Assembly: GCF_014636865.1 (NCBI RefSeq)
Contig: NZ_BMER01000005.1
Span: 246,584-310,583, forward strand
Direction of reading: 5' to 3'
DNA length: 64,000 nucleotides
Source of the DNA: Parapedobacter pyrenivorans
GTDB lineage: Bacteria; Bacteroidota; Bacteroidia; Sphingobacteriales; Sphingobacteriaceae
Part shown: piece after piece, positions 1 to 64,000 of the stretch
Layout of the letters: each line of letters opens with the position of its first letter
Position numbering within the stretch: position 1 is the first letter of the stretch
Notes under the pieces: generated by a model
Databases searched by the model: none
Seen by the model: the letters and a program-made list of their open reading frames with translations, nothing else
What the model was told of the DNA's origin: nothing
Program-made: the position numbers and the translations under genes

Positions 1-1
1 C

Positions 2-289
2 GCGGACTTCCAGTTCCGGCCGAGCGTGCTGGTGACGTACGCGGAGAGCCTGCGGCCGCAGGCGGAGGCCTCGGCGCTGGTGTTCATCAAGCGGACGTTC
101 GGCATCGGTGCGAACGTGCGGAGCTACGGGGAGTTTGCGGGGATGGCGCAGTTCCACTTCGGGGGCTTCGGATTGGGCTACAGCTACCAGTTCAACCCGG
201 GCAATGAGCCGCTGAACCGGCGCATCGGCAACACCACCCACGAGATCGGCCTGCAATACCGGTTTGCCGGGGTAAGTAGCCTGCTCTGA
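2..289 (+). CDS. PorP/SprF family type IX secretion membrane protein, C-terminal part
   Basis: This is the 3' end of a gene that starts before the window; reading frame 2 is open from the first base to the stop at 287-289. The 95 visible residues alternate short beta strands (VLVTYAE, FGIGANVRSY, FGLGYSYQF) and close with a THEIGLQYRF strand. That strand pattern and the closing motif are typical of the C-terminal strands of PorP/SprF outer-membrane proteins. Members of the family work with the gliding/type IX secretion machinery and are often encoded next to large adhesins. The N-terminal part and its neighbours are outside the window, so any substrate link is unknown. The terminator just downstream closes its transcript. 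Confidence 0.75.
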   Translation, partial: ADFQFRPSVLVTYAESLRPQAEASALVFIKRTFGIGANVRSYGEFAGMAQFHFGGFGLGYSYQFNPGNEPLNRRIGNTTHEIGLQYRFAGVSSLL

Positions 290-312
290 TACGCAGCAAT
301 CTTTTTTAGAGA

Positions 313-342
313 CGCGCCTCAAAAACAGAGGCGCGTTTTTTT
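313..342 (+). terminator. Rho-independent terminator after the PorP/SprF gene
   Basis: A perfect 8-bp stem, CGCGCCTC at 313-320 pairing with GAGGCGCG at 328-335, with a 7-nt A-rich loop, is followed by seven T residues. It lies 24 bases after the stop of the upstream gene and 30 bases before the Smr gene, so it separates the two transcripts. Confidence 0.9.
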
Positions 343-371
343 ATGGTGTTTTATATGCCTATCTTCGTACC

Positions 372-662
372 ATGGCAGTCGTACAGGAAGTAGATCTGCA
401 TCTTCGCGCATTCATGCGCAACACGTCCGGATTGAGCGGCGAAGACATGGTACGGCTGAGTATCGAACGCATGCACGCCGCGCTGGATAAAGCCATCGCG
501 GATGGTCGGCAAGAAATCCGCTTTATCCACGGCCATGGTACCGGCGCATTGCGCGAGCGCGTATACCACGAACTGCGTGTCTATGAGCAAAAGGGCCTCA
601 TTGAATCATTTGAACCCTCGTTTTTCAATCCAGGGATGGTGAATGTGATTATCCGCTATTGA
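372..662 (+). CDS. Stand-alone Smr domain protein
   Basis: The 96-residue product is essentially one Smr domain. It opens with EVDLHLRAF, matching the DLH motif, and carries FIHGHGTGALRERV, the HGxGTGxLR signature, at about residues 51-64. Smr domains bind or cleave nucleic acid and are found in MutS2 and in small free proteins. In Bacteroidota the domain often sits at the end of a longer DUF2027 protein of around 330 residues. Here there is no room for that part, because the terminator lies directly upstream, so this is a free-standing version or a shortened gene. It is followed after two bases by the HxlR gene, so the two are probably co-transcribed. Its biological role is not known. Confidence 0.75.
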   Translation: MAVVQEVDLHLRAFMRNTSGLSGEDMVRLSIERMHAALDKAIADGRQEIRFIHGHGTGALRERVYHELRVYEQKGLIESFEPSFFNPGMVNVIIRY

Positions 663-664
663 TA

Positions 665-1009
665 ATGAACGAGTTTATCCACAATAATCGATTATACTAC
701 AACCCCATTGAGTTTGCCATGGCCCATATCGGCGGCACCTGGAAAATCCCCATTCTCCGCTGTCTCCGCAATGGAGCGATGCGCTATGGCGATCTGAAGC
801 TAGCCATTCCCCGCATTTCCCACAAAATGCTGATCACCCAATTGCGCGAACTGGAAGATAAAAAGATGCTCACCCGGCACACCTTTAACGAAAAGCCGCC
901 GCGGGTCGAGTACCGGCTCACTGCATTGGCGCAACAGGCATTGCCGGTTATCGACCAACTGGCCGAATACGGTATCGCCCTCATGAAAGAAGCTGGCATC
1001 GATAGTTGA
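665..1009 (+). CDS. HxlR family transcriptional regulator
   Basis: The 114-residue protein has the HxlR winged-helix pattern: HIGGTWKIPILRCL near residue 22, then MRYGDLKLAIPRISHKMLITQLRELE, and a wing with PPRVEYRLT. HxlR proteins are dimeric repressors or activators that often answer to aldehyde or oxidative stress and control a nearby gene. I chose the ATG at 665; a TTG start at 659 would overlap the Smr stop. It follows the Smr gene by two bases. The VOC gene begins 91 bases downstream from its own promoter. No operator could be identified. Confidence 0.85.
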   Translation: MNEFIHNNRLYYNPIEFAMAHIGGTWKIPILRCLRNGAMRYGDLKLAIPRISHKMLITQLRELEDKKMLTRHTFNEKPPRVEYRLTALAQQALPVIDQLAEYGIALMKEAGIDS

Positions 1010-1053
1010 ATACGTCGACTCCTTTATATACAAAAAAGTATATAAACATGGCG

Positions 1054-1078
1054 TTGCAGGGCAAAGTGCCTAGGTTTG
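1054..1078 (+). promoter_or_regulatory. Promoter of the VOC gene
   Basis: TAGGTTTG at 1071-1078 matches the Bacteroidota -7 box TAnnTTTG, and a TTG at 1054-1056 lies 17 bases further upstream as a possible -33 element. The VOC start codon follows 22 bases after the box. Confidence 0.55.
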
Positions 1079-1100
1079 CGGCAAGCAAAAAACAACGGAA

Positions 1101-1820
1101 ATGACAGACAAAACGCACAGTAAAACATGGACCACCGTGCCTAGCCTACCTTGTGTAGCTATCGAAGAAACGCTATCCTTTTGGGAGATGCTGGGATTTG
1201 AGATCACCTACAAGCAAACCCGTCCTTATCAATACGGTGTGGTGGCACGGGGTGGGTCCGAATTGCATTTCGGACGTGTGAAAGGGATGGAGGCCAGCGG
1301 CAATGAATATAACGGTTGCCTAGTAGTTGTACCCAGTATCGAGGCCGTGTATCAAGAGTTTACAGCTACGTTTAAGGAAAAGCTGGGCCGGATTCCGCAC
1401 ACGGGCATACCGCGCATTTCCCGGATGAAACCCGGTACCACCCGGTTTACGCTGACCGATGTTTCCGGCAACTCCATGATTTTCATCGATTCCGATTCGG
1501 GGGAAGAAGACCAGAATACCTGGGAAAAGGCCGACGACAAAAACCAGAGCCCGCTGCAAAAAGCCATCGCAATGGCCATCCGGTTCCGAGACTACAAAGA
1601 AGACGAACAAGCGGCAGCCAAAACCCTGGATGTTGCCCTGCGAAAGGCAGAAAATGAAGAAAATACCACCCTTGCTGAAGCGTTGGCAGTCCGCATGGAC
1701 CTAGCGGTCTTCATGGGCAACCGCGTCCGCGCCGACGAATGTAACAAGCTATTAAGCCAGTTAGGCCTGTCGCAGGTGGATGTAGACCGTTTGATGCAGA
1801 AACACGGCACTGAACGCTAA
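1101..1820 (+). CDS. VOC (glyoxalase/bleomycin-resistance fold) protein with helical tail
   Basis: Residues 10-130 of this 239-residue protein have the beta-alpha-beta-beta-beta layout of the vicinal oxygen chelate superfamily: TVPSLPCVAIEETLSFWEML, then GVVARGGSELHFG, and a closing FTLTDVSGNSMIFID. Such domains include metal-dependent glyoxalases, dioxygenases and metal-free bleomycin-binding proteins. The canonical metal ligands are not complete as far as I can see, so a binding role is as likely as catalysis. Residues 140-239 form an unusual Glu/Ala-rich helical extension, possibly TPR-like, that doubles the normal length. The gene stands alone with its own promoter. Confidence 0.75.
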   Translation: MTDKTHSKTWTTVPSLPCVAIEETLSFWEMLGFEITYKQTRPYQYGVVARGGSELHFGRVKGMEASGNEYNGCLVVVPSIEAVYQEFTATFKEKLGRIPHTGIPRISRMKPGTTRFTLTDVSGNSMIFIDSDSGEEDQNTWEKADDKNQSPLQKAIAMAIRFRDYKEDEQAAAKTLDVALRKAENEENTTLAEALAVRMDLAVFMGNRVRADECNKLLSQLGLSQVDVDRLMQKHGTER

Positions 1821-1904
1821 ATCGCGGCTGGAGATCAGCATTCCAGCGGATTTGATACATTGGATTTTTTTCCCCATTATTGTGTTGAAATAGCCATATA
1901 TGCC

Positions 1905-3413
1905 ATGAGCAATATCCTATCCAGAAGAAAATTTTTACGCAACACGGCAGCCGCCGCCGGTTTTTCGATTGTTTCCAGTCATGTTTTGGGCAATGTAACC
2001 GGCCATGTGGCGCCCAGTGACAAACTCCAGATTGCGGGCATAGGCGTCGGCGGGATGGGCCGCCGCAACTTAGCCAACATGGCTACCGAAAACATTGTCG
2101 CCCTCTGCGATGTCGACTGGCGATATGCTGCCAAAACCTTCGGCGATTACCCCAATGCCCGTCGCTTCAAGGACTGGCGGGTAATGTTTGATGAGCTTGG
2201 CAAATCCATCGATGCAGTGATGGTAGCTACACCGGATCATACCCATGCCGGTGTCACTGCCCACGCCATCACGCTAGGCAAACACGCCTACACACAAAAG
2301 CCGCTCACCCACTCGGTCTACGAATCGCGGTTATTGACCAAACTGGCCAAAAAGTACCGGGTAGCTACGCAGATGGGCAACCAGGGAAATTCTTTCGATT
2401 GGTGCCGGCGGATAACCGAGTGGATCCAATCCGGGGTAATCGGCGATGTGCATGAAGTGCATTGTTGGACAGACCGCCCCATTTGGCCGCAAGGGCTTAT
2501 TGCACCTACAGAGGGCCAGCCCGTTCCCGATACGCTCGATTGGGACCTGTTTGTGGGGCCAGCCGTCAAACGCCCCTACCATTCGGTGTACACCCCGTGG
2601 AATTGGCGCGGCTGGTGGGATTTCGGTACCGGCGCCCTTGGCGATATGGCCTGTCACATTATGGATCCGATTTATTGGGCGCTGGATCTGCAATATCCGA
2701 TTAAGGTAAGCGGCAGTTCTACACTCAGCAACCTCTACTCGCCGCCCCATGCACAGCAAGTACACTACACTTTTCCGGCCCGCCCCGCAAAAGATAAGGT
2801 AAACATGCCCGAGGTAAAGGTCACTTGGTATGATGGTGGCTTGCTGCCGGAGCGTCCGGCAGAACTTGCACCGGGCCAGATGATGGGCGATCCCAATGGC
2901 GGTATCATCTTCGTGGGCACCAAAGGTAAAATCATGACGGGCTGTTTCGGGATGAATCCTACGCTCCTGCCGGTTACGGAAATGGCTCATTTTGAAGAAC
3001 CAACACCGTGGATACCCCGGATACCAGGCGGAAACGGCGACATCTGGGAAACCAACGCTCACGAGCAGGACTGGATTCGCGCGGCTAAAGAATCGCCACG
3101 GCGCCGAAAAGAAGCCTCCTCCCATTTCGGATTCTCAGGTCCTTTCAACGAAACCGTCGTCATGGGCGTATTAGCCGTGCGGCTACAGGGGCTGTACCGC
3201 GAGCTTCAGTGGGACGGTGAGCACATGGCGTTTACCAATATTGGTCCCGATGAAAAGATCAATGTAGTCTCTGTAGATAAATTCGAGGTGATCGACGGTG
3301 ATCCCCGCTTCGACCGGCAGTTTACCGAACTGAATGCCGCGGATGCCGCAAGGGAATGGATCAATCATACGTATCAAAATGGTTTTACCCTGCCGGCCAT
3401 GCCCAAAGAATAA
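1905..3413 (+). CDS. Gfo/Idh/MocA family oxidoreductase, Tat-exported
   Basis: The 502-residue protein starts with a twin-arginine signal (SRRKFLRNTAAAAGF), followed by a Rossmann region (GIGVGGMGRRNLANM) and the family's catalytic-lysine motif in TQKPLTHS. This family reduces or oxidises sugars and polyols with NAD(P); exported Bacteroidota members are commonly tied to sugar oxidation, for example to 3-keto sugars, in the periplasm. The ATG at 1905 was chosen because the Tat motif follows it directly; a TTG at 1860 would put 15 unusual residues before it. It lies alone between the VOC gene and the convergent ChaA gene, so its substrate is not indicated. A second, distinct member is encoded at 29993-31252. 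Confidence 0.85.
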   Translation: MSNILSRRKFLRNTAAAAGFSIVSSHVLGNVTGHVAPSDKLQIAGIGVGGMGRRNLANMATENIVALCDVDWRYAAKTFGDYPNARRFKDWRVMFDELGKSIDAVMVATPDHTHAGVTAHAITLGKHAYTQKPLTHSVYESRLLTKLAKKYRVATQMGNQGNSFDWCRRITEWIQSGVIGDVHEVHCWTDRPIWPQGLIAPTEGQPVPDTLDWDLFVGPAVKRPYHSVYTPWNWRGWWDFGTGALGDMACHIMDPIYWALDLQYPIKVSGSSTLSNLYSPPHAQQVHYTFPARPAKDKVNMPEVKVTWYDGGLLPERPAELAPGQMMGDPNGGIIFVGTKGKIMTGCFGMNPTLLPVTEMAHFEEPTPWIPRIPGGNGDIWETNAHEQDWIRAAKESPRRRKEASSHFGFSGPFNETVVMGVLAVRLQGLYRELQWDGEHMAFTNIGPDEKINVVSVDKFEVIDGDPRFDRQFTELNAADAAREWINHTYQNGFTLPAMPKE

Positions 3414-3427
3414 TGGATGTTTACTAA

Positions 3428-4573
3428 TTAGGGATTAAAAATCAATAGGATAAATACAGCGAATAAGACGAGATGCATCACCCCCACAATGGGCCTGGTT
3501 CGCTTACCCAAGAATGTCATCACGCTCAGCAGCAGTGTGATGACGAAAAGGATGGTTTCGGTAGCGGTCATGCCGAACAATACGGTTTTTCCCGTGATGA
3601 GCCCGATGATCAAAACCGAGGGGACGGTGAGCCCCACGGTGGATACAAAAGCGCCATGGCAGAGGTTGATGGCCCGTTGAAATTCATTATTCAACGCTGC
3701 TTTCACCGCGGTCATCGATTCGGGCGTAAACACGATTACGGCAATCAGCACACCACCCAGCAAGGGCGGCAAATTGGCGGCTTTTATGCCAAAATCCACC
3801 ACCACGGCCATGCTGTGGGAAAGCAGCACGATAGGCAATATCATGGCTATCAGGATGATCGAGCTGATCCATGCCACGCTGTTACTGCCACCAGCTGCTT
3901 GGTCATTTTCCCGATGGGTGAGGTTTTCGTCCATTCGTGCCTTAAAGGGGATCTCCATAGCACCTTGTTGGGGTTGCATATACAGATGCCGGTATCCCTT
4001 CATCTGCATAAATAGAAAGAAACCATATAAAAGGATGATCAGGGTGGATAACGAAATCGCCTGGGCATCGCTGAATACGCCATCCCCGGCACCTTCGATG
4101 TAATTGGGGAGCATCATGCCCAGGCCGCCCAGCATAATGATCATCGCCAGGTAAGACGTGGTGCCCTGTGCATTGTATTCCTGTTCCCCATATTTCAATC
4201 CGCCAAATAGGATGCACAGGCCGATGACCAGGTTCATGATGATCATCATCACCGAAAAAATGGAATCTTTACCGATGGTTGGGTTTTCTCCCGGCCCCAG
4301 CATCACCGCTGAGATCAGGATGACTTCGATAGACACGATAGACAAGGTGAGAATGAGCGTGCCATAAGGCTCCCCCAATCTGTGCGCAAGTTCGTCCGCT
4401 TCCTTTACCACGCCGAAAGCCGCCCCGATGATGGTAAACAAGAGGACCAGAAAGACGACAATGGCTCGCGTGGATGACATGGACTCCCCCATGATGGAAT
4501 GACCGAATACCATGAAGAGCCCAACGATCAACCATACGAGTAAAAGACGGATGCGTGTTGACATAATTTGCAC
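3428..4573 (-). CDS. chaA: ChaA-type cation/proton antiporter
   Basis: This 381-residue protein has around ten to eleven hydrophobic segments and the two repeated cation-exchanger motifs of the CaCA superfamily: GEPYGTLILTLSIVSIEVIL near residue 67, and VFTPESMTAVKAALNNEFQRA near residue 290. The first is close to the E. coli ChaA signature. ChaA exchanges Ca2+, Na+ or K+ for protons across the inner membrane and matters at high pH and high salt. The acidic residues in both alpha repeats are present, so the gene looks intact. A second ATG at 4564 is an alternative start. It converges with the oxidoreductase gene and is divergent from the ECF sigma gene. Confidence 0.85.
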   Translation of the reverse strand: MQIMSTRIRLLLVWLIVGLFMVFGHSIMGESMSSTRAIVVFLVLLFTIIGAAFGVVKEADELAHRLGEPYGTLILTLSIVSIEVILISAVMLGPGENPTIGKDSIFSVMMIIMNLVIGLCILFGGLKYGEQEYNAQGTTSYLAMIIMLGGLGMMLPNYIEGAGDGVFSDAQAISLSTLIILLYGFFLFMQMKGYRHLYMQPQQGAMEIPFKARMDENLTHRENDQAAGGSNSVAWISSIILIAMILPIVLLSHSMAVVVDFGIKAANLPPLLGGVLIAVIVFTPESMTAVKAALNNEFQRAINLCHGAFVSTVGLTVPSVLIIGLITGKTVLFGMTATETILFVITLLLSVMTFLGKRTRPIVGVMHLVLFAVFILLIFNP

Positions 4574-4870
4574 ATGTTAAAAAACAGCACAAAATTATAA
4601 TGAATAGCTCGAAACAAATTTATCATATGTTAAATAATGAACGGTAACCATCAAGCCAACGGCTTTCTGGAAAAGGATGATTTTTGAAAGTTAGGCAACC
4701 GGTTGCGTGCGCGTTGCCCTTGGCAGATTGAATTTCTTTTCTTAACGTTGCATTACGTTAAATACGCCAATTGTAAAAACGAAATCAAGATTGAGGTTGT
4801 GTGTTAGTGCTTGGCAGCGGCTATATCCGCGTCGGCGCTGAGGGCTGGAGCGATTATAAAAGTGAAGCGC
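4574..4870. other. Intergenic region between chaA and the ECF sigma gene
   Basis: This 297-base divergent gap is AT-rich on its left half and holds no coding signal I can support. It must contain promoters in both directions, but I found no clear TAnnTTTG box. The stretch 4811-4870 is open in the sigma-factor frame and could add 20 residues, but they do not look like sigma-factor sequence. Confidence 0.6.
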
Positions 4871-5455
4871 ATGGATCAAACGGATTTGCTGCACCGGATC
4901 AGTCAGAACGATGAGTACGCGTTCAGCGAACTCTATCGGGTATACCAGCCTGGGCTGCGCGACTTTTTCCGGCGATATGTACATGCCGATACGCTGGCAG
5001 ACGACCTCTGCCAGGAGCTGTTTATCAAGCTCTGGGATAACCGGCGGCAGCTTGCCGGAATACGAGCATTCCGCCCCTACCTGTACGTCATTGCCCGCAA
5101 CCTCGCCCTCAACTCCCTCAAGCGCATTGCCGTCTCGCAGCGTGCCATGGGCGAACTGCTTCGGCATTATCCCGTACAGCAGGAAGCCACGGAGCAAACG
5201 GTGATCGACCGCGAATACCGGATGCTGCTCAATCAGGCGCTCGCCCGCCTGCCCCGCCGGTCGCGCGAGATCTTTGCCCTATGCCGCGAACAGGGCAAGA
5301 GCTACGATGAGGCAGCCAGCGCCCTCGGCATCTCCCGCAATGCCATCAAAAACCACATGGTGAGCACACTCAAGGTATTGCGATCCTTTGCGGAGAAGCA
5401 ATTGGGGGTAACCATCGGGTTGATGATCGGAATAATGAAATTTTTGCTACCCTAA
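4871..5455 (+). CDS. ECF RNA polymerase sigma factor
   Basis: The 194-residue protein has sigma region 2 (NEYAFSELYRVYQPGLRDF, then DDLCQELFIKLW) and region 4 (LPRRSREIFALCREQGKSY followed by the helix-turn-helix DEAASALGISRNAIKNHM). That makes it an ECF factor of the Bacteroidota SusC-linked type. The next gene is a FecR anti-sigma factor and the one after is a SusC with an STN domain, which is the standard trans-envelope cascade: transporter, anti-sigma, sigma. The factor is expected to be held inactive by FecR and to switch on the 6750-15132 locus when SusC is occupied. The ATG at 4871 begins the conserved part. Confidence 0.93.
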   Translation: MDQTDLLHRISQNDEYAFSELYRVYQPGLRDFFRRYVHADTLADDLCQELFIKLWDNRRQLAGIRAFRPYLYVIARNLALNSLKRIAVSQRAMGELLRHYPVQQEATEQTVIDREYRMLLNQALARLPRRSREIFALCREQGKSYDEAASALGISRNAIKNHMVSTLKVLRSFAEKQLGVTIGLMIGIMKFLLP

Positions 5456-5506
5456 ATTCCGCTTGAGGTGTCCTTCTATCAAAAGGAAGGAATGCGACAC
5501 CCCAAG

Positions 5507-6628
5507 ATGGACAAAACTGAATTCTATAAGTTGCTCATCCAGCGGTATAAAGACAAAACCGCCACGGATGAAGAAATCGAGGTATTTTTCCAGCTGATTC
5601 GCGAAGGAACGCTTAGTGCCCCCCTCATGGATGAAATGGGCATCGATCTGGGCGATATCGGAGGGAAGGAGCAGCACGTCCGCCACAGGCGACCGTATTA
5701 CATCGCCGCTGCCGCGATGCTCTTGATCGGACTCGGTGTAGCCTATCTGCTGATGGATCGTTCAGCTACACCGTCTACAGAATCGTCCTATTCATCTACT
5801 TCAAATGACGTGCCCGCAGGCGGTAGCCACGCTACGCTGACCCTGCCGGATGGTTCGCGCATCGCGTTGGATGATGCAGCGATCGGTGCAGTGGTACAAG
5901 AAGGAGGGGTGCGCATAGCCAAAACCGAAGATGGGCAGTTGGTTTACCAGGTGGCGCCGTCTGTGTCTGCCGGCACGGACCAGGGGATTGCGCCGGCATT
6001 GCATGAAATCAGTACCCCCCGGGGTGGCCAATATCAGGTTGTGCTGCCGGATGGCAGCCGGGTATGGCTCAATGCAGACTCCCGGCTCCGTTTCCCGCCG
6101 GTTTTTGCCGCTGGCAACCGCGAGGTGTTCCTGGTGGGCGAAGGTTTTTTTGCCGTAGCACACAGCAACCAACCGTTTATCGTTCATACCGAGGGTCAGC
6201 AGATCGCGGTATTGGGCACCGAATTCAATGTGAGGGCACATCCGGAGGAACCTACGGTCCAGACCACGTTGTTGCGGGGGAGTGTACGGGTCGATCTGGA
6301 AAATGGCCAGGCCAGCTACGTCCTTCAGCCCGATCAGCGGTCCGTGGTAGACCGACAGGCCCAAACAGCCCGTGTCGAAGCGGTGACAGCCTCCGAATAC
6401 GCCGCTTGGAAAGACGGATACTTCACATTCCGCAACACGCCGTTGGCTACCGTGATGCAGGATGTCGCCCGGTGGTACGACGTGACCATCGATGCCGATT
6501 CGCTGCCAGACAAACGCCTGTACGCGGTACTTCCCCGCGATGTTTCGCTGGCCACACTGCTCGAAATGATCGGGTTGACCAGCGGCGTCAAGTTTGAGTT
6601 AACAGAAAGGAGGGTGTCTTTGGAGTGA
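5507..6628 (+). CDS. FecR family anti-sigma factor
   Basis: This 373-residue protein has a cytoplasmic N-terminus, a single membrane span (YYIAAAAMLLIGLGVAYLLM, about residues 65-84) and a periplasmic FecR domain with LPDGSRVWLNADSRLRFP and GEGFFAV motifs, followed by a C-terminal DUF4974-like region (DVARWYDVTI... EMIGLTSGVKFEL). It holds the adjacent ECF factor and releases it when the STN domain of the partner SusC signals occupancy. The gene starts about 50 bases after the sigma gene. I used the ATG at 5507, in front of MDKTEFYKLL; an ATG at 5492 with a purine-rich stretch before it is an alternative. Confidence 0.92.
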   Translation: MDKTEFYKLLIQRYKDKTATDEEIEVFFQLIREGTLSAPLMDEMGIDLGDIGGKEQHVRHRRPYYIAAAAMLLIGLGVAYLLMDRSATPSTESSYSSTSNDVPAGGSHATLTLPDGSRIALDDAAIGAVVQEGGVRIAKTEDGQLVYQVAPSVSAGTDQGIAPALHEISTPRGGQYQVVLPDGSRVWLNADSRLRFPPVFAAGNREVFLVGEGFFAVAHSNQPFIVHTEGQQIAVLGTEFNVRAHPEEPTVQTTLLRGSVRVDLENGQASYVLQPDQRSVVDRQAQTARVEAVTASEYAAWKDGYFTFRNTPLATVMQDVARWYDVTIDADSLPDKRLYAVLPRDVSLATLLEMIGLTSGVKFELTERRVSLE

Positions 6629-6749
6629 TAATACACGATCGGCAGGAAGCCAAAAACCGGAAGTGCGTCAACACCCCCGGTAAGCGTTAGGCAATCCTTG
6701 TCAACTGAATAGCGATCATTAACAATTTAACCACCTAATTCACAAATGT

Positions 6750-9700
6750 ATGAAATTTAGCAAACATGCATGTAGCATTTTCCTTGCCATGAAATTAACC
6801 CTTTTCTTTGTGCTTTGGTTCAGTCTGTATGCATCAGCCGAAGCCTTATCGCAGGAAGTGAGCCTGCGGGTAAAAAATGCTTCGCTGGAAGAAGTCCTGC
6901 GTGAAATCCGGAGCAAAACCGGATTTACGTTCATCTACGACGCGCAGTACCTGCGCGAGGCAGCGCCCATTACGCTCAACCTTCGGGAAACACCCGTAGA
7001 TGAAGCGCTGAAAGCCGTCTTTTCAGGCCAGCCATTCCGCTATGTGGTCCGGGAGAAAACGATCATCATTATCCCGCAGGACGGTACACGGACGGCTCCG
7101 GCCCAGGTCACCGTTAGCGGTACCGTGCTGGATGAGCGGGGCGAACCGATCGATGGGGCGAGCGTGCTGGAGAAAGGCACCACCAACGGAACGTCTACCA
7201 ATGCCCGTGGCGAATTTACCCTCACGCTGCGTGGGCAGGGCGCCACGCTGGTTATCCAATCCATCGGCTACGGTACCCGCGAAGTTGCCGCAGACGAATC
7301 CCCGCTGCGCATCATGCTGCAAAGCGAAGAGGCCCTGTTGGAAGAAGTGGTGGTCAGCGTGGGGTACAGCCAGGTCAAACCCGAGGAGCTAACGAGCGCG
7401 GTGAGCGTCGTGAAGGCCGACAAACTGCTGGATGTGACCGCCAACAACGTCGGCACGATGCTTCAGGGGAAAATTCCCGGTCTGCAGATCATCAACAGTT
7501 CGGGCCAGCCCGGGGCAGCTCCCGAGATACGGCTACGGGGCGTGTCCTCCATCAATGCCTCACAGCAACCCCTGGTGGTGGTAGATGGCATCATCGGCGG
7601 CAATTACGATCCGAACGATGTGGAGAGCATTACCGTATTGAAAGATGCCGGTGCCACAGCCATGTACGGTTCGCAAGCCAACGCCGGCGTATTGATTGTT
7701 ACCACCAAAACCGCCACGCAAGACCGGAATACGTTCGAAGCCCGTTTAACCACCGGCATCAAGACTGCCGATTTCGGTACGATGCAACTGATGAATGGTG
7801 CCGAACTTTACGAACATCAAAAGCAGCTCTACCGCGATTACATCGTGGGCGGTACGGCCAATTCGTATAAGATCGACCTGCTTAAATTTTACAATGAGCG
7901 CCCGCTGACGCTCCGCGACCAGAATTTCAACTGGACGAAAGAATCGTTCCGCCCGGCGCCGACAACCACCGCCTACGTGTCGCTACGTGGCAAGACCGAG
8001 AAAAACAGCTATTATGCGGCAGCTTCCTATTACAACGAAACCGGCAGCTTCCTCAATACGGATTACCAGCGGCTCAACCTGCGTGCAAATACCGAATACC
8101 GCTTTTCGGAGCGGCTCAAAGTGCGCAACAACCTCAACCTGAGCGCCAGCATGGGTAAGAGTTACGATTACATGGATATGTACTATACGTTCCTCAATCT
8201 GCCTTGGGACAATCCTTATGACGAAGCCGGCGCAGCACGCTACGTCGATGGCAATGTGCCCTTCCGGTGGTGGTCGCGCGATAAGGTCAACCCCGTGCAT
8301 ACCATCGAAAACTCCGATCACCCGTATAAAGGGTTTGATGCCAATTACGATTTTGTGCTCGAGTATCAGATCATGCCGTGGCTCACGTTCTCGTCATCCA
8401 GTCGTTTATCGGCCGGATACAACAAGGGTACCAACTATTTTTCACCGGTTGTTGCCGGGCAGTACCATGGCACCGGCTTCCTGGATGAAACCAACTCGTT
8501 ATTTTACGGGGGCATTACCAACAACCTGCTACGCTTCGATACCGATTTTGGCCGTCATTCCCTCAATGGTTTAGCGGGCGTTGCGCTAGAAGGCGGTCGC
8601 AGTGAATATTCCGGCGGTTCCGGCCGGGGTCTTCCCGAGGGTCTCCGCGTGCTCAACGTGGTCTCCAACAGCCAGGTGGTGAGCGGTTATTTTGACCGCT
8701 CGGCCCTCCAGTCGCTCATTTCACAGGTCAACTACAACTACGACAGCCGGTACTTCCTTACGGCTTCCTACCGCATAGACGGCTCATCGGCCTTTCCCGA
8801 AGGCAACCAGTACGCCGGTTTCCCGGCCGTCTCCGGTGCATGGTTTGTGAGCAACGAACCGTTTCTGGAAAACCATCCGGTGGTCAGCTCGCTGAAGCTG
8901 CGTGCCAGCTACGGGGTTACCGGCACGCAGGATATCGGCAGTTCGCGGTTTCTGGGGCTGTTTGCCCTTTCCAGTCAATACAATTCGGCGGTGGCTGCCA
9001 TTCCATACCAGCTGGCCAACCCCGGCCTTACGTGGGAAGGCAAGCATCAGTACAATGTCGGGTTAGACCTGTCGCTGTTCAAGCGTGTCAACCTCACGGT
9101 GGATGCCTACCGGAATGTAACCAAAGACCTGCTTTTGCAGGTATCCCAACCGCCGTCTATCGGCTTTGAAGTCCGCTGGGAGAATGCCGGCAATGTGGTC
9201 AATAAAGGCTTGGAAATCGGTATTGATGCCAATCCGGTTCAGTCCACCAACTGGGACTGGAATACGGGGGTGGTTGTCAGTTTCAACGACAACACGCTGT
9301 CGGGATTGCCCAGCGAGATCATCCGCACCACCTCACGCAGCGTTTCCCAGATTTACCGCAACGACGGGCAGCTGTACGAATTTTACATGCCCAAGTGGGC
9401 CGGTGTCGATCCGCAAACCGGCGCACCGCTTTGGGAAAAACTGGTGTACGATACCGACGGTGCGGCTGTGGGCCGCGAGCTCACTTCCAATTATGCCGAG
9501 GCCACCCACCAGGAGGTCGGGTCGGCATTGCCCCGCTATCAGGGCGGTTTCAACAATGCCCTGCGTTACCGCAATTTCGCCCTGCAGGTCAATACGGCGT
9601 TCAGTTACGGCAACAAGGTGTTCAGCAACGACCTGCGGTACGTCTTCAACGATGGGCACGAGCCCTATTACAACCAGGTGAGGCGGCCCGAGGGCACGGT

Positions 9701-10037
9701 CATCTGGTCAAAACCCGGCGACATCGCAACCGAGCCCAGTCCGCAGAATGCAGCCAATTCGGCTGAGCCCTCATCGCGGTTCCTGATGGATGCGAGTTAC
9801 TTCCGTATCCGCAACATCGCACTTTCGTACAACCTGCCCGGCGCCACCGTCGAAAAACTCGGGCTGGCCGGGTTGACCGTCTCCCTTACCGCAGACAATG
9901 TGTATACATTTACCAACTTCCTGGGGCAGGATCCCCAGACCTCCATTGTCTCCGAAAGCTGGACCATGCCCGGGGTTGCCGACTTCAAGTACCCCAACAA
10001 CCGGCAGTTTCTGATCAACATCAATTGTAGGTTTTAA
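6750..10037 (+). CDS. SusC/RagA TonB-dependent transporter with STN domain
   Basis: The 1095-residue outer-membrane protein has a signal peptide (about 1-31), an STN domain (about 36-95, EVSLRVKNASLEEVLREIRS), a carboxypeptidase-regulatory-like domain (about 115-195), a plug with the SusC hallmark LEEVVVSVGY and LRGVSSINASQQPLVVVDG, and a 22-strand type barrel ending in an aromatic (NCRF). It imports oligosaccharides bound by SusD, driven by TonB. The STN domain contacts FecR, which links it functionally to the two genes upstream. The stop codon overlaps the SusD start by one base, so the two are translationally coupled. The substrate cannot be read from sequence. Confidence 0.95.
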   Translation: MKFSKHACSIFLAMKLTLFFVLWFSLYASAEALSQEVSLRVKNASLEEVLREIRSKTGFTFIYDAQYLREAAPITLNLRETPVDEALKAVFSGQPFRYVVREKTIIIIPQDGTRTAPAQVTVSGTVLDERGEPIDGASVLEKGTTNGTSTNARGEFTLTLRGQGATLVIQSIGYGTREVAADESPLRIMLQSEEALLEEVVVSVGYSQVKPEELTSAVSVVKADKLLDVTANNVGTMLQGKIPGLQIINSSGQPGAAPEIRLRGVSSINASQQPLVVVDGIIGGNYDPNDVESITVLKDAGATAMYGSQANAGVLIVTTKTATQDRNTFEARLTTGIKTADFGTMQLMNGAELYEHQKQLYRDYIVGGTANSYKIDLLKFYNERPLTLRDQNFNWTKESFRPAPTTTAYVSLRGKTEKNSYYAAASYYNETGSFLNTDYQRLNLRANTEYRFSERLKVRNNLNLSASMGKSYDYMDMYYTFLNLPWDNPYDEAGAARYVDGNVPFRWWSRDKVNPVHTIENSDHPYKGFDANYDFVLEYQIMPWLTFSSSSRLSAGYNKGTNYFSPVVAGQYHGTGFLDETNSLFYGGITNNLLRFDTDFGRHSLNGLAGVALEGGRSEYSGGSGRGLPEGLRVLNVVSNSQVVSGYFDRSALQSLISQVNYNYDSRYFLTASYRIDGSSAFPEGNQYAGFPAVSGAWFVSNEPFLENHPVVSSLKLRASYGVTGTQDIGSSRFLGLFALSSQYNSAVAAIPYQLANPGLTWEGKHQYNVGLDLSLFKRVNLTVDAYRNVTKDLLLQVSQPPSIGFEVRWENAGNVVNKGLEIGIDANPVQSTNWDWNTGVVVSFNDNTLSGLPSEIIRTTSRSVSQIYRNDGQLYEFYMPKWAGVDPQTGAPLWEKLVYDTDGAAVGRELTSNYAEATHQEVGSALPRYQGGFNNALRYRNFALQVNTAFSYGNKVFSNDLRYVFNDGHEPYYNQVRRPEGTVIWSKPGDIATEPSPQNAANSAEPSSRFLMDASYFRIRNIALSYNLPGATVEKLGLAGLTVSLTADNVYTFTNFLGQDPQTSIVSESWTMPGVADFKYPNNRQFLININCRF

Positions 10038-11560
10038 TGATAACGAACATGAAAATCCATCTATATTTTCTCGGCTTATTCTGCGGCCTGCTGTGCAGCA
10101 GCTGCGACCTCGTGGTCGAGCCTTCAGACTCCCTCACCACCGGTACGTTGGTTACCACCAGCGATGGACTCCGGAATGCCCTGAACGGGGCATATTCTCT
10201 CTTCAAAGATCACGTTGAATTCAACGGGGTGGTCAGCGCCAATAACATGTACCTGCGGCAGTACTTCCAGCTTTCGGACTTTGCCAGCGACGACATCGTG
10301 TGTGGCCAGGTAACCACCGACCCCTTGTGGTACAGCTTCACTCAGGATCATACGCCCACTCAGGCCAATACCCGTTTCTTCTGGTATATTTCCTATAAGA
10401 TCATCAATACGGTCAATACCGTCATCGAGGCTGTTGAGCAGCAGGGCGAAATCAATGCCGAAACCGAGCAATTGCTGGGTGAGTGCTACTTTCTGCGGGC
10501 CTTTGCCCATTTCAATCTGGTGCGCCTGTTTGCCAAACCCTATACCCACGATCCTAATGCGCTGGGCATCATCCTGCGGCTTTCGCTTGATGAAGCCGCC
10601 GCCAAGGAGCGGGCCACGGTGAGCGAGGTGTACCAAGCCGTCATTGCCGATGCCGAGCGTGGTGCTTCGCTGATGAATAATGCGCGTGGCACCCAGTATG
10701 CATCCAAAGAAGCCGCATGGGCCTTGTTATCGCGCATATACCTGTATATGGAAAACCACGAGCAAACCATCCAGTATGCCGATCAGGTGATCAATTCGGG
10801 CCGGTTTACGTTAACAACGGCCGATACGTACCCCTCGCTGTTTCCCAATGCGGTATCGGGCAGTGAAACCATCTTCTGCGTGGCATTCACCAGCGTGGAT
10901 GACTACGGGCGGGGCTCCATTGCTTCCATGGTGTATTCAGATGGTAATTCGGGTTGGGGCGAGGAGTTTGCCTCGGCGTCCCTCCGTGCACTCATGGAAG
11001 ATACGCCCGAAGACGTACGCTGGTCTTATATCGAATCGTCGACCGACGAATCCGGAGCCGTGAGGCGGCTGAATGGCATTCCCATCCACTACATCCGCAA
11101 GTTCTCTTACCAGGATGGTAATCCCAACCTGAGTTCACCCATTATGTTCCGGCTCGCCGAGCTTTACCTCAACCGCGCGGAAGCCAAGGCCAAGAGCAAC
11201 CGGGCGGGCGAAGCGCTGGACGACCTGGACATCATCCGTACCAACCGGGGGCTCTTAGGCCACCTGTACCAAGGGCAGGCCCCGGCCGGTCTTACGGCGC
11301 TGGAGGCGGTATGGAACGAACGGCGCATCGAGCTGGCCTTCGAGGGGCACCGCATGTTTGACATTTATCGCAACAAGCAGGACCTGGTGCGCGATTACTG
11401 GGGGTACCACCTCGTAGGGCTGCGCGAGTCCGATATCGATCTGTCGCGGAAGCCGACCGGCTTTGCTAACATCCGGCTGGACTGGCAACATCCCCGCAGC
11501 ATTTATCACATTCCCATTGACGAAATATTGAGCAACTCCTCAGCTACCCAAAATCCCTAA
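10037..11560 (+). CDS. SusD/RagB family glycan-binding lipoprotein
   Basis: This 507-residue protein has a lipoprotein signal (hydrophobic stretch then LLCSSC) and SusD features: TPR-like helical repeats, the GECYFLRAFAHFNLVRLF motif, FRLAELYLNRAEAKAK, and the terminal region VWNERRIELAFEGHRMFDIYR. SusD caps the SusC barrel at the cell surface and delivers glycan to it. An ATG at 10049 (MKIHLYF) is an equally good start. It is the second gene of the SusC operon and is followed after 10 bases by a PKD lipoprotein that probably also sits on the surface. Confidence 0.94.
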   Translation: MITNMKIHLYFLGLFCGLLCSSCDLVVEPSDSLTTGTLVTTSDGLRNALNGAYSLFKDHVEFNGVVSANNMYLRQYFQLSDFASDDIVCGQVTTDPLWYSFTQDHTPTQANTRFFWYISYKIINTVNTVIEAVEQQGEINAETEQLLGECYFLRAFAHFNLVRLFAKPYTHDPNALGIILRLSLDEAAAKERATVSEVYQAVIADAERGASLMNNARGTQYASKEAAWALLSRIYLYMENHEQTIQYADQVINSGRFTLTTADTYPSLFPNAVSGSETIFCVAFTSVDDYGRGSIASMVYSDGNSGWGEEFASASLRALMEDTPEDVRWSYIESSTDESGAVRRLNGIPIHYIRKFSYQDGNPNLSSPIMFRLAELYLNRAEAKAKSNRAGEALDDLDIIRTNRGLLGHLYQGQAPAGLTALEAVWNERRIELAFEGHRMFDIYRNKQDLVRDYWGYHLVGLRESDIDLSRKPTGFANIRLDWQHPRSIYHIPIDEILSNSSATQNP

Positions 11561-11570
11561 TCGTAAGCTC

Positions 11571-12434
11571 ATGAAAAAATTCAGTTATATCATCACAGTG
11601 CTCGCAGTCGGACTGGCGGCGGGCAGCTGCACCAAGTTTCAGGCCATCCCGGTTCCGGAGGTCGATATTTTATTCGAACTGGCGGTAGACGGGAATGAAG
11701 TATCCTTCGCCAACAAAACCGAAGGCGGCGAAAGCTATCGCTGGGAATTCGGAGACGGGAATGAATCGACGGATGAGCACCCTACACACCAGTACCCCGG
11801 CAAAGGTAAATACGTGGCCACGCTATATGTTACCGTTGCCGGCGGAAAAACCTTCGAAGGCTCTACGGTGATCAACATCGCCAAAACCTCCCCGGTCCGG
11901 ATCGGTGACAATACACTTTCCGATTGGGCGGCCGTCAGCCAGCATGTCATTGATCCGGGTGCAACAGGGGGCATTGTCAACGAAGTCAAATTAGACTACG
12001 ACGGCAATTACGTATACCTGTATATCGATCTCGATACTCGGCCCGCGGCAGGAGACATCTTTGATTTTTACCTCGATACCGACAATAGTGCCGGTACCGG
12101 TTTGCTCACAGGTTCCTTTTCCGAAGGGGGCTACGACGTGCTGTTGGAAGGGCCATTATTGGCAGGGGGCTTGGATGTGTTTTACCACGTAGGGGAGCAG
12201 TCGGCCTTTAGTTTCGCCCAGCAGTCTATCGCAGATTACTACACATTAGGTACCGTAGAGACGACGGGCAATACTACCCGGTTCGAAATGCGCATCGAGC
12301 GGGGCAAGCTCAAATTCCTTACCGGCGGGGGGCTGCGGCTCGGTATCGCCGTTACGAAGAGCGACTGGTCGGCAGAGCTGGGGCGTGCGCCGGGTGCGGG
12401 GCAATCAGCGTATGAGCTGCTCATGGACGAATAA
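11571..12434 (+). CDS. PKD-domain surface lipoprotein
   Basis: The 287-residue product has a clear lipobox (GLAAGSC, Cys20), a PKD domain at about 40-105 with the hallmark WEFGDGNESTDEHPTHQY, and a second beta-rich module at about 110-285 containing DYDGNYVYLYIDLDT and FDFYLDTDNSAGTG. The second module resembles sugar-binding jelly rolls of the CBM9/DOMON kind, but I cannot assign it to a family. Its place directly after SusD suggests a SusE-like accessory glycan-binding lipoprotein. The gap to SusD is 10 bases and to the next gene 24 bases, so it belongs to the same operon. Confidence 0.8.
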   Translation: MKKFSYIITVLAVGLAAGSCTKFQAIPVPEVDILFELAVDGNEVSFANKTEGGESYRWEFGDGNESTDEHPTHQYPGKGKYVATLYVTVAGGKTFEGSTVINIAKTSPVRIGDNTLSDWAAVSQHVIDPGATGGIVNEVKLDYDGNYVYLYIDLDTRPAAGDIFDFYLDTDNSAGTGLLTGSFSEGGYDVLLEGPLLAGGLDVFYHVGEQSAFSFAQQSIADYYTLGTVETTGNTTRFEMRIERGKLKFLTGGGLRLGIAVTKSDWSAELGRAPGAGQSAYELLMDE

Positions 12435-12458
12435 GAACGACAACTAATCGATAAATCG

Positions 12459-13574
12459 ATGGAGCCAATTACCGGAAAACCACCAACCGTGCGCGTTTTG
12501 TCACTGGATGTGATGCGCGGATTGATTATGCTACTGCTTGCTGCCGAGGCCTGTGGCGTGTATGAAGCATTTGCCCACGTGTTTCCCGCTGGGCCGGGCC
12601 ATGTACTGGTCGAGCAATTCTTCCACCACGAATGGCACGGGCTCCGTGCGTGGGACCTGGTCCAGCCCGGTTTCATGCTGATTGCGGGCACGTCGCTGTA
12701 CTTATCGTGGAGCCGCAGATCCCAGCAGGGCATCCGTTGGTCTACCCATTTCCGGAGTGTTGCCTGGCGCTCGCTCAAGCTGTTTGCCTGCGGCGTGGCG
12801 CTCCACTGCGTGTATTCCGGCCAGCTGGTTTGGGAGCTGTGGAACGTACTGACCCAGCTAGCGGCCACCACGCTGATTGCCTACCTGATAATCCGGTGGC
12901 CCACCATCTGGCAACTCCTATTTAGCTTGGTGCTGCTGGTGCTGACCGAATGCCTGTACCGCTTCATCCTAGTGCCCGGTTTCGAGCAGCCCTTCGTCAA
13001 AGGCGAGAATTTCGGCGCGTATTTCGATTACCTCATCATGGGCAAGCACAATGGCGGTGGGTGGGCGGCCATCAATTTCATTCCGACGGCCGCCCATACC
13101 ATCTGGGGCGTACTGGCCGGCAAGCTATTGATCAGCAGCCAACCTGTGGCTGCCCAGATCCGGAAGCTAATCTGGGCCGGTTTGGCAGGGCTGCTGGCCG
13201 GCTACCTCCTAGACTGGACCGCTGCTACGCCGATCATCAAGCGCATCAGCACCTCATCGTTTGTGCTGGTTTCCGGCGGCTACATCCTGCTGCTTATGGC
13301 TTTCTTCCGGTGGTTGGTAGATGTACGCGGGTACAACCGGTACGCTTGGGTATTTGTGGTTATCGGCATGAATCCGATTTTTATTTACCTGTTTTTCGAA
13401 ACGGTGGGCAAGCAATGGTTCAACGGCATCGTCGGCATCTTCGTGGGCGGTGGGCTGGAGCTGCTTGCCGCGCCCTCCGGGCTTGTTTTGGTCGCCGTGG
13501 CCTTGGTCTCCCTGTTTTTGGAGTGGCTGCTTTGCTATTGGCTGTATCAGCGACGGATCTTTTTTAAACTTTAA
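12459..13574 (+). CDS. DUF5009/HGSNAT-like membrane acyltransferase
   Basis: This 371-residue integral membrane protein has about ten hydrophobic segments and the motifs of the heparan-alpha-glucosaminide N-acetyltransferase-like family (COG4299/DUF5009): LSLDVMRGLIMLLLAAE at the first helix, HHEWHGLRAWDLVQPGFMLI, and LLDWTAATPIIKRISTSSF. The human relative moves acetyl groups across the lysosomal membrane onto glucosamine. In Bacteroidota such genes sit in glycan loci and may acetylate or deacylate an imported sugar at the inner membrane. It is in the same operon, four bases before the next gene. The acyl donor and acceptor are unknown. Confidence 0.75.
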   Translation: MEPITGKPPTVRVLSLDVMRGLIMLLLAAEACGVYEAFAHVFPAGPGHVLVEQFFHHEWHGLRAWDLVQPGFMLIAGTSLYLSWSRRSQQGIRWSTHFRSVAWRSLKLFACGVALHCVYSGQLVWELWNVLTQLAATTLIAYLIIRWPTIWQLLFSLVLLVLTECLYRFILVPGFEQPFVKGENFGAYFDYLIMGKHNGGGWAAINFIPTAAHTIWGVLAGKLLISSQPVAAQIRKLIWAGLAGLLAGYLLDWTAATPIIKRISTSSFVLVSGGYILLLMAFFRWLVDVRGYNRYAWVFVVIGMNPIFIYLFFETVGKQWFNGIVGIFVGGGLELLAAPSGLVLVAVALVSLFLEWLLCYWLYQRRIFFKL

Positions 13575-13578
13575 TGCG

Positions 13579-15132
13579 ATGCACAGACTATTCACAATAA
13601 CCAGCACAGCCAGCGTCACGCTGTTCGCTGCGCTGCTGGTATACACCTGCAGGCCGGCCACCAAAGATTTGCCGTTGGTGAGCGGGGTCCACATTACTTA
13701 CACGGCAAGCGATGCCGATTTCCCCAATCCCGAGCGCGGATTTTACCGGTATTCCGAAACCCGTACCAGCCAGTTCACAGGGTTGGATGCTACCGAGCTG
13801 CAGGGATACCGTAGCCCGCAGCAAACATCGTCGGCCAACTATGAGGTGGTCAGTACGCTGGTATTCCGGTACTACATCCTGGATAATTTCAGGGATGGCC
13901 CCATTTCGGATGCCATCCTCACGGCACTGGATGCCGATATGGATGCGGTGCGGAGCGCGGGCGTCAAGATCATCCCGCGGTTTGTATATACTGTCACCGC
14001 TGCGGCCGGCAACTGCCCCGAGGGATTCATCTGTCCGCCCTATGGCGATGCGCCCAAGGCGGTCGTGCTGAATCACATCCAGCAACTCAAACCCTTTTTC
14101 GAGCAGCATGCCGACGTAATCGCCAGCGTACAAATGGGTTTTATCGGTACATGGGGTGAGCAATACTATTCCGACTATTTCGGCGATCCTTCGGGCAACG
14201 GTGGGCAGGACTACCGGCTTACGGATGCCAATTGGCAAGACCGTTTGGATGTACTGCGTGCGCTTTTGGAGGCAGTTCCCGAAGACCGCATGGTGCAGGT
14301 GCGCTATCCGCAGATCAAGCAGCGCTACGTGTATGGCATCGATGCGCCGATAGGGTCGGAGCCGTTGGCTGCCGCCGAAGCCTTTACCGCTACCGATAAG
14401 GCGCGCATCGGCTTGCACAACGATTGCTTTCTCTCCGGGCCGAATGATATCGGCACGTATGAAGACTATGGCAACAGCAGCCGCCCGCGCAGTTCGGATG
14501 CGGCGGTGGTGACCACGTTACGCAACTACATGAAGGAAGAGGGGCGATATGTCGTCGTTGGCGGCGAAACCTGCAGCGACGACTACAGTCCGCAGAACGA
14601 TTGCGAATCGGCAGGTATGGCCCAGCAGGAATTTGCAGACATGCATTACAGTTACCTCAATGCCCATTACAACAACGCGGTCAACAACGACTGGCAGGAT
14701 GGAGGCTGTATGGACGCCATCAAACGCAACCTCGGTTACCGGTTGGTGTTAAAAGACGCCACGCTGCCCGACCAGATTTTCCGTGGTGCAGAAAGCCGGA
14801 TCACCCTACGGCTTGAGAACAACGGCTATGCAGCCCCGTTCAATGCCCGGCCGCTGCTCTTGGTACTGCGCAATCAGGCTGATGGGGCCATCGTTTCGAT
14901 TCCCGTTCCGCAGGATGTGCGGACGTGGCATACCGGAGCCGTGCAATTTACCGCAGCGGTTTTGATCCCGCAGGAGCTCCCGGCCGGCACGTACGAATTG
15001 TTGTTGCACCTGCCCGATGCGTACGAGCGCCTGGCAGGGCGGCCCGAGTATAGCATCCGGCTGGCCAATGATGGTGTGTGGGAAGAAGCTACCGGCTATA
15101 ACCAGTTGCATCATGCTGTTCAAGTCAAGTAG
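13579..15132 (+). CDS. DUF4874/DUF4832 domain protein, putative glycan-active exported protein
   Basis: The 517-residue protein has an N-terminal export signal (hydrophobic stretch then LVYTC, a weak lipobox), a DUF4874 region starting with FPNPERGFYRYSE and containing VFRYYILDNF, AGVKIIPRF and MGFIGTWGEQYYSDYF, and a C-terminal DUF4832 beta domain (about 420-517). The first part reads like a TIM-barrel glycosidase, with strand-end acidic residues in GTWGE, but no glycoside-hydrolase number can be given. As last gene of the locus that starts with the ECF factor, it is the best candidate for a substrate-degrading function there. The start at 13579 was chosen because the signal peptide begins with it. 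Confidence 0.75.
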   Translation: MHRLFTITSTASVTLFAALLVYTCRPATKDLPLVSGVHITYTASDADFPNPERGFYRYSETRTSQFTGLDATELQGYRSPQQTSSANYEVVSTLVFRYYILDNFRDGPISDAILTALDADMDAVRSAGVKIIPRFVYTVTAAAGNCPEGFICPPYGDAPKAVVLNHIQQLKPFFEQHADVIASVQMGFIGTWGEQYYSDYFGDPSGNGGQDYRLTDANWQDRLDVLRALLEAVPEDRMVQVRYPQIKQRYVYGIDAPIGSEPLAAAEAFTATDKARIGLHNDCFLSGPNDIGTYEDYGNSSRPRSSDAAVVTTLRNYMKEEGRYVVVGGETCSDDYSPQNDCESAGMAQQEFADMHYSYLNAHYNNAVNNDWQDGGCMDAIKRNLGYRLVLKDATLPDQIFRGAESRITLRLENNGYAAPFNARPLLLVLRNQADGAIVSIPVPQDVRTWHTGAVQFTAAVLIPQELPAGTYELLLHLPDAYERLAGRPEYSIRLANDGVWEEATGYNQLHHAVQVK

Positions 15133-15143
15133 GCAGCGCGCAG

Positions 15144-16049
15144 CTAGGTCTTCTCCCATTTTTCACGGAAAAGTTCCTGCAGTGTGCCGATCTCCTGCCC
15201 ATATATGGTTTTCTTTCGGGTGCCGAAATACAATGTATTTTCCACGGGCACTGCTCCAGACCATATCCACTTCATATGCCCGGCCTCCATTTCTTCCCGG
15301 CACAGAAACTCCGGGATGATGGAAAAGCCCGTGCCACCACTCAGGCACCGGATGATCGAGCAGATGTTGGGCACGATATAGTTCGGGCGGAAATCCGGAT
15401 GTTCGCCGAAATTCTTCAACCAGAAATTTTTCAGGTACTCCATATCCGCAGCGGTGCTGTACCATAGCTGATGCCTCAGGAATTCGGCAACCTCAGCCAA
15501 GCGGCCATCCTCCAGCAGTGTTTTCACCGCTGCGGTATCCGTATGATTGCCGGCCACCAGAATGATGCGTTCCTTAGAAAACGGCACGTACTGCAGGTTT
15601 TTCTGGTTCCCCTTCTGCGGGGTGATGATCAAGTCCAGCAGGCCGGTATCCAGGTCGTGCTGCATTTGCGGATATTCCCCAAACTTAATGATCAGGTTAA
15701 ACGGCAAGCTGGCAATGTGTTCTTCCAGCGTGTACTGGAATGTCTCAAAACACATGCCCACGCTGATCGTCGGTCGCTCGGACTGCGAGCGCTTGTGGAA
15801 ATGCTGCTCGGCGATTTCCAGCTTCCGCAGCGGCTCCACCACAAAATTATAAAGCATTTTTCCCTTCTCCGTGGGTACCATGCGGCGGGCAGAGCGGTCA
15901 AATAGTTTACTGCCCGTGTAGGTTTCCAGCGAGTTCAGGTGCAGGCTCACCCCCGGCTGTGAGATGTACAGTTCCTGCGCGGCGGCAGAAAGCGTGCCCG
16001 TTTCGTAAATTGCCCTAAAGGTACGGAACCATTCCAGATTCAATTGCAT
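15144..16049 (-). CDS. LysR family transcriptional regulator
   Basis: The 301-residue protein has the LysR winged helix at residues 1-60 (LEWFRTFRAIYETGTLSAAA, SQPGVSLHLNSLE, LFDRSARRMVPTEKGK) and a periplasmic-binding-like effector domain (about 90-295). LysR regulators usually control a divergently encoded gene and themselves. Here the neighbour is an MdaB-type quinone reductase across a 96-base gap, so the regulator probably responds to quinones or electrophiles. I took the ATG at 16049, in front of MQLNLEW; the ATG at 16079 adds ten hydrophobic residues that do not fit the family. Confidence 0.9.
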   Translation of the reverse strand: MQLNLEWFRTFRAIYETGTLSAAAQELYISQPGVSLHLNSLETYTGSKLFDRSARRMVPTEKGKMLYNFVVEPLRKLEIAEQHFHKRSQSERPTISVGMCFETFQYTLEEHIASLPFNLIIKFGEYPQMQHDLDTGLLDLIITPQKGNQKNLQYVPFSKERIILVAGNHTDTAAVKTLLEDGRLAEVAEFLRHQLWYSTAADMEYLKNFWLKNFGEHPDFRPNYIVPNICSIIRCLSGGTGFSIIPEFLCREEMEAGHMKWIWSGAVPVENTLYFGTRKKTIYGQEIGTLQELFREKWEKT

Positions 16050-16068
16050 ATCTATCAGTATTATGATA

Positions 16069-16120
16069 CAAATATACAACTTAAGTTATTTTAATAATAA
16101 TTTTTACTTCACCACCTTTG
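16069..16120. promoter_or_regulatory. Divergent promoters between lysR and mdaB-like genes
   Basis: On the minus strand, TATATTTG (plus strand 16069-16076) is an exact -7 box for the LysR gene. On the plus strand CACCTTTG at 16113-16120 matches the -7 consensus except at its first base and lies 26 bases before the mdaB-like start. The AT-rich stretch between them is the expected LysR binding region. Confidence 0.5.
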
Positions 16121-16145
16121 CATCGGTTTAACTAAAGAATCAACA

Positions 16146-16745
16146 ATGAAGCATATATTTATCATCAACGGCGGGCAGCATTTCGCCCACTCCAGCGGAG
16201 CGTTCAATGCGACGCTCACCCGGTGGACGGCAGATTTACTTACGGAAAAAGGCTATAGCATCCGCATCACCGACATCAATGACGATTTTGACGCGATTGC
16301 CGAAGCCGAACATTTCAAGTGGGCAGATACCATCATTTACCATTTCCCAATCTGGTGGTTTCAGGTACCCAACAGGCTGAAACGGTACATCGACGAAGTC
16401 TTTACCGCTGGCCACAACAACGGCATTTACGCCAGCGATGGGCGTTCGCGCCGAAACCCCGCGATCAACTACGGTACCGGGGGGTTGATGCATGGGAAGA
16501 CATACATGGTTACCTCCAGTTGGAACGCCCCGGATACGGCCTTCACACTGCCGGGTGAATTCTTCGACCAGACTCCGGTGGATGAGGGCGTGCTATTGGG
16601 CTTTCACAAAATGAACCAATTTACGGGCATGGCGCGTATCCCCGGGTTCCACTTCCACGATTTGGAAAAGAACGTTACACCGGAACGCATCGAAAACTAT
16701 AGAGAACAATACATACACCACATCAACACGTATTTCCATGGCTGA
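16146..16745 (+). CDS. mdaB: NAD(P)H-dependent quinone oxidoreductase, MdaB-like
   Basis: This 199-residue flavodoxin-fold protein begins IFIINGGQHFAHSSGAFN and contains ADTIIYHFPIWWFQVPNRLK, the PxWWFxxPxxxK pattern of MdaB/modulator-of-drug-activity quinone reductases, and GGLMHGKTYMVTSSWNAP. The enzyme family reduces quinones by two electrons with FAD, avoiding semiquinones. It lies divergent from a LysR regulator and its end overlaps the next gene by eight bases, so the two form an operon. The length matches the family. The LysR pairing supports an inducible detoxification role. Confidence 0.85.
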   Translation: MKHIFIINGGQHFAHSSGAFNATLTRWTADLLTEKGYSIRITDINDDFDAIAEAEHFKWADTIIYHFPIWWFQVPNRLKRYIDEVFTAGHNNGIYASDGRSRRNPAINYGTGGLMHGKTYMVTSSWNAPDTAFTLPGEFFDQTPVDEGVLLGFHKMNQFTGMARIPGFHFHDLEKNVTPERIENYREQYIHHINTYFHG

Positions 16746-17634
16746 TCACACCTCTCAAGTATTCATCACCGGCATTACCGGATACATCGGCGGCTCGGTG
16801 GCCACGAAATTGCAGGCCATGGGCTATCAGGTCAGGGGCCTTGTGCGCAGGGAGAGCGACCTGCAATGGCTCCGCTCCCAGGGCATGGACGGCCTAGTCG
16901 GTACCATCCATCAAACCGATATCGTAGCAGCCGCTGTGTCGCGGGCTAACATCATCATTCACACTGCGGATTCGGCGGACGACCCCTATGCAGTGGATAC
17001 GTTCCTGCGTCTCCTGGAAGGCACGGGCAAGACGTTCCTGTTTACCTCCGGTTCAGCGATATTGGGCGGAAAGGAAAACGGCGAAGCCAATCCATTTGCG
17101 TACACCGAAGATTTTCCGCTGGAGCCCCGTCTGGAGATGGCCTCCCGGGTACTGATCAACAGCGCCATCCTCCGTTCGGCCCAACGTGGTGTGCGAAGCA
17201 TCGTGATGGTGCCCACCATGGTTTACGGCGAAGGCCTCGGCCGCAAAAAAGAAAGCATTCAATTGCCGGCGCTGGTGGCTTATTCCAAAGAAAAAGGGCA
17301 CGGGGTTTATTTTGGCACGGGGGCTAACATCTGGTCAAACCTGCACATCGAAGACCTTGCCGACCTATATATCCTGGCCCTGCAGCGCGCAAAAGCCGGA
17401 TCGATTTATTATGCCGAAAACGGGTGGTCTACCCTAAAAAATCTGGCCGAAAATATCAGCGCTCGCCTTGGCCTCCAGCCGGCACGTTCGGTCAGCATCC
17501 AGGAAGCCGTGGATCGGTTTGGCCCAGCCGGTGGCTATTTCGGCTTTGGCTCCAATAGTTTCTGCAGCGCCGATAAGGCCCGCAGGGAGCTCGGCTGGGC
17601 CCCGCAGTATTCATCCATCGTTCCATTCATCTAG
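16738..17634 (+). CDS. NAD-dependent epimerase/dehydratase family protein
   Basis: The 298-residue protein is an extended short-chain dehydrogenase: Rossmann motif FITGITGYIGGSVATKL near residue 9, TSGSAILGG in the active-site strand region, and VYGEG further on. The usual YxxxK pair is not evident, since the expected position reads ASRVLINSAIL, so it may be an atypical NmrA-like member that senses or binds NAD(P) rather than a classical epimerase. It overlaps the MdaB-like gene by eight bases and is probably under the same LysR control. Confidence 0.75.
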   Translation: MADHTSQVFITGITGYIGGSVATKLQAMGYQVRGLVRRESDLQWLRSQGMDGLVGTIHQTDIVAAAVSRANIIIHTADSADDPYAVDTFLRLLEGTGKTFLFTSGSAILGGKENGEANPFAYTEDFPLEPRLEMASRVLINSAILRSAQRGVRSIVMVPTMVYGEGLGRKKESIQLPALVAYSKEKGHGVYFGTGANIWSNLHIEDLADLYILALQRAKAGSIYYAENGWSTLKNLAENISARLGLQPARSVSIQEAVDRFGPAGGYFGFGSNSFCSADKARRELGWAPQYSSIVPFI

Positions 17635-17656
17635 CTTTAGCGCCCCGGCAATGCGG

Positions 17657-18574
17657 CTATTTGTTAAACTCAGGATACGGAAACCCCTTTCCGGTTTCAC
17701 ACCAGAATTTCAGGCTTCTGAAAAAGAGTGCCCAGTCATACGAGCACGAAGCAAATTCCTTGGTATGTGCTGCCCATCCCTCGTGGCGGAAGTATAGCAC
17801 CGCCCCTTTGGCGTGCGGCTCCAGCTCAAAGGTCAGCGTAGTGCCTATCCATTCTTCAAAAGCCTTCAGGCAGCGCCATGCCACCTTGCTGTAAGGCTCC
17901 AGCGCTACCACCTGCATTTCCTTGAAGTAGTCGGGCTCAAAGCCGAAGCGCAATATGCTGCCTACCTCCGGTTTGGCTAGGGTATCCGGCGTCCACCAGC
18001 CCGCCAGGCCTTCCTGCGTGGTGAGGGCGGCATAGACTTTTTCCACCGGCGCTTCGATAAGCAGCCGGTGGCAGATGCTTTTCAAAGATGTTTCTTCGGG
18101 TACAGGTTGTTCCAAACGCTCCCCTTCGGTCTCTTTTGGCGTAGGGCTACCCTTGCCTGTTAAGATCAGTTCTTTTAAGCTTTCCTGTATATAATGCGTC
18201 CATGCATCGTGGCAAATCTGAAAGCATTCATACGTGGGTACCAACCCTTGATGCGTAAATTCCAGCAGCGTTTTTCCATCTCGTTCGGAAATTTCAAAAC
18301 GGATGTGGGTACCCGTCCATTCACGGGAATCTTTTGTGAACTTAAAATAATTGTCAAGTACCTGCCATTCAACCGTTTTATTGGGAATCCATTTAACGAT
18401 CCGCATGCGGGATCGGTGCACATCCTGGTAATGGTATACAAATTCACTGCCCAGTTTATCGGTATCGCCCTCGATATTTTCAGACCACCATTCGCGCACA
18501 TTATTTACGGCAGCGAATACTTCCTGTGGGGTTGCCGTAACTGCAAAAGTTGTTTTAAAATCTTGATTGTCCAT
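17657..18574 (-). CDS. Tandem SRPBCC (AHSA1-type) domain protein
   Basis: The 305-residue product carries two START-like helix-grip domains in a row. The first runs from about 5 to 140 (FAVTATPQEVFAAVNNVREWW, then LLEFTHQGLVP) and the second from about 160 to 300 (LLIEAPVEKVYAALTTQEGLAGWWT, then LYFRHEGWA). Such domains bind hydrophobic ligands; most relatives have one. The Gly/Pro-rich linker near residue 145 suggests a gene fusion or duplication. The ATG at 18574 is chosen because the domain begins right after it. It is divergent from the GlxA-type regulator, and both have good promoters in the gap, so that regulator may control it. Confidence 0.82.
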   Translation of the reverse strand: MDNQDFKTTFAVTATPQEVFAAVNNVREWWSENIEGDTDKLGSEFVYHYQDVHRSRMRIVKWIPNKTVEWQVLDNYFKFTKDSREWTGTHIRFEISERDGKTLLEFTHQGLVPTYECFQICHDAWTHYIQESLKELILTGKGSPTPKETEGERLEQPVPEETSLKSICHRLLIEAPVEKVYAALTTQEGLAGWWTPDTLAKPEVGSILRFGFEPDYFKEMQVVALEPYSKVAWRCLKAFEEWIGTTLTFELEPHAKGAVLYFRHEGWAAHTKEFASCSYDWALFFRSLKFWCETGKGFPYPEFNK

Positions 18575-18607
18575 GACGTTGAATTTTTTATGAATGAATC
18601 GTTTTAA

Positions 18608-18695
18608 CAAAGGTATTGACAACTATTGCCCCGCAGGTAGGTGTGAAATGGACATTATGACGGGTTGATTTGGACATTGGAATTACGTAGGTTTG
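18608..18695. promoter_or_regulatory. Divergent promoters of the SRPBCC and GlxA-type genes
   Basis: Minus strand: TACCTTTG (plus 18608-18615) is an exact -7 box 34 bases before the SRPBCC start. Plus strand: TAGGTTTG at 18688-18695 with a TTTG at 18669-18672 gives a well-spaced -33/-7 promoter 25 bases before the regulator start. Confidence 0.65.
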
Positions 18696-18720
18696 CATAA
18701 CGACAAACAACGATGACCCC

Positions 18721-19719
18721 ATGAAACACGTAACCATTTTAGTGCCCGATGTGCAAACGGCCAACAGCACGATCGCATGTATCGTTGGGGCTTACCAGGT
18801 ATTCACCGGTGCCAATGCGTATTGGCAAGAGCAGGGAAAAGCACCGTTGTTTACGATCGAAACGGCCGGCGTAGCCGAAGAATCGACATTCATCAACGGG
18901 TTACTGACGTTCAAGCCCCAGGTCAACATCGCCTCCCTGCAGCGCACAGATCTGATCCTTATCCCATCCATCACACCCGCGTTTGAGCAAGCCGTGCAGG
19001 GCAATGTGTTGTTGATCGATTGGCTGCGGCAGCAATATAAAAACGGCGCCGAGGTGGCCAGCATGTGTACAGGAGCCTTCATATTGGCATCATCCGGGCT
19101 GCTTGAAAAGCGGAGTTGCTCCATCCACTGGAATTCGGCAAACCACTTCCGGGCATTGTTTCCGGATATCCAGCTGAAAACAGAAAAATTAATCACGGAC
19201 GAACGGGGTATCTATACCAACGGCGGGGGCTATTCGTTTTTGAATTTATTGTTATACCTGGTTGAAAAATACTACGATCGGGAGACGGCGATTTATTGTT
19301 CAAAGATCTTTCAGATCGAGCTCGATCGGCAAACGCAATCCACGTTTGCCATATTCACCGGGCAAAAATCGCACAGCGACGACGTGGTAAAAGACGCCCA
19401 GCAATATCTTGAAGATCATTTTCATGAAAAGATATCGGTAGAAGACCTTTCCAAGCGATTTGCCGTAGGGCGGCGGAATTTCGACAGGCGGTTTATCAAA
19501 GCCACCGGCAATACCCCGCTTGAATACCTGCAACGAATCAAAGTCGAATCGGCGAAAAAGGCGTTTGAGACCACGCGAAAGACGGTCAATGAGGTGATGT
19601 ACGAGGTAGGCTATTCGGATGTCAAAGCATTCCGCGAGGTATTCCGGAAGGTAACCGGCATGTCGCCATTGGCATACCGCAATCGATACAACAAGGAGGC
19701 ATTGCCCCATCAGCTATAA
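18721..19719 (+). CDS. GlxA-type regulator: DJ-1/PfpI domain plus AraC DNA-binding domain
   Basis: The 332-residue protein combines an N-terminal class I amidotransferase-like domain (about 1-185), with the nucleophile-elbow motif VASMCTGAFILASSGLL, and a C-terminal AraC/XylS domain (about 220-325) with ISVEDLSKRFAVGRRNFDRR and the second helix-turn-helix VNEVMYEVGYSDVKAFREVF. The DJ-1 part in this family is thought to bind a small ligand. It is divergent from the tandem SRPBCC gene and is followed after 11 bases by a DUF1295-type membrane protein, both likely targets. The gene looks complete. Confidence 0.9.
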   Translation: MKHVTILVPDVQTANSTIACIVGAYQVFTGANAYWQEQGKAPLFTIETAGVAEESTFINGLLTFKPQVNIASLQRTDLILIPSITPAFEQAVQGNVLLIDWLRQQYKNGAEVASMCTGAFILASSGLLEKRSCSIHWNSANHFRALFPDIQLKTEKLITDERGIYTNGGGYSFLNLLLYLVEKYYDRETAIYCSKIFQIELDRQTQSTFAIFTGQKSHSDDVVKDAQQYLEDHFHEKISVEDLSKRFAVGRRNFDRRFIKATGNTPLEYLQRIKVESAKKAFETTRKTVNEVMYEVGYSDVKAFREVFRKVTGMSPLAYRNRYNKEALPHQL

Positions 19720-19730
19720 CGGAAATTGAC

Positions 19731-20420
19731 ATGGAACTATACGGACAACAAAGCAGCAGTGTGCCACAGAAAGTCGTTATTCACCTCATTGAGGCTTTGC
19801 TATTGTGGCTGTCGTTTTGGATTCTCTTTCAAGAGGGAGGCGCCTGGATTGCGGGTAAATTAGCGACCCCCAATGCGGAAGAGCAGGTCGACCGGAGAAT
19901 ACTGATTTTTACGTTCAACATCGTCACGTTCGCCAGGCTCGGCTACATGATGATTGTACTGTTAAAACGGAGAATCCCTTGGGAAGAAAGCGTCAGCGTG
20001 CCCTTTGCATTTGCCTTGTATTATATCGGATTCTCGCTCCTTGTCCTGCCTACCGCCAAGCCCTTGGATACGCTCGATTTCTTTGCGATTGCCTTGTTTA
20101 TTGTGGGGTCGGTATTGAACAGCGGGGGAGAGATTTTGCGGGATAGATGGAAAAAGAATCCTGAAAATAAAGGAAAGATCTATACCGGAGGCTTTTTTAA
20201 ATATTCTAGGCACATCAATTATTTCGGCGATATCCTTTGGGTAATAGCCTACGCCGTCGCGACGCGGAACGCCTATGCGGCACTTGTTCCCGTATTTCTT
20301 TTCTGTTTCTTTGCGTTTTACAATGCGCCGAAACTCGATAAGTACCTCAAAGCTAAATACGGAAGTGATTATGACCGCTACGCAAGCAAAACCAAGATGT
20401 TGATACCGTTTATCTATTAG
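19731..20420 (+). CDS. DUF1295/isoprenylcysteine methyltransferase-like membrane protein
   Basis: This 229-residue protein has about six transmembrane segments and a C-terminal GGFFKYSRHINYFGDILWV, followed by EKYG-like LKAKYGSDYDRYA. These are the cofactor-binding signature and tail of the steroid 5-alpha-reductase/ICMT superfamily (DUF1295). Members reduce double bonds or methylate lipids in the membrane. The arginine-histidine-asparagine core is intact. It is co-oriented with the GlxA-type regulator, 11 bases downstream, so the two are probably one transcript. The ATPase repeat array begins 10 bases after its stop. Confidence 0.75.
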   Translation: MELYGQQSSSVPQKVVIHLIEALLLWLSFWILFQEGGAWIAGKLATPNAEEQVDRRILIFTFNIVTFARLGYMMIVLLKRRIPWEESVSVPFAFALYYIGFSLLVLPTAKPLDTLDFFAIALFIVGSVLNSGGEILRDRWKKNPENKGKIYTGGFFKYSRHINYFGDILWVIAYAVATRNAYAALVPVFLFCFFAFYNAPKLDKYLKAKYGSDYDRYASKTKMLIPFIY

Positions 20421-20429
20421 CGAAATAAG

Positions 20430-20492
20430 CCATTTTGTTTATTGCGATAAACAAAATATGCATATATTTGTGTATCGCAATAAACAAAATGG
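20430..20492. repeat. Two tandem palindromes overlapping the promoter and start of the AAA ATPase
   Basis: ATTTTGTTTAT (20432-20442) and ATAAACAAAAT (20447-20457) form one perfect 11-bp palindrome. ATATTTGTGTAT (20464-20475) and ATAAACAAAAT (20480-20490) form a second, imperfect one 33 bp on. The outer arms alone make a perfect 20-bp inverted repeat (20430-20449 with 20473-20492). The -7 box TATATTTG (20463-20470) lies between them and the ATG (20489) is inside the last arm. Confidence 0.85.
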
Positions 20493-21679
20493 ATAGGCTA
20501 ATTGAAAAATATCGGCAGAAAATCGGTCGTACATCGTTGGATTTTATGCGAAGCACGGTGGAATCCATTAATTGGAAAGCCCGGCTGATTGGTATTAAAG
20601 GCCCGAGAGGTGTAGGAAAGACTACCTTGATGCTTCAATACATCAAAACACATCTTAGCGACCGACTTGCGCAGGTTCTGTATGTGAGTTTAGATGACAT
20701 TTGGTTCAGTAATAACCGGTTGGTAGACTTGGCGGACGATTTTGTCAAACAAGGAGGCACACACCTTTTTCTGGATGAAGTACATAAATACCCGAACTGG
20801 TCGCAGGAGCTGAAGAATATTTATGACGACCATACCGGATTGCAAATCGTATTTACGGGGTCGTCACTGCTGGAAATCCTCAACGCACGTGCCGATTTAA
20901 GCCGCCGGGCAGGTATTTATCTGATGCAAGGGCTTTCTTTCCGCGAATATGTGTCACTTGAGTACGGACACTCCCTGTCGGCACTCCATTTATCAGATAT
21001 TCTGGAACACCATCTGGATATATCAGGGGATATCGTGTCAGATTTCAAACCCCTGCAATACTTTTCCGATTACCTAAAGCATGGCTACTATCCCTATTAC
21101 CGGGAAGAGGCTGATTTGTATGCCCAACGTGTAGAAGAGACCATCAACATGATTCTGGAAATCGAACTGCCCATGCTTCGCGCGGTCGACATCGCCTACG
21201 TATCAAAAGTCAAACAGTTGCTGCTGGTTATTGCGGAGTCCGCTCCGTTTATTCCCAATGTTAGCAAAATCAGTGAAAAAATAGGCATCAACCGGACCAC
21301 TTTACTTTCCTACCTGCATTATCTACAAGAGAGCGGACTTACTCACAACCTATTCCGGTCTGCCAAAGGTATCAGTCGATTGCAGAAGCCGGATAAAATC
21401 TTTCTGGAAAACACCAATCTAGCTTATATCATTGGCAATGCCGACATTGGCAATGTCAGGGAAACTTTTTTTGCCAACCAGCTCTCCTATCGTCATCAAT
21501 TGGAATTTCCGGAGAAGGGCGACTTTTTGATTGATAGCCAGTATGTATTTGAGGTAGGCGGAAAGGATAAAGCCGCAAGCCGGCTCAAGGGCGTTGCCGA
21601 AGGATACGTTGCCGCAGATGGTATCGAATACGGTACATCTCGGAAAATCCCCCTTTGGCTTTTCGGGCTTTTATATTGA
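20489..21679 (+). CDS. AAA ATPase with DUF4143/PD-(D/E)XK-like C-terminus
   Basis: The 396-residue protein has a Walker A motif (GPRGVGKTT near residue 37), Walker B (THLFLDEVHKYP) and sensor-type FTGSSLLEIL, all of the AAA_14 ATPase family. It then has a winged-helix stretch (SKISEKIGINRTTLLSYLHYL) and a DUF4143 end with GDFLIDSQYVFEVGGK, a degenerate D...ExxK nuclease-fold signature. Such orphan ATPases are numerous in Bacteroidota and their function is not established. The ATG at 20489 was chosen; the upstream open frame only translates the repeats. Promoter and start are embedded in the palindromes, which suggests autoregulation. Two other ATPases of this group lie at 25515 and 50397. Confidence 0.85.
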   Translation: MDRLIEKYRQKIGRTSLDFMRSTVESINWKARLIGIKGPRGVGKTTLMLQYIKTHLSDRLAQVLYVSLDDIWFSNNRLVDLADDFVKQGGTHLFLDEVHKYPNWSQELKNIYDDHTGLQIVFTGSSLLEILNARADLSRRAGIYLMQGLSFREYVSLEYGHSLSALHLSDILEHHLDISGDIVSDFKPLQYFSDYLKHGYYPYYREEADLYAQRVEETINMILEIELPMLRAVDIAYVSKVKQLLLVIAESAPFIPNVSKISEKIGINRTTLLSYLHYLQESGLTHNLFRSAKGISRLQKPDKIFLENTNLAYIIGNADIGNVRETFFANQLSYRHQLEFPEKGDFLIDSQYVFEVGGKDKAASRLKGVAEGYVAADGIEYGTSRKIPLWLFGLLY

Positions 21680-21706
21680 AGGAGAAATTCTGCCATGCTA
21701 TCCGGA

Positions 21707-22678
21707 TTACTCCAGCGCGCCCCAGCCACTAAACAGGATGGCCAGCATCTTCCAAGCCACAGCCGTATCGTTATAGTCGTAAACCGGGTCTTTTACCTGG
21801 ATTTGCAGCTCAGCATCGGTGAGCGTGCGGGGCGTGATGTCGTCCGGCTGCATCACCAAGGTGGGCTCCTCGCCGTTGTCGTAAAAGATCTCGAGCTTCA
21901 GGATGCCGGCATCCTCCGGCAGGTAAAACGGGTGGGTAAAATTGATGGTTTTATTGAATGCGTCTGATGTATACACCGCCAGTTTGTAGCAGATCGGTGT
22001 AGGCGGGAGCGGATTCTCAGGGTCGGGCTCCGGAATATATTGCGATTTGATGGTATAGGTAGACACCTGGCATGAATAGCCGGCCACCACTGCTTTTTCC
22101 GATGATACCTCGCGGTCGTACAACGATGCGTCTATGGCACCACCGCTACCTACGCCAAGATCGACGGACGGGACGTAATTGACCGACAGTTCGCGGTCTT
22201 CCGCAGGGATTTCATCCGTTTGTGACAACGTGCGGAGGAAAAGCTTACCTTCGTCGTTTTTTACATCGTGGTAATTGTCAAAGTCGTAACCAAACCCGCG
22301 CGCTTTGCCCAACACCACATCGTCTTTAACGTAATAGGTACAGATGACGCCATTCATCATCAACCCCAATGCGGCAAACGGATTGGACGCTGAATATTCC
22401 TGCAGGAGCGCCAGGAATTCCTGCGCTTCTCCGTTGTTTTCGGCCAATTCCAAAAACTGTTCGGAAACATCATCCCGGGAGAAGTCGATTTCCCTGATGA
22501 AATAACCCAAGTCTATGCCATGGCTGTACATGCCCATTTCGATCGTCCCTTCCGTAAACGGGGTATTGTCGCCGGGTTGATCATCCGGGCCTACCGGATC
22601 ATTTTTGGCGCAAGAGGTAAACAGGAGCAGGGCAAGGACAGCAAGTTTTGAAAGGCTCGAAAGGGTAGAAGTCATCAT
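21707..22678 (-). CDS. Uncharacterised lipoprotein
   Basis: The 323-residue protein has a lipoprotein signal (LAVLALLLFTSC, Cys23) followed by an Asp/Pro-rich linker and a mostly beta-stranded body. It includes AGYSCQVSTYTI and ICYKLAVYTSDAF, a pattern seen in DUF4412/GLPGLI-like extracytoplasmic proteins where a bound group is tracked through a conserved Cys, but the match is too weak to assign. The last 30 residues (AVAWKMLAILFSGWG) are hydrophobic. It converges with the ATPase gene and has its own promoter. I do not recognise a function. Confidence 0.7.
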   Translation of the reverse strand: MMTSTLSSLSKLAVLALLLFTSCAKNDPVGPDDQPGDNTPFTEGTIEMGMYSHGIDLGYFIREIDFSRDDVSEQFLELAENNGEAQEFLALLQEYSASNPFAALGLMMNGVICTYYVKDDVVLGKARGFGYDFDNYHDVKNDEGKLFLRTLSQTDEIPAEDRELSVNYVPSVDLGVGSGGAIDASLYDREVSSEKAVVAGYSCQVSTYTIKSQYIPEPDPENPLPPTPICYKLAVYTSDAFNKTINFTHPFYLPEDAGILKLEIFYDNGEEPTLVMQPDDITPRTLTDAELQIQVKDPVYDYNDTAVAWKMLAILFSGWGALE

Positions 22679-22700
22679 GTCTTAGACGAGTTATTTCCGG

Positions 22701-22708
22701 CAAAGTTA
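22701..22708 (-). promoter_or_regulatory. -7 promoter box of the lipoprotein gene
   Basis: TAACTTTG on the minus strand matches TAnnTTTG exactly and ends 23 bases before the lipoprotein start codon. Confidence 0.5.
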
Positions 22709-22800
22709 ATGGATTTGCTGTAGGTTGACAATACCCGAAAACAAGGAGTTTGGTTTTCGAGTTAATTGCACCATACCGGCAATTTTTATGAGAAAAACAC

Positions 22801-22808
22801 TATCTTTG
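22801..22808 (+). promoter_or_regulatory. -7 promoter box of the PIN toxin-antitoxin pair
   Basis: TATCTTTG matches TAnnTTTG exactly and ends only 5 bases before the ATG at 22814. The transcript would therefore begin at or next to the start codon, giving a leaderless or nearly leaderless mRNA. Confidence 0.55.
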
Positions 22809-22813
22809 ACATT

Positions 22814-23050
22814 ATGGATACGCTGCAAGTAGATATTTTGAATCCCAAAGCAAGTAAGCTGCTAAAAGATTTGGCGTCACTCGGTTTAATAGCAATTAAG
22901 CCTATTAGCAACGATGGTTTCCAAAAGGTAGTGGATAAATTTCGATCAGCCGCTGCCGATGACGTGCCTAGCTTAGCGGAGATAACAGAAGAGGTGGAAT
23001 CGGTAAGATCTCAACGTTATGCCAAAAAGAAGGCATCGGATAATCATTGA
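22814..23050 (+). CDS. Antitoxin of a PIN toxin-antitoxin pair
   Basis: The 78-residue protein starts MDTLQVDILNPKASKLLKDL, a beta strand plus helix typical of small ribbon/Phd-like antitoxins that sit before COG1569 PIN toxins, and ends with a charged helix (ITEEVESVRSQRYAKKK). Its 3' end overlaps the toxin gene by 32 bases, the usual arrangement for coupled translation. The N-terminal half is expected to bind the promoter and the tail to wrap the toxin. I chose the ATG at 22814 because the residues upstream of it in the same frame do not fit. Confidence 0.8.
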   Translation: MDTLQVDILNPKASKLLKDLASLGLIAIKPISNDGFQKVVDKFRSAAADDVPSLAEITEEVESVRSQRYAKKKASDNH

Positions 23051-23435
23051 CACTAATCTTTGGATAAGTTATCTCCTTTCTAGCGGATTGAGAAAGCTGG
23101 ATACGATCCTTGTAAAGAGGGAGATTGTCCTGTTGTTTTCCCAAGAATTATTAGATGAACTTGTTGAAGTAACTCAGCGTCCAAAGTTTAAGAAGTATTT
23201 TCATTCGGAAGACGTATCATCACTGCTGTACCAATTAAGTTTGCGGGCGGAATTGATAACCGTTGTTAGTGATGCGACTGATTGCAGAGATGATAAAGAT
23301 AATTTTTTGCTAGCATTGGCAGGAGATGGCCGTGCAACCCACTTGATAACCGGAGACAATGATCTGTTAGTCTTGGATAGATATAGACAAACAAAAATAC
23401 TCACGGTTGAGGCGTATTTGCAAAGCCTTAATTAA
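23019..23435 (+). CDS. PIN-domain ribonuclease toxin (COG1569 type)
   Basis: This 138-residue protein has the PIN acidic residues in order: IIIDTNLWISYLL at the start, SQELLDELVEV in the middle, CRDDKDNFLLALA and HLITGDNDLLVL near the end. PIN toxins are Mg2+-dependent RNases that cleave tRNA or mRNA when free of antitoxin. All catalytic positions look intact, so it is probably active. It overlaps the antitoxin by 32 bases upstream and the convergent DinB gene by eight bases downstream. Confidence 0.9.
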   Translation: MPKRRHRIIIDTNLWISYLLSSGLRKLDTILVKREIVLLFSQELLDELVEVTQRPKFKKYFHSEDVSSLLYQLSLRAELITVVSDATDCRDDKDNFLLALAGDGRATHLITGDNDLLVLDRYRQTKILTVEAYLQSLN

Positions 23436-23982
23436 CCACCCGCTCCACCGCTCGCTGTGCCTGTTGGATGTGGCGCTCATTGTGGTAGATGACCACCCGT
23501 AGCGTATCCCCCAGGCGGAGTTTGATGAGCGGGGTGATGCTGATGGCGGTCTTAACCTTACCCAGGTGCACCCGCCTTGCACGATCCAGCAGCACCAACA
23601 GCTGCTGCTGCTGCCGGATGAACCGCGAGATGACGCTCCCATCGAGCGTGCTGTTTGCCGGGTCCATGCTTTTGAACGTTTTCATCCGGTTCAGTTTGGG
23701 TTTGGGCTTCATGCTTTCCGCAAAATAATGCCCTAGCCAGCCACTGCGATACACGCTATCGGGTGCAGCCTTGGCGGTATCCAGGCGCTTGGCGATTTCG
23801 GGCAGGTAAAAATTGCCATAACGGTTGAGGTGCTCCAGGCATTCCAGAGCGCTCCATCCGCCGGCATCGGGTTTGGCATTCAGCGTGGCTTCGGGCAGGC
23901 CCGCCAGCCGCTCGGCTTCATGCAGGTGTTTCCGCGTCAATTCTTCCAGTTCGGTCAGCAAAGCTTCAGCGCGCAGTTTCAT
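23428..23982 (-). CDS. DinB superfamily protein
   Basis: The 184-residue protein shows the DinB four-helix bundle: WSALECLEHLNRYGNFYLPEI around residue 45 with the first metal-ligand His, and YHNERHIQQAQRAVERV at the C-terminus with the HxxxH pair. Members bind divalent metal; some transfer thiols such as bacillithiol or mycothiol, most are uncharacterised. I used the ATG at 23982; the ATG at 24018 would add 12 residues. It lies downstream of a Crp-type gene on the same strand. Confidence 0.8.
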   Translation of the reverse strand: MKLRAEALLTELEELTRKHLHEAERLAGLPEATLNAKPDAGGWSALECLEHLNRYGNFYLPEIAKRLDTAKAAPDSVYRSGWLGHYFAESMKPKPKLNRMKTFKSMDPANSTLDGSVISRFIRQQQQLLVLLDRARRVHLGKVKTAISITPLIKLRLGDTLRVVIYHNERHIQQAQRAVERVVN

Positions 23983-24045
23983 CGTTCCTAATTTTTTGTC
24001 ACCGCCAAAGAACCGCATTTTCCGTCATCCAGCCATTGATCCAAA

Positions 24046-24585
24046 TCAAGATTTTTTCAATCGCGAGAGTGTCTCCGGCGTCATGCGCAGGTAGTTGGCG
24101 ATATACTTATGGGGTATCTGCTGGAATAGCTGGGGGCTTCTTTTCAATACCCGCTGGTACCGCAGGCTGGGCGAGCTGATGAGGAGGTCTTTTTCACGTT
24201 CCAGCTGCTGCACCACCAATGCTTCGAGTGCGGAGCTCCAGAGCAGCAGGTGGCTCAGGTCTGCCTGCACAAACTGCATCAGTACGTGCTTGGGCAGTAC
24301 CTGAAGCGTGGTCTTTTTGATGGCCTGTATTGCAAAGTCGGAAGCCGCACCGGTGAGCAAGCAATCCAGTGCCACAATGAGGTCATTTTCATAGCCAAAC
24401 CGCACGATGCGCTGCTCCTGCCCGTCCAAAATAAACACGCGGAGGCTACCCGCTTCCACCAGGTAAAGGTTGGTATCGATGCTCCCTGCCTCTTTGAGGT
24501 AGGCATTGCGCGGCAGCGTGATGGTCCTTTCAAATAAGTTGGCCTCGCGGATGGCCTGCGCCAGGGTTAAGTTTGAATGTTGCAT
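24046..24585 (-). CDS. Crp/Fnr family regulator
   Basis: The 179-residue protein has a cyclic-nucleotide-binding-like beta roll (about 20-115, YLVEAGSLRVFI, FGYENDLIVALDCLLTG) and a C-terminal region ending IPHKYIANYLRMTPETLSRLKKS, the recognition helix of Bacteroidota Crp-like proteins. The ligand-binding Arg of true cAMP receptors is not evident, so it may respond to something else or to nothing. The start lies two bases after the stop of the membrane XRE gene, indicating one transcript. Confidence 0.85.
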   Translation of the reverse strand: MQHSNLTLAQAIREANLFERTITLPRNAYLKEAGSIDTNLYLVEAGSLRVFILDGQEQRIVRFGYENDLIVALDCLLTGAASDFAIQAIKKTTLQVLPKHVLMQFVQADLSHLLLWSSALEALVVQQLEREKDLLISSPSLRYQRVLKRSPQLFQQIPHKYIANYLRMTPETLSRLKKS

Positions 24586-24587
24586 AA

Positions 24588-25418
24588 CTACCCCTCCCCA
24601 GCCACCTGCACTTCCTCCGCCTTGGATAGGTATTCGTACCCCCGGTAAAGGATCAATATTTCGATCACTACCGCAGGGATCATGATCACATAGCTCACAA
24701 AGAAGAGCACCACGGTAACCAGCAGGCAGCCCACGATGATTTCCAGTATACCCGCCACGCGGGAGAGTTCGCCCATGCCATCCTGCAGGCGGATAAGCGA
24801 TATCCCGAAAACAATGCTCAGCGCGCCAAAGAGTACCGAGGCTACGGCATAAGGGAGCAAAAAGCGGTCTGCATCCGCGGCAGATAACGACACCACATCC
24901 AAAACACCCACGGCGGCCGTGGCTACGACAAGCATGTAGGCCACGGTTTTCAGCAGCTTGTTTTCAAACAGATTACCCAGGGCGATGAATCCCCGCGCAA
25001 ATAGCGTGTACGAGCCGATCATTAAAACTGTAAGCGCGATGTAGAACGTATTTTCATTAAACCCCCAGTTCCGGCCCTCGGTAAACCAAGCGATGTCCAT
25101 CGCCCCGAGGATGGTTTCGGATACGAGGAATACCGCCCCGGCCAATGCGGCTATGAGCACGGTGTATCGGTTTACGTGGGGCGCGTTGTTTTGGTGGGTT
25201 TCCATCTGTTGTGGTATTTGGTTTGTAAATGATTCGAAAGTTTCTCCCAGTGCTGCCAGCAGGATTTTTACAGTATATACCCGCGGCAGCACTTCGCCCG
25301 CCTCGATGCGCTGTATGGTGCGCACGCTCACGCGGCTTTTTTCTACCAGTTCTTCCTGCGTGAGGTTTTTCGCTTTGCGCAGGGCGGTGAGTCTTTTTCC
25401 TAATGTTGGTTGTTGCAT
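24588..25418 (-). CDS. XRE helix-turn-helix regulator fused to a membrane domain
   Basis: Residues 1-65 of this 276-residue protein are a Cro/C1-type helix-turn-helix (LGKRLTALRKAKNLTQEELVEKSRVSVRTIQRIEAGEVLPR). Residues 85-270 hold about seven hydrophobic segments, so a DNA-binding head is tethered to the inner membrane. Such proteins could sense a membrane state and act on promoters close to the envelope, but the signal is unknown. The ATG at 25418 fits the domain; the frame is open to 25487 but those residues are not HTH-like. The Crp gene follows after two bases. Confidence 0.85.
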   Translation of the reverse strand: MQQPTLGKRLTALRKAKNLTQEELVEKSRVSVRTIQRIEAGEVLPRVYTVKILLAALGETFESFTNQIPQQMETHQNNAPHVNRYTVLIAALAGAVFLVSETILGAMDIAWFTEGRNWGFNENTFYIALTVLMIGSYTLFARGFIALGNLFENKLLKTVAYMLVVATAAVGVLDVVSLSAADADRFLLPYAVASVLFGALSIVFGISLIRLQDGMGELSRVAGILEIIVGCLLVTVVLFFVSYVIMIPAVVIEILILYRGYEYLSKAEEVQVAGEG

Positions 25419-25514
25419 GGCAAATTCGCTTTGATGGTGCAATATTACAGGTTTACGGAATAGGAGTGTGCAATTTGCGCCCGCCATTTACCCGTCATTT
25501 GACCAATCGTGTGC

Positions 25515-26684
25515 CTAAGGTGTGCTATAAATACTTTTCCAACTTTGCACCCTGTAATTGGTGCGTTGCTGATCTTCGTTGCCCCCATATATCAAGGTCT
25601 TAATAACGTTGATCGGAGCAGCTGCATCGGCAAACTTGTCTAGCCCTTTGAAAAGGTCGCGACTGATGGTTTGGGTGGCTTTAACTTCATATGCACGGAA
25701 GCTATCGGCCGTTTTCTGCAATATATCGATTTCGTTGGCGTTGCTATCTTGCCAGAAGTAGTATTGCTGATGCAAGTATAGGTGTTGGTTTGCCTTGTTA
25801 AACTCAGCCAACACCATATTTTCGAATACATTGCCCTTTAGCCTGTTCACTTTTAGCTGGCTACCGTTGGAAATTCCCAACAGGTGGCAAAGCAGTCCTG
25901 TGTCATAAAAATAGAGTTTCGGTGTTTTTACCAGTCTTTTTCCAAAATTTTCGTGATAAGGATATAGCAGAAATGTGATGTAACTGCTCTCCAGTATAGC
26001 CATCCAGGCTTTTGCCGTAGCATATGCAATGTCACATTCGTTAGCCAATGCATTCACGTTGAGTAGCTGTCCGGCCCGGCTGGCACATAAGCCCAGAAAC
26101 GTCCGGAATCCTTGTACATCTTTGATATTGATCAATTCGGTCACGTCCTTTTCGATATAAGTTTGTACGTAGTTGGCGTAGAAGACCGTAGAATCAATCC
26201 CCCGATGAAAGAGGGCTGGGTAAAAGCCCCGTACTGCCGCATCGGTATATTCCTGTGGCAGCATCCCCGAGTCGTTTAATTCTTGTAGATCCAATGGCAG
26301 CAGTTTGAATAGTGCCACTCGGCCGGCAAGCGTCTGCGTGATGTTTTTCAGGAGGTGGAAATTCTGCGAACCCGAGAGGATGAATTGGCCCATCTGCCCA
26401 CTTTCGTCTACAGCCGTTTGTATATAAGAAAATAATAGGGGTGCACGCTGCACTTCGTCCAGTATAACATTGGCTTCATATTCGGCCATAAAAGCTACCG
26501 GATCATCCTTAGCGAACGCTCTGATATCCGGATTTTCCAGTGAGACATATCTATAATCAGGAAATAATGATTTCAGTAAGGTTGTTTTTCCGGACTGCCT
26601 TGGCCCAGTCACTGCGAGTACCGGGAATTTGTTGCGCTGTGCCTCGATGTGTTCTGCTATCCGTCTGCTTATAAATGATTTCAT
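25515..26684 (-). CDS. AAA ATPase with DUF4143 domain
   Basis: The 389-residue protein has Walker A (GPRQSGKTT, residues 27-35), Walker B (NVILDEVQRAP), the sensor region FILSGSQNFHLL, and a DUF4143 C-terminus with SNANEIDILQ and AYEVKATQT. These last give the D...ExK signature of a PD-(D/E)XK nuclease fold. A winged-helix region lies between (LNVNALANECDIAYATAKAWM). The family is common and unexplained. It lies 97 bases upstream of the membrane XRE gene's start and downstream of glycan locus 2 on the same strand. Its promoter carries four evenly spaced motif copies. Confidence 0.87.
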   Translation of the reverse strand: MKSFISRRIAEHIEAQRNKFPVLAVTGPRQSGKTTLLKSLFPDYRYVSLENPDIRAFAKDDPVAFMAEYEANVILDEVQRAPLLFSYIQTAVDESGQMGQFILSGSQNFHLLKNITQTLAGRVALFKLLPLDLQELNDSGMLPQEYTDAAVRGFYPALFHRGIDSTVFYANYVQTYIEKDVTELINIKDVQGFRTFLGLCASRAGQLLNVNALANECDIAYATAKAWMAILESSYITFLLYPYHENFGKRLVKTPKLYFYDTGLLCHLLGISNGSQLKVNRLKGNVFENMVLAEFNKANQHLYLHQQYYFWQDSNANEIDILQKTADSFRAYEVKATQTISRDLFKGLDKFADAAAPINVIKTLIYGGNEDQQRTNYRVQSWKSIYSTP

Positions 26685-26703
26685 TCAACGAAAGTATTTA
26701 TAA

Positions 26704-26792
26704 TTTTCAAAATTGCATAGCTATTTTTTCAAAATTACATAGACTATACTTATAGGATTACATAATTCATACTAATGAAATTACATAATATG
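26704..26792 (-). repeat. Four evenly spaced motif copies upstream of the second AAA ATPase
   Basis: On the plus strand ATTGCAT (26712) and ATTACAT (26734, 26757, 26780) recur at intervals of 22, 23 and 23 bases, about two helical turns. The two copies next to the gene share a longer block, TTTTCAAAATTRCATAG. Read on the minus strand, copy 26734 contains TAATTTTG, an exact -7 box, so the array overlaps the promoter. Confidence 0.8.
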
Positions 26793-26923
26793 CAGTGGCA
26801 GTAAGGCGTGAGGCACTTCCAAATCACACCGAAGCGGATGGAGCGCAAGCCCTGCCTGGCAAACAGCGCGCCAGGTGATGCCGTGGATAAGCTCTTCGCG
26901 GGTGTATCCTTCCAGTTCTACTT
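26781..26923 (-). other. Open frame after the glycosidase, possible coding remnant
   Basis: Directly downstream of the glycosidase stop, in another frame, the minus strand stays open for 47 codons to a TAA inside the ATPase repeat array. It reads like ordinary protein (VELEGYTREELIHGITWRAV, then further Leu/His-rich sequence). There is no start codon, but the frame is also open backward into the glycosidase gene, so it could be a frameshifted C-terminal extension or the tail of a gene cut by insertion of the ATPase unit. I do not recognise the family. Confidence 0.3.
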
Positions 26924-28936
26924 TTATTCGCCTACCGATACATTGATGGTGTCGCCCGGTTTTATTTGCGAGGTATGGATAAGTTTGCCTTTGTTTGACA
27001 CCGTTACTTCGAGTTTGTCTGCCACACGGGCAACCTTCACACCCAATTCGCCTCCAAATGCCTTTATCGCGCTAAGCTCCATCGTTGGCCAATCTGCAGG
27101 TAAACGGGGCGAGAGCGCAAACGAGCGTAGGCCGGTTGGGCGGATGCCAAACAACCCTTCCGTGATGATCCGGACGTAAAGTCCGCTTTCGGCCGATAGG
27201 TGCCGCTGGTTGCCTTCGGGCCACGCCTCAATGGGGTAGGGCACATGCTGGCCGGTGAGCCGGGTTTTGGCATAGTGCTGCAAGTAAAGAAGGGCTTTTT
27301 CCGTTGCTCCCCCGGCAAATGCCCCGCGCAGGGCATAGAGGGTAGAGCGATCCCAATAGGTGGTGCTACCTTCCTGAGTCAATAGGCCATTTTCACTCCA
27401 AAGCCGGTCTGAAAACAAAGCTTGGACCGTACCTTCCACCCGATCATAAATCCCAACCGTGAGCGGCATGGCGATCCACGATCGCAGCAAGTCATTGCCA
27501 GCATAGTAGCGGTAGGTTTCGAACCCATGCATGCTCGAACCGAAGTGGCGCTCGATAGCGCGCCGCAGTGCGGTTGCTTCCTGTTTGTATTGCCGCAGCT
27601 GCCGGGCTGGGATCTGTAAATGACCGCCTAGATAATAGGCCGATAAAAGCGCGTCATAATAAAGGCAGGACGTTGTCAGGTTCGCGTCGCCAGCAGGAAA
27701 GCGCCCCTCGAGTTCATCCGAGTCGGAGGCAACCACCCCTTGTGCGTTTAGTTGCCGTTTACAATAGGCGAGGCACCATTCGATCAGTGGCCATAAGGTG
27801 GTCGCGTCTTCCAAGTTTCCGTTGGCCAGCGCATATCGTGCGGCGCCGTAGCCAATCATAGCTGCATCGCCACGATCGCCGGCACCGTTCCAGATATCCG
27901 TGCCCTCGGCGATGATTGAGCTCGGTATCGGTTTAAACTCCGGATTCATAAACCGACCAAAATGTGCAAACGAATTCATGGCCGACTGGTTGCCGATGGA
28001 ATAGCCGATATAGGGGAACATCGGATTGACGTACTCGGCCTGGTCGTTTGCCCAGATGGCGGCGTAATAGGCTTCGCCGCCCGGCCCGTGCATATAGCCG
28101 CCCTTGGTTTTGAATATACTTTCGGATGCCCGGATTTTCGAAAAGCGGAAGAGTTCATCGATCAGCGGGTCGGGCGTTTCCAAAACGAGTGCCGATGAGA
28201 TGGTCTGTAGAAAGCGATCCCTACCAGCCAACTCGGCACCCACATCGACGGCCAATGGCGGTTCCGTAGCGCGGTGAGCCTGGATGCTTAAGCTAAAGGA
28301 CAGTGAATCGCCCGGAGCGACTCGAAAGACACCGGCATTGCCGGTCCGCGTAGCGACGACGTAGGTACCATCCACGCCCCGGTCGGCCGGGGCGTGGCTA
28401 TCCATGCGCAAGTCGGGGATGCTGACAACCATTGGGTGCGCTGAAAAGTTGACTAAGGAGTAAGCCTCGCAAAGTACGGGATGGACCATCGACGGAAAGA
28501 CCGTTCGGCTAACCTGCACGGTTGGCGTCGAGGCATGCTGTACGTGGTATTGCGAAACCACGTTTAACAAACCGTTGATCGCTATGGTCTCTACCCGTTC
28601 GTGTTTCAGGGGGGTTCCATTTACCGTAATCAGCGCCGGCAAATCCAGCGCCGAGCGCTGCATAAAACTGCCATGGGTATCATTGGGGATGGTGCGCAAT
28701 AGGGGCCAAACCAGCGATCGTTCCAACGCGAAGGTGCCGTCTTGGCGTACACCGTAGCGCAGTACCGTAGCGAGCTGTTCGCCGCTCAGTTCGATGTGGT
28801 CGGAATGGGGTTGGTTATGCGTGACGTGCCACACAATCCCATTGCCAACCCCGGGTCCAAGCTGCCAGCGCTGTTGGGCGAAGGCACCCGGAATAGACAA
28901 AAGAAAAAGGAGAACGGTTTTTAATCTGCAAAACAT
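26924..28936 (-). CDS. Exported six-hairpin glycosidase-like protein
   Basis: The 670-residue protein has a signal peptide (LLFLLSIPGAFA), a beta-sandwich N-terminal domain (about 20-240) and an (alpha/alpha)6-barrel (about 250-620). The barrel shows repeated Trp/Gly-rich helix ends: YAAIWANDQAEYVNPMFPYI, SSIIAEGTDIWNGAGDRGDAAM, DSDELEGRFPAGDANLTTS and GSTTYWDRSTLYALRG. A short beta tail closes it. This is the layout of GH63/GH78/GH116-type six-hairpin glycosidases, but I cannot place it in a numbered family; the acidic residues just quoted are catalytic candidates. It is the last gene of glycan locus 2, after the HEAT-repeat gene. Confidence 0.75.
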   Translation of the reverse strand: MFCRLKTVLLFLLSIPGAFAQQRWQLGPGVGNGIVWHVTHNQPHSDHIELSGEQLATVLRYGVRQDGTFALERSLVWPLLRTIPNDTHGSFMQRSALDLPALITVNGTPLKHERVETIAINGLLNVVSQYHVQHASTPTVQVSRTVFPSMVHPVLCEAYSLVNFSAHPMVVSIPDLRMDSHAPADRGVDGTYVVATRTGNAGVFRVAPGDSLSFSLSIQAHRATEPPLAVDVGAELAGRDRFLQTISSALVLETPDPLIDELFRFSKIRASESIFKTKGGYMHGPGGEAYYAAIWANDQAEYVNPMFPYIGYSIGNQSAMNSFAHFGRFMNPEFKPIPSSIIAEGTDIWNGAGDRGDAAMIGYGAARYALANGNLEDATTLWPLIEWCLAYCKRQLNAQGVVASDSDELEGRFPAGDANLTTSCLYYDALLSAYYLGGHLQIPARQLRQYKQEATALRRAIERHFGSSMHGFETYRYYAGNDLLRSWIAMPLTVGIYDRVEGTVQALFSDRLWSENGLLTQEGSTTYWDRSTLYALRGAFAGGATEKALLYLQHYAKTRLTGQHVPYPIEAWPEGNQRHLSAESGLYVRIITEGLFGIRPTGLRSFALSPRLPADWPTMELSAIKAFGGELGVKVARVADKLEVTVSNKGKLIHTSQIKPGDTINVSVGE

Positions 28937-28946
28937 CAGGTGCGGT

Positions 28947-29972
28947 TTAACGGGTTTTATTCAATTGTGTGGCTAATTCTACCCCATGGCCATACTGTTC
29001 GGCAAATCGCCAAGCAGCCGCCCGGAAGCGGGCGTCCGCATCTTGCTGCGCTTTCGCAGCCACGGCTGCCGCATGGGATGGATCGGTGACCATGACGAGC
29101 TGCAACGCGGCAATCCGGGTCTGATGGGCTTGTTTTTTGCGGGCGCGGTTCATTAATTTACGGGCTTCTTTGCCCGCACGTTCCACATGGCCCAGGGTAG
29201 CGACGCGGTTTATCAATGTGAGGTAAGCAGCGGTTGCCCCTAGCCGGTCATAAGTATAACCCGCGGCCTTCGCCGCTGCCGCCAATGCGGGTAAGGATAC
29301 AGCGGTTCCCAATTCGCCCAGTGCATAAAATACCGCACGTTGCTGGTTTTCCTCCCCGGTTCCCACCAATCCGAGGATGAGGGTCTCCGCATCACTGGCT
29401 TTGGCTTGTGCCAAGGCCAGTATGAGCTGCTCCTTGGCGCCGGGATCGCTTTGATTCGGCACGGCCGCCATTAGCGCCCGCAGCGCATCCGCCGTGCCGA
29501 TATTGGCGAGCGCGTGAGCTGCCGGGCCCGCCAGTGCTGGGTCATTCAGGCAGGCCACGAGTGCTGCGGTGGCTTCATCGCCAGCCATCCACTGCAATTG
29601 CCGGATCATAAACAGCTTTGCGGCGACTTGGTCTGTACCTGTTAGTACGTGTGCATACGCCGAAGCGATCTTCGCCCGATCGGCTTCCGTTCGCGTGGTG
29701 GCGTAAGCCGCCAAACCCGACAGCGCGTACGATGCCCGTACCCGCGTGGCCGAATCCGGTGCAGCTAATAAAATGGCCAGCGCCGTGACGGCAGGCCTGC
29801 CGCCTTCGGCAAGTGTGGCCATTAAGCGGTGCTGTGCCGTGCCATCTTCGGCGGGCAACAGCGCCAATACGTTGTTCACCACGGCGTCAGCAGGTAGTGG
29901 TGTCTGGCCGCTAACCGGACTCGTTAGTCCCACTACCAGGGCTATTACCGGCATCCAAAAGTTCTTCATCAT
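28947..29972 (-). CDS. Exported HEAT-repeat protein
   Basis: The 341-residue product has a signal peptide (VIALVVGLTSPVSGQ) and then Ala/Leu-rich helical pairs of about 30 residues, such as VRASYALSGLAAY, GPAAHALANIGTADALRALM and RAVFYALGELGTAVSLPALA. This is a HEAT-repeat superhelix used for protein-protein contact. In Bacteroidota such proteins often accompany Gfo/Idh/MocA oxidoreductases and DUF1080 sugar hydrolases; here the oxidoreductase is directly upstream and a glycosidase directly downstream, but no DUF1080 gene is present. It may scaffold periplasmic enzymes; that is inference. Confidence 0.8.
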   Translation of the reverse strand: MMKNFWMPVIALVVGLTSPVSGQTPLPADAVVNNVLALLPAEDGTAQHRLMATLAEGGRPAVTALAILLAAPDSATRVRASYALSGLAAYATTRTEADRAKIASAYAHVLTGTDQVAAKLFMIRQLQWMAGDEATAALVACLNDPALAGPAAHALANIGTADALRALMAAVPNQSDPGAKEQLILALAQAKASDAETLILGLVGTGEENQQRAVFYALGELGTAVSLPALAAAAKAAGYTYDRLGATAAYLTLINRVATLGHVERAGKEARKLMNRARKKQAHQTRIAALQLVMVTDPSHAAAVAAKAQQDADARFRAAAWRFAEQYGHGVELATQLNKTR

Positions 29973-29992
29973 TATCTTGTTGCTATATGTTG

Positions 29993-31252
29993 TTAAATAC
30001 CCCAAGGTGTGCGCATGGGTTGGTCAATTAATCGGTTTGCCGCCTCGTCATTGATGAACCGCAGGCCGACGGGGTCGAAGTGCAGCGTCCTGTTCAGGCG
30101 CAAAGCCGCGAGCCCAAGGTTAACGATTGTGCACGACCGGAACCCATTTTGTTCATTGAGCGCATGCTTTTCCCTTGTTTTTACGCAGTGGATGAAATCG
30201 GATGCCTGCTCGTCGGGCTCGGGGAATTCAGCGAGCCGCTGTTTCCAGTTTGGAATATCGCAAACGAAATCGCGGTATACATTACCGTGCGGGCCTGCGA
30301 TGTAAGGCGTATTCGGATCGCCATGATCTCCTCCCTGCAATACGATCTGGCAGCCGTCGGCAAAGGTATAGGTGATGGATCGCCACGTACCGATGGCATC
30401 GTGATGCTGTTGCGGTGCATCCACCTCCACTTTGATGGGGCTGGTATCGTCTTTATCCAAGAGGTACTGCACCGGGTCGATGTAGTGCTGGCCCATATCG
30501 CCCAGCCCGCCGCCATCATAATCCCAGTAGCCCCTGAAGGTACTATGCACGCGGTGGTGATGATACGGTTTGTACGGGGCCGGGCCCAGCCAGCTGTCAT
30601 AATCCAGCTCTTGCGGCACCCGTTCGGGTTGCAGGTCTTCCTTGCCCACCCAATAGAATTTCCAATCAAAGCCGGTATGGGCGCTGATCGTTACTTTGAG
30701 GGGCCAACCCAGCAAGCCGCTCTGCACCAGTTTCTTCAGTGGCTTTACAGGGGTGCCCAGGCCATAAAAGCCACTGTCATACCGAAACCAGGTATTCAGC
30801 GTGAAGGTGTTACCGTAGCGGGCTATTGCTTCTTTCACCCGTTTGCCTTCGCCGATGGTGCGCGTCATCGGCTTTTCGCACCAGATGTCTTTGCCCGCAC
30901 GTGCGGCCTCAACGGCCATAGTACCATGCCAGTGCGGTGGCGTTGCGATGTGCACGATGTCGACGTTTTCGTCCTGGATAAGCTCCCTGAAATCGTGATA
31001 GGCTGCTATGCGTTCATTGACAAGCCGCTTGCCGACCTCAAGGTGTTTACGGTCTACATCACATACGGCCACCAAGCGGGTGCCCCCGTAGTTGAGGTGG
31101 TCGCGACCCATGGTTCCCGTACCGATAATCCCCTTGGTCAACTGGTCGCTCGGTGCGATGTACCCCCGGCCAAGTACGTGCCGCGGCACGATCGTAAATG
31201 CGGCTACGGCAGTGCCTAACGCCTTAATGAATGTTCTTCTATTGCTTTGCAT
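29993..31252 (-). CDS. Gfo/Idh/MocA family oxidoreductase, Tat-exported
   Basis: The 419-residue protein has a Tat signal (SNRRTFIKALGTAVAAF), a dinucleotide fold (GIIGTGTMGRDHLNYGG) and the catalytic-lysine motif in IWCEKPMTRTIGEGKR. A C-terminal domain carries GGLGDMGQHYIDPVQYLLD, with the family's active-site His/Asp. Exported members act on free or glycan-derived sugars in the periplasm, where they often oxidise or isomerise the 3-position. It is the fifth gene of glycan locus 2, between the DUF4998 lipoprotein and the HEAT protein, with gaps below 25 bases. Confidence 0.88.
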   Translation of the reverse strand: MQSNRRTFIKALGTAVAAFTIVPRHVLGRGYIAPSDQLTKGIIGTGTMGRDHLNYGGTRLVAVCDVDRKHLEVGKRLVNERIAAYHDFRELIQDENVDIVHIATPPHWHGTMAVEAARAGKDIWCEKPMTRTIGEGKRVKEAIARYGNTFTLNTWFRYDSGFYGLGTPVKPLKKLVQSGLLGWPLKVTISAHTGFDWKFYWVGKEDLQPERVPQELDYDSWLGPAPYKPYHHHRVHSTFRGYWDYDGGGLGDMGQHYIDPVQYLLDKDDTSPIKVEVDAPQQHHDAIGTWRSITYTFADGCQIVLQGGDHGDPNTPYIAGPHGNVYRDFVCDIPNWKQRLAEFPEPDEQASDFIHCVKTREKHALNEQNGFRSCTIVNLGLAALRLNRTLHFDPVGLRFINDEAANRLIDQPMRTPWGI

Positions 31253-31268
31253 TGTTAAGTGGTTCTTG

Positions 31269-31964
31269 TTATTCGGGCAGCGCTATCGGGTCTGACCATG
31301 CGGTATAAAATGTATCGATTGCCTGGGGCTCGGGTATGTAGAGGCTGCGGTAGCTGAACTGGTTTTCTTTGACACGGATTGCGTATGTACTGGTCGACTG
31401 CGCAGGCTTACGCACCACCTTTTCCTGTCCGGTGGTGCTATCCACATACCTCAGCTCGGTAAAAATCAGCGTTTCATCCGCCGCGAGCCATGATACCTCG
31501 AATCCCCCCTCCTGCATGTGGATCTCCCTGATCCGACGATTGGTGATCAGCGATTGGAAGTCGCTGCCGTATACCGAGCCAAACGCGCTGGCTAGCACAG
31601 ACCGGTTTCCGTTCCCGTCGATATTCTGGAGATAGAACGAGTAAGCGTTTTCCGGCAAGTCCGGTACGATCACGTCGATGGAATCCATCCCCGATTTGAT
31701 TGAAAACGGAATCAGATCAATGACCAGTGAGTCCTGCTGGCTATTCCAGTAGACAACGGTTTCCTTCAGGTTATGGCCATTGTAATACCACATAGACAGC
31801 GAAACCCGATTTTCTCCTGCCACCACCGATACCGAATCCAGTTTGGGCGCATAGACGAGTTCGCCGCCTTCGATAAACTCTTGGTGTACGTCTGTAAATT
31901 TGTCGCAGGCGTAGGCCATTGCTGCCACAGCCCCGAAAAGGCTAATAATTAGGTAATTCTTCAT
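31269..31964 (-). CDS. DUF4998 surface lipoprotein
   Basis: The 231-residue protein has a lipoprotein signal (GAVAAMAYAC, Cys20) and the DUF4998 pattern: FTDVHQEFIEGGELVYAPK, DSVSVVAGENRVSLSMWYYN, VIVPDLPENAYSFYLQNIDGNGNRS and SVYGSDFQSLITNRRI. This fibronectin-III-like family is found in SusC/SusD loci next to DUF4959/DUF5000 proteins, as here, and is assumed to help glycan capture on the surface. The ATG at 31964 precedes the signal peptide; the frame is open to 32036, inside the preceding gene, but that part lacks sense. Confidence 0.85.
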   Translation of the reverse strand: MKNYLIISLFGAVAAMAYACDKFTDVHQEFIEGGELVYAPKLDSVSVVAGENRVSLSMWYYNGHNLKETVVYWNSQQDSLVIDLIPFSIKSGMDSIDVIVPDLPENAYSFYLQNIDGNGNRSVLASAFGSVYGSDFQSLITNRRIREIHMQEGGFEVSWLAADETLIFTELRYVDSTTGQEKVVRKPAQSTSTYAIRVKENQFSYRSLYIPEPQAIDTFYTAWSDPIALPE

Positions 31965-31986
31965 ATCCTCTGTTTCAATTGGTCTT

Positions 31987-33174
31987 TTATTCGTTGATGA
32001 CCTGGCCAAAAAAGTCAAACTCAGCAATGTGTGCAAACGTCGTTTCAGACCACGTGCTTAACACTTTAAAACGGAAATAACGGACAGGCTCATGCTCGAT
32101 GGGAATAATGAAATCAAACCCGAGCCCATGTGCGATATCTTCGGGCGTAACGTCCGTACCGGGCAAGCCCGATGGCTTAGTGACCTCACTTTTGAGCAGT
32201 TGCGTCCACTCGGCCCAATTGCCATCGGCCGATGGCGCTTCGGCCCTGCCGTATACTTCAAACTCCTTGACGTTGCCCCATGAAAAGGCGTGCCCCCATA
32301 CATCGCGGCTGTGCAGCGTGAAACGGCTGAGTTTAACGAGCTGGCCAAGGTCGATGGTTAACGGGCCGGGCATTGACCCGTTTACGGAATGGCCAAAATT
32401 GTCCAGATCGTCATCGATGAGGTAGCTATCGGCCCCGTCAAAGTAGTTGTAAGATACGTCGCCGCCCGACATCAGCATGTTCATCTTCATCGTTGACTTT
32501 GCGATTTTCGTTTCAAATAGCGGTGTCAATAGCCTGTTGCCGGGATAAATGGTATCCGAGACGTTGCCGAAGCGATCCCTAACCAATGCGGCCACGGGTA
32601 TCGGCTTGGCATCGTAACCGCGGACCACATGGAACATGGCCAACGAAGACGTTGCGATGACTTTGGACAGCCCGAGTACGCCCGTCGAATCCGGCACGTA
32701 CAGCTCGATGGTAACGGGTGCCTTGTTTTCATTGTCCCAGCTGAAACGGGGACCGCCGAAATCGGGTTCGATGATCATCGATTCGCTTACACGCCGAACG
32801 TCTGATTTAAGCGGGGTAAAGGTTATTGACACGGGATCTGACAGCTCCTGTGCGCGGTTTACGGTGTAGAGTTTTGCTTCGTGTACATTTTCATCATTAA
32901 ACCCCTCGATGAGGAGTTTGTTGTCATAGAAGGAGGCCAGCGTAGACACCTCCCTGCCGTTAGACAGGGTGTAAAGTGCTTTAACACCAAGGATGTCTTT
33001 ATTGCCCGGCGTCTGGAAGGTCACGAGCGCTCCCCCAGCTTTAGGCTCCACCTGTACCTGTGTGACAACACCGGGCTTTCCTAAGCTTCCGGAAATCGGG
33101 GCCAGTTCTTTTTCCGAACATCTCATCAGGAAAATGGCCACTATCATGATTGTTAACAAGCGCATAGTTTTCAT
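31987..33174 (-). CDS. DUF4959/DUF5126/DUF5000 surface lipoprotein
   Basis: The 395-residue protein has a lipoprotein signal (IVAIFLMRC, Cys19), an N-terminal DUF4959-like region (GALVTFQTPGNKDILGVKALYT), a middle DUF5126-like region, and a C-terminal discoidin-like DUF5000 domain. That last domain contains DSYLIDDDLDNFGHSV, LTIDLGQLVKLSRFTLHSR and FRFKVLSTWSETTFAHIAEF. The C-terminal fold binds carbohydrate in related F5/8 type C modules. It occupies the SusE/F position after SusD in glycan locus 2 and is followed by the DUF4998 lipoprotein 22 bases on. Confidence 0.85.
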   Translation of the reverse strand: MKTMRLLTIMIVAIFLMRCSEKELAPISGSLGKPGVVTQVQVEPKAGGALVTFQTPGNKDILGVKALYTLSNGREVSTLASFYDNKLLIEGFNDENVHEAKLYTVNRAQELSDPVSITFTPLKSDVRRVSESMIIEPDFGGPRFSWDNENKAPVTIELYVPDSTGVLGLSKVIATSSLAMFHVVRGYDAKPIPVAALVRDRFGNVSDTIYPGNRLLTPLFETKIAKSTMKMNMLMSGGDVSYNYFDGADSYLIDDDLDNFGHSVNGSMPGPLTIDLGQLVKLSRFTLHSRDVWGHAFSWGNVKEFEVYGRAEAPSADGNWAEWTQLLKSEVTKPSGLPGTDVTPEDIAHGLGFDFIIPIEHEPVRYFRFKVLSTWSETTFAHIAEFDFFGQVINE

Positions 33175-33205
33175 GTTTTTTCAAAAATCAGTTAACACCA
33201 TCCGG

Positions 33206-35131
33206 CTACCATCCTGGATTCTGGATCAGCGCCGGGTTGCGGATTATCTCATACTCGGGGATCGGGGCGAAATAGTCGCGATGCGAGAACTTTTGGCTGA
33301 AGAGGATCTTCACTTCGTAATATTCAGCAGCATCCTGCCGCGTCACATTCCATCCCCGCAGCTGCCGGTTCTGTTCGCGGATAGCGGTTTTCCATCGGCG
33401 GCTATCCCAATAGTAAGCGCCTTCCATGGCCAATTCGATACAGCGTTCACGTTGGATGATTTCACGCATCCCGTTTTGGGTCATGTGTTTCGTCGGTTTA
33501 TTGCTGTGTGTAGACCAACTTTCGTCTACCCCTTTTAAGCCTGCGCGCGCGCGAACGGCATCGACCCACTGGTATACGGAGGCATTTGGTGTGGCCATGG
33601 TTTCATTCAATGCCTCTGCGTATAAGAGGTAAAGGTCTGCCATCCGCATTTCGGGATAAGGATAGGCTTCGCCACTGAAATCGTGCTGCGAAACGAAACC
33701 CGAATTGACGGAAACAAGTTTCTTGGCGAAGTAACCGGTGGCCGAGTAGTCAAACGGGTTGAATACCGAGGAGTACTCGTTGAAACGCGCGGCGATGGCC
33801 GGTGCATCCACATCGCGGGCTACCCAGCTCCGTTCGCCCACCAGGTTGTACCATTTGCCGCGGTCGAAGCCCAGGGAGGCATAAAAGCGGTTTTCGCGTT
33901 GGTAGTGCATATTGGCGGTCAGTCCCCCATCGCGGACATTATAAGGTTTCACCGCAGGTGAGTTGATGTGGGTGAGGTATCTGTTGGCGTAGTCGTAAGC
34001 CAGATCTTCCTCGGTAGGCACACCGTTTTCGGTATAGAACAGCTCAGCCACATTCATCGTTGGCGAAATCCAAGCTGCGGTAACCGAATGGGTTGCGGGC
34101 TGCAGGTGGGGAATCATGTTGGCCTGGCTGCCTCCGGAGACCGTGCTTGAGCTGTTACCCCAGATGATTTCGGGGTTCCAGCGCTGGGAAAGTGCGCTGC
34201 GGAATGCCAGCTGTACTTTCGAATCGTCAGAAAGTTCATTAGCCGTTACCAGGTCGTTTACGCTGTATAGGGCATGACCTGCCGCTAAGCACGCATCAAT
34301 GGCGTCTTTACACGCCTCGGCAGCGCGTATCCACCGCTCCGGATCGGGGGTTTGATTGAAAAAAACATTGCCTTCAGCATCTTTGAAGTGGGCATATTCC
34401 GTGTTGCCGTTGAAGAGTGGGCTTGCCCAGGTTACCAATAACCGGGCGCGGATTGCTTTGGCCACGGGCTCGGTAATGCGGCCGAGCTCCTGCCTGGGCT
34501 TATCGCTGATGGATTGCAGGTGCCCACTATCGATCACTTCGTCCATCAATCCGACGGCGTATGCGAAACACTCGTCGACCGGTTTGCGTACCATGCGTAT
34601 GTTGTCTGTTGCCGAGGCCACATCGGTATTGGTATCCATGATGTGGATGGGCCCATAGTACCGCAGCAGGTAAAAGTGGTAATATGCCTTCAGAAACTTG
34701 ATTTCTGCTTTCCACCTGTTTTTTTCGTTTAGGGTCAGGTCATTTACCTTATCGATATTCTCCAGGAAAATGTTGCAGTCGCGTATGCCGGCCCAGAGGC
34801 TGTTGCCGCCGTTGCCGCCGCCCCACATGTTGATCAGTTGGTCTGCGGCCGACTGGGCACCGCGTGCGATCTGCATGCTGGTTGTGATCCGTTCGCGGTT
34901 GTGCATGAATTCGCCCGCACCCATGTAAGCCGGATTGGTATTCGGATCGCCCGAGCGGGGTAGATGCCAATAGCAGGAGGCCAGAAACCGTTCGGAAGTG
35001 TACCGGTCTGAAAAGGCGTGATCGATTGTCGCCACGTTATCCGGCACGACATCGAGGTAGCTGCATGAGCTGGCCGATAATAGCAGCGCCAGCCAAGTGC
35101 TTAATATGGGGTAGTTCTTTACTCGTTTCAT
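33206..35131 (-). CDS. SusD/RagB family glycan-binding lipoprotein
   Basis: The 641-residue protein has a lipoprotein signal (ALLLSASSC, Cys23), the TPR helices (AEIKFLKAYYHFYLLRYYGP), a large inserted region, and the end motifs MRMADLYLLYAEALNE and IQRERCIELAMEGAYYWDSRRWK. It is longer than the SusD of locus 1 (507 residues), as in RagB-type members that handle larger ligands. It follows the SusC gene by 27 bases and should cap that transporter. The ligand is not evident from sequence. Confidence 0.94.
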   Translation of the reverse strand: MKRVKNYPILSTWLALLLSASSCSYLDVVPDNVATIDHAFSDRYTSERFLASCYWHLPRSGDPNTNPAYMGAGEFMHNRERITTSMQIARGAQSAADQLINMWGGGNGGNSLWAGIRDCNIFLENIDKVNDLTLNEKNRWKAEIKFLKAYYHFYLLRYYGPIHIMDTNTDVASATDNIRMVRKPVDECFAYAVGLMDEVIDSGHLQSISDKPRQELGRITEPVAKAIRARLLVTWASPLFNGNTEYAHFKDAEGNVFFNQTPDPERWIRAAEACKDAIDACLAAGHALYSVNDLVTANELSDDSKVQLAFRSALSQRWNPEIIWGNSSSTVSGGSQANMIPHLQPATHSVTAAWISPTMNVAELFYTENGVPTEEDLAYDYANRYLTHINSPAVKPYNVRDGGLTANMHYQRENRFYASLGFDRGKWYNLVGERSWVARDVDAPAIAARFNEYSSVFNPFDYSATGYFAKKLVSVNSGFVSQHDFSGEAYPYPEMRMADLYLLYAEALNETMATPNASVYQWVDAVRARAGLKGVDESWSTHSNKPTKHMTQNGMREIIQRERCIELAMEGAYYWDSRRWKTAIREQNRQLRGWNVTRQDAAEYYEVKILFSQKFSHRDYFAPIPEYEIIRNPALIQNPGW

Positions 35132-35158
35132 GATTGTCTTCTTTTGGTCGTTCTTTTG

Positions 35159-38100
35159 TTAAAACCCGACGTTCAACCCAAGGTTAAACACACGCTGCAC
35201 CGGATAGCCAAGGCCATTGCCGGCCATTTCGGGATCCCAGAGCTTGAAGCCGCTGAACGACAGCAGGTTCAGTCCGCTCACGTAAATCCGCAGGTTGGTC
35301 ATTTTCAACCTTTTGGCTAGGGGCTCAGGCAGGGAATATCCAAATTCGGCAGACTTCAGGCGAATGAATGTCGCATCTTGCATAAACCAGGTATTGGTAC
35401 GCGTGTTGTTGCCCACCAGCGTGTTGGAGAGGCGGGGCCATAGGGCGTACACATCGCGGTTTGATTCGGACCAATAGCTGTTTGCGTATGCATTCAGCAA
35501 CGCATTGCTACCCACCGTGCTTCCGTCGATGGCATCGATAAACGGTGCGGTACGAACCGGGTCGATCCAGAACGACTGCCTTGCGGACCCTTGGAAAAAG
35601 AATGAAAAGTCCCAGTTCTTGTAGCCCAAAGAGGCACCAAACCCGTAGTTGATCTCTGGGCTGACGGGGTGCCCGATAGGCACGAAATCCAGATCGGATA
35701 TTTTGCCGTCGCCGTTGATGTCGCGGTATTTGATATCACCCGCCATGTACTCGCCAAATTGCGTGGGCGAATTGTCTACCTCGTAGTCGTCTACAAACAA
35801 TCGCTCGGCGACTAACCCCCACACCTGGCCGATGGGCCGGTCTACGCGTGATAGCCATGGAGTACCGGTATAGTCTGGCTCTTCCCATATCGATACCAGC
35901 CCCCGGGCATAGGTAAACGTTCCGCGCAAGGTTAGCCACAGGTTGTTGTTAACGTGTTTCTGGTAGTTCATTTCCATATCCACACCCCTAGACCGCGCTT
36001 CACCCAGATTGGCCTTTACGCCCGCGTTGAGTCCCAGTGCCGAAGGGATGATGCGGTCGATCAAGATGTTGGTGCGGCGCTCGGTAAAGTAATCGGCAAT
36101 CAATGTAAAATCGCGGCCTATGGTGGCTTCCATGCCCAGGTTCATCTTGTAGGCCACTTCCCAGCCGATTTTGTCATTGGCATACCGGGTGATTTCCACC
36201 CCATCAAATGAATGGTTTAAATCCCTCCCGAAAAGTACCCGGCGGTTTGCCGTATTCATATCCACCTGGGATAGGTAGTAGAACCGGTCGTCCGCGCTGC
36301 CGATCTGCTCATTGCCGACCAACCCATACGTTCCGCGGAGCTTCAATACCGACACATAGTCTTTTACGGGCTCAAAAAACTGTTCGTTTGATATCAACCA
36401 GGCGGCACCGACAGACGGGAAAAAGCCCCACCGCTCCTTTGTTGAAAAGCGTTCGGACCCGTTGTAACCGAAGTTGGTTTCAACAAAGTATTTCGTATCG
36501 TAGTTGTATGAAAGGCGACCCGATACCCCCAGGTTGCGGCTGGGGAGCGTGAGCTGGAGGCGGCTACCATTGGCCGTCTTATATTGCCTCATCACAAATA
36601 CGAGTAGACCGGTAAGGGTGTGTTTCTCGCCAATCTGCCGATTGTAGTCTGTAGCGGCCTCGAGGTAGGTGGTCGTATTGATATACTTGGCGCCTTCCTG
36701 GTAATCGATCCACTCACTTCCTTCGGCCGGGTTGAGCCTGCGGAGGTTGTAGCTACCGGTCTGTTGGTCAAACCGGTTCATCGCGTAATAAAATGGCGCG
36801 TACTGGCGGAGCACGTCAAATTCCGAATACCGGTTTGTATTGAACAGCACGCGAGCAGACAATCCTTGGGCGATTGCGTTGAGGTTTTGCTTCAGCTCGA
36901 GCTGTACCAGCATCAGGCTCTTGTTGTAATCCTTGTACCCCTTGAGCATCTCCGCATACGGATTGATGTGCTGCCCGGTTCCGTAATTTCCGAATAGGAT
37001 GTGGTTGGTATTCATGCTTTCCGCATCCGGCGCATAGGCCGGAAGGAAAAAAACGGGATTGGTGCGCAGCACATTTTCATACACGGATGCACCGCCGCTC
37101 AGCGGTCCGGTATAGTCGTCAAACGAGCCACTCATCCGTACGATTGCTTCCGTCGTTTTGGTAAGGTTGATATTAACGTTTGATCGAATGGTGTATTTAC
37201 GAAGGTCTATGTTGGAATTGAAGTTATTCCGCTTATCCATGCGCAGGTTTCCGTTGTCTTTGGTCAATGAACCAGCCACGTAGTACCGCGCCACCTTACC
37301 CCCGCCGCTCAGGCTCATATTCACCCGTTGGTTAGACGTGTACGGCTTTAGCATGGCGTTGTACCAATCCGTTGCTGGGTACATCGTAGGATACAGCCCG
37401 CGCTCGGTCATGGCAATCTTCTCTTGCCGGTAAGGCTCTTCGGCCAAGGGATCGCGGGTGGCCACGGCTTCATTACCCAGGCGCATGTAGGTAATCGGAT
37501 CGGCCAATGCAACCCGATCGGTGGGTGCCGAAAACGAGTTTTCCATACGCAGGTTTACCTGCACCTTGCCTTCGCGCCCCTCTTTTGTCATCACCAGGAT
37601 CACACCGTTTGCACCGCGGGCGCCGTAGAGCGAGGTTGCCGCGGCATCTTTCATGATTGAAAAGCTGGCAATATCATCCACATTGAGCCTGGCCAAGTCT
37701 TCCGTACTAAGCTCTACGTTGTCGATCAGGATCAAGGGGTCTTTCTTGGCGTCGGCTCCGAACGAGGTGATGCCCCGGATAAAGAAGCGGGCATTGTCTT
37801 GCCCGGGTTCTCCGCTTTGTTGGTAGGAGATCATTCCCGCCACACGTCCCGCCAATGCAGTGGTAAGGTTACTGGCAGGTACCCGCAATTCCGAAGGTTT
37901 CACGGTTGTGATTGCCGAGAGGACCGATTCTTTTTTCTGTTTGGCAAAGGCCACCACGGTGACGTCTTCCAGCATGTCGGCTTTCTCGGGCAGTATCACC
38001 GTTAGCGAGGACTTGCCATCCACCGCAATCGTTACGGTTTCTTTTCCGATATACGAAATCTGGAGGCTTGCTTCCGGGGCTACGTCGGCCAGCGTAAATT

Positions 38101-38332
38101 TACCTTCCTCATCGGTGAGCACCCCTCCAGACTGGCCGATCACCGTTACCGTGGCACCGGCAATCGGCAGGCCGGCCTCATCAGTCACCGTACCTTGAAT
38201 CCGGATTGATTGCTGAGCCACATGGACGTGGTTCGTTCCGGAACCGTATGCCGCTACGGTAAGCGGCGGGCCCAAGAGGAGCATCGCCCCAAGGCCGGGG
38301 CACACCAAACATTCGAGTAGTTTTCTTTTCAT
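35159..38332 (-). CDS. SusC/RagA TonB-dependent transporter, no STN domain
   Basis: This 1057-residue protein has a signal peptide, a carboxypeptidase-regulatory-like domain (about 45-120, GTVTDEAGLPIAGATVTVIG), the plug with FFIRGITSFGADAKKDPLIL and MKDAAATSLYGARGANGVIL, and a barrel ending LGLNVGF. Unlike the SusC of locus 1 it lacks an STN domain, which fits regulation by the divergent hybrid two-component protein rather than by an ECF/FecR pair. First gene of a seven-gene minus-strand operon that runs to 26924. Confidence 0.95.
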   Translation of the reverse strand: MKRKLLECLVCPGLGAMLLLGPPLTVAAYGSGTNHVHVAQQSIRIQGTVTDEAGLPIAGATVTVIGQSGGVLTDEEGKFTLADVAPEASLQISYIGKETVTIAVDGKSSLTVILPEKADMLEDVTVVAFAKQKKESVLSAITTVKPSELRVPASNLTTALAGRVAGMISYQQSGEPGQDNARFFIRGITSFGADAKKDPLILIDNVELSTEDLARLNVDDIASFSIMKDAAATSLYGARGANGVILVMTKEGREGKVQVNLRMENSFSAPTDRVALADPITYMRLGNEAVATRDPLAEEPYRQEKIAMTERGLYPTMYPATDWYNAMLKPYTSNQRVNMSLSGGGKVARYYVAGSLTKDNGNLRMDKRNNFNSNIDLRKYTIRSNVNINLTKTTEAIVRMSGSFDDYTGPLSGGASVYENVLRTNPVFFLPAYAPDAESMNTNHILFGNYGTGQHINPYAEMLKGYKDYNKSLMLVQLELKQNLNAIAQGLSARVLFNTNRYSEFDVLRQYAPFYYAMNRFDQQTGSYNLRRLNPAEGSEWIDYQEGAKYINTTTYLEAATDYNRQIGEKHTLTGLLVFVMRQYKTANGSRLQLTLPSRNLGVSGRLSYNYDTKYFVETNFGYNGSERFSTKERWGFFPSVGAAWLISNEQFFEPVKDYVSVLKLRGTYGLVGNEQIGSADDRFYYLSQVDMNTANRRVLFGRDLNHSFDGVEITRYANDKIGWEVAYKMNLGMEATIGRDFTLIADYFTERRTNILIDRIIPSALGLNAGVKANLGEARSRGVDMEMNYQKHVNNNLWLTLRGTFTYARGLVSIWEEPDYTGTPWLSRVDRPIGQVWGLVAERLFVDDYEVDNSPTQFGEYMAGDIKYRDINGDGKISDLDFVPIGHPVSPEINYGFGASLGYKNWDFSFFFQGSARQSFWIDPVRTAPFIDAIDGSTVGSNALLNAYANSYWSESNRDVYALWPRLSNTLVGNNTRTNTWFMQDATFIRLKSAEFGYSLPEPLAKRLKMTNLRIYVSGLNLLSFSGFKLWDPEMAGNGLGYPVQRVFNLGLNVGF

Positions 38333-38465
38333 TTCCGTTCATTAGTTGGTATCATAATTTCTGAGTCGCCAAAAGTGATTGATTTTGCGTGCGGGTACTA
38401 TCAATACCATCCAATTAAATAGCACTTCTTTACAAATGACTGAATATCAGTGCTTAAATATGGGG

Positions 38466-38485
38466 CGCCTTCAGGCGTTTTTTTT
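38466..38485 (+). terminator. Rho-independent terminator upstream of the hybrid regulator
   Basis: CGCC (38466-38469), tetraloop TTCA, GGCG (38474-38477), then eight T residues. It lies before the hybrid regulator's own promoter, on the plus strand, and so would end a transcript that reads opposite to the leader of the susC gene. Confidence 0.55.
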
Positions 38486-38507
38486 CAGTTACGTCTTCGA
38501 ATATTAA

Positions 38508-38515
38508 TACTTTTG
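38508..38515 (+). promoter_or_regulatory. -7 promoter box of the hybrid two-component gene
   Basis: TACTTTTG matches TAnnTTTG exactly, 32 bases before the ATG at 38548 and just after the terminator at 38466-38485. Confidence 0.55.
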
Positions 38516-38547
38516 TGGACTAGCTCATTTGGAAGCGTAACCTTTTT

Positions 38548-41500
38548 ATGATTAGGACTATTCTGTTACTGGTGTTGATCTGCCTTGGTGTAGTTGGGCG
38601 CACACAAACCGGTTCCCTACCATTATATCTTCCCCAGTTTAAGTATTATACCACCGAAGACGGGCTGGTGACGAATACGGTTTTCAACATTGCACAAGAC
38701 GATCGGGGGTTCCTATGGTTTGGCGGTTCGGAAGGCCTGAGCCGGTTCGATTCGTACAGTTTCAAGAATTACCTTTCGCTTGATGAACAGGAAGGTACGA
38801 CCGCTCAAGTCACCGCTATTTCGGCTCTTGGCACCGATTACCTGTGGGTGGGTTCCTCAGGCCGGGTATACGTATATGATTACTCATCGGCCCGTTTTGC
38901 CGGCGTAGCGGCGCTCAACGACGAGGCCTTAGGCGTTATAACCAGCATAGCAGGTCGTGATCATGAGGCTTGGATTGGGTCGGCAAGTGCGGGTATATAC
39001 CGCTACAACCACCTTTCTGGCGAAGTAAAACACTATGCTTCGCCCGAAAATGTCAGCAAGCTATTCCGCACCGGCGAAGCGACCGTACTCGCGCTGACTT
39101 TTCAGGGAGATCTCTTTCAATACGAGCCTGCCGAAGACCTATTCCAACGTATTTCGGCCTACGACTCGAAGGCATATCAGATGAATATCGCCTGTGGTAT
39201 TTTTGCGCAGGATGGCGATTTATGGATGGGAGACTGGTCGCAGGGCATTTTCTGCTTTAACCGGGAAACCGGTCAGGTAAAACAGTATCGGATTACGCAT
39301 GAAGGGCGTCCGATTGAACGTATACACGCCATCATCGAGTATACGGATGACCAGCTGATGGTGGGTTCTGATGAAGGACTTACCATTGTGGATAAGAAGA
39401 GCGGTAGCAGCCGCACCATCACGTCCAATAAGCTGCCTGGCCAGACGGGTGCGTTAAACAACCGGTTTGTGTATCCCTTATTCAAAGACCGCGATCATGG
39501 CATCTGGATTGGCACGTACTTCGGCGGTGTGAACTACCTGAGCCCGAATAAAAGCTATTTCCAAACGCGTGAACACCCACGGTTGGATACAACCGACTAT
39601 GGCCAAGTGGTAAGCCGGTTGTATGAAGACCACCGGGGCACCATCTGGATAGGTACCGATGACGGTGGCTTGCAGCGTTTTGACCGGCAAACGCGGCTGT
39701 TACATCGCGTACCCATTGGCGGAGCCAACGAGCCCCTCAATGTGCATGCACTCAGCGGAAGCGGCGATACCCTATGGGTAGGAACGTATCAGCGTGGCGT
39801 TTACCGGTATCACACCAGGCAGGGACGGGTACATCACTACCCCGAGATCCAAAGTGTTTACGCCATTTTTTTGGATCGCCAGCACAACGTCTGGGCGGGC
39901 TCGCCCGATGGGCTGTTCCGATTGGACAAACCGTCGGATCGATTTGTCAAGCACGAGCAGGCATCCGGCGTGTGGGGCATCGAAAAACTGATGGAAGACG
40001 ACAAAGGCCATATCTGGTTCACATCTGAGTCACATGGGTTGTCTAGCCTGGACCCCGGCTCGGGGCAACTCGTAAATTTCGACACCTTGTTACAACGAAC
40101 TGGGATCCTGGGCAGGGTCAGCACGATCCATGTGCAGCAAGATGATCTTTGGATCGGTACCAATAGACGGGGGCTTTACCACCTCGACCTCGCTTCGAAT
40201 ACCATTACGGTAGCACCCGTGCATGCTGACATTCTCCATACCACCACCATTCAGTACATGACGTCTTCTCCAGGCCGGCAACTTTGGCTCACCACGGGGA
40301 TCGGGTTATTCAGGTACCAAACCAATGATCATACCCTTCAGCTTTTTAATCGCGATGACGGACTGCTATCGGACCAATTCAATCATGGCGCCGGATTGCA
40401 TAGCCGCTCAGGAACGATTTTCGTTGGCGGAAATCAAGGGTTCAACTTTTTCGAACCTAAAGACATTCCGCCCCAATCGGCTACTCCAACGGTACGCATC
40501 ACGGATTTCACCGTACATAGCAAAAAAGCGGGCGTTGTTCATCCGCCATTGTTGGAAACCATGCAGTTAAACCACACCGAAACCGTTTTTAATATTGCAT
40601 TTTCGTCTATGGACTATGCGACGCATGGTAAATCGCGCTTTCGTTACAAACTGGAAGGTTTCGATGAGGATTTCATCGAAACGGCGCAGAACAACGTCAC
40701 CTATACCAATGTACCCGCAGGTAACTATGTGTTTAAAGTTGCTGCAATGAGCAGTTTTGGGGTTTGGCACGAAGACCCGACGACGATAGCTATCGTTGTC
40801 TTACCCCGTTGGTGGCTTTCGCCAGCCATGCGTTTCCTGTACTTAATCTGTTTGATTGGAGCGGTGGCATTTTCGGTATACTTCGCGGCCAGCCAATCGC
40901 GCAAAAAGCAACGTGCGCGATTAGACAAACTCAAAATGGAGAACGAGCAGCAGATCGCCGAATCGAAAATGACTTTCTTTACGCATATCGCCCACGAAAT
41001 TCGTACCCCGGCTACACTGATTGCGGCGCCGATTGAGGTCATCCTGCGGTCCGGGGATCTGCCCCAACGGTTTGCAGCGGATTTGGATATCATTCGAAAG
41101 AACAGCAATCGGCTTATCAGTCTGATTAATCAGGTACTCGATCTGCGGAACGTTGACCATGGGCACACGCGTATCTATAGTGAGCATACCGTTATCAGTG
41201 GTTTTATCGAGGATGGTGTGTCGCAGTTCAAGCCTTTTTGCCACAGCAATGGCATTACGCTCCGCTATGAGGTGCATCAACCCGAGGCCCTGTTGGGTTA
41301 TATAGACCGGGACATCGTGCACAAGATTGTTGCCAACCTGCTTTCCAACGCTATTAAATTTGCCAAAGATCTCATCACGGTGAGGCTATCACCGTCCGAT
41401 AACGGCTTTACCTTGCTCGTGGAAGACAACGGCCCCGGCATTGCCGAAGAAGACCTCCCCCGCATTTTTGAGCCGTTTTTTACCAGGGCGGCTCCGGATA

Positions 41501-42501
41501 GCCACTCCCTGAAGGGGTTTGGCGTCGGTCTTTCGTTGGTAGCCAAACTGGTTGCCGTCATTGATGCCAAAATTAGCGTAACGAACCTGGACGGGGGAGG
41601 CACACGGTTTGGTTTGGAAATCCCTTATGGCGAGCCCAATGAATCGGCGGCAGCGTTATTTGTACGCGATGCAGCGCGTTTCGGAGCCGATGATAACCGA
41701 TCGGGGCATCTTATGCCGCCAGCTTTCGTGCCCGATGCTCCGCGTGACGATCGGCATACCGTATTGATGGTTGAAGACCATGTTGAACTATCAGCTTACT
41801 TGGGCAAGTTTGTGCAGGCCGATTATAACGTGCTGTTGGCCAGCAATGGCGTTGAAGCGTTACGTATCCTAGCCGCCCAACCGGTAGACCTGATCATCAC
41901 GGACATTGCCATGCCAGAGATGGATGGAATTACCTTGTGCGAATATATCCGGCGGGATTTCAGTATCAGCCACCTTCCTATCATCATGTTAACGGCCGAT
42001 ACGAATGTACAGTCAAAAATCGATGGGATTGGCAACGGCGCTGATGCCTATTTGGAGAAACCGATATCGCTTAGTCTGCTTGCGGCACAGATCGGCACGA
42101 TTCTCCGAAAGCGCGATTACTTACGCAAGATGTTTTCACAGCCCGATCCCGGTCGGCTTTCCAGCATCGCTACGCACGATCGTGATCGAGAATTCCTGGA
42201 TCGGATCGAATCCATCATCCTAGACAACCTATCCGATCCGGATTTTTCTGTAGACCATATCGCTAAACAACTTGCAATAAGCCGGTCTGGACTATACGCA
42301 AAGCTCAGCTCACTTTCGGAGACCCCTCCCAACGAATTGATCCGGGTTGTGCGTCTGCGCAAGGCTGCCGAACACCTCGAGACGGGCGAGTACCGTATCA
42401 ACGAAATCTGTTACTTGGTTGGTTTCAACAGCCCATCTTATTTTACGCGTTGTTTTGTAAAGCAGTATGGGAAGACCCCGAAAGAATACCAAGGCGTATA
42501 G
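38548..42501 (+). CDS. Hybrid two-component system regulator of glycan locus 2
   Basis: The 1317-residue protein has a signal peptide, two seven-bladed Reg_prop propellers (about 25-650, with repeats such as DDRGFLWFGGSEGLSRFD and DHRGTIWIGTDDGGLQRFD), a Y_Y_Y domain (about 670-745) and a membrane span (about 757-780). The cytoplasmic part has a HisKA domain with HIAHEIRTP (His about 815), a HATPase domain (NAIKFAKD, DNGPGIAEEDLPRIFEPFF), a receiver domain with phosphoacceptor Asp in TDIAMPEMDG (about 1119), and an AraC DNA-binding domain (about 1210-1317). Periplasmic oligosaccharide binding is expected to activate the divergent susC operon. All catalytic residues are present. Confidence 0.95.
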   Translation: MIRTILLLVLICLGVVGRTQTGSLPLYLPQFKYYTTEDGLVTNTVFNIAQDDRGFLWFGGSEGLSRFDSYSFKNYLSLDEQEGTTAQVTAISALGTDYLWVGSSGRVYVYDYSSARFAGVAALNDEALGVITSIAGRDHEAWIGSASAGIYRYNHLSGEVKHYASPENVSKLFRTGEATVLALTFQGDLFQYEPAEDLFQRISAYDSKAYQMNIACGIFAQDGDLWMGDWSQGIFCFNRETGQVKQYRITHEGRPIERIHAIIEYTDDQLMVGSDEGLTIVDKKSGSSRTITSNKLPGQTGALNNRFVYPLFKDRDHGIWIGTYFGGVNYLSPNKSYFQTREHPRLDTTDYGQVVSRLYEDHRGTIWIGTDDGGLQRFDRQTRLLHRVPIGGANEPLNVHALSGSGDTLWVGTYQRGVYRYHTRQGRVHHYPEIQSVYAIFLDRQHNVWAGSPDGLFRLDKPSDRFVKHEQASGVWGIEKLMEDDKGHIWFTSESHGLSSLDPGSGQLVNFDTLLQRTGILGRVSTIHVQQDDLWIGTNRRGLYHLDLASNTITVAPVHADILHTTTIQYMTSSPGRQLWLTTGIGLFRYQTNDHTLQLFNRDDGLLSDQFNHGAGLHSRSGTIFVGGNQGFNFFEPKDIPPQSATPTVRITDFTVHSKKAGVVHPPLLETMQLNHTETVFNIAFSSMDYATHGKSRFRYKLEGFDEDFIETAQNNVTYTNVPAGNYVFKVAAMSSFGVWHEDPTTIAIVVLPRWWLSPAMRFLYLICLIGAVAFSVYFAASQSRKKQRARLDKLKMENEQQIAESKMTFFTHIAHEIRTPATLIAAPIEVILRSGDLPQRFAADLDIIRKNSNRLISLINQVLDLRNVDHGHTRIYSEHTVISGFIEDGVSQFKPFCHSNGITLRYEVHQPEALLGYIDRDIVHKIVANLLSNAIKFAKDLITVRLSPSDNGFTLLVEDNGPGIAEEDLPRIFEPFFTRAAPDSHSLKGFGVGLSLVAKLVAVIDAKISVTNLDGGGTRFGLEIPYGEPNESAAALFVRDAARFGADDNRSGHLMPPAFVPDAPRDDRHTVLMVEDHVELSAYLGKFVQADYNVLLASNGVEALRILAAQPVDLIITDIAMPEMDGITLCEYIRRDFSISHLPIIMLTADTNVQSKIDGIGNGADAYLEKPISLSLLAAQIGTILRKRDYLRKMFSQPDPGRLSSIATHDRDREFLDRIESIILDNLSDPDFSVDHIAKQLAISRSGLYAKLSSLSETPPNELIRVVRLRKAAEHLETGEYRINEICYLVGFNSPSYFTRCFVKQYGKTPKEYQGV

Positions 42502-42563
42502 GCAGGTGTGCGGTTTTTTTATAGAAAAAACAGGGCGACGTGCGCATATTTATTTTTTATGCG

Positions 42564-42571
42564 TATATTTG
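42564..42571 (+). promoter_or_regulatory. -7 promoter box of the second PIN pair
   Basis: TATATTTG is an exact -7 box 20 bases before the antitoxin ATG at 42592. Confidence 0.55.
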
Positions 42572-42591
42572 TAATACAAACAAAGCGACGT

Positions 42592-42834
42592 ATGAAGGCA
42601 AGATTAAATTTAACGATAGACGAAAGCCTATTAGAAAAAGTAAAAAGCTACGCAGCGTCTAGGAAAAGCAGTGTTTCGGAACTGGTAGAAAGCTACTTCA
42701 AGAGCTTTGTTCAGCAGCCGAAAACTAAACGTATCGCTGACATCGTGGAGGAGCTTCCTAAACCCGACTTGCGTGTTGACGGCGATCTGGAAAAGCAATA
42801 CTTCGAGAAAAATGCCAACAAGTATGGCTTTTAA
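42592..42834 (+). CDS. DUF6364-type ribbon-helix-helix antitoxin
   Basis: The 80-residue protein starts MKARLNLTIDESLLEKVKSY and continues with a helix-turn-helix (KSSVSELVESYFKSF), which is the ribbon-helix-helix pattern of DUF6364 antitoxins. The tail (IADIVEELPKPDLRVDGDLEKQYFEK) is the toxin-binding part. Its 3' end overlaps the PIN toxin gene by 11 bases. It should repress the promoter at 42564 together with the toxin. The longer open frame from 42508 reads through the promoter and is not coding. Confidence 0.85.
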   Translation: MKARLNLTIDESLLEKVKSYAASRKSSVSELVESYFKSFVQQPKTKRIADIVEELPKPDLRVDGDLEKQYFEKNANKYGF

Positions 42835-43240
42835 GGTGTTTTTGGATGTCAACATCATCCTCGATTTTATTCTGCAACGGGAAGGGTATGAGCAGGGTAA
42901 AACCATCGTTTCTTGGGCAGAGGATGGCAAGGTTGCGGGCTTCGTTTCGCCCACCGTGGTACAGATCTGTTCCTACTGGATTGCAAAGGCTTACGGGACC
43001 GAAAAAGCAAAGGAGATTATGGCTACACTGCTGGCATTTGTCCGTACAGTTGATACCCCGCATGAGGTTGTACTCACCGCACTGCATTCGTCGATGAAGG
43101 ATATTGAAGATGCCTTACTGTACTTCACCGCGTTACATCATGGGATGACGCATGTCATCAGTCAAGATCGAGCTTTCCAAAAAGCGGCACTTCCACCGTT
43201 ACCGGTGGTTTCCCCAACGGATTTCATCGATATGATTTAG
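42824..43240 (+). CDS. PIN-domain ribonuclease toxin
   Basis: The 138-residue protein has the PIN motifs VFLDVNIILDFIL at the start, SMKDIEDALLYFTAL in the middle and HVISQDRAF near the end, giving the acidic cluster that binds Mg2+. It is paired with the DUF6364 antitoxin by an 11-base overlap. An ATG at 42812 is a possible alternative start but MAFKVFLDV fits the domain start. It follows the hybrid regulator gene and does not resemble the COG1569 toxin at 23019, so the two pairs are not recent copies. Confidence 0.88.
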   Translation: MAFKVFLDVNIILDFILQREGYEQGKTIVSWAEDGKVAGFVSPTVVQICSYWIAKAYGTEKAKEIMATLLAFVRTVDTPHEVVLTALHSSMKDIEDALLYFTALHHGMTHVISQDRAFQKAALPPLPVVSPTDFIDMI

Positions 43241-43558
43241 TAAAACCTGCCTAATCCGCTTTATACATCTTCCCGCAAAATGCCAATCACCTATGGTTGG
43301 CCCATTCCCCCTTCTTTACCGATACCTTCCCGATGGTTTCCCCTTGAAGTGCCGTCTTTTGGCCTTTTTGCCGGGATACGGTGGGGTATCGCAGGGATAA
43401 CGCACGGATATGGGATAGGGGAAGGTGGGCTCATGCATAGCCGGGCAATGGGGAGACAAAAGCGTCATCCAACGACATTTGCGTCATTTCGCGACATCCG
43501 CGACAAAGCTCCCTGCACAGCTGCCGACCTTTGTGCTGTTGTTTAAATGATCTCATTT
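43241..43558. other. Intergenic region before the DUF5675 cassette, with short repeats
   Basis: This 318-base stretch has no credible gene; an 88-codon open frame at 43280-43546 has poor composition and no family resemblance. At 43462-43480 and 43481-43499 two imperfect 19-base direct repeats (GCGTCATCCAACGACATTT and GCGTCATTTCGCGACATCC) are followed by a partial third copy to about 43508. They precede a weak -7 box (GACCTTTG) some 30 bases before the next gene, so they could be regulatory. Confidence 0.5.
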
Positions 43559-44326
43559 ATGGCACAACAGGAAAGTATCATTAAATTAAAAGGAAAGATC
43601 GGGGATCTGACCTTTTACGAAACCAAAGACGGGTACCAGGCACGGCAAGCCAAGGGGGTAGACCCCCGGCGCATCGCCACGGAGCCCAACTACCAGCGCA
43701 CGCGGGAGAACAATGCCGAATTCGCTACGGGCGCTGCAGCAGCCAAGCGCCTGCGCGACACCTTGCGGCCGATGATCCTGCTCACGTATGACCCCAAGAT
43801 GCCCGCTCGGCTCTTCAGCCGGGTGATGCGCGTGGTGAAGGCCGATGCGGTGAGCGACCGCGGTGAGCGTCGTGTATTGCCCGATAACCTGGGGCTGCTC
43901 GGGCAGTTCGGTTTCAACGTGGTGGCGTCGCTGACCAACACGCTCTTCGTGAGGCCACAATGCACGGTAGACCGCGATGCGGGCACCGTGACGCTGGACA
44001 TTCCCTCGCTGGTACCTGCGCTTACCATCGCGGCACCCCAGGGAGCCACGCACTTCCAATTTAATTTCGGTGCGGCAGTCATCGATTTCGACACCGAAGG
44101 GGAAGGCAATGGATCGGCCATTGTCCTAGCTGAAAGCGAGACCAGCGTGCTGAATTCAGAGCCGTTTGCGGGCACCAGTCTCACGGCGGCGGTCCCTCCG
44201 GCGAGCACGCTCCCGCTGTTCGTGCTGTTCGGCATTTCCTTTTACCAGGAGGTAAACGGCAAGCCGTATCCGCTCAACAATGGGGCGTACAATCCCATCG
44301 ATGTCTTCCGGATTGATGTGGCATGA
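43559..44326 (+). CDS. Uncharacterised protein, first gene of the DUF5675 cassette
   Basis: The 255-residue protein begins QESIIKLKGKIGDLTFYETK and contains ATEPNYQRTRENNAEFATGA, a pattern I associate with small Bacteroidota proteins of unknown function with a beta-strand start and a QRTREN helix; similar KGKIG/QR motifs are seen in DUF6266 proteins. The rest is beta-rich with no signal peptide. No enzyme motif is visible. It overlaps the DUF5675 gene by four bases (ATGA), so the two are translationally coupled, and the unit ends in a strong terminator. Function unknown. Confidence 0.65.
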   Translation: MAQQESIIKLKGKIGDLTFYETKDGYQARQAKGVDPRRIATEPNYQRTRENNAEFATGAAAAKRLRDTLRPMILLTYDPKMPARLFSRVMRVVKADAVSDRGERRVLPDNLGLLGQFGFNVVASLTNTLFVRPQCTVDRDAGTVTLDIPSLVPALTIAAPQGATHFQFNFGAAVIDFDTEGEGNGSAIVLAESETSVLNSEPFAGTSLTAAVPPASTLPLFVLFGISFYQEVNGKPYPLNNGAYNPIDVFRIDVA

Positions 44327-44742
44327 TGGAGCTCTATTTGAAGCGCCAGTATCACCCTGACGGAACCAATGGCGAGATCGCGCATCAGCACCATGCGGTA
44401 TGTGCATGTATTGAGCTGCCCTGGCGGGATAACCGCCGGTTCATCAGCTGCATACCGGAGGGGCGCTACCGCTTAGTGAAGCGCAGGCATCCCCGCTGGG
44501 GTGAGCAGTTGGCTGTGGCCCATGTGCCGGGGCGCGAGGGTATCCTCATCCATCCGGCAAACGATGCGCTTACTCAATTGCAGGGATGTATCGCGCCCGT
44601 CACCTCGTGCACCGCGCCGGGCGTAGGAAGCTACAGCCGTGTGGCGTTGGAGCGGCTCAAAGATCTCGTGTATCCCGTATTGGAAGCAGGGGAGGACGTG
44701 TGGCTGGTGATTGTGGAGGCGTCGGTGGTTAATGAGGCGTGA
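44323..44742 (+). CDS. DUF5675 family protein
   Basis: The 139-residue protein has the DUF5675 pattern: ACIELPWRDNRRFISCIPEGRYRL, then AVAHVPGREGILIHPANDALTQLQGCIAPV. The stretch IHPAND...GCI resembles the His...Cys active site of L,D-transpeptidases (YkuD), which link or cleave peptidoglycan peptides, but the fold match is not proven. It starts inside the stop of the previous gene and is followed 12 bases later by two small membrane-type proteins, so a cell-wall or lysis-like role is a possibility and no more. Confidence 0.7.
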   Translation: MMELYLKRQYHPDGTNGEIAHQHHAVCACIELPWRDNRRFISCIPEGRYRLVKRRHPRWGEQLAVAHVPGREGILIHPANDALTQLQGCIAPVTSCTAPGVGSYSRVALERLKDLVYPVLEAGEDVWLVIVEASVVNEA

Positions 44743-44754
44743 TTCCAATTAACG

Positions 44755-45048
44755 ATGGAAAACAGCAAACCGGCATCCGCCCCTCGGGGAGCGGCGGATG
44801 CCACGCCCGCCCAGGCGTTGAATGGGCCACCCGCCACACCGTGGTGGGTATCGCTGCGGCGGGGGCTGCAGCTGGCCAGCCAGCTGATCGTGGCCTCGCC
44901 GGTGAAGCTACCGATGCAGGTTGTCACCGCCGCCAAGGTGTTGAGCGTGGCTTTGGGCATCTGGCAAAGCTTCGAGCCGCAGCCTGGCGAGCCGCTTGGT
45001 GCAACCGCTGCGCAAGGCGACGGTGCGGAGGCCGCTGATGCGCCATGA
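44755..45048 (+). CDS. Small Ala-rich protein with amphipathic segment
   Basis: The 97-residue product has an Ala/Pro-rich start, a moderately hydrophobic middle (WWVSLRRGLQLASQLIVAS, then VVTAAKVLSVALGIWQSF) and an acidic Ala-rich tail. It could associate with the membrane through two short helices. No family is recognised. It is in the same operon as the DUF5675 gene and its end overlaps the next gene by 11 bases. GC content is clearly above that of the toxin pair upstream. Confidence 0.55.
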   Translation: MENSKPASAPRGAADATPAQALNGPPATPWWVSLRRGLQLASQLIVASPVKLPMQVVTAAKVLSVALGIWQSFEPQPGEPLGATAAQGDGAEAADAP

Positions 45049-45208
45049 CCTCCGGCTGGGCACGGCTGCCGGTACATTGCTGAGCGCCCTGCCCCACATC
45101 GGCACCAATGAACTGCTGAAGACGGCCATCCTTGCCGCCGTGGGTGCCACGGTCAGTTTCGTGGTGAGCCTCGTGCTCCACCGGTTGCGCAGGCCGCGCC
45201 GCCGGTAA
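45038..45208 (+). CDS. Small two-helix membrane protein, holin-like in layout
   Basis: The 56-residue product has a short basic start, one or two hydrophobic helices (LGTAAGTLLSALPHI and LKTAILAAVGATVSFVVSLVL) and a very basic tail (HRLRRPRRR), which is the size and charge pattern of small holin-like proteins. The start at 45038 overlaps the previous gene by 11 bases, which supports it as real. A strong terminator follows four bases after the stop. No homologous family can be named from sequence alone. Confidence 0.5.
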   Translation: MRHDLRLGTAAGTLLSALPHIGTNELLKTAILAAVGATVSFVVSLVLHRLRRPRRR

Positions 45209-45211
45209 TCC

Positions 45212-45242
45212 AACCGCCCCCGATTTGCGGGGGCGGTTTTTT
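45212..45242 (+). terminator. Rho-independent terminator of the DUF5675 cassette
   Basis: AACCGCCCCCG (45212-45222) pairs perfectly with CGGGGGCGGTT (45228-45238) around a 5-nt loop and runs into six T residues (45237-45242). It closes the four-gene cassette. Confidence 0.93.
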
Positions 45243-45283
45243 GTTGCAGTGCAATTCCGTGTCATATAACCTTGAAAAGCCAG

Positions 45284-45340
45284 TATGATTATAGTTTGTG
45301 GGAATATTAGCTAAAGTTATAATCATGATTATAACTTTAG
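45284..45340. repeat. 30-bp perfect palindrome plus direct repeat, solo iteron-like array
   Basis: CTAAAGTTATAATCA (45311-45325) and its exact complement TGATTATAACTTTAG (45326-45340) form a perfect 30-bp palindrome. TGATTATAGTTT at 45286-45297 repeats the half site 40 bp upstream, and TATAACCTT at 45265-45273 may be a degenerate fourth copy. The pattern resembles the arrays in front of the orphan ATPases, but no ATPase gene adjoins it. The stop codon of the next gene lies inside it. Confidence 0.8.
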
Positions 45341-45531
45341 TATACCACCCGCTCCACCTCTTCCACCTCCAATCCCATATAATCCGCAAATTCGGGTATC
45401 GATACCGGCTGGTGCGGCAGTTTGCCCAGCACGAAATGGATGTCTTTGAGCAGGCGCTGCGCCTGCCGGATGCTTTTGCCCGTGATGATGCTCACATCAT
45501 GGGGCAGGATGACGAGTCTTTTTTTCTTCAT
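45337..45531 (-). CDS. Small conserved Bacteroidota protein, helix-turn-helix-like
   Basis: The 64-residue protein (MKKKRLVILPHDVSIITGKS start) has the pattern of a small Bacteroidota family of unknown role: a basic start, a helix IRQAQRLLKDIHFVLGKL, and PVSIPEFADYMGLEVEEVERVV. The two helical parts could form a DNA-binding unit like MerR/excisionase-type winged helices (the xTGKSxRxAQRLL pattern), but no direct evidence shows DNA binding. The stop codon lies in the 30-bp palindrome. It is transcribed away from the structured region at 45676. Confidence 0.65.
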   Translation of the reverse strand: MKKKRLVILPHDVSIITGKSIRQAQRLLKDIHFVLGKLPHQPVSIPEFADYMGLEVEEVERVVY

Positions 45532-45675
45532 AAGTAGGTATTGGAGCCTAAAGCGGATAATTTCGTATCTTAGCGACGAATTAAGGTTTTAATTGATTTA
45601 CGTTAAAAAACACATAGTTGATTAGATAGAAGATTAAATAGACATATCACTAATAGCGACAGCTATTTTTCTCGT

Positions 45676-45802
45676 AACCGAAATACTGCTAAATTTTAAA
45701 CTACGCGAAGAAGAATCTGCTGGACGCCCGGTCATGCGGGCGCCAGGTTCTTTGCGTAGACCGTTTAGCAGCGGTTCGGTTGCGGGAGTTTGGTTGCCCG
45801 CA
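45676..45802 (+). ncRNA. Strongly self-complementary leader or small RNA candidate
   Basis: Nested pairings on the plus strand are AACCGAA 45676-45682 with TTCGGTT 45775-45781, CTGCTAAA 45686-45693 with TTTAGCAG 45764-45771, CTACGC 45701-45706 with GCGTAG 45754-45759, AAGAA 45708-45712 with TTCTT 45748-45752, and TGG/CGCCCG 45721-45730 with CGGGCG/CCA 45737-45745. Together these make one long hairpin of 106 nt. A second hairpin, TGCGGG 45781-45786 with CCCGCA 45797-45802, follows. The ATG of the next gene is 15 bases on. It is either a structured 5' leader or a separate RNA; no known family is recognised. On the other strand the pairing is equally possible. Confidence 0.55.
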
Positions 45803-45816
45803 GCTGTTTCATAGCC

Positions 45817-46047
45817 ATGATCGTACCACTCCCCACAGACATCCTGAAGGTTCCCATCGCTGATATCCCCGAGCTGGGTAGAAAATTCCAAGCATGCTGC
45901 CAGGCATGCGGATTCCATACCCTGCGGGAGGTTTGCCAACTAGGGGCTTATGAAGCTTCAAAAGACCGGTACCTCGGGCCTGATCATTTCCGCAAGCTGG
46001 TGGATTTCTTGCAGGAGCGCCGGATACTGCGCGCCCTACACGACTAG
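45817..46047 (+). CDS. Small protein resembling the RNA polymerase alpha C-terminal domain
   Basis: The 76-residue product reads VPIADIPELGRKFQACCQACGF, then HTLREVCQLGAYE and LGPDHFRKLVDFLQERRI. The order of a helix, a TLREV helix, a Gly-turn and a final helix is that of the helix-hairpin-helix alpha-CTD, the part of RNA polymerase alpha that touches DNA and activators. Here it is a separate small protein, as found in some Bacteroidota genomes. It is preceded by the structured leader and converges with the LytTR gene, one base between them. A DNA-binding adaptor role is possible but untested. Confidence 0.65.
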   Translation: MIVPLPTDILKVPIADIPELGRKFQACCQACGFHTLREVCQLGAYEASKDRYLGPDHFRKLVDFLQERRILRALHD

Positions 46048-46048
46048 C

Positions 46049-46783
46049 TTACTGGCCTGTACCCTGGGAGTCATCCCGGAAGCGCGCACGCAATTCGGCG
46101 CGATGGGCCCTGCTCACCGGTACAACCGCATCCGTACCAAAGAACGTCACGAAGTCCGGCCCAAGCCGGCGCAATTGCCATAACGAAATGATATAACTTT
46201 TATGCACCTGCAGGAAGTAGGTTTTAGGAAGCATGTCCGAAACTTCTTTCAGCGTTTGGCGGAAAGAGACCTTGTCGTCATTTCCCAGATGAATCGTTGT
46301 TTCGTTGCCACGTACCTCTATAAACCTGATCTCAATTGGCAATACCCGCTCTTTTATAGCCCCTGTTCCAAACGTGATGTGTTCGGTAAGCGAATGATCC
46401 GTTTTCGGTTTGCCGTTCATCCGGTCTACGGTCCGTTTCATCGCCTCTTTAAAATCGCCAAACGAAAACGGCTTGGTCAGGTAATGGATGGCATCAAACT
46501 CATGACTCTTTGTTGCCGTCTTTTTAGAATTGTGTCCCGTCATAAACACAACAAGCGGTTTTTTTGGCAGGGATTCTATCATTTCCATCCCATTCATATC
46601 GGGCAGTTGGATGTCGGCGATTAGCAAGTGTACCGGATTTTCAAGCAGGAAATCGCGGGTTTCCGTTGCGGAAGTAAAACAACCTTTGCATTCAAAATTC
46701 GGCAATTCCTTGAAATACAATAATAACAGTTCATGGATTTTGGTGTCGTCTTCCATGATAACGTAGTAGATGATTGGCTCCAT
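46049..46783 (-). CDS. LytTR family response regulator
   Basis: The 244-residue protein has a receiver domain (about 5-120; phosphoacceptor Asp in LLIADIQLPDMNGMEM, conserved Thr in VVFMTGHNS, Lys in YLTKPF) and a LytTR DNA-binding domain (about 145-235: EIRFIEVRGNETTIHL, FLQVHKSYIISLWQLRR). LytTR regulators often control virulence, bacteriocin or peptide-signalling genes. Its start shares one base with the stop of the histidine kinase, so the pair is translationally coupled. It is the last gene of the unit that begins with the 49-residue peptide at 49021. Confidence 0.93.
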   Translation of the reverse strand: MEPIIYYVIMEDDTKIHELLLLYFKELPNFECKGCFTSATETRDFLLENPVHLLIADIQLPDMNGMEMIESLPKKPLVVFMTGHNSKKTATKSHEFDAIHYLTKPFSFGDFKEAMKRTVDRMNGKPKTDHSLTEHITFGTGAIKERVLPIEIRFIEVRGNETTIHLGNDDKVSFRQTLKEVSDMLPKTYFLQVHKSYIISLWQLRRLGPDFVTFFGTDAVVPVSRAHRAELRARFRDDSQGTGQ

Positions 46784-47841
46784 TAATTATATATTATGGT
46801 TAAATAGACGGTGTATGTGTGCTCCTCTTCCCGGATTTCCAGCTTTACATCATGCCTATCCAGCAAGGCAAGCTCTTGCTTCACGAGCTCAAGGCCCTTG
46901 CCCGTGCTTTCCACCTTCTTGCCACCTATGCGCTTGGCATTGGCGCAAGAAAAAGCCATCATTCCCCTGTTGAAAACAAAGCTTACGTTTATTGGATGCG
47001 TTAGATCTACCAATCCATGGGTGTCGCTGTTTTCAAGGATCGTAGTGAGTGTCAATGGCCCGATGGTCTGCATGGTCGGCTCACCCTCCGCTGTTATGCG
47101 GATAATCCGCTCATCGTTGCCCCTCCGCAGTCGGATAGAGGTAACCACCTGGTCGAAATAGCCGAGTGCCCTATGGATGTCTACCAATGGTACACGCTGC
47201 TGCACCACACCCGCTATATAGTCAAACGTTTTGCCGATATGCGTTACCTGGTCAGCCGTGTACGTATCGCCCGCCAGTGTGGCACGGGTAGCTACATCGG
47301 TCATCACGTGCTTGGCATAGTGCGACTGGCCTGCATTCAGCAGCTGATCATTCTTTGTTTCAACCAATTCCTTTTCGCGCAGGGCAGTTTGGTGTTCCAA
47401 TGCAATAACCCGCTTGCCCATCATTTCTTTTCGATAAAATACATAGTATAAGCCCGCGCCAATCCATACGGTCTTTAGCCCTATAAGCACCTTAGCCGAG
47501 AATTCTTTTACGTCAAATTCGGCGTGGGCGTACTGGAGTTCAATGCCCAGTAGCGGAAAGAGTACATACACCAACACCGGTGCCGCCAAGGGGAGCACCA
47601 AGGAGAATAGCAATGCTATTTTGCCGGCATACCGCCGTCTGCCCCGGTCAAAAGAAATCCGGATGAGGTAACAGTACCCATAAAACGCCGCGATCTGGGA
47701 TCCACCCACCGCCAGTGAATGTGTGAAATCGGTATTATCATGCAAGAAACGATTAACGATATACGTCAACACGATAAACAAGGCGCCAAAGGCAACCTGC
47801 AATCCAACAGGCAAATGCAAAGGTGTTTTTTTCTTTTCCAT
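46783..47841 (-). CDS. Membrane histidine kinase of the LytS/AgrC kind, atypical His box
   Basis: The 352-residue protein has four hydrophobic segments (about 9-32, 41-61, 73-98, 114-133) with little outside the membrane. Then come a coiled-coil, an H-box reading LLNAGQSHYAKHVM (the usual form is QxNPHFLFN), and a HATPase domain with TTILENSDTHG and STGKGLELVKQELALL. The His is present but the surrounding residues differ, and the Asn is replaced, so phosphotransfer ability needs proof. A membrane-embedded sensor is typical of kinases for peptides or lipids. It is co-transcribed with the LytTR gene and follows the acyltransferase by 65 bases. Confidence 0.85.
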   Translation of the reverse strand: MEKKKTPLHLPVGLQVAFGALFIVLTYIVNRFLHDNTDFTHSLAVGGSQIAAFYGYCYLIRISFDRGRRRYAGKIALLFSLVLPLAAPVLVYVLFPLLGIELQYAHAEFDVKEFSAKVLIGLKTVWIGAGLYYVFYRKEMMGKRVIALEHQTALREKELVETKNDQLLNAGQSHYAKHVMTDVATRATLAGDTYTADQVTHIGKTFDYIAGVVQQRVPLVDIHRALGYFDQVVTSIRLRRGNDERIIRITAEGEPTMQTIGPLTLTTILENSDTHGLVDLTHPINVSFVFNRGMMAFSCANAKRIGGKKVESTGKGLELVKQELALLDRHDVKLEIREEEHTYTVYLTIIYN

Positions 47842-47906
47842 TAGGTATGGTTTGTTATGAATCGGTAAAAATGAGCGTTTAAATTACAATAAATATCACA
47901 ATTACC

Positions 47907-48779
47907 CTAGCTGGCATGCACATTCAACCATCCCTCCCATTCATATGGGCGGAGGCCTGCCACTTCCGCCAGCATGGCGTATAGCGTTGCTGTTGCACGT
48001 GCGGCATACGCCGCTTCATCTTCTCCCTGCAATGGTAGTAGCGGAGCAAGTTGCCTGTACAACAGGTGGTTGCTGCGCCCGGCAGTGATGCCTGTGGCCT
48101 TGCGTGTGCAGATGATGGGATACAAGGGCAATCCCAACCGGTAAGCCAATACGGCTGTGCCTTTCCGTACGCGCAGTTGCCCGGCACAAAACGGCAGCGT
48201 CAGTAAATTACCCGTATTTTCCGCATCGCCCGAGCCCGTGTTGCCATCCAAGTACACCAGCAAACAGCGCCCCTGTTTAGCGGCCCGCGCCATGCTTATC
48301 AGCGAGCTAGGAAGCGAGGCATTGATAAAATCGATGTCGGGCTTGATGCCGATATGCTGCGCTGCAGGCTCAAAGCGGTTTTCGAAGGTCTCTTTTTCCT
48401 GCTTCAGCACGTCGCCGGCCACGACCAGGCTGAGGGGTGTGCCGGCATGGGCAAGCAGCAAGTTCAGGAAACGGTATGACCCCGTATGGAAGGTGCAGAT
48501 AATGCCCGGGCGCTTCTGCAGGGCGCTGGCATAGCTAGCATCCCATCCGTGTACCTGCATGGCGCAAGCCTGCTCAATGTCCAGGTCGCTCAGCATCCTG
48601 TTGGCCTGCAATTGGTTAAATAAACTCAGGTAATCACGCTGGGGTATATGCGGCAATAGGCTATACACGTTTGCGCTAAAGTAGGCAAACTCCCGCTGCA
48701 TGCGTTGGTTGGTGTTTTTCAGATCGTGTTGCAGGTAGGCATCAATCCGTTTTGTCCGGTCTGTAAGTATGTTTAACAT
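47907..48779 (-). CDS. LpxL/lysophospholipid-acyltransferase-fold protein
   Basis: The 290-residue protein resembles the LpxL/HtrB acyltransferase group: GIICTFHTGSYRFLNLLLAH at about 90-110 fits the His-motif strand, and a later part (LDGNTGSGDAENTGNLLTLP, then RKGTAVLAYRLGLPLYPIICTR) matches the G/pocket region before the PxxxxR end. The HxxxxD/E catalytic pair is incomplete: the acid position holds Arg (HTGSYR). Whether it transfers fatty acid to a peptide, a lipid or at all is open. It follows a 49-residue peptide gene and precedes the kinase, so it may modify that peptide. It lacks a clear membrane span. Confidence 0.7.
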   Translation of the reverse strand: MLNILTDRTKRIDAYLQHDLKNTNQRMQREFAYFSANVYSLLPHIPQRDYLSLFNQLQANRMLSDLDIEQACAMQVHGWDASYASALQKRPGIICTFHTGSYRFLNLLLAHAGTPLSLVVAGDVLKQEKETFENRFEPAAQHIGIKPDIDFINASLPSSLISMARAAKQGRCLLVYLDGNTGSGDAENTGNLLTLPFCAGQLRVRKGTAVLAYRLGLPLYPIICTRKATGITAGRSNHLLYRQLAPLLPLQGEDEAAYAARATATLYAMLAEVAGLRPYEWEGWLNVHAS

Positions 48780-48823
48780 GGTTTTTCGGGTTTATGGTGT
48801 TATCATTGTGTTGTGGTCGCGTT

Positions 48824-48855
48824 AAAAAAACGGGGGCAGCATCGGCCGCCCCCGT
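48824..48855 (-). terminator. Terminator between the small peptide gene and the acyltransferase gene
   Basis: On the minus strand ACGGGGGC (48855-48848) pairs perfectly with GCCCCCGT (48837-48830) and is followed by a seven-T run. It sits 17 bases after the peptide stop, so most transcripts should end here and the acyltransferase/kinase genes would be read through less often. Confidence 0.9.
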
Positions 48856-48871
48856 ATCACCATTCCGTGCA

Positions 48872-49021
48872 TTACAGCGGGGTAAACCCGCACTTCGGCA
48901 CTTTAGGCTCATCTTCCTCGTCAGCGCTCAGCAAACCAAACAGGGCCTGCAAAGGCATTGGGTTTTCCATGATCGTACCTGCACAAGACTGGGCTTTGCT
49001 ATCGAAATTCATCGTTTTCAT
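48872..49021 (-). CDS. Small 49-residue Cys-containing peptide, putative signal or RiPP precursor
   Basis: A short gene reads MKTMNFDSKAQSCAGTIMEN, then PMPLQALFGLLSADEEDEP and KVPKCGFTPL. It has a basic-polar start, an amphipathic or hydrophobic centre, an acidic linker (ADEEDEP) and a short end with a single Cys, the layout of precursor peptides with a separable leader. Cys13 and Cys44 are the only cysteines. A good terminator follows, which suggests strong expression of the short transcript. Its position directly before the acyltransferase-fold gene and the kinase/LytTR pair suggests that it is processed or sensed by them. Start could also be the ATG at 49012. No known peptide family is recognised. 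Confidence 0.6.
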   Translation of the reverse strand: MKTMNFDSKAQSCAGTIMENPMPLQALFGLLSADEEDEPKVPKCGFTPL

Positions 49022-49201
49022 TTCGTGATAATCCAACTATTAAACCATTACCCGCTTTGGTGTTTACCGGGGCTTCAGGCACCTTCCCCGTACCTGCGGC
49101 CGCAGGGTATTTGTGTGATCACGATGCAAGGATAAGGAGCCGAAAACACATATGGAAAGGGTAGGGATACATAGCCGGATATCGGTATACGAACGGCGCA
49201 A

Positions 49202-49240
49202 ATTTGTGATAACCTGCAACAGCTACCGGTTATCACAAAT
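49202..49240. promoter_or_regulatory. 13-bp inverted repeat operator between the peptide gene and the AraC gene
   Basis: ATTTGTGATAACC (49202-49214) and GGTTATCACAAAT (49228-49240) are exact inverted copies with a 13-base spacer. Related half sites are TTTCGTGATAATCC at 49020-49033, which overlaps the start codon of the peptide gene on the other strand, and CATCACAAGG near 49251-49260. The layout suggests that a dimeric regulator, perhaps the AraC protein, controls both divergent genes. Confidence 0.7.
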
Positions 49241-49298
49241 ACATGCCGTTCATCACAAGGTCTTTGCTATGCGGAGATCGGTTGGCTAGTTTCGAAGC

Positions 49299-50285
49299 AT
49301 GCGGCTATCCATCCACATCGCCAGGCCCGATGCCCGCGTACGCGACGAAACCGCCATACGCGCGGCCGTGGCGCGCAGCGCCTACCCGTTGCCGGGTGCG
49401 GAGGTGCGGTATTGGGCAGCGCACGGATGGAGCGTGCTGGAGCAGGGGTACGACCTGCCCGACGTATATGCTTGCAGCATCGAGGTGGAGGCCAGCAGCG
49501 ATGCCACCATACCTATCCATTGCCCCAGGCACGATTTGTACGGATTTTACGTATTGGCGGGGAGCCTCCATATTACCGGTGCCGATGAGCAGACCGCTGT
49601 GCTGCGCACCGATGCCGGGCACTACCGGCTCAGCTACCTCCCCGCGGCCGCCTACAGCTGTCACTTTGCGGCAGGTAGGCACCATATTTTTTACTTCGTA
49701 GCCAAGGATAGCGTGCTATTCCGCGAGGCCAGCCACGAGCTGGAGGAAAACATTGCGCCCGTGGAAGCCCTGCGGGCCAAGCTCGGTACACCGGCGGTGA
49801 GCGCCAGCCTTTCCACGGCCGGCGCGGCAACGGATGCCATCCGGCGATTTATGCACCATCCTGGCAGTAGCTACCTGCGGCGTTACATTGCTATTCAGAC
49901 GCTCGTGATCACGCTGTTGTTAGCAGCCTGCGAGAAATTGCATGTGCAGGCTGCCACAGGGCGGGTCGGCTTCGTACTAGCTACGCGTATGCGTGCGTAT
50001 ATTGATGATCAGGTGGCCGATGGCGACAATGTCGATGCCGCCAAGGTGGCGCGGCGGTTTGGGGTATCCTACGCCTATGCCAAGGTGATTTTCCGTACGC
50101 ACGTAGGCCAGGCCATCGGCGGGTACATCCGTTGCAGCAAGTTGGAGCAAGCGCGCCGTATGCTCCTAGCGGGCGAAACCCCGGCGCAGGTAGCGCGGTA
50201 TGTGTGCTGGACGTATGGGCATTTCAATAAGGCGTTTAAGGCGCGGTATGGGGTGCCGCCGGGGGGCTATCGGCAGCATACATAA
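49299..50285 (+). CDS. AraC family transcriptional regulator
   Basis: The 328-residue protein has a cupin-like N-terminal part (about 40-150, YGFYVLAGSLHITGADEQ) and a C-terminal AraC domain (about 220-325, VDAAKVARRFGVSYAYAKVIFRTHVGQ and AQVARYVCWTYGHFNKAFKARYGVPPGGYR). Effector is unknown. It is divergent from the 49-residue peptide gene, with a 13-bp inverted repeat and related half sites in the 277-base gap, so it probably regulates itself and the peptide. Its GC content is higher than that of the ATPase gene that follows. Confidence 0.88.
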   Translation: MRLSIHIARPDARVRDETAIRAAVARSAYPLPGAEVRYWAAHGWSVLEQGYDLPDVYACSIEVEASSDATIPIHCPRHDLYGFYVLAGSLHITGADEQTAVLRTDAGHYRLSYLPAAAYSCHFAAGRHHIFYFVAKDSVLFREASHELEENIAPVEALRAKLGTPAVSASLSTAGAATDAIRRFMHHPGSSYLRRYIAIQTLVITLLLAACEKLHVQAATGRVGFVLATRMRAYIDDQVADGDNVDAAKVARRFGVSYAYAKVIFRTHVGQAIGGYIRCSKLEQARRMLLAGETPAQVARYVCWTYGHFNKAFKARYGVPPGGYRQHT

Positions 50286-50316
50286 ATTCCGCCGCCAAAA
50301 CCACCGCATAGAACAT

Positions 50317-50379
50317 ACATTTGGCAATATATAATGTTATTGCTTGCCAAATGTCCTAAGAAAAGCATACATTTGGCAA
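50317..50379 (+). repeat. Three motif copies upstream of the third AAA ATPase
   Basis: ACATTTGGCAA occurs at 50317-50327 and 50369-50379 and inverted (TTGCCAAATGT) at 50344-50354. The outer copies extend to CATACATTTGGCAA. Two copies contain TACATTTG, an exact -7 box; the one at 50368-50375 is 21 bases before the chosen start codon. The centres are 27 and 25 bases apart. Confidence 0.8.
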
Positions 50380-50396
50380 GTAATAAGCCAGCGGAT

Positions 50397-51836
50397 ATGG
50401 ATAGAAAAATGATTATCGGTAGGGTTGAGGAACAAGAAATACTGACACGCTTATTGAAAAGCGATCGGGCAGACCTACTTGCGATATATGGCAGGCGCCG
50501 CGTGGGAAAGACCTTTTTGATTACCCATTACTATGCACAAAATCTAAGGTTTTATTGCAGCGGACAATTAGAAGGCAACTTGCAGGTGCAACTTTACAAT
50601 TTTAAAGAGCAACTAGAAGCCCACTTCCCCAACGAAGCGCTTCACTTGCCAAAAAATTGGCAAGAAGCCTTTTCACTTCTCCGCAAATGTCTCGATGGAT
50701 TACAGGGGCCCGACAAAAAAGTACTGTTCTTTGACGAGCTCCCCTGGTTAGATACGCATCGATCAGGTTTTCTCTCGGCTTTTGGCTATTTTTGGAATGT
50801 ATATGCATCTCAACGTAGAGACCTACTGGTGGTCATCTGTGGTTCTGCCGCATCATGGATGATCAGGAAAGTGGTTAATAACAAAGGCGGACTCCACAAC
50901 CGCATCACGCAGCGTATACGGTTAATGCCTTTTTCGTTGCATGAAACCGAAGCCTATTTAAGGGCAAAAAATATCCATTTTAATCGATATCAGTTATTAC
51001 AACTTTACATGACCATTGGAGGCATCCCTCACTACCTCAATGCCGTACAACGCGGTTTGAGTGTACAACAGGTCATCGAACAGAACTGTTTTCAAAAAGA
51101 CGGGGTACTATACCACGAGTTTAATAACCTTTATCAAGCTCTTTTTAACAACGCCACCACACACATTGCCCTCATTCGTGCGCTCGCCAGCCGGCCTATG
51201 GGGCTTACCCGAGCGCAACTTCTTGAAATCTCCGGCCTTGATACCGGGGGCGGAGTCACTTCTGCACTGGATGAACTCGAAGAGAGTGGATTCATCATCA
51301 GGTTGCATCCATTTGGAAAAAAGCTAAAGGACACCCTTTTCCGGCTTGCTGATGAATATTCCTATTTCTACCTCCGATTCATTGAACATAAAACCGTTGC
51401 CGAGCAAGGACAGTGGATAGCGAGAAGCCAGACACCGGCCTATCGATCTTGGTGCGGATATGCATTCGAAAACTGCTGTATCCGGCACATCAAACAAATA
51501 AAACGGGCGCTCGGTATATCCGGTATCGTTACTACTCAATCGTCATGGTACACTTCGGGCAGCAGCATTAACGCCGGCGCGCAGATAGACCTATTAATTG
51601 ACCGCGCAGACCAGACCATCAATCTCTGCGAAATGAAATTTAGCGAACAACCTTTCGCAATCACTAAGTCATATGCCGCTATATTGCAACAGAAAATATT
51701 AGCATTCAAACAATATACTCAGACCCGAAAAAACACGCAACTCACGCTTGTTACGACATATGGTGTTGTAGACAACCCCTATAGACAACAATTGATTGAT
51801 AGCGAAGTAAACATGGATTTATTCTTTATTGATTGA
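50397..51836 (+). CDS. Archaeal-type AAA ATPase with C-terminal nuclease-like domain
   Basis: The 479-residue protein has a Walker A motif YGRRRVGKTF (residues 31-40), Walker B KVLFFDELPWLD, sensor region VVICGSAASWM, a winged-helix part (LTRAQLLEISGLDTGGGVTSALDELEE) and a C-terminal region with GAQIDLLIDRADQTINLCEMKF. The D...ExK signature there is that of a PD-(D/E)XK fold, as in the ATPase_2/DUF234 family. It belongs to a different subfamily from the DUF4143 ATPases at 20489 and 25515 but shares the domain order. The ATG at 50397 was chosen because the frame upstream only reads the repeat array. Confidence 0.87.
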   Translation: MDRKMIIGRVEEQEILTRLLKSDRADLLAIYGRRRVGKTFLITHYYAQNLRFYCSGQLEGNLQVQLYNFKEQLEAHFPNEALHLPKNWQEAFSLLRKCLDGLQGPDKKVLFFDELPWLDTHRSGFLSAFGYFWNVYASQRRDLLVVICGSAASWMIRKVVNNKGGLHNRITQRIRLMPFSLHETEAYLRAKNIHFNRYQLLQLYMTIGGIPHYLNAVQRGLSVQQVIEQNCFQKDGVLYHEFNNLYQALFNNATTHIALIRALASRPMGLTRAQLLEISGLDTGGGVTSALDELEESGFIIRLHPFGKKLKDTLFRLADEYSYFYLRFIEHKTVAEQGQWIARSQTPAYRSWCGYAFENCCIRHIKQIKRALGISGIVTTQSSWYTSGSSINAGAQIDLLIDRADQTINLCEMKFSEQPFAITKSYAAILQQKILAFKQYTQTRKNTQLTLVTTYGVVDNPYRQQLIDSEVNMDLFFID

Positions 51837-51841
51837 TCTTG

Positions 51842-52234
51842 CTACTGCGGCCGCTCACGCACCTCTACAGAACCCCCGTAATCCAGCACGGGGCACCGTT
51901 TGGCCAATTCCGTAGCTTCCGTCATATTCTCTGCCTGCAGCACCACGATGCTCACTACCTTCTGCCCGCCCCAGGTAATCATCCCCGGCTCCGCGTGCTT
52001 ATCCCTGCCGGAGATGATATAGCCCGGTTGGGGGAAGGCAAAACTCTCTACATATACCCCTTGGGCTTTCCAGTATTCGATGGTCTTGTCCCACTTTGGG
52101 CCAACCTTTTTAGCCAGTTCGGTATCATAGGTTTCCGGCACACGTACCACCACCACAAACTTTTTCAGATCGGTTGTTGCCTTTGCCTGGCTTGGCACCA
52201 CGGCTGCGATCGCCATTAAAATTGCAGTCATCAT
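51842..52234 (-). CDS. Exported YCII-related domain protein
   Basis: The 130-residue protein has a probable signal peptide (MMTAILMAIAAVVPSQA) and a YCII-type ferredoxin-like domain (KKFVVVVRVPETYDTELAKK and GGSVEVRERPQ at the end). YCII domains bind or dismutate small molecules and are often next to AraC regulators; the AraC gene at 55016 is its likely old partner, with two inserted units between. It converges with the third ATPase, six bases apart. The signal peptide is unusual, as most relatives are cytosolic. Confidence 0.75.
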   Translation of the reverse strand: MMTAILMAIAAVVPSQAKATTDLKKFVVVVRVPETYDTELAKKVGPKWDKTIEYWKAQGVYVESFAFPQPGYIISGRDKHAEPGMITWGGQKVVSIVVLQAENMTEATELAKRCPVLDYGGSVEVRERPQ

Positions 52235-52280
52235 GTTATCGTTGTTTTTCTACAAAGGTCGGCGGGAGTAGCTTGCCATC

Positions 52281-52304
52281 CTTGTAAAAAATCATTGATT
52301 ACCA
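52281..52304 (-). repeat. Copy 1 of the shared 3'-end direct repeat
   Basis: CTTGTAAAAAATCATTGATTACCA at 52281-52304 is identical over 24 bases to 53291-53314, and its last 20 bases recur at 55002-55021. It supplies the ending and TGA of the zeta toxin frame (52292-52294). Confidence 0.92.
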
Positions 52305-52932
52305 CGTTTCGTCGATGCACACATGGAGTAAATATCCGGTAAATATTCTTCGATCCAGGAAGGCATTTCAGTTAATGGCGAAAATTCCTTAATGAGCCCA
52401 TTTTCCATTATTATAAGTACCAGGTGTTCTGCCTCAGACGTATCGATGATTCTCAGTGAGTCAAACAACTGAAACGGCGGTTTAGCTGACGTAAATTTCC
52501 GTAATAATTTGTTCGTAGCGTCAATGAATCCACAAAATGTCCTCCCTCTTTAGCTCTTATTAAAACCCGGTCTGCCGATAATTCGGGACTTTCAACACCA
52601 AAAAACACCATGTGAATCTCATAACCAAGGGTTTTAAATTTTAAAGGCACTTCCCAACTTTCGTCATTCGAAAAATGCCCTTCATAAGCAAAATGGTCAC
52701 CTTGTGAGGTAGCATTTGACACGAGGTCATTAAACGTCTGTTCGACAAACTCAGAAGCTTGTTTTGCAAGTTCTTTTTGCACCCTGAGGCCTGTTTTCCA
52801 AAGCGCTGAGCGCTTCTTAAGGTATAGTTTATCACCATCAAAGAACATTCCGGCTTCTTGAGGGAAATAAATGGGGCCGACTGTCGATTTTCCAGCACCG
52901 TTTGATCCGGTAAGGATAAAAAGTTTAGGCAT
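52292..52932 (-). pseudogene. Zeta toxin-like kinase, interrupted by a frameshift
   Basis: The first 153 codons (52932 down to about 52472) encode a P-loop kinase of the zeta toxin type: LFILTGSNGAGKSTVGPIYF with the Walker A motif at residues 8-17, FFDGDKLYLKKR, and FAYEGHFSND. After NLRQLNRRF the frame meets a stop at 52453-52455. In the next frame the match continues as FQLFDSLRIIDTSEAEHLVL and so on to a natural end at 52292. The break is at the T run in CGCCGTTTCAG (plus 52472-52474), consistent with a one-base loss. It is either an inactivated gene, a natural phase-variable site, or a sequencing error. Zeta toxins phosphorylate UDP-sugars. Confidence 0.8.
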
Positions 52933-52946
52933 TTAACAAGAGCTGG

Positions 52947-53204
52947 TTAACGCAATTGATAGCGATCCCGCAGTGCGGAGGCTTCAATGGGGGTCAACGT
53001 ACGAATTGTTTCGAAGTCTGATCCGGAGGCCGATCTTTCAACTTCAATAATACTGCCATCGGGATATTCCAAAAAACATTTTATCCCCGCCAATTCCCGC
53101 ACGTTAATCATGAAAGGCAGGCCACTAATCAAACGTTGTTTGCGGAGCTGTTTTACGGCACCACTACCTTTTTCATTTAAACTGACCAAAGTTTCCATTG
53201 TCAT
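52947..53204 (-). CDS. Small antitoxin-like protein upstream of the zeta kinase
   Basis: The 85-residue protein has a helical start (METLVSLNEKGSGAVKQLRKQRLISGLPFM), then beta strands and a terminal Arg/Leu helix. It is commonly found before zeta-type kinases in Bacteroidota. Its function as antitoxin is inferred only from that pairing. It starts 14 bases before the kinase gene. The start at 53204 lies only four bases after a -7 box (minus strand TAAGTTTG, plus 53209-53216), so the ATG at 53198 or a leaderless start is possible. Confidence 0.65.
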   Translation of the reverse strand: MTMETLVSLNEKGSGAVKQLRKQRLISGLPFMINVRELAGIKCFLEYPDGSIIEVERSASGSDFETIRTLTPIEASALRDRYQLR

Positions 53205-53208
53205 ATCA

Positions 53209-53216
53209 CAAACTTA
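53209..53216 (-). promoter_or_regulatory. -7 promoter box of the zeta toxin pair
   Basis: TAAGTTTG on the minus strand fits TAnnTTTG exactly and ends four bases before the ATG at 53204. Confidence 0.5.
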
Positions 53217-53251
53217 ATCATAGTAAATGAAAACCACAAATTGAGTAACCC

Positions 53252-53284
53252 TTACTGCGACCCTTCACGCACTTCTGTGCAATC
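53252..53284 (-). pseudogene. Remnant of a YCII gene 3' end
   Basis: Minus-strand sequence reads DCTEVREGSQ and a stop. Over 25 bases it matches the end of the intact YCII gene (SVEVRERPQ, stop at 51842) with five differences. No upstream part of the gene remains: the shared direct repeat begins seven bases beyond it. It indicates an earlier AraC-YCII copy that was broken. Confidence 0.6.
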
Positions 53285-53290
53285 ACAATT

Positions 53291-53314
53291 CTTGTAAAAA
53301 ATCATTGATTACCA
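53291..53314 (-). repeat. Copy 2 of the shared 3'-end direct repeat
   Basis: Identical over 24 bases to 52281-52304. It supplies the C-terminal GNQ and TGA of the Fic gene (stop 53302-53304). Homology to the AraC gene end extends about 25 bases further into the Fic gene (ATTCTTCAGC, then a CCCG block). Confidence 0.92.
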
Positions 53315-54837
53315 GAATCGGGATTAGCTGAAGAATGCGGTTGGTGCTGGTTTTGACGGTAGGGGACAATACGCAGTATGTGTTCCTCCCCTTCCCTGAA
53401 TGCATTGCTTGCTTCGAGGACCTGTTGCATAACACCGATACTTTCACCTGTAATCGTTGCACTAAACTGCTGTGCGCGCAGTAGCATCCGGATAAAGGTG
53501 TCTGGCTCCTGCCTGCGGGTCAGTTGTCGAAGTGCGCCCAGATAGTCCTCACGGAAAACTGTGGGGATGATGATCTTCGTCTGTCCGGCGCTAACGAGCT
53601 CAGCATTCATCATGACCCTTGCCAGTCTTCCATTGCCATCCAAAAATGGGTGCACCTCACTGATCAAAAACATCATGTAGGCTGCTTTGGCAAACGAGTG
53701 TCTAAGGGCATGGTAAAAGTCAAATCCCTGAATTAAAGTTCCTCTCACCAATGCATGATCAACAAATTCGGTGTCACCCGCACGGTTGTTTTTGTCTTTA
53801 AACTCCCCTGGTTTTTTAGACGGCCGCGCTGCAAGTAGAATCCGGTGCCGGTACAAGAGAATCTGTATGAGTTGCGCCGCATTGTCAGGCGTTACGCCCA
53901 TCTCCTTGCGGTTTCCAACGATCTGATAGGTACCCAGCACATCGTGCGAATCCTCGTCCCTTGCCGGAAGCGGCTGTCCGGTCTCAAGAATTTGTAGGGC
54001 TTCTTGGACGTCAAAACGTGTTCCCTCGATGAAATTGGAAAAATATGCCTCAAAAAAAGCAAAGTTTCGGAAGGCTTTAGGCGTTTTGTTTGCATCGCTT
54101 ATCTCTGTAAATTCGCGCTGCTGCAATTCCACGAATAGTTTCTCGAAGAGAGCCAACCGCTGCGGATCGTAAGGATGTCCGAATACTCGCGCAATTGTGA
54201 CCGGCGATTTAAGTATATCAGCTGGTTTGGTGGATAAGATTGCGCCGATTAGCCTATTCAGCTTATCATATTCTTTTTCCATACCGAGCGCGCCGCTGAT
54301 TTCCTTAGCCCGGTCACGCAGTTCATTCAGGCTTTCTTCACCCTTTACCCTTACAATTTGATCCAATTTTTCCTCGATTTCGGGAAGGGTCAGCGTTTTA
54401 GATTCCCCACCAACCTTTCGGGATTCCTGCAGGTTTTCTAACAAAGCACGTTCCTGTCCAGCAACATACAGCCCGTCAGTAAGGAGGTAATCGCCTGGTA
54501 TTGGCCGGGAGCCCTTGAGGATATTCAGTGTCAAACCCGGCAATTTTACTTTGCGGTCGTACGTATACGTTAGAAACAGATGGTCAGCAGTTGTAGGCTT
54601 AAACTCCAATGCAGAGCGATGGCTCAGCAAGATGCCAGGATACAGTCGCCCAATGATTTTGAACCTGTTCCTTTGGATCAGTATGGCCGGATCTTCTTCG
54701 AGGTTGGGTGAATAGACCTTAGGGGCGAGCTTTCTTAGCCTGCCCTCTTTTACCAATGCGGTTATTTTTCTGCTGATATGCGGCTCGCTTGATGAAAAAA
54801 TGATTTCCTGCAAGTGAAGCGGAGTATTCTTGTCCAT
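53302..54837 (-). CDS. AbiEi-like winged helix fused to a Fic AMP-transferase domain
   Basis: The first 110 residues of this 511-residue protein resemble the AbiEi antitoxin winged helix (SRKITALVKEGRLRKLAPKV, then RLYPGILLSHRSALEF). The C-terminal half is a Fic domain with the HPFLDGNGRLARVMM motif (His about 396) and the inhibitory motif SNFIEG (Ser about 267, Glu about 271) that keeps Fic proteins inactive. Fic enzymes AMPylate proteins. The joint use of an autoregulating antitoxin-type domain with a self-inhibited Fic core suggests a one-protein toxin-antitoxin system, which is inference. The last residues come from the shared repeat. Confidence 0.85.
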   Translation of the reverse strand: MDKNTPLHLQEIIFSSSEPHISRKITALVKEGRLRKLAPKVYSPNLEEDPAILIQRNRFKIIGRLYPGILLSHRSALEFKPTTADHLFLTYTYDRKVKLPGLTLNILKGSRPIPGDYLLTDGLYVAGQERALLENLQESRKVGGESKTLTLPEIEEKLDQIVRVKGEESLNELRDRAKEISGALGMEKEYDKLNRLIGAILSTKPADILKSPVTIARVFGHPYDPQRLALFEKLFVELQQREFTEISDANKTPKAFRNFAFFEAYFSNFIEGTRFDVQEALQILETGQPLPARDEDSHDVLGTYQIVGNRKEMGVTPDNAAQLIQILLYRHRILLAARPSKKPGEFKDKNNRAGDTEFVDHALVRGTLIQGFDFYHALRHSFAKAAYMMFLISEVHPFLDGNGRLARVMMNAELVSAGQTKIIIPTVFREDYLGALRQLTRRQEPDTFIRMLLRAQQFSATITGESIGVMQQVLEASNAFREGEEHILRIVPYRQNQHQPHSSANPDSGNQ

Positions 54838-54851
54838 AACTGTTGGGTTGG

Positions 54852-54938
54852 TACAAATTTTTCAAGCTAACCTTTTTGCTATTTATATTATTTGCAAATT
54901 TTTCCGATTAATTTAAACAAATATACAAATTTATCAAG
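54852..54938 (-). repeat. Three motif copies upstream of the AbiEi-Fic gene
   Basis: Plus strand TACAAATTTTTCAAG (54852-54866), TGCAAATTTTTCCGA (54893-54907, degenerate) and TACAAATTTATCAAG (54924-54938). Read on the minus strand, the farthest copy contains TAAATTTG, an exact -7 box. The array ends 15 bases before the gene start and could be bound by the AbiEi-like domain. Confidence 0.7.
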
Positions 54939-55001
54939 TTACTTGTTTGTCGGTGCGGTTATAAATTCAATCGCAGACAAGCGTGATTTTTGGTTCCAGT
55001 A

Positions 55002-55021
55002 TAAAAAATCATTGATTACCA
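55002..55021 (-). repeat. Copy 3 of the shared 3'-end direct repeat
   Basis: TAAAAAATCATTGATTACCA is identical to the 20-base core of copies 1 and 2. Here it lies at the natural end of the AraC gene and supplies Trp and the TAA stop. This copy is probably the original. Confidence 0.92.
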
Positions 55022-55792
55022 AAGGCGGGACTGGCTGAAGAATTGGCGAGGGGGCAACCCGGTGAACCGTTTGAAGGCCCGGTTGAAATGCGCTTGGTCA
55101 AAGTAGCCGCCTTCCAGTGCCAGGCGCTGGATAGACCGGCCGGGCCGGTTCGCATCGATGAGCGCATTGAGGCGCACGATATCTGCAAACGGCTTAGGCG
55201 AAAGGCCTACCGCGCGGCGGAATCGCTTTTCAAATGCATCCTGGCTCAGGCACATGCCGCTGGCCAGTTCGGCCATGGGTAGCCAGCCTTTCGCTTGGCG
55301 GATCGCCGCTACGGCATGTAAGGCCGTGGGGTCTGGCTCGTGCGGCCGTAGCTTTGTCAGCAGGAAACGCTCCAGGATGGCCAGCCGCACGCGGTGATTG
55401 CACGCTCCGAAGAGCTGCTCCTGCACCCGTGCTATTTCGGAGTGCGCAAAGAAGCTGTCCAAACCCAGTGTAAGGCCCTTCATCTCGTAGAGCGGCTCGC
55501 GGAGAAACGCAGGGGCCATCCCTTCCCTCAGCAATGCCACGATGGTACCCGAGTGCGGCCGGTAGGTAATGAGGCGGGCCGATTGGCGCAGCCCGGCCAG
55601 CGATGCTTCGGGGATCACGGTGTGTTGCAGGCCATGCCCATCGGCCACCTGCCCGCCAAAGCGAAAGGCCAGCGAAATAGCGGTGCCCGGCAGCACACGG
55701 TTTTCGAGCGGCAAGCCCTGGCTCTCAATGACGTGAAACGCCTTGATATACGGTTGCAGCGCCGGGCTGGGTATGTGGGTTTCTAGGATCAT
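55016..55792 (-). CDS. AraC family transcriptional regulator
   Basis: The 258-residue protein has an effector-like N-terminal half (DUF6597 type, LQPYIKAFHVIESQG and PGTAISLAFRFGGQV) and a C-terminal AraC domain (MAELASGMCLSQDAFEKRFRRAVGLSPK and RSIQRLALEGGYFDQAHFNRAFKRFTGLPPRQF). Regulators of this type commonly precede YCII-domain genes; the nearest intact YCII gene on this strand lies at 51842 after two inserted units. I chose the ATG at 55792; the frame is open to 55861. Its last codons contain the shared 20-bp repeat. Confidence 0.88.
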   Translation of the reverse strand: MILETHIPSPALQPYIKAFHVIESQGLPLENRVLPGTAISLAFRFGGQVADGHGLQHTVIPEASLAGLRQSARLITYRPHSGTIVALLREGMAPAFLREPLYEMKGLTLGLDSFFAHSEIARVQEQLFGACNHRVRLAILERFLLTKLRPHEPDPTALHAVAAIRQAKGWLPMAELASGMCLSQDAFEKRFRRAVGLSPKPFADIVRLNALIDANRPGRSIQRLALEGGYFDQAHFNRAFKRFTGLPPRQFFSQSRLW

Positions 55793-55870
55793 CACCTGCT
55801 CAAAAATAACCGGTTTTGTGCATACCATTGATAACGCCAACGTCATTTTTGCAGACAACAAATAGCACCA

Positions 55871-57016
55871 CTATTTCGACGAGTCGCTAAATTTGATGTC
55901 CATTTTGAAAAGTTCTAAAGCCGCCTCCTTCGTCTTTTGATCCGGTTGTTTCCCCGCTTGATAGTTTCGATCCACCCGGCCGAAATAGAGGTCCATTTTC
56001 TCCGAACCGTATTCCGCTTCCAGCTCTCGCCATTGGGCAGGCTGCAGGCACGCCATCCATTGATAAGCATGTTCAGGCTCGCTCAACAATTTGCAATGGC
56101 GGAGTTGATAATCCGGCATCAGCAACAAGGATAGCTCGCCCATCATCTCATTAATTGTCGCTACGGCTTCCGGGTGCCGAAAGCGGACGTTACGAGACTT
56201 GTACGCCATTTCCAGGTAAGTGCCGTCTTCAAAATCAGGAACATCACGGATGGTGATGTGCCCTGTCTTTACCAATGAATTTACGCGTGCCAGCATCGCC
56301 TTGTAACCATAGGGCGGCAATACGCGAAAGATGTAGGGATCCGGGATTTGATGGATCGGCCGTGTGAACGCATCGGGCGCTATCCCGAGATATTTTTCCA
56401 TCCCCTCTTTCCACATGAGCGGCAATGCCTCGCGGAAGCGGCTGAGAAAAGACTCATCGGAAAACTTCTTCCTGAAATGCTCCAACTCCACTATGTCTTT
56501 TTGAATTGACGATAGCATTTCGTCAATTTTTTCTTCGGCCACCAGCGGTTTTACAGCCTTAGCCAATAGGAGCAGCATTACCGAAAACAATAACATTACC
56601 GGAAAATGGACGAATGCCCAATGCTTCGCGGCGATTTCGATAGGCGAATCCGGTCGTTCTTGAAAAGACAGCAGCATCGGGAAGATCGTCATATGGTAGC
56701 ACACCGCAGAAATTAAAAGCGGGACAGCCGATTGGAGCCAGAGCTTGCGGTACCACGTCATATCGATCATCTGATAGATTTTTGCATACCGGTAAATCGT
56801 TTCATTCGCCCATACCAATCCTACATAAGCCAAGGCCCCCATACCATAAAACCAGCTATCCGGAATATCCGGCTTTGGCGAAACAGACCACACCAGCCAT
56901 GCAAAAAGAAAGAATAAGAAAGTCGTGAACGCTATCCTAAACGGGAAACGCGGAGATAATGCGGAGCCCGGCATAAAGGACATCCAAAAATTCTTGAAAT
57001 ACGGTTTACTTCTCAT
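55871..57016 (-). CDS. Uncharacterised four-helix membrane protein with a large cytosolic part
   Basis: The 381-residue protein has four hydrophobic segments in its first 165 residues (FTTFLFFLFAWLVWSV, WFYGMGALAYVGLVW, AVPLLISAVCYHMTIF, FPVMLLFSVMLLLLAKAV). They are followed by a coiled-coil (EEKIDEMLSSIQKDIVELEHFR) and a mixed cytosolic domain. The architecture recalls membrane sensors, but there is no kinase, cyclase or receiver motif. No family is recognised. It stands alone between the AraC gene and the divergent unit at 57169. Confidence 0.65.
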   Translation of the reverse strand: MRSKPYFKNFWMSFMPGSALSPRFPFRIAFTTFLFFLFAWLVWSVSPKPDIPDSWFYGMGALAYVGLVWANETIYRYAKIYQMIDMTWYRKLWLQSAVPLLISAVCYHMTIFPMLLSFQERPDSPIEIAAKHWAFVHFPVMLLFSVMLLLLAKAVKPLVAEEKIDEMLSSIQKDIVELEHFRKKFSDESFLSRFREALPLMWKEGMEKYLGIAPDAFTRPIHQIPDPYIFRVLPPYGYKAMLARVNSLVKTGHITIRDVPDFEDGTYLEMAYKSRNVRFRHPEAVATINEMMGELSLLLMPDYQLRHCKLLSEPEHAYQWMACLQPAQWRELEAEYGSEKMDLYFGRVDRNYQAGKQPDQKTKEAALELFKMDIKFSDSSK

Positions 57017-57155
57017 TGGTTAGTTGGGTTTTTTATAGAAAAAGGTAATAGACAGGCGATTATAAAAAAAATAATTTGATTTAGCAAAATAAATGAACCT
57101 AAAATAACCACAAACGCCGTAGCCAAAATCACCTAACGGGGCTTCAGGTCTGCCC

Positions 57156-57163
57156 TACATTTG
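57156..57163 (+). promoter_or_regulatory. -7 promoter box of the 57169 unit
   Basis: TACATTTG fits TAnnTTTG exactly and ends five bases before the ATG at 57169, so the mRNA would start at or next to the start codon. Confidence 0.55.
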
Positions 57164-57168
57164 CCTGT

Positions 57169-58074
57169 ATGAACGAAACAAACCCCATAGTAACCTCCAA
57201 CATCACCCCCGGGATGATCGGCCACTACCGGCAGCTGCTCAGCCTGCGGCACGAAAATACGGATTGGCTCCGCGGCTATAGCGGCTTCGGCTACCAGCTG
57301 CGTGCGTTTACCGCAAGCCATCTTTTTATCATCCGGTTTGATCATGGCTATAGAGAAGGGAGCACGGCGTATTTATCAGTGGTAAACGGTGTTGCCGAAT
57401 GGCGGTATGCAGACTTGGATTGCGGCTATGCGCGGTGTCCTGTAGTGGTTGATCCCGAGGCGATCCGGCAGCTTGACGAGGTGTTTCTGCGCTACTATCG
57501 GCAAAACCGGCTCCCCGATGTGCTGAGCGACGATGGCCAGCACCTATCCGAGCGGCTGGCCTGGCTAAACGAGCATTTCTTTTCGACTGGCGAGGTGGTC
57601 GATTCCACCATCGTGCAGGATGAAGATATGATCGGCGAACTCTTTTGCTGGGACGGGGTGTGGGAGTTTCTGAAATATTTAAGTTTTAATTTAGGGCATT
57701 ACCAGCGTCGGTTTAAGCTGGCGTGGGTAGCCTTGCACAACTATCCGGAGCGCCTGCTTAAAATCCGTTTCGGTCGGCATGTCCGCTTCGTGGATGTAGG
57801 CATGGGGGGAAGTCTCTACCTCCACCTGCTGCTGTGCCTCAACGAAATTTTCTGGCCTTATTTCGAAATCCGGCGCTATCGCAACGGAAACACCGGCCCG
57901 GGAGGCGTGCTTCCCATTCTATCCGTGTACGACTGGAACCGGCTGGAGCAAATGCATGGCTGCGAAGCCATGGATTCAAAATTTGAGCGGATTACCCCGA
58001 AGACGGAGCTCTTTATCCCGACGGACGGAAAGGGGGAGTTCATCCGGCCGTACAACGAACTACTTGGGTTATGA
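57169..58074 (+). CDS. Uncharacterised cytosolic protein
   Basis: This 301-residue protein has no signal peptide or membrane span and no motif I recognise. It is rich in aromatic residues (LRGYSGFGYQLRAFTA, IIRFDHGYREGSTAYLSV) and Tyr/Trp-containing helices (EYKF-like WEFLKYLSFNLGHYQRRFKL). Its stop overlaps the next gene by four bases (ATGA), so they are coupled. Two further genes in this orientation encode a MauE-type membrane protein and a small Cys-containing exported protein. The first gene could be part of the same export or redox unit but nothing shows that directly. Confidence 0.6.
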   Translation: MNETNPIVTSNITPGMIGHYRQLLSLRHENTDWLRGYSGFGYQLRAFTASHLFIIRFDHGYREGSTAYLSVVNGVAEWRYADLDCGYARCPVVVDPEAIRQLDEVFLRYYRQNRLPDVLSDDGQHLSERLAWLNEHFFSTGEVVDSTIVQDEDMIGELFCWDGVWEFLKYLSFNLGHYQRRFKLAWVALHNYPERLLKIRFGRHVRFVDVGMGGSLYLHLLLCLNEIFWPYFEIRRYRNGNTGPGGVLPILSVYDWNRLEQMHGCEAMDSKFERITPKTELFIPTDGKGEFIRPYNELLGL

Positions 58075-58376
58075 ATGCAGTGAAAAAACATCGGGGATGG
58101 ATACTACCGGTTAGCCTTTTTTCGGCAGCTGTGGCATGGGGTGTAGGTGTCTACATGGGCTACAAGCTAGGACTCCGTGCTTACGATGACATCCTCCTAG
58201 ACGAGCTGCTGGCAGAGATTTATTACGCAGACAATCCGGTGGATTGCCCGCCATGTGCGGAAGGAAAACAATACGAGTGGTCCGATGTGGAACCGCCAGC
58301 TGATATTCACCTGCCAGCGGAAGCATTGGAAGTTCCTAAGGCTAAACAGGAGGGAGATACAGCGATGGGACCGTAA
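58071..58376 (+). CDS. Small single-span membrane protein with a Cys pair
   Basis: The 101-residue protein has a membrane span (ILPVSLFSAAVAWGVGVYMGY, about residues 11-31) and a short extracytoplasmic tail with CPPCAEG, a CxxC motif that could take part in redox chemistry. It starts four bases inside the previous gene. After its stop, another frame stays open for about 25 codons (WDRNIPPIRLGQGKAFAL) up to the next gene, so a frameshifted longer C-terminus is possible. No family is recognised. Confidence 0.6.
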   Translation: MNAVKKHRGWILPVSLFSAAVAWGVGVYMGYKLGLRAYDDILLDELLAEIYYADNPVDCPPCAEGKQYEWSDVEPPADIHLPAEALEVPKAKQEGDTAMGP

Positions 58377-58461
58377 TATTCCACCTATCCGGCTAGGCCA
58401 AGGCAAGGCTTTCGCGCTATCCAGCAAGATTGAACAGGAAAACGCAATACCCTAATATACT

Positions 58462-58929
58462 ATGGAAAAGAAAATACGATATTTCGATATTATCCTCCGC
58501 ATCCTTTTCGCGGCCTTGTTTACCTATACAGCCGCGATGAAGCTGATCGACTTTCCCGTTTACCGCATCAAGATGCGACGGCAGCATTTTTTCGAGCCGT
58601 TGAAAGAATGGTTGGTATGGGGTGTGCCCATTGCCGAATTGCTTGTAGCCATTGCTTTGGTGCTTCCGTACCTGGTGGCGTCACCGAAGCTGGCGAGGGT
58701 TAGTTTGATGGGCAACCTCGTGCTGATCGGCGGTTTCACCTTGTATGCGGGCTTGGCAGCTTCGGGCATCTTCGGCTATACACCCTGTGCCTGCGGCGGA
58801 TTATTAGAAGGTATGGGATGGTGGGAACATTTCCTGTTCAACCTGGTATTGACATCGATCGCAGCCATTGGCGTCTGGTTGCATCGGATTAAAAAAGACG
58901 CCGCATTATTCACGTCGGTTTGTGGTTAA
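58462..58929 (+). CDS. MauE/DoxX family redox-associated membrane protein
   Basis: The 155-residue protein has four membrane spans (IILRILFAALFTYTAAMKLI, VPIAELLVAIALVLPYLVA, SLMGNLVLIGGFTLYAGLAA, FLFNLVLTSIAAIGVWL) and the motif GYTPCACGGLLEGMGWWEHF. The two Cys in CACGG are typical of Bacteroidota MauE-like proteins. MauE is needed for disulfide formation in methylamine dehydrogenase; its Bacteroidota relatives pair with small Cys-rich exported proteins, as the next gene here. It may handle disulfides for that protein. Confidence 0.8.
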   Translation: MEKKIRYFDIILRILFAALFTYTAAMKLIDFPVYRIKMRRQHFFEPLKEWLVWGVPIAELLVAIALVLPYLVASPKLARVSLMGNLVLIGGFTLYAGLAASGIFGYTPCACGGLLEGMGWWEHFLFNLVLTSIAAIGVWLHRIKKDAALFTSVCG

Positions 58930-59090
58930 TGATTGATTTCATGTTGGAGCGGCAGTATGCTTAGCGAAAAGCAATACATCAACAGGGGCGACAAATGCCC
59001 AACCTTACAAAGGCTATTTGCTTGCATTTTGGCAAAAGCGCTGCCAGCATCCGCAAGGAAGCGACACGGGCCGATATAAAACCCAAAGTT

Positions 59091-59453
59091 ATGGTTTTAA
59101 GAAAAGTAGTAGGTTTATTTATGGTGGCAGTGATGCTGTGTACTACCTTGATAACGGTAGCCAAGCATCGCGCCGAGCGTGCAGCAGCAGCAGGGCTGCA
59201 AACACAAGAATGGTTATTTGACGAAAGTGAACCCGATCCCACCAATCCGGAAAACTATACGATGTATACCGAAGCAGGCGGCTTAGATGCCGAATGCGAA
59301 AAGGTATCCGGAATATGCGGTATCATCGCACCGGTGGATCCCTCGAGTTCGCCTTCAGATCCCAAGCCGCTTATCGATGAGCAGCTGGAGGAGCGGATTG
59401 AGCAAGAGGATGATTCACAAAATGATGTATTCCTTTTGCCAAGGGCAAATTAA
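59091..59453 (+). CDS. DUF6520-like small exported protein
   Basis: The 120-residue protein has a signal peptide (VVGLFMVAVMLCTTLITVA) and a short mature part with a CEKVSGICG Cys pair, the layout of DUF6520 proteins, which are found next to MauE-type membrane proteins and thioredoxin-like genes in Bacteroidota. The tail is acidic. The ATG at 59091 precedes the signal peptide; the frame is open from 58995 but those residues lack sense. Together with the MauE-type gene it could form a disulfide-exchange unit. A strong terminator follows. Confidence 0.65.
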   Translation: MVLRKVVGLFMVAVMLCTTLITVAKHRAERAAAAGLQTQEWLFDESEPDPTNPENYTMYTEAGGLDAECEKVSGICGIIAPVDPSSSPSDPKPLIDEQLEERIEQEDDSQNDVFLLPRAN

Positions 59454-59459
59454 AAAGAC

Positions 59460-59493
59460 GGGAAGTTGCCTCATTGGGGCAACTTCCCTTTTC
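59460..59493. terminator. Bidirectional Rho-independent terminator
   Basis: GGGAAGTTGCC (59460-59470) pairs with GGCAACTTCCC (59478-59488) around a 7-nt loop, with T residues after it on the plus strand and A residues before it, so it serves both converging units. Confidence 0.92.
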
Positions 59494-59497
59494 ACTA

Positions 59498-60874
59498 TTA
59501 CCGTGCGTTTTGTTCGATGCCCGTCTGTTGCACTACGTTAGCCGGTATCAAAAACGTGTATCGAGCGTCATCAGGGTTCAAGGTATAAGTCTCACTACCC
59601 ATGCTGCGGGTCAATGTTTTTGCAAACCTCGGGTCTTTATTCAGCCTTCTAAGATCACTCCAGCGTATACCGGCTCTAAAAGCCAGTTCCTTGTTTCTTT
59701 CTGCGATAATCAGCTGCAACGCTTCATCGGCGTCTGTGGCTTGATAAGGAATAAACTCAGATTTCTCCCATCGGGTTACCAGTAACGTGTTCAGGCTCTC
59801 AATTGCGAGATCGGCGTTGCTCAACCTCGCGTGGCATTCTGCTTTGATGAGCCACAGTTCATCGGTTGCCAAGCCGGCAAAGGGAATACCCGGATTGGTG
59901 CCGTAATCGCCCTTGAAATGATAGGTTCCATCGGCATTTTGTCGATAGTATACCTGTTTACGTAAGTCGGCGTCGTGATACGAAGCATACAAAACGGAGT
60001 CAACCCTGGCTCTGGGCGTTACGAATCCTCCGCCTCCATTCGGTATTTGCGCATGAAACAACACCTCGATGTTGAGCACTTCAATCGGCTTTGTTGCCAG
60101 CGGGTCCAAGTCATTAAAGTCCATCAACCCATCTTCCAATTCCAGTGCTGCGTTGGCGTGATCTAAGCTACGCTGGTAATCGCCCATGATGAGGTAGACC
60201 CTTGCCAACGCTGCATGTGCCGCGGCTTTATCGGGGCGCACGGCCACTGGAGAACTGGTAGGCAGCAAATCAATTGCGCGGGAGAGATCTGTTATGATCT
60301 GTTGGTATGTCTCCGCCAGCGATGAACGTGTAGTAGGAGCCTCGATATTAGGCGAGAGCCGCAGCGGAATTCCTAACGATTGGTCCGCCGAGCCACTATC
60401 AAATGGAACGGCAAAAAGTTGGGCCAGTTGGAAAAAGCACCACCCCCGGATAAAGTGCGCAGTACCTTGGATACGTTTCCTGTCCGTCTCCGTCAAATTT
60501 CCGGCTTCGGCGCTTCCAGCCTCTTCCAGTACCACATTTACGTCAAAGATATTGAGGTACAAATTGTTCCAATCGCGATCTGCTGAGGCGTCCGGCGCCC
60601 ACAGGTAAATGTTCCGGGCGTCAAACGCGTCGTTGAGGCGGTTGAAATCGGCCTCCAACAGGTAGTAGTAGTCTGCCGCAACGTCACCCGCGTAGGCATA
60701 AGAGGTGTTTCGCCTGGTTTCATTATCCAGAATCGCTTGGAGATCTTTGAGCGTTTTCGGTACGGCGAGTGAACTGTCTGGCTTCACGTCGAGGTATCTA
60801 GCGCAAGAGGCCAGCATTGTTATGCACGCAAGCGAGACCAAATGAAGCGTCATATTTCGTGTCTTTTTATCCAT
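59498..60874 (-). CDS. SusD/RagB family glycan-binding lipoprotein
   Basis: The 458-residue protein has a lipoprotein signal (ITMLASC, Cys24), the RIQGTAHFIRGWCFFQLAQLF motif, SLGIPLRLSPNIEAPTTRSS, and the end motif LIIAERNKELAFRAGIRWSDLRRLNK. It belongs to the second, shorter type of SusD. It starts four bases after the stop of the SusC gene and is the last gene of glycan locus 3 visible here. No accessory lipoprotein follows it, as the terminator comes directly downstream. Confidence 0.93.
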   Translation of the reverse strand: MDKKTRNMTLHLVSLACITMLASCARYLDVKPDSSLAVPKTLKDLQAILDNETRRNTSYAYAGDVAADYYYLLEADFNRLNDAFDARNIYLWAPDASADRDWNNLYLNIFDVNVVLEEAGSAEAGNLTETDRKRIQGTAHFIRGWCFFQLAQLFAVPFDSGSADQSLGIPLRLSPNIEAPTTRSSLAETYQQIITDLSRAIDLLPTSSPVAVRPDKAAAHAALARVYLIMGDYQRSLDHANAALELEDGLMDFNDLDPLATKPIEVLNIEVLFHAQIPNGGGGFVTPRARVDSVLYASYHDADLRKQVYYRQNADGTYHFKGDYGTNPGIPFAGLATDELWLIKAECHARLSNADLAIESLNTLLVTRWEKSEFIPYQATDADEALQLIIAERNKELAFRAGIRWSDLRRLNKDPRFAKTLTRSMGSETYTLNPDDARYTFLIPANVVQQTGIEQNAR

Positions 60875-60878
60875 GATA

Positions 60879-63800
60879 TTAAAAGGTTAGGTTTAAACCC
60901 AATGATAAGCTAAAGGGCGATGGATAACTGCGGGTATCGGGATCGATGCCCAAGTTGTTGGCACGCCAGATAATCGGTAAGTTGCGGGCATATACGGTTA
61001 TGGACGCTGATCGAGCCGGGAGTGCGGGAAACGTAGCTTTGTCTAACCGATAGCTCAGGTTGATATCTTGCAAGCGGATATGGTCTCCCCGCTCAACGGT
61101 TGCTTCCGAATCGCGATATACTTCGTCCCTACGGCTATCCGCCGGGTACACCATGGAAGGTACAGCAGTATGCTGTTCATCCCCCGGCTGCTGCCAGCGG
61201 TCATAATAGTCTCCGTGCGCTACGACACCATTATTAAGTAACCCGACATAGCTGACCGTCGGTTTTCTGAAATAATAACCTGTTCGATACGTGATGTTAG
61301 CCGAAAGGCTCAAACCAAGCAAAGACCAGGTATTTCGAAGTGAGCCGAACGTACGCGGTAAGGCCGATCCATGAAACACCAAATCATCCAACGTTGCGTT
61401 GTTGATGATATCGATATAATTTGAAGACAATTCACCGTTTGCGTAGGCCCTCGGGTTGCCGTTTGCAGGGTCAAGGCCGCCCCAGCGATAGCTCACGATG
61501 TTATATGCATCGTGGCCTTCTATCGGAATTAAGTTAGCACCGTTGCCCACGTATGCACTCGCGCGGCTCCGTTCTACAAGATATTTGGTGATTTCTGTCT
61601 TATTAACGGAAAGGAAGAAATCGGTACTCCACGCCAATGCGCCTTGCAGATTTCGGCTGTTGAGGCTAACGTCCCAGCCTTTCGTCTTTAATTGAGCAAC
61701 ATTCCGTGTCAGCGTACTAAATCCGGTGGTCATATCAGCCGGAACGGCGGCAATCAGATCCGAAGCGTTTTTTTGGAAGTACTCGATACTCCCCGAGATG
61801 CGATGGTCTTTCAACCCAAAGTCGAGCGCCAGGTTTGTCGTCGCTATGTTTTCCCAACGCAGATCAGCGTTGGGCGGATTCATGATCAGGGCATATTGAT
61901 TCCTTCCCAAAGACGACACGCCGCGGTAGTCGATTGTAGTCACAGCCGCAATGGAATTATTGACATTTCCACTGTGGCCGTATGTTGCGCGCAGTGAAAG
62001 TTGCGGCAGCCATTGCCATGCGTAAAATGATGCGTTGGACACCTGCCATTTGTAGCCCGCAGACCAAAGCGGTTTCCATTTGTTGTTGGTGGTTACGCCA
62101 AACAGGTTGGAAGCGTCCCGTCTGGCACTTGCCGTAAACACATGGTCGGTTTTGTAGGTGTAGGATGCGTTGGCGAATATCGATACAAACCGGTTCATCC
62201 GGCCTGCAAAAGTTGGAGCTTGCCCCAATTGGCTATCAAACGCCATCCCTCCATAAATCGGATACCTGTTTACCATATCAATCGGTTGGGCCAGCATCAG
62301 CTCATCGTCATACCCGAATGCGGCAGAAGCGTACGTAGATTCCTCGATCTGCCTGATTTCCCCTCCCGCCAGTACGATCAAGCGGTGGTTCCTTGTCCAA
62401 TCCTTTGCAAAGTTGAGCTGCCCGCGTATGTTATGCGCTCGGCGGTTGCTTTCCTGCAATTGAAGGATACCGCCTAGGGGCAATGGATGGTACACATTAT
62501 CGCCATTGATTTGCGTAAACCGGTTTATCTGGTTGCGTGTAGAAAATGTCTGGTCGCTGCGGTGGTTTCTGCTACCGGTTTGCTGATGTTGATACTGGTA
62601 GCGCACCTCGGCATTTAAAGCCGGTACCAGTTGGTATCTTGCTGAAAGATTGATTAACAGGTCGTTTACCCGAGCAGTATTGTCGGCCAGATCGATCTCC
62701 TCCAGCGGGCGGTAGTGCCAGTCAAGCAACTTGCCGCTGCCTACCGTATCCACGAATCCAAGACGATAAGTATGCTCCAGTATGGCCGGCCGGCCGTCAT
62801 CGTCTACCAACCGAGCGTACGGATATACCGTTCCGGTGGCGCCGGTCCGCAGCTCGCCGAGACCATTATTCTCCGAGAGGCTGTTTACATACATGATATT
62901 GGCCTGTAGCTGCAAATGCTTGATCGGATTGAAGGTGCTTTGCGTGCGTAAAGTAATGCGTTGGGAGCCATCTCCAACCTGATGATTGCGGGCCTTATCC
63001 ATTCCGCCAGCTATGAAATAGCTCAACCGGTCGCCGCCACCGTTCATATTCAGCGCATACTGCTGGGCGAGCGGTCTTTGGTACACATAATTTGCTAGGT
63101 CGTGCCGGATATCGCGTGTGCGCAGCCCATTCAGCAACCGTTGTGCCTCTTCGTCCGATAACTCACCTTGGCGCTGTTTTTCCATGATTTCCACGGCAGG
63201 TGTGATGACAGGCCAGCTAACGGTATTTGCCAAGTCGTTGTCAAATGCACCTTGCTCAAACAGGAAGTGCTCGATATCGATAAAATCCGAAGGGCTCATT
63301 TGCGGCTGGTAAAAAAGGTCCACGCGATCTTGCATGGAAACATTTGCCGTTACCGACACCGAGAACGGTTTGTTTAGTGCCGCCTTTTTGGTAGTAATGA
63401 CTACCACCCCATTACCGGCCTGTGCACCCCATATCGATGCTGCGGCAGCATCTTTTAAGAAGGTGATTCGCTCCACATCGTTTGGATTGATGTTTTGGAT
63501 ATCACCCTCATAGGGAAAATCGTCAACAACAATCAATGGTTGGGCGACTTGGGGTGATATGCTGCTTAGGCCGCGTATCCGGAAGGCTGTGTTACTTCCA
63601 CCCCGTTTGTCAAACAACATGCCGGGCACCAATCCATCAAGGCGGCTGATTACATCCTGGCTGATCTGCCGATTAAACAGCTTGCTGTCTACTTGCTCAA
63701 ACGAACCGGTAAGCCGGTCTTTTGGTAAGTTTTGATAGCCTGTTGATACCATTACTTCCTCGATGACGTTGGAGGTGCGCTGAAGGTTGATGCTTATGGG

Positions 63801-63998
63801 CGCAGGCGGGGGCACTTTTATCAGGGTGTCAATCGCGGAATAGCCCAAGTGCGCGATGTGTAACTGCACATTCCCGCTATCGCGGATGATAAAGGAAAAG
63901 CGGCCATTGGCATCCGTGTAAGTGCCCGACTGGCTGCTGGCTACTTTGATGGATGCCCCGTGAATGGCCGTACCATGCTGTGCATCGGTGATGGAGCC
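60879..63998 (-). CDS. SusC/RagA TonB-dependent transporter, N-terminus outside the window
   Basis: The frame is open to the window edge, so the start is missing; 1039 residues are visible. The first residues (HGASIKVASSQSGTYTDANG) belong to a carboxypeptidase-regulatory-like domain. The plug follows (MVSTGYQNLPKDRLTGSFEQ, FRIRGLSSISPQVAQPLIVV, FLKDAAAASIWGAQAGNGVV) and the barrel ends SLGLNLTF. Whether an STN domain precedes it, which would show ECF/FecR control, cannot be seen. It pairs with the SusD gene four bases downstream. Confidence 0.94.
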   Translation of the reverse strand, partial: GSITDAQHGTAIHGASIKVASSQSGTYTDANGRFSFIIRDSGNVQLHIAHLGYSAIDTLIKVPPPAPISINLQRTSNVIEEVMVSTGYQNLPKDRLTGSFEQVDSKLFNRQISQDVISRLDGLVPGMLFDKRGGSNTAFRIRGLSSISPQVAQPLIVVDDFPYEGDIQNINPNDVERITFLKDAAAASIWGAQAGNGVVVITTKKAALNKPFSVSVTANVSMQDRVDLFYQPQMSPSDFIDIEHFLFEQGAFDNDLANTVSWPVITPAVEIMEKQRQGELSDEEAQRLLNGLRTRDIRHDLANYVYQRPLAQQYALNMNGGGDRLSYFIAGGMDKARNHQVGDGSQRITLRTQSTFNPIKHLQLQANIMYVNSLSENNGLGELRTGATGTVYPYARLVDDDGRPAILEHTYRLGFVDTVGSGKLLDWHYRPLEEIDLADNTARVNDLLINLSARYQLVPALNAEVRYQYQHQQTGSRNHRSDQTFSTRNQINRFTQINGDNVYHPLPLGGILQLQESNRRAHNIRGQLNFAKDWTRNHRLIVLAGGEIRQIEESTYASAAFGYDDELMLAQPIDMVNRYPIYGGMAFDSQLGQAPTFAGRMNRFVSIFANASYTYKTDHVFTASARRDASNLFGVTTNNKWKPLWSAGYKWQVSNASFYAWQWLPQLSLRATYGHSGNVNNSIAAVTTIDYRGVSSLGRNQYALIMNPPNADLRWENIATTNLALDFGLKDHRISGSIEYFQKNASDLIAAVPADMTTGFSTLTRNVAQLKTKGWDVSLNSRNLQGALAWSTDFFLSVNKTEITKYLVERSRASAYVGNGANLIPIEGHDAYNIVSYRWGGLDPANGNPRAYANGELSSNYIDIINNATLDDLVFHGSALPRTFGSLRNTWSLLGLSLSANITYRTGYYFRKPTVSYVGLLNNGVVAHGDYYDRWQQPGDEQHTAVPSMVYPADSRRDEVYRDSEATVERGDHIRLQDINLSYRLDKATFPALPARSASITVYARNLPIIWRANNLGIDPDTRSYPSPFSLSLGLNLTF

Positions 63999-64000
63999 TG

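Follow-up and report, generated by a model that had tools for sequence, protein, structure and literature searches.

Gene organization of the locus

The window, i.e., the whole 64,000-nt stretch of the Parapedobacter pyrenivorans genome analysed here, carries on its minus strand four consecutive genes, for a precursor peptide, an LpxL/PatA-fold protein, a membrane histidine kinase and a LytTR response regulator in this order (Table 1). A preliminary description of positions 46049-50285 had reported this order together with a divergent AraC gene, and both are real; the interpretation given there, an Agr-like order with a modified-peptide signal, is partly supported. Between the divergent peptide-side and AraC genes stands an inverted repeat, which is likewise real but longer than the 13 bp previously assigned to it. 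The terminator-like hairpin between the peptide and enzyme genes was absent from that description.

Table 1. Features of the cassette and its surroundings, with positions in the window
Feature	Position	Strand	Evidence or remark
LytTR response regulator	46049-46783	-	Pfam Response_reg 1.4e-15, LytTR 5.9e-15
LytS-like membrane histidine kinase (proposed receptor of the peptide)	46783-47841	-	Paralogues match PF06580; conserved residues
LpxL/PatA-fold acyltransferase-family protein, proposed peptide maturase	47907-48779	-	AlphaFold2 model, fold match
Terminator-like hairpin, peptide/enzyme intergenic	48830-48855	-	11-pair stem and T run, z -2.4
Precursor (signal) peptide gene	48872-49021	-	ORF, 49 aa, ends PKCGFTPL
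Inverted repeat, 24-nt arms	49191-49214, 49228-49251 (span 49191-49251)		83% complementary, perfect 12-nt core
Candidate LytTR site: 13-nt direct repeat (85%) with a period of 20	49226-49238, 49246-49258		Overlaps inverted-repeat stretch
Divergent AraC-type regulator	49299-50285	+	HTH_18 3.6e-14
MauE/DoxX-like membrane protein, possible partner	58462-58929	+	PF07291 5.2e-23
Possible uptake or target operon with SusD and SusC genes	59498-63869	-	Pfam SusD-like_3, Plug

Recurrence in the genome and in related genomes

The cassette is a recurring unit. The P. pyrenivorans genome has five of them, the one in the window and four paralogous ones, and the enzyme gene was found in at least 52 of the 251 genomes of the same family, such per-genome tallies being lower bounds because only the top 8 candidates of each genome, and the top 4 in a second scan that lists four of the five P. 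pyrenivorans copies, were scored. When the four-gene order was searched in genomes, as had been proposed previously, 66 of 78 enzyme genes had a kinase and a LytTR gene directly downstream and the remaining 12 lacked the adjacent pair. These relatives are the best 78 of 101 places, counted without the fragment G609:C16:21474 and without L014, L015 and L017, which belong to other groups, and their kinase and LytTR genes were labelled with profiles seeded with six cassettes. An alignment was required as the query, because the window enzyme used as a single sequence found no relative in the genome contigs. The module was seen in Sphingobacteriaceae and in Chitinophagaceae-like loci, and a Spirosomataceae variant carries a divergent LytTR gene.

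The surroundings are more variable. According to BLAST, the gene upstream is AraC-like in 11 and Crp-like in 29 of the 78 relatives. All three MauE/DoxX-like matches of the genome have a cassette within 10 kb and SusC/D genes lie within 4.5 kb in 39 of the 78 relatives, both figures being given without a background for proximity. An exporter was not seen next to the cassette.

Precursor peptide

The peptide frame, on whose conservation the earlier reading had been made to depend, is kept in the relatives, and all four paralogous cassettes have a peptide gene in the same position. An ORF ending with Cys-x4-7-stop is present upstream of the enzyme in 65 of the 78 relatives; the reverse strand gives 21 of 78, and shuffles give 12.6. 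In 61 of 69 peptides the last Cys is followed by 5 or 6 residues (by 3, 4, 7 or 9 in the remainder), and in 52 of 69 it is directly preceded by Lys; typical ends such as KCDFVIL, PCDEFIL and KCDIFII consist of Cys and 4-6 mostly hydrophobic residues. A stricter motif (66/78) misses the window peptide, which has Gly after Cys, and takes one wrong ORF (L117). The peptide of the paralogous cassette L011 has only 21 aa, and crude hydropathy found no hydrophobic signal segment in the window peptide.

The P. luteus counterpart of the window peptide (L059:5200-5340) ends with PKCDFEPL and gives a pS of 0.82 and a pN of 0.33. Pooled pN/pS is 0.23 within groups of similar peptides, which were hand-picked by visible similarity, biasing toward low pN, and include the wrong L117 ORF. 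Because of this low ratio and the K-C-x5-6 end shared across diverged cassettes, we consider that selection acts on the peptide itself. A precursor-like ORF under selection thus adjoins the enzyme gene, families having been assigned by hand from context and record titles; its maturation by the enzyme is a proposal.

LpxL/PatA-fold enzyme

The AlphaFold2 model of the window enzyme (pLDDT 90.9) matches LpxM (5kn7; E 4.1e-9, TM 0.62 by query) and also PatA. This fold evidence rests on a predicted model, because a search of PDB sequences with the enzyme profile gave nothing useful. The window enzyme has no Pfam match; when 11 members were scanned with PF03279 (Lip_A_acyltrans), three (L014, L080 and L083) were over the cut-off, five were below it, and the window enzyme, L117 and L164 gave no match. 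Predicted fold and PF03279 together point to the LpxL-type family.

Residues H98 and D178 are conserved in the enzyme family. The catalytic motif of LpxL-type acyltransferases is HX4D/E; its His is present in 80 of 82 aligned rows, the other two being gaps, and the fifth position after it is R in 45 rows and an acid in one (L098), so that the family mostly lacks the complete motif. Acyl transfer is therefore uncertain, Arg being the usual substitute for the acid. The 82 rows were selected, except for 9 seed rows, independently of the motif [CA]T[FY]H[TAL]GSYR, with which the named loci of the alignment-query scan were collected and whose conservation in two of the alignments is by construction.

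A C-terminal extension, possibly a leader-binding part, is present in some enzymes and missing from those of the window and L011. Sequence evidence for a RiPP recognition element (RRE) in the enzyme is weak (hhalign to PqqD, probability 2.5 and score 15 versus 1.4-7.4 for 20 column shuffles), and a PDB sequence search for an RRE gave no match.

Kinase and LytTR regulator

Pfam gave no significant match for the window kinase. When the four paralogous kinases were compared with PF06580 (His_kinase), L010 and L013 were over the cut-off and L011 and L012 below it, and the aligned His, Asn and Gly residues are invariant in the cassette kinases. The four membrane spans previously attributed to the window kinase were not recovered, since a crude hydropathy count gave 2-3 hydrophobic peaks for it and 3-5 for the relatives' kinases tried. 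The regulators of the four paralogous cassettes have the same Response_reg and LytTR architecture as that of the window.

A wide occurrence of the kinase/LytTR pair without peptide and acyltransferase genes had been named as an argument against the module. The outcome here is mixed. Related kinases are indeed common without the enzyme, with 19 matches in the P. pyrenivorans genome and five of them in cassettes, but those of the five cassettes have much better scores than the others (4.8e-121 versus 1.3e-53), part of this gap being by construction because they were in the profile.

The co-variation of peptide core and kinase sensor, also proposed for checking, is present. In a partial Mantel test, distances between peptide cores are correlated with those between kinase N-terminal parts when the C-terminal parts are controlled for (partial r 0.30, p 0.002), while the reverse arrangement gives a partial r of 0.05 (p 0.13). 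For this test the L117 ORF was corrected; the probable chance ORF of L127 was retained. The effect of common ancestry is still contained in this result, because the LytTR regulator correlates with peptide distance as well as the sensor part does without partialling (0.63 and 0.61), and the enzyme also correlates given the sensor (0.23).

Hairpin and direct repeats

The region after the peptide stop has a z below -2 in 52 of 66 relatives, on the basis of mononucleotide shuffles and without a control region; the scan for terminator-like sites gave overall no more such sites than in shuffles. It is possible that the hairpin is an attenuator giving an excess of peptide.

Upstream of the peptide, direct repeats with a period of 21 were found in 18 of 67 cases versus 1.6 in shuffles, and those with a period of 20 in 13 of 67 versus 1.8; repeats 20-21 bp apart are thus 7-11-fold enriched, whereas periods 18-19 and 23-25, and the inside of the enzyme gene, are at background level. 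The period of the window repeat matches this family-wide spacing, but the repeat (8/9) is weaker than many of the relatives' repeats, and in the strict setting about half of the relatives have none. Period-21 repeats occur likewise at the enzyme/kinase junction (5/66 versus 2.2). LytTR sites are described, in the portions of PMC2766830 and PMC6193735 available, as 9-10-bp repeats separated by 11-13 bp. Because repeats with LytTR spacing are enriched upstream of the peptide gene, autoregulation is predicted. A genome-wide search with the window repeat gave one perfect site, the peptide promoter itself, and five sites with two mismatches; two of the latter are inside an interspersed repeat, and none of the sites is taken to mark a target gene.

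Proposed function and alternative explanations

We favour, with moderate confidence, the reading that the cassette is a self-regulating peptide-signal module in which a RiPP-like pheromone is processed by an LpxL/PatA-fold enzyme. The small gene would give a ribosomal precursor ending, in most relatives, with Lys-Cys and 5-6 residues; the LpxL/PatA-fold protein would modify it, most likely by fatty acylation at Lys-Cys or close to it, lipidation being a guess; and the mature peptide would be exported and bind the membrane part of the kinase. LytS-like kinases phosphorylate partner LytTR regulators, and the regulator of the cassette would be phosphorylated in the same manner and is predicted from the sites to bind the repeats upstream of the peptide gene and to raise its own signal. 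The hairpin would keep the peptide in excess over the enzyme, and paralogous cassettes would be separate channels. Gene order, conservation, selection on the peptide, repeat spacing and the predicted fold are observed; modification, export, sensing and feedback are inferred. The RiPP-maturase homologues beside enzyme relatives in other Bacteroidota (see below) also speak for this reading. Against it weigh the missing exporter and signal segment, the replaced acid, the two enzymes without the extension, the very short L011 peptide, the share of common ancestry in the co-variation, the 12 enzymes lacking an adjacent pair, the repeats at the enzyme/kinase junction, and the weak or absent repeats of the window and of many relatives. 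More tentatively, the module may represent a new class of ribosomal lipopeptide autoinducers, in which a repurposed LpxL/PatA-fold RiPP maturase acylates the Lys-Cys-x5-6 end and LytS-like kinases sense the product, each cell having several such self-amplifying channels in parallel.

One alternative is that the product is a bacteriocin or another RiPP effector and that the kinase and LytTR regulator serve, as in lantibiotic operons, only to control how much of it is made, with signalling as a secondary role. Enzyme relatives indeed occur in RiPP-like clusters of other Bacteroidota, adjoining RiPP-maturase homologues in L166, L154, L192, L205, L084, L091 and L017 (all NCBIfam equivalog matches below the curated cut-off), and L015, L183, L191 and L128 have two or three precursor copies. 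We nevertheless regard an effector as unlikely: immunity or dedicated export genes were not recognised, the enzyme set is minimal, most loci have one kinase/LytTR pair per peptide, and peptide core and sensor part co-vary.

It is rather unlikely, too, that the LpxL-fold protein closes an AIP-type thiolactone ring or another macrocycle by linking the C-terminal carboxyl with the Cys thiol. The Cys and hydrophobic core resembles staphylococcal AIPs, kinase and LytTR regulator occur as in Agr, and the L011 kinase has a weak, sub-cut-off match (0.0089) to the GHKL domain HATPase_c_5; however, no peptide bond that could power ring closure follows the core, an ATP-using enzyme was not seen in the cassette, and the genome gave no match to AgrB (PF04647), in a search of low sensitivity in which one of 14 control genomes gave a match, below the cut-off.

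A role of enzyme and kinase in the state of the envelope or of membrane lipid, with the short ORF as a regulatory leader (attenuation) peptide rather than a product, is very improbable, because the hairpin immediately 3' of the ORF and the kinship with lipid A acyltransferases are opposed by the low pN/pS, the peptide end common to diverged cassettes and the adjoining RiPP-maturase homologues.

If the peptide-signal module is as we propose, Bacteroidota gain a peptide language, an undescribed kind of cell-to-cell signal for them, and the LpxL-fold enzyme joins the RiPP tool set. We have found no description of a peptide/LpxL-fold enzyme/kinase/LytTR cassette in the open-access full-text literature, subscription papers being outside this scope. 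As far as the text of PMC8895600 available goes, Gram-positive bacteria use modified peptides as autoinducers and Gram-negative ones use AHLs and other small molecules, and homologues of Agr and Nis kinases and regulators exist outside Gram-positives, those of Nis in Bacteroidetes. As the predicted peptides are short, the proposal lends itself to direct testing.

Comparison with known systems

The cassette resembles Agr (AgrBDCA) of Bacillota in its short precursor, whose hydrophobic end contains Cys, in its membrane kinase and LytTR regulator, which does not imply a kinase of AgrC type, and in the predicted autoregulation via repeats about two DNA turns apart. The AgrD precursor continues beyond the AIP region into a charged C-terminal tail, which the cassette peptides, mostly with 5-6 residues after Cys, appear to lack. 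The place of the AgrB protease is taken by the LpxL/PatA-fold enzyme, the paralogous kinases match PF06580 best, and the hosts are Gram-negative. Neither AgrB, in the low-sensitivity search of the genome, nor an AgrD-type tail was found; the cassette would work like Agr but does not appear to be an Agr system.

With LpxL/LpxM lipid A acyltransferases and PatA, the enzyme shares the predicted fold, PF03279 in some relatives and the conserved His, but differs in the replaced acid and in its context of a peptide and a two-component system. Selidamides, GNAT-acylated lipo-RiPPs, are likewise ribosomal peptides, as the cassette peptide, possibly fatty-acylated, would be; their acylating enzyme is a GNAT, and the part of PMC9505594 available mentions no kinase/LytTR partner. 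The same part records a peptide arginase for phaeornamide, to which the arginase-family gene adjoining the enzyme in L166, L154 and L192 can be likened. The streptococcal Sil two-component system differs in peptide class, and an LpxL-fold enzyme is not mentioned in the available part of PMC2766830, but Sil, according to the same text, has in common with the cassette an autoinducer peptide, a kinase, a LytTR regulator and period-21 direct repeats.

Cassette organization and distribution

We interpret the cassette as a peptide-signal circuit that amplifies itself and in which a repurposed acyltransferase would mature the signal; modification, export and sensing are steps that we infer. The preliminary description had claimed a set of minus-strand genes and a divergent AraC-type gene, and all of them are present at the positions listed in the table. 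The window peptide lacks a hydrophobic signal segment, and no exporter was recognised beside the window cassette.

Features of the window cassette and of linked genes (positions within the window)
Feature	Position	Strand	Remark
Minus-strand genes, whole span	46049-49021	minus
Small peptide, 49 aa		minus	First in transcription order
Terminator-like hairpin, 11 pairs			Second, after the peptide gene
LpxL/PatA-fold protein (enzyme)	47907-48779	minus	Third
Membrane kinase		minus	Fourth
LytTR regulator		minus	Last; start overlaps the kinase stop
AraC-type gene	49299-50285		Divergent
Protein without Pfam match	55871-57016
Protein without Pfam match	57169-58074
MauE/DoxX-like gene	58462-58929

The genome carries five enzyme copies including that of the window, and the other four (L010-L013) are likewise neighboured by a small ORF, a kinase and a LytTR gene. 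Their four regulators exceed the Pfam cut-offs for both Response_reg and LytTR, and their kinases match His_kinase, above the cut-off in L010 and L013 and below it in L011 and L012. The upstream gene in the opposite direction is AraC in the window and L011, and Crp-like in L010, L013 and, weakly, L012. The five peptides end in PKCGFTPL (window), EPCDEFIL, PKCDPWIF, DKCEIDWL and SCETPIIRIFT.

Distribution of the enzyme is patchy, because it is present in 7/9 genomes of the genus, at least 52/251 of the family and at least 7/395 sampled evenly across the phylum. Conservation was counted on the strongest 78 of 101 enzyme places in the family's genomes; 66 of these 78 have a kinase and a LytTR gene downstream on the same strand, and in 59 of the 66 a peptide was also called.

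Genes near the cassettes also recur. The MauE/DoxX-like gene has three matches in the genome including itself, all within 10 kb of a cassette, and a fourth, more distant MauE gene adjoins the L013 cassette. Elsewhere in the genome, paralogs of the two proteins without Pfam match adjoin the L012 (379 aa, E 3e-35) and L013 (308 aa, E 2e-29) cassettes, the recurring set being these two families, MauE and SusC/D. The MauE-like proteins and the two families may be targets or partners.

Putative peptide precursor and its co-variation with the proposed sensor

An ORF ending in Cys-x4-7-stop lies upstream of the enzyme in 65/78 loci, compared with 21/78 for the reverse strand and 12.6 on average after shuffling. 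Frames with ends of this type, missed by the ORF rule, occur in L069, L063, L100 and L110, and in the L013 and L068 peptides nine residues follow the Cys. Five or six residues trail the last Cys in 61/69 peptides, and Lys directly precedes it in 52/69. Pooled over groups of similar peptides, pN/pS is 0.23 (window peptide against its P. luteus counterpart: pS 0.82, pN 0.33), and folding gives z < -2 just past the peptide stop in 52/66 loci. Identical or similar precursor genes are doubled in tandem ahead of a single enzyme in L015, L183 and L191. L128 (G609:C16:12000-31900) has three enzymes in a row, one truncated, each paired with a similar peptide MEQFIHEIQH... and with no adjoining kinase labelled.

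Distance correlations were computed over 59 cassettes, with partialling and permutation p-values. Unpartialled correlations of the peptide are close to one another (enzyme 0.61, sensor 0.61, kinase C-terminal part 0.56, regulator 0.63). The partial r between the peptide core and the kinase N-terminal part, given the C-terminal part, is 0.30 (p 0.002), and that with the C-terminal part, given the N-terminal part, is 0.05 (p 0.13). Conditioning on the enzyme leaves a peptide-sensor value of 0.24, and conditioning on the regulator one of 0.14; the peptide-enzyme value given the sensor is 0.23. Ligand-receptor and substrate-enzyme pairs would show such a pattern, but shared ancestry may still contribute to it.

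Candidate regulatory repeats

LytTR regulator sites are described as two 9-10-bp direct repeats with 11-13 bp between (PMC2766830, PMC6193735). We scanned upstream of 67 peptide genes for 9-nt repeats with at least 8 matches, and found period 21 in 18/67 (1.6 from shuffles), period 20 in 13/67 (1.8) and period 22 in 4/67 (1.6), with periods 18, 19 and 23-25 at background level. Repeats inside the enzyme gene were at background (one each at periods 20 and 21), and the enzyme/kinase junction gave five of period 21 vs 2.2. The window's direct repeat has period 20. From the period 20-21 repeats, we predict that the regulator of each cassette targets the promoter of that cassette's peptide gene. 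An interspersed repeat containing TTGTGACGAACG, which resembles part of the cassette's repeat, has two copies elsewhere on the same contig (L215; C5, ~324100 and 333250).

Enzyme family and wider context

The window enzyme model, built from a 42-sequence alignment (pLDDT 90.9), has as its closest PDB matches the lipid A acyltransferase LpxM (5kn7, E 4.1e-9) and mycobacterial PatA. Of the scanned family members, 3/11 pass the PF03279 cut-off; the family retains His98 and Asp178, but at His+5 the acid gives way to other residues, most often Arg. In many relatives the protein is extended at the C-terminus by a part that might bind a leader, and profile comparison with PqqD gives a weak signal.

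We sorted 79 named loci into groups by hand. The upstream Cys-containing ORF is found in 14/14 Sphingobacteriaceae (reverse strand 5) and 16/16 Chitinophagaceae-like loci (reverse strand 4), with downstream kinase and LytTR in 11/14 and 14/16. Spirosomataceae loci have this pair in 0/35, a divergent upstream LytTR-type gene in 22/35 and the ORF in 31/35 (reverse strand 11). The divergent gene encodes hydrophobic spans in L014 and L015, and a LytTR domain in L014 (7.7e-19). Among the remaining 14 loci, 13 of which contain the enzyme, ORF occurrence is close to background, 5 vs 3.

RiPP-maturase homologues adjoin seven enzymes. GRASP_w_spasm is matched by ATP-grasp proteins of L166 (2e-55) and L091 (8.9e-50), and L091 also has a match to SPASM_w_grasp (2e-20). 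M50 proteins occur in L166, L084, L017 and L205, those of the first three matching daptide and epipeptide proteases. Arginase-type proteins are found in L166, L154 and L192, and L017 has a radical SAM/SPASM protein. None of the NCBIfam equivalog scores reaches its curated cut-off, so these proteins count as homologues without assigned functions. Judging from protein starts, L185, L187, L188 and L204 resemble ketosynthase or acyl-ligase clusters, and therefore the wider family is not exclusively RiPP-linked.

Comparison with known systems

In L166, L154 and L192, the LpxL-like enzyme adjoins the arginase-family protein and one more protein, which in L166 is of the M50 type; L166 additionally has the ATP-grasp. 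No two-component genes are labelled in these loci. These three are candidate lipo-RiPP clusters. Lipidation is favoured over cyclization as the proposed modification, by analogy, mainly because such arginase-plus-enzyme clusters recall the selidamides, in which, as described in PMC9505594, ornithine made by arginase is then acylated by a GNAT enzyme.
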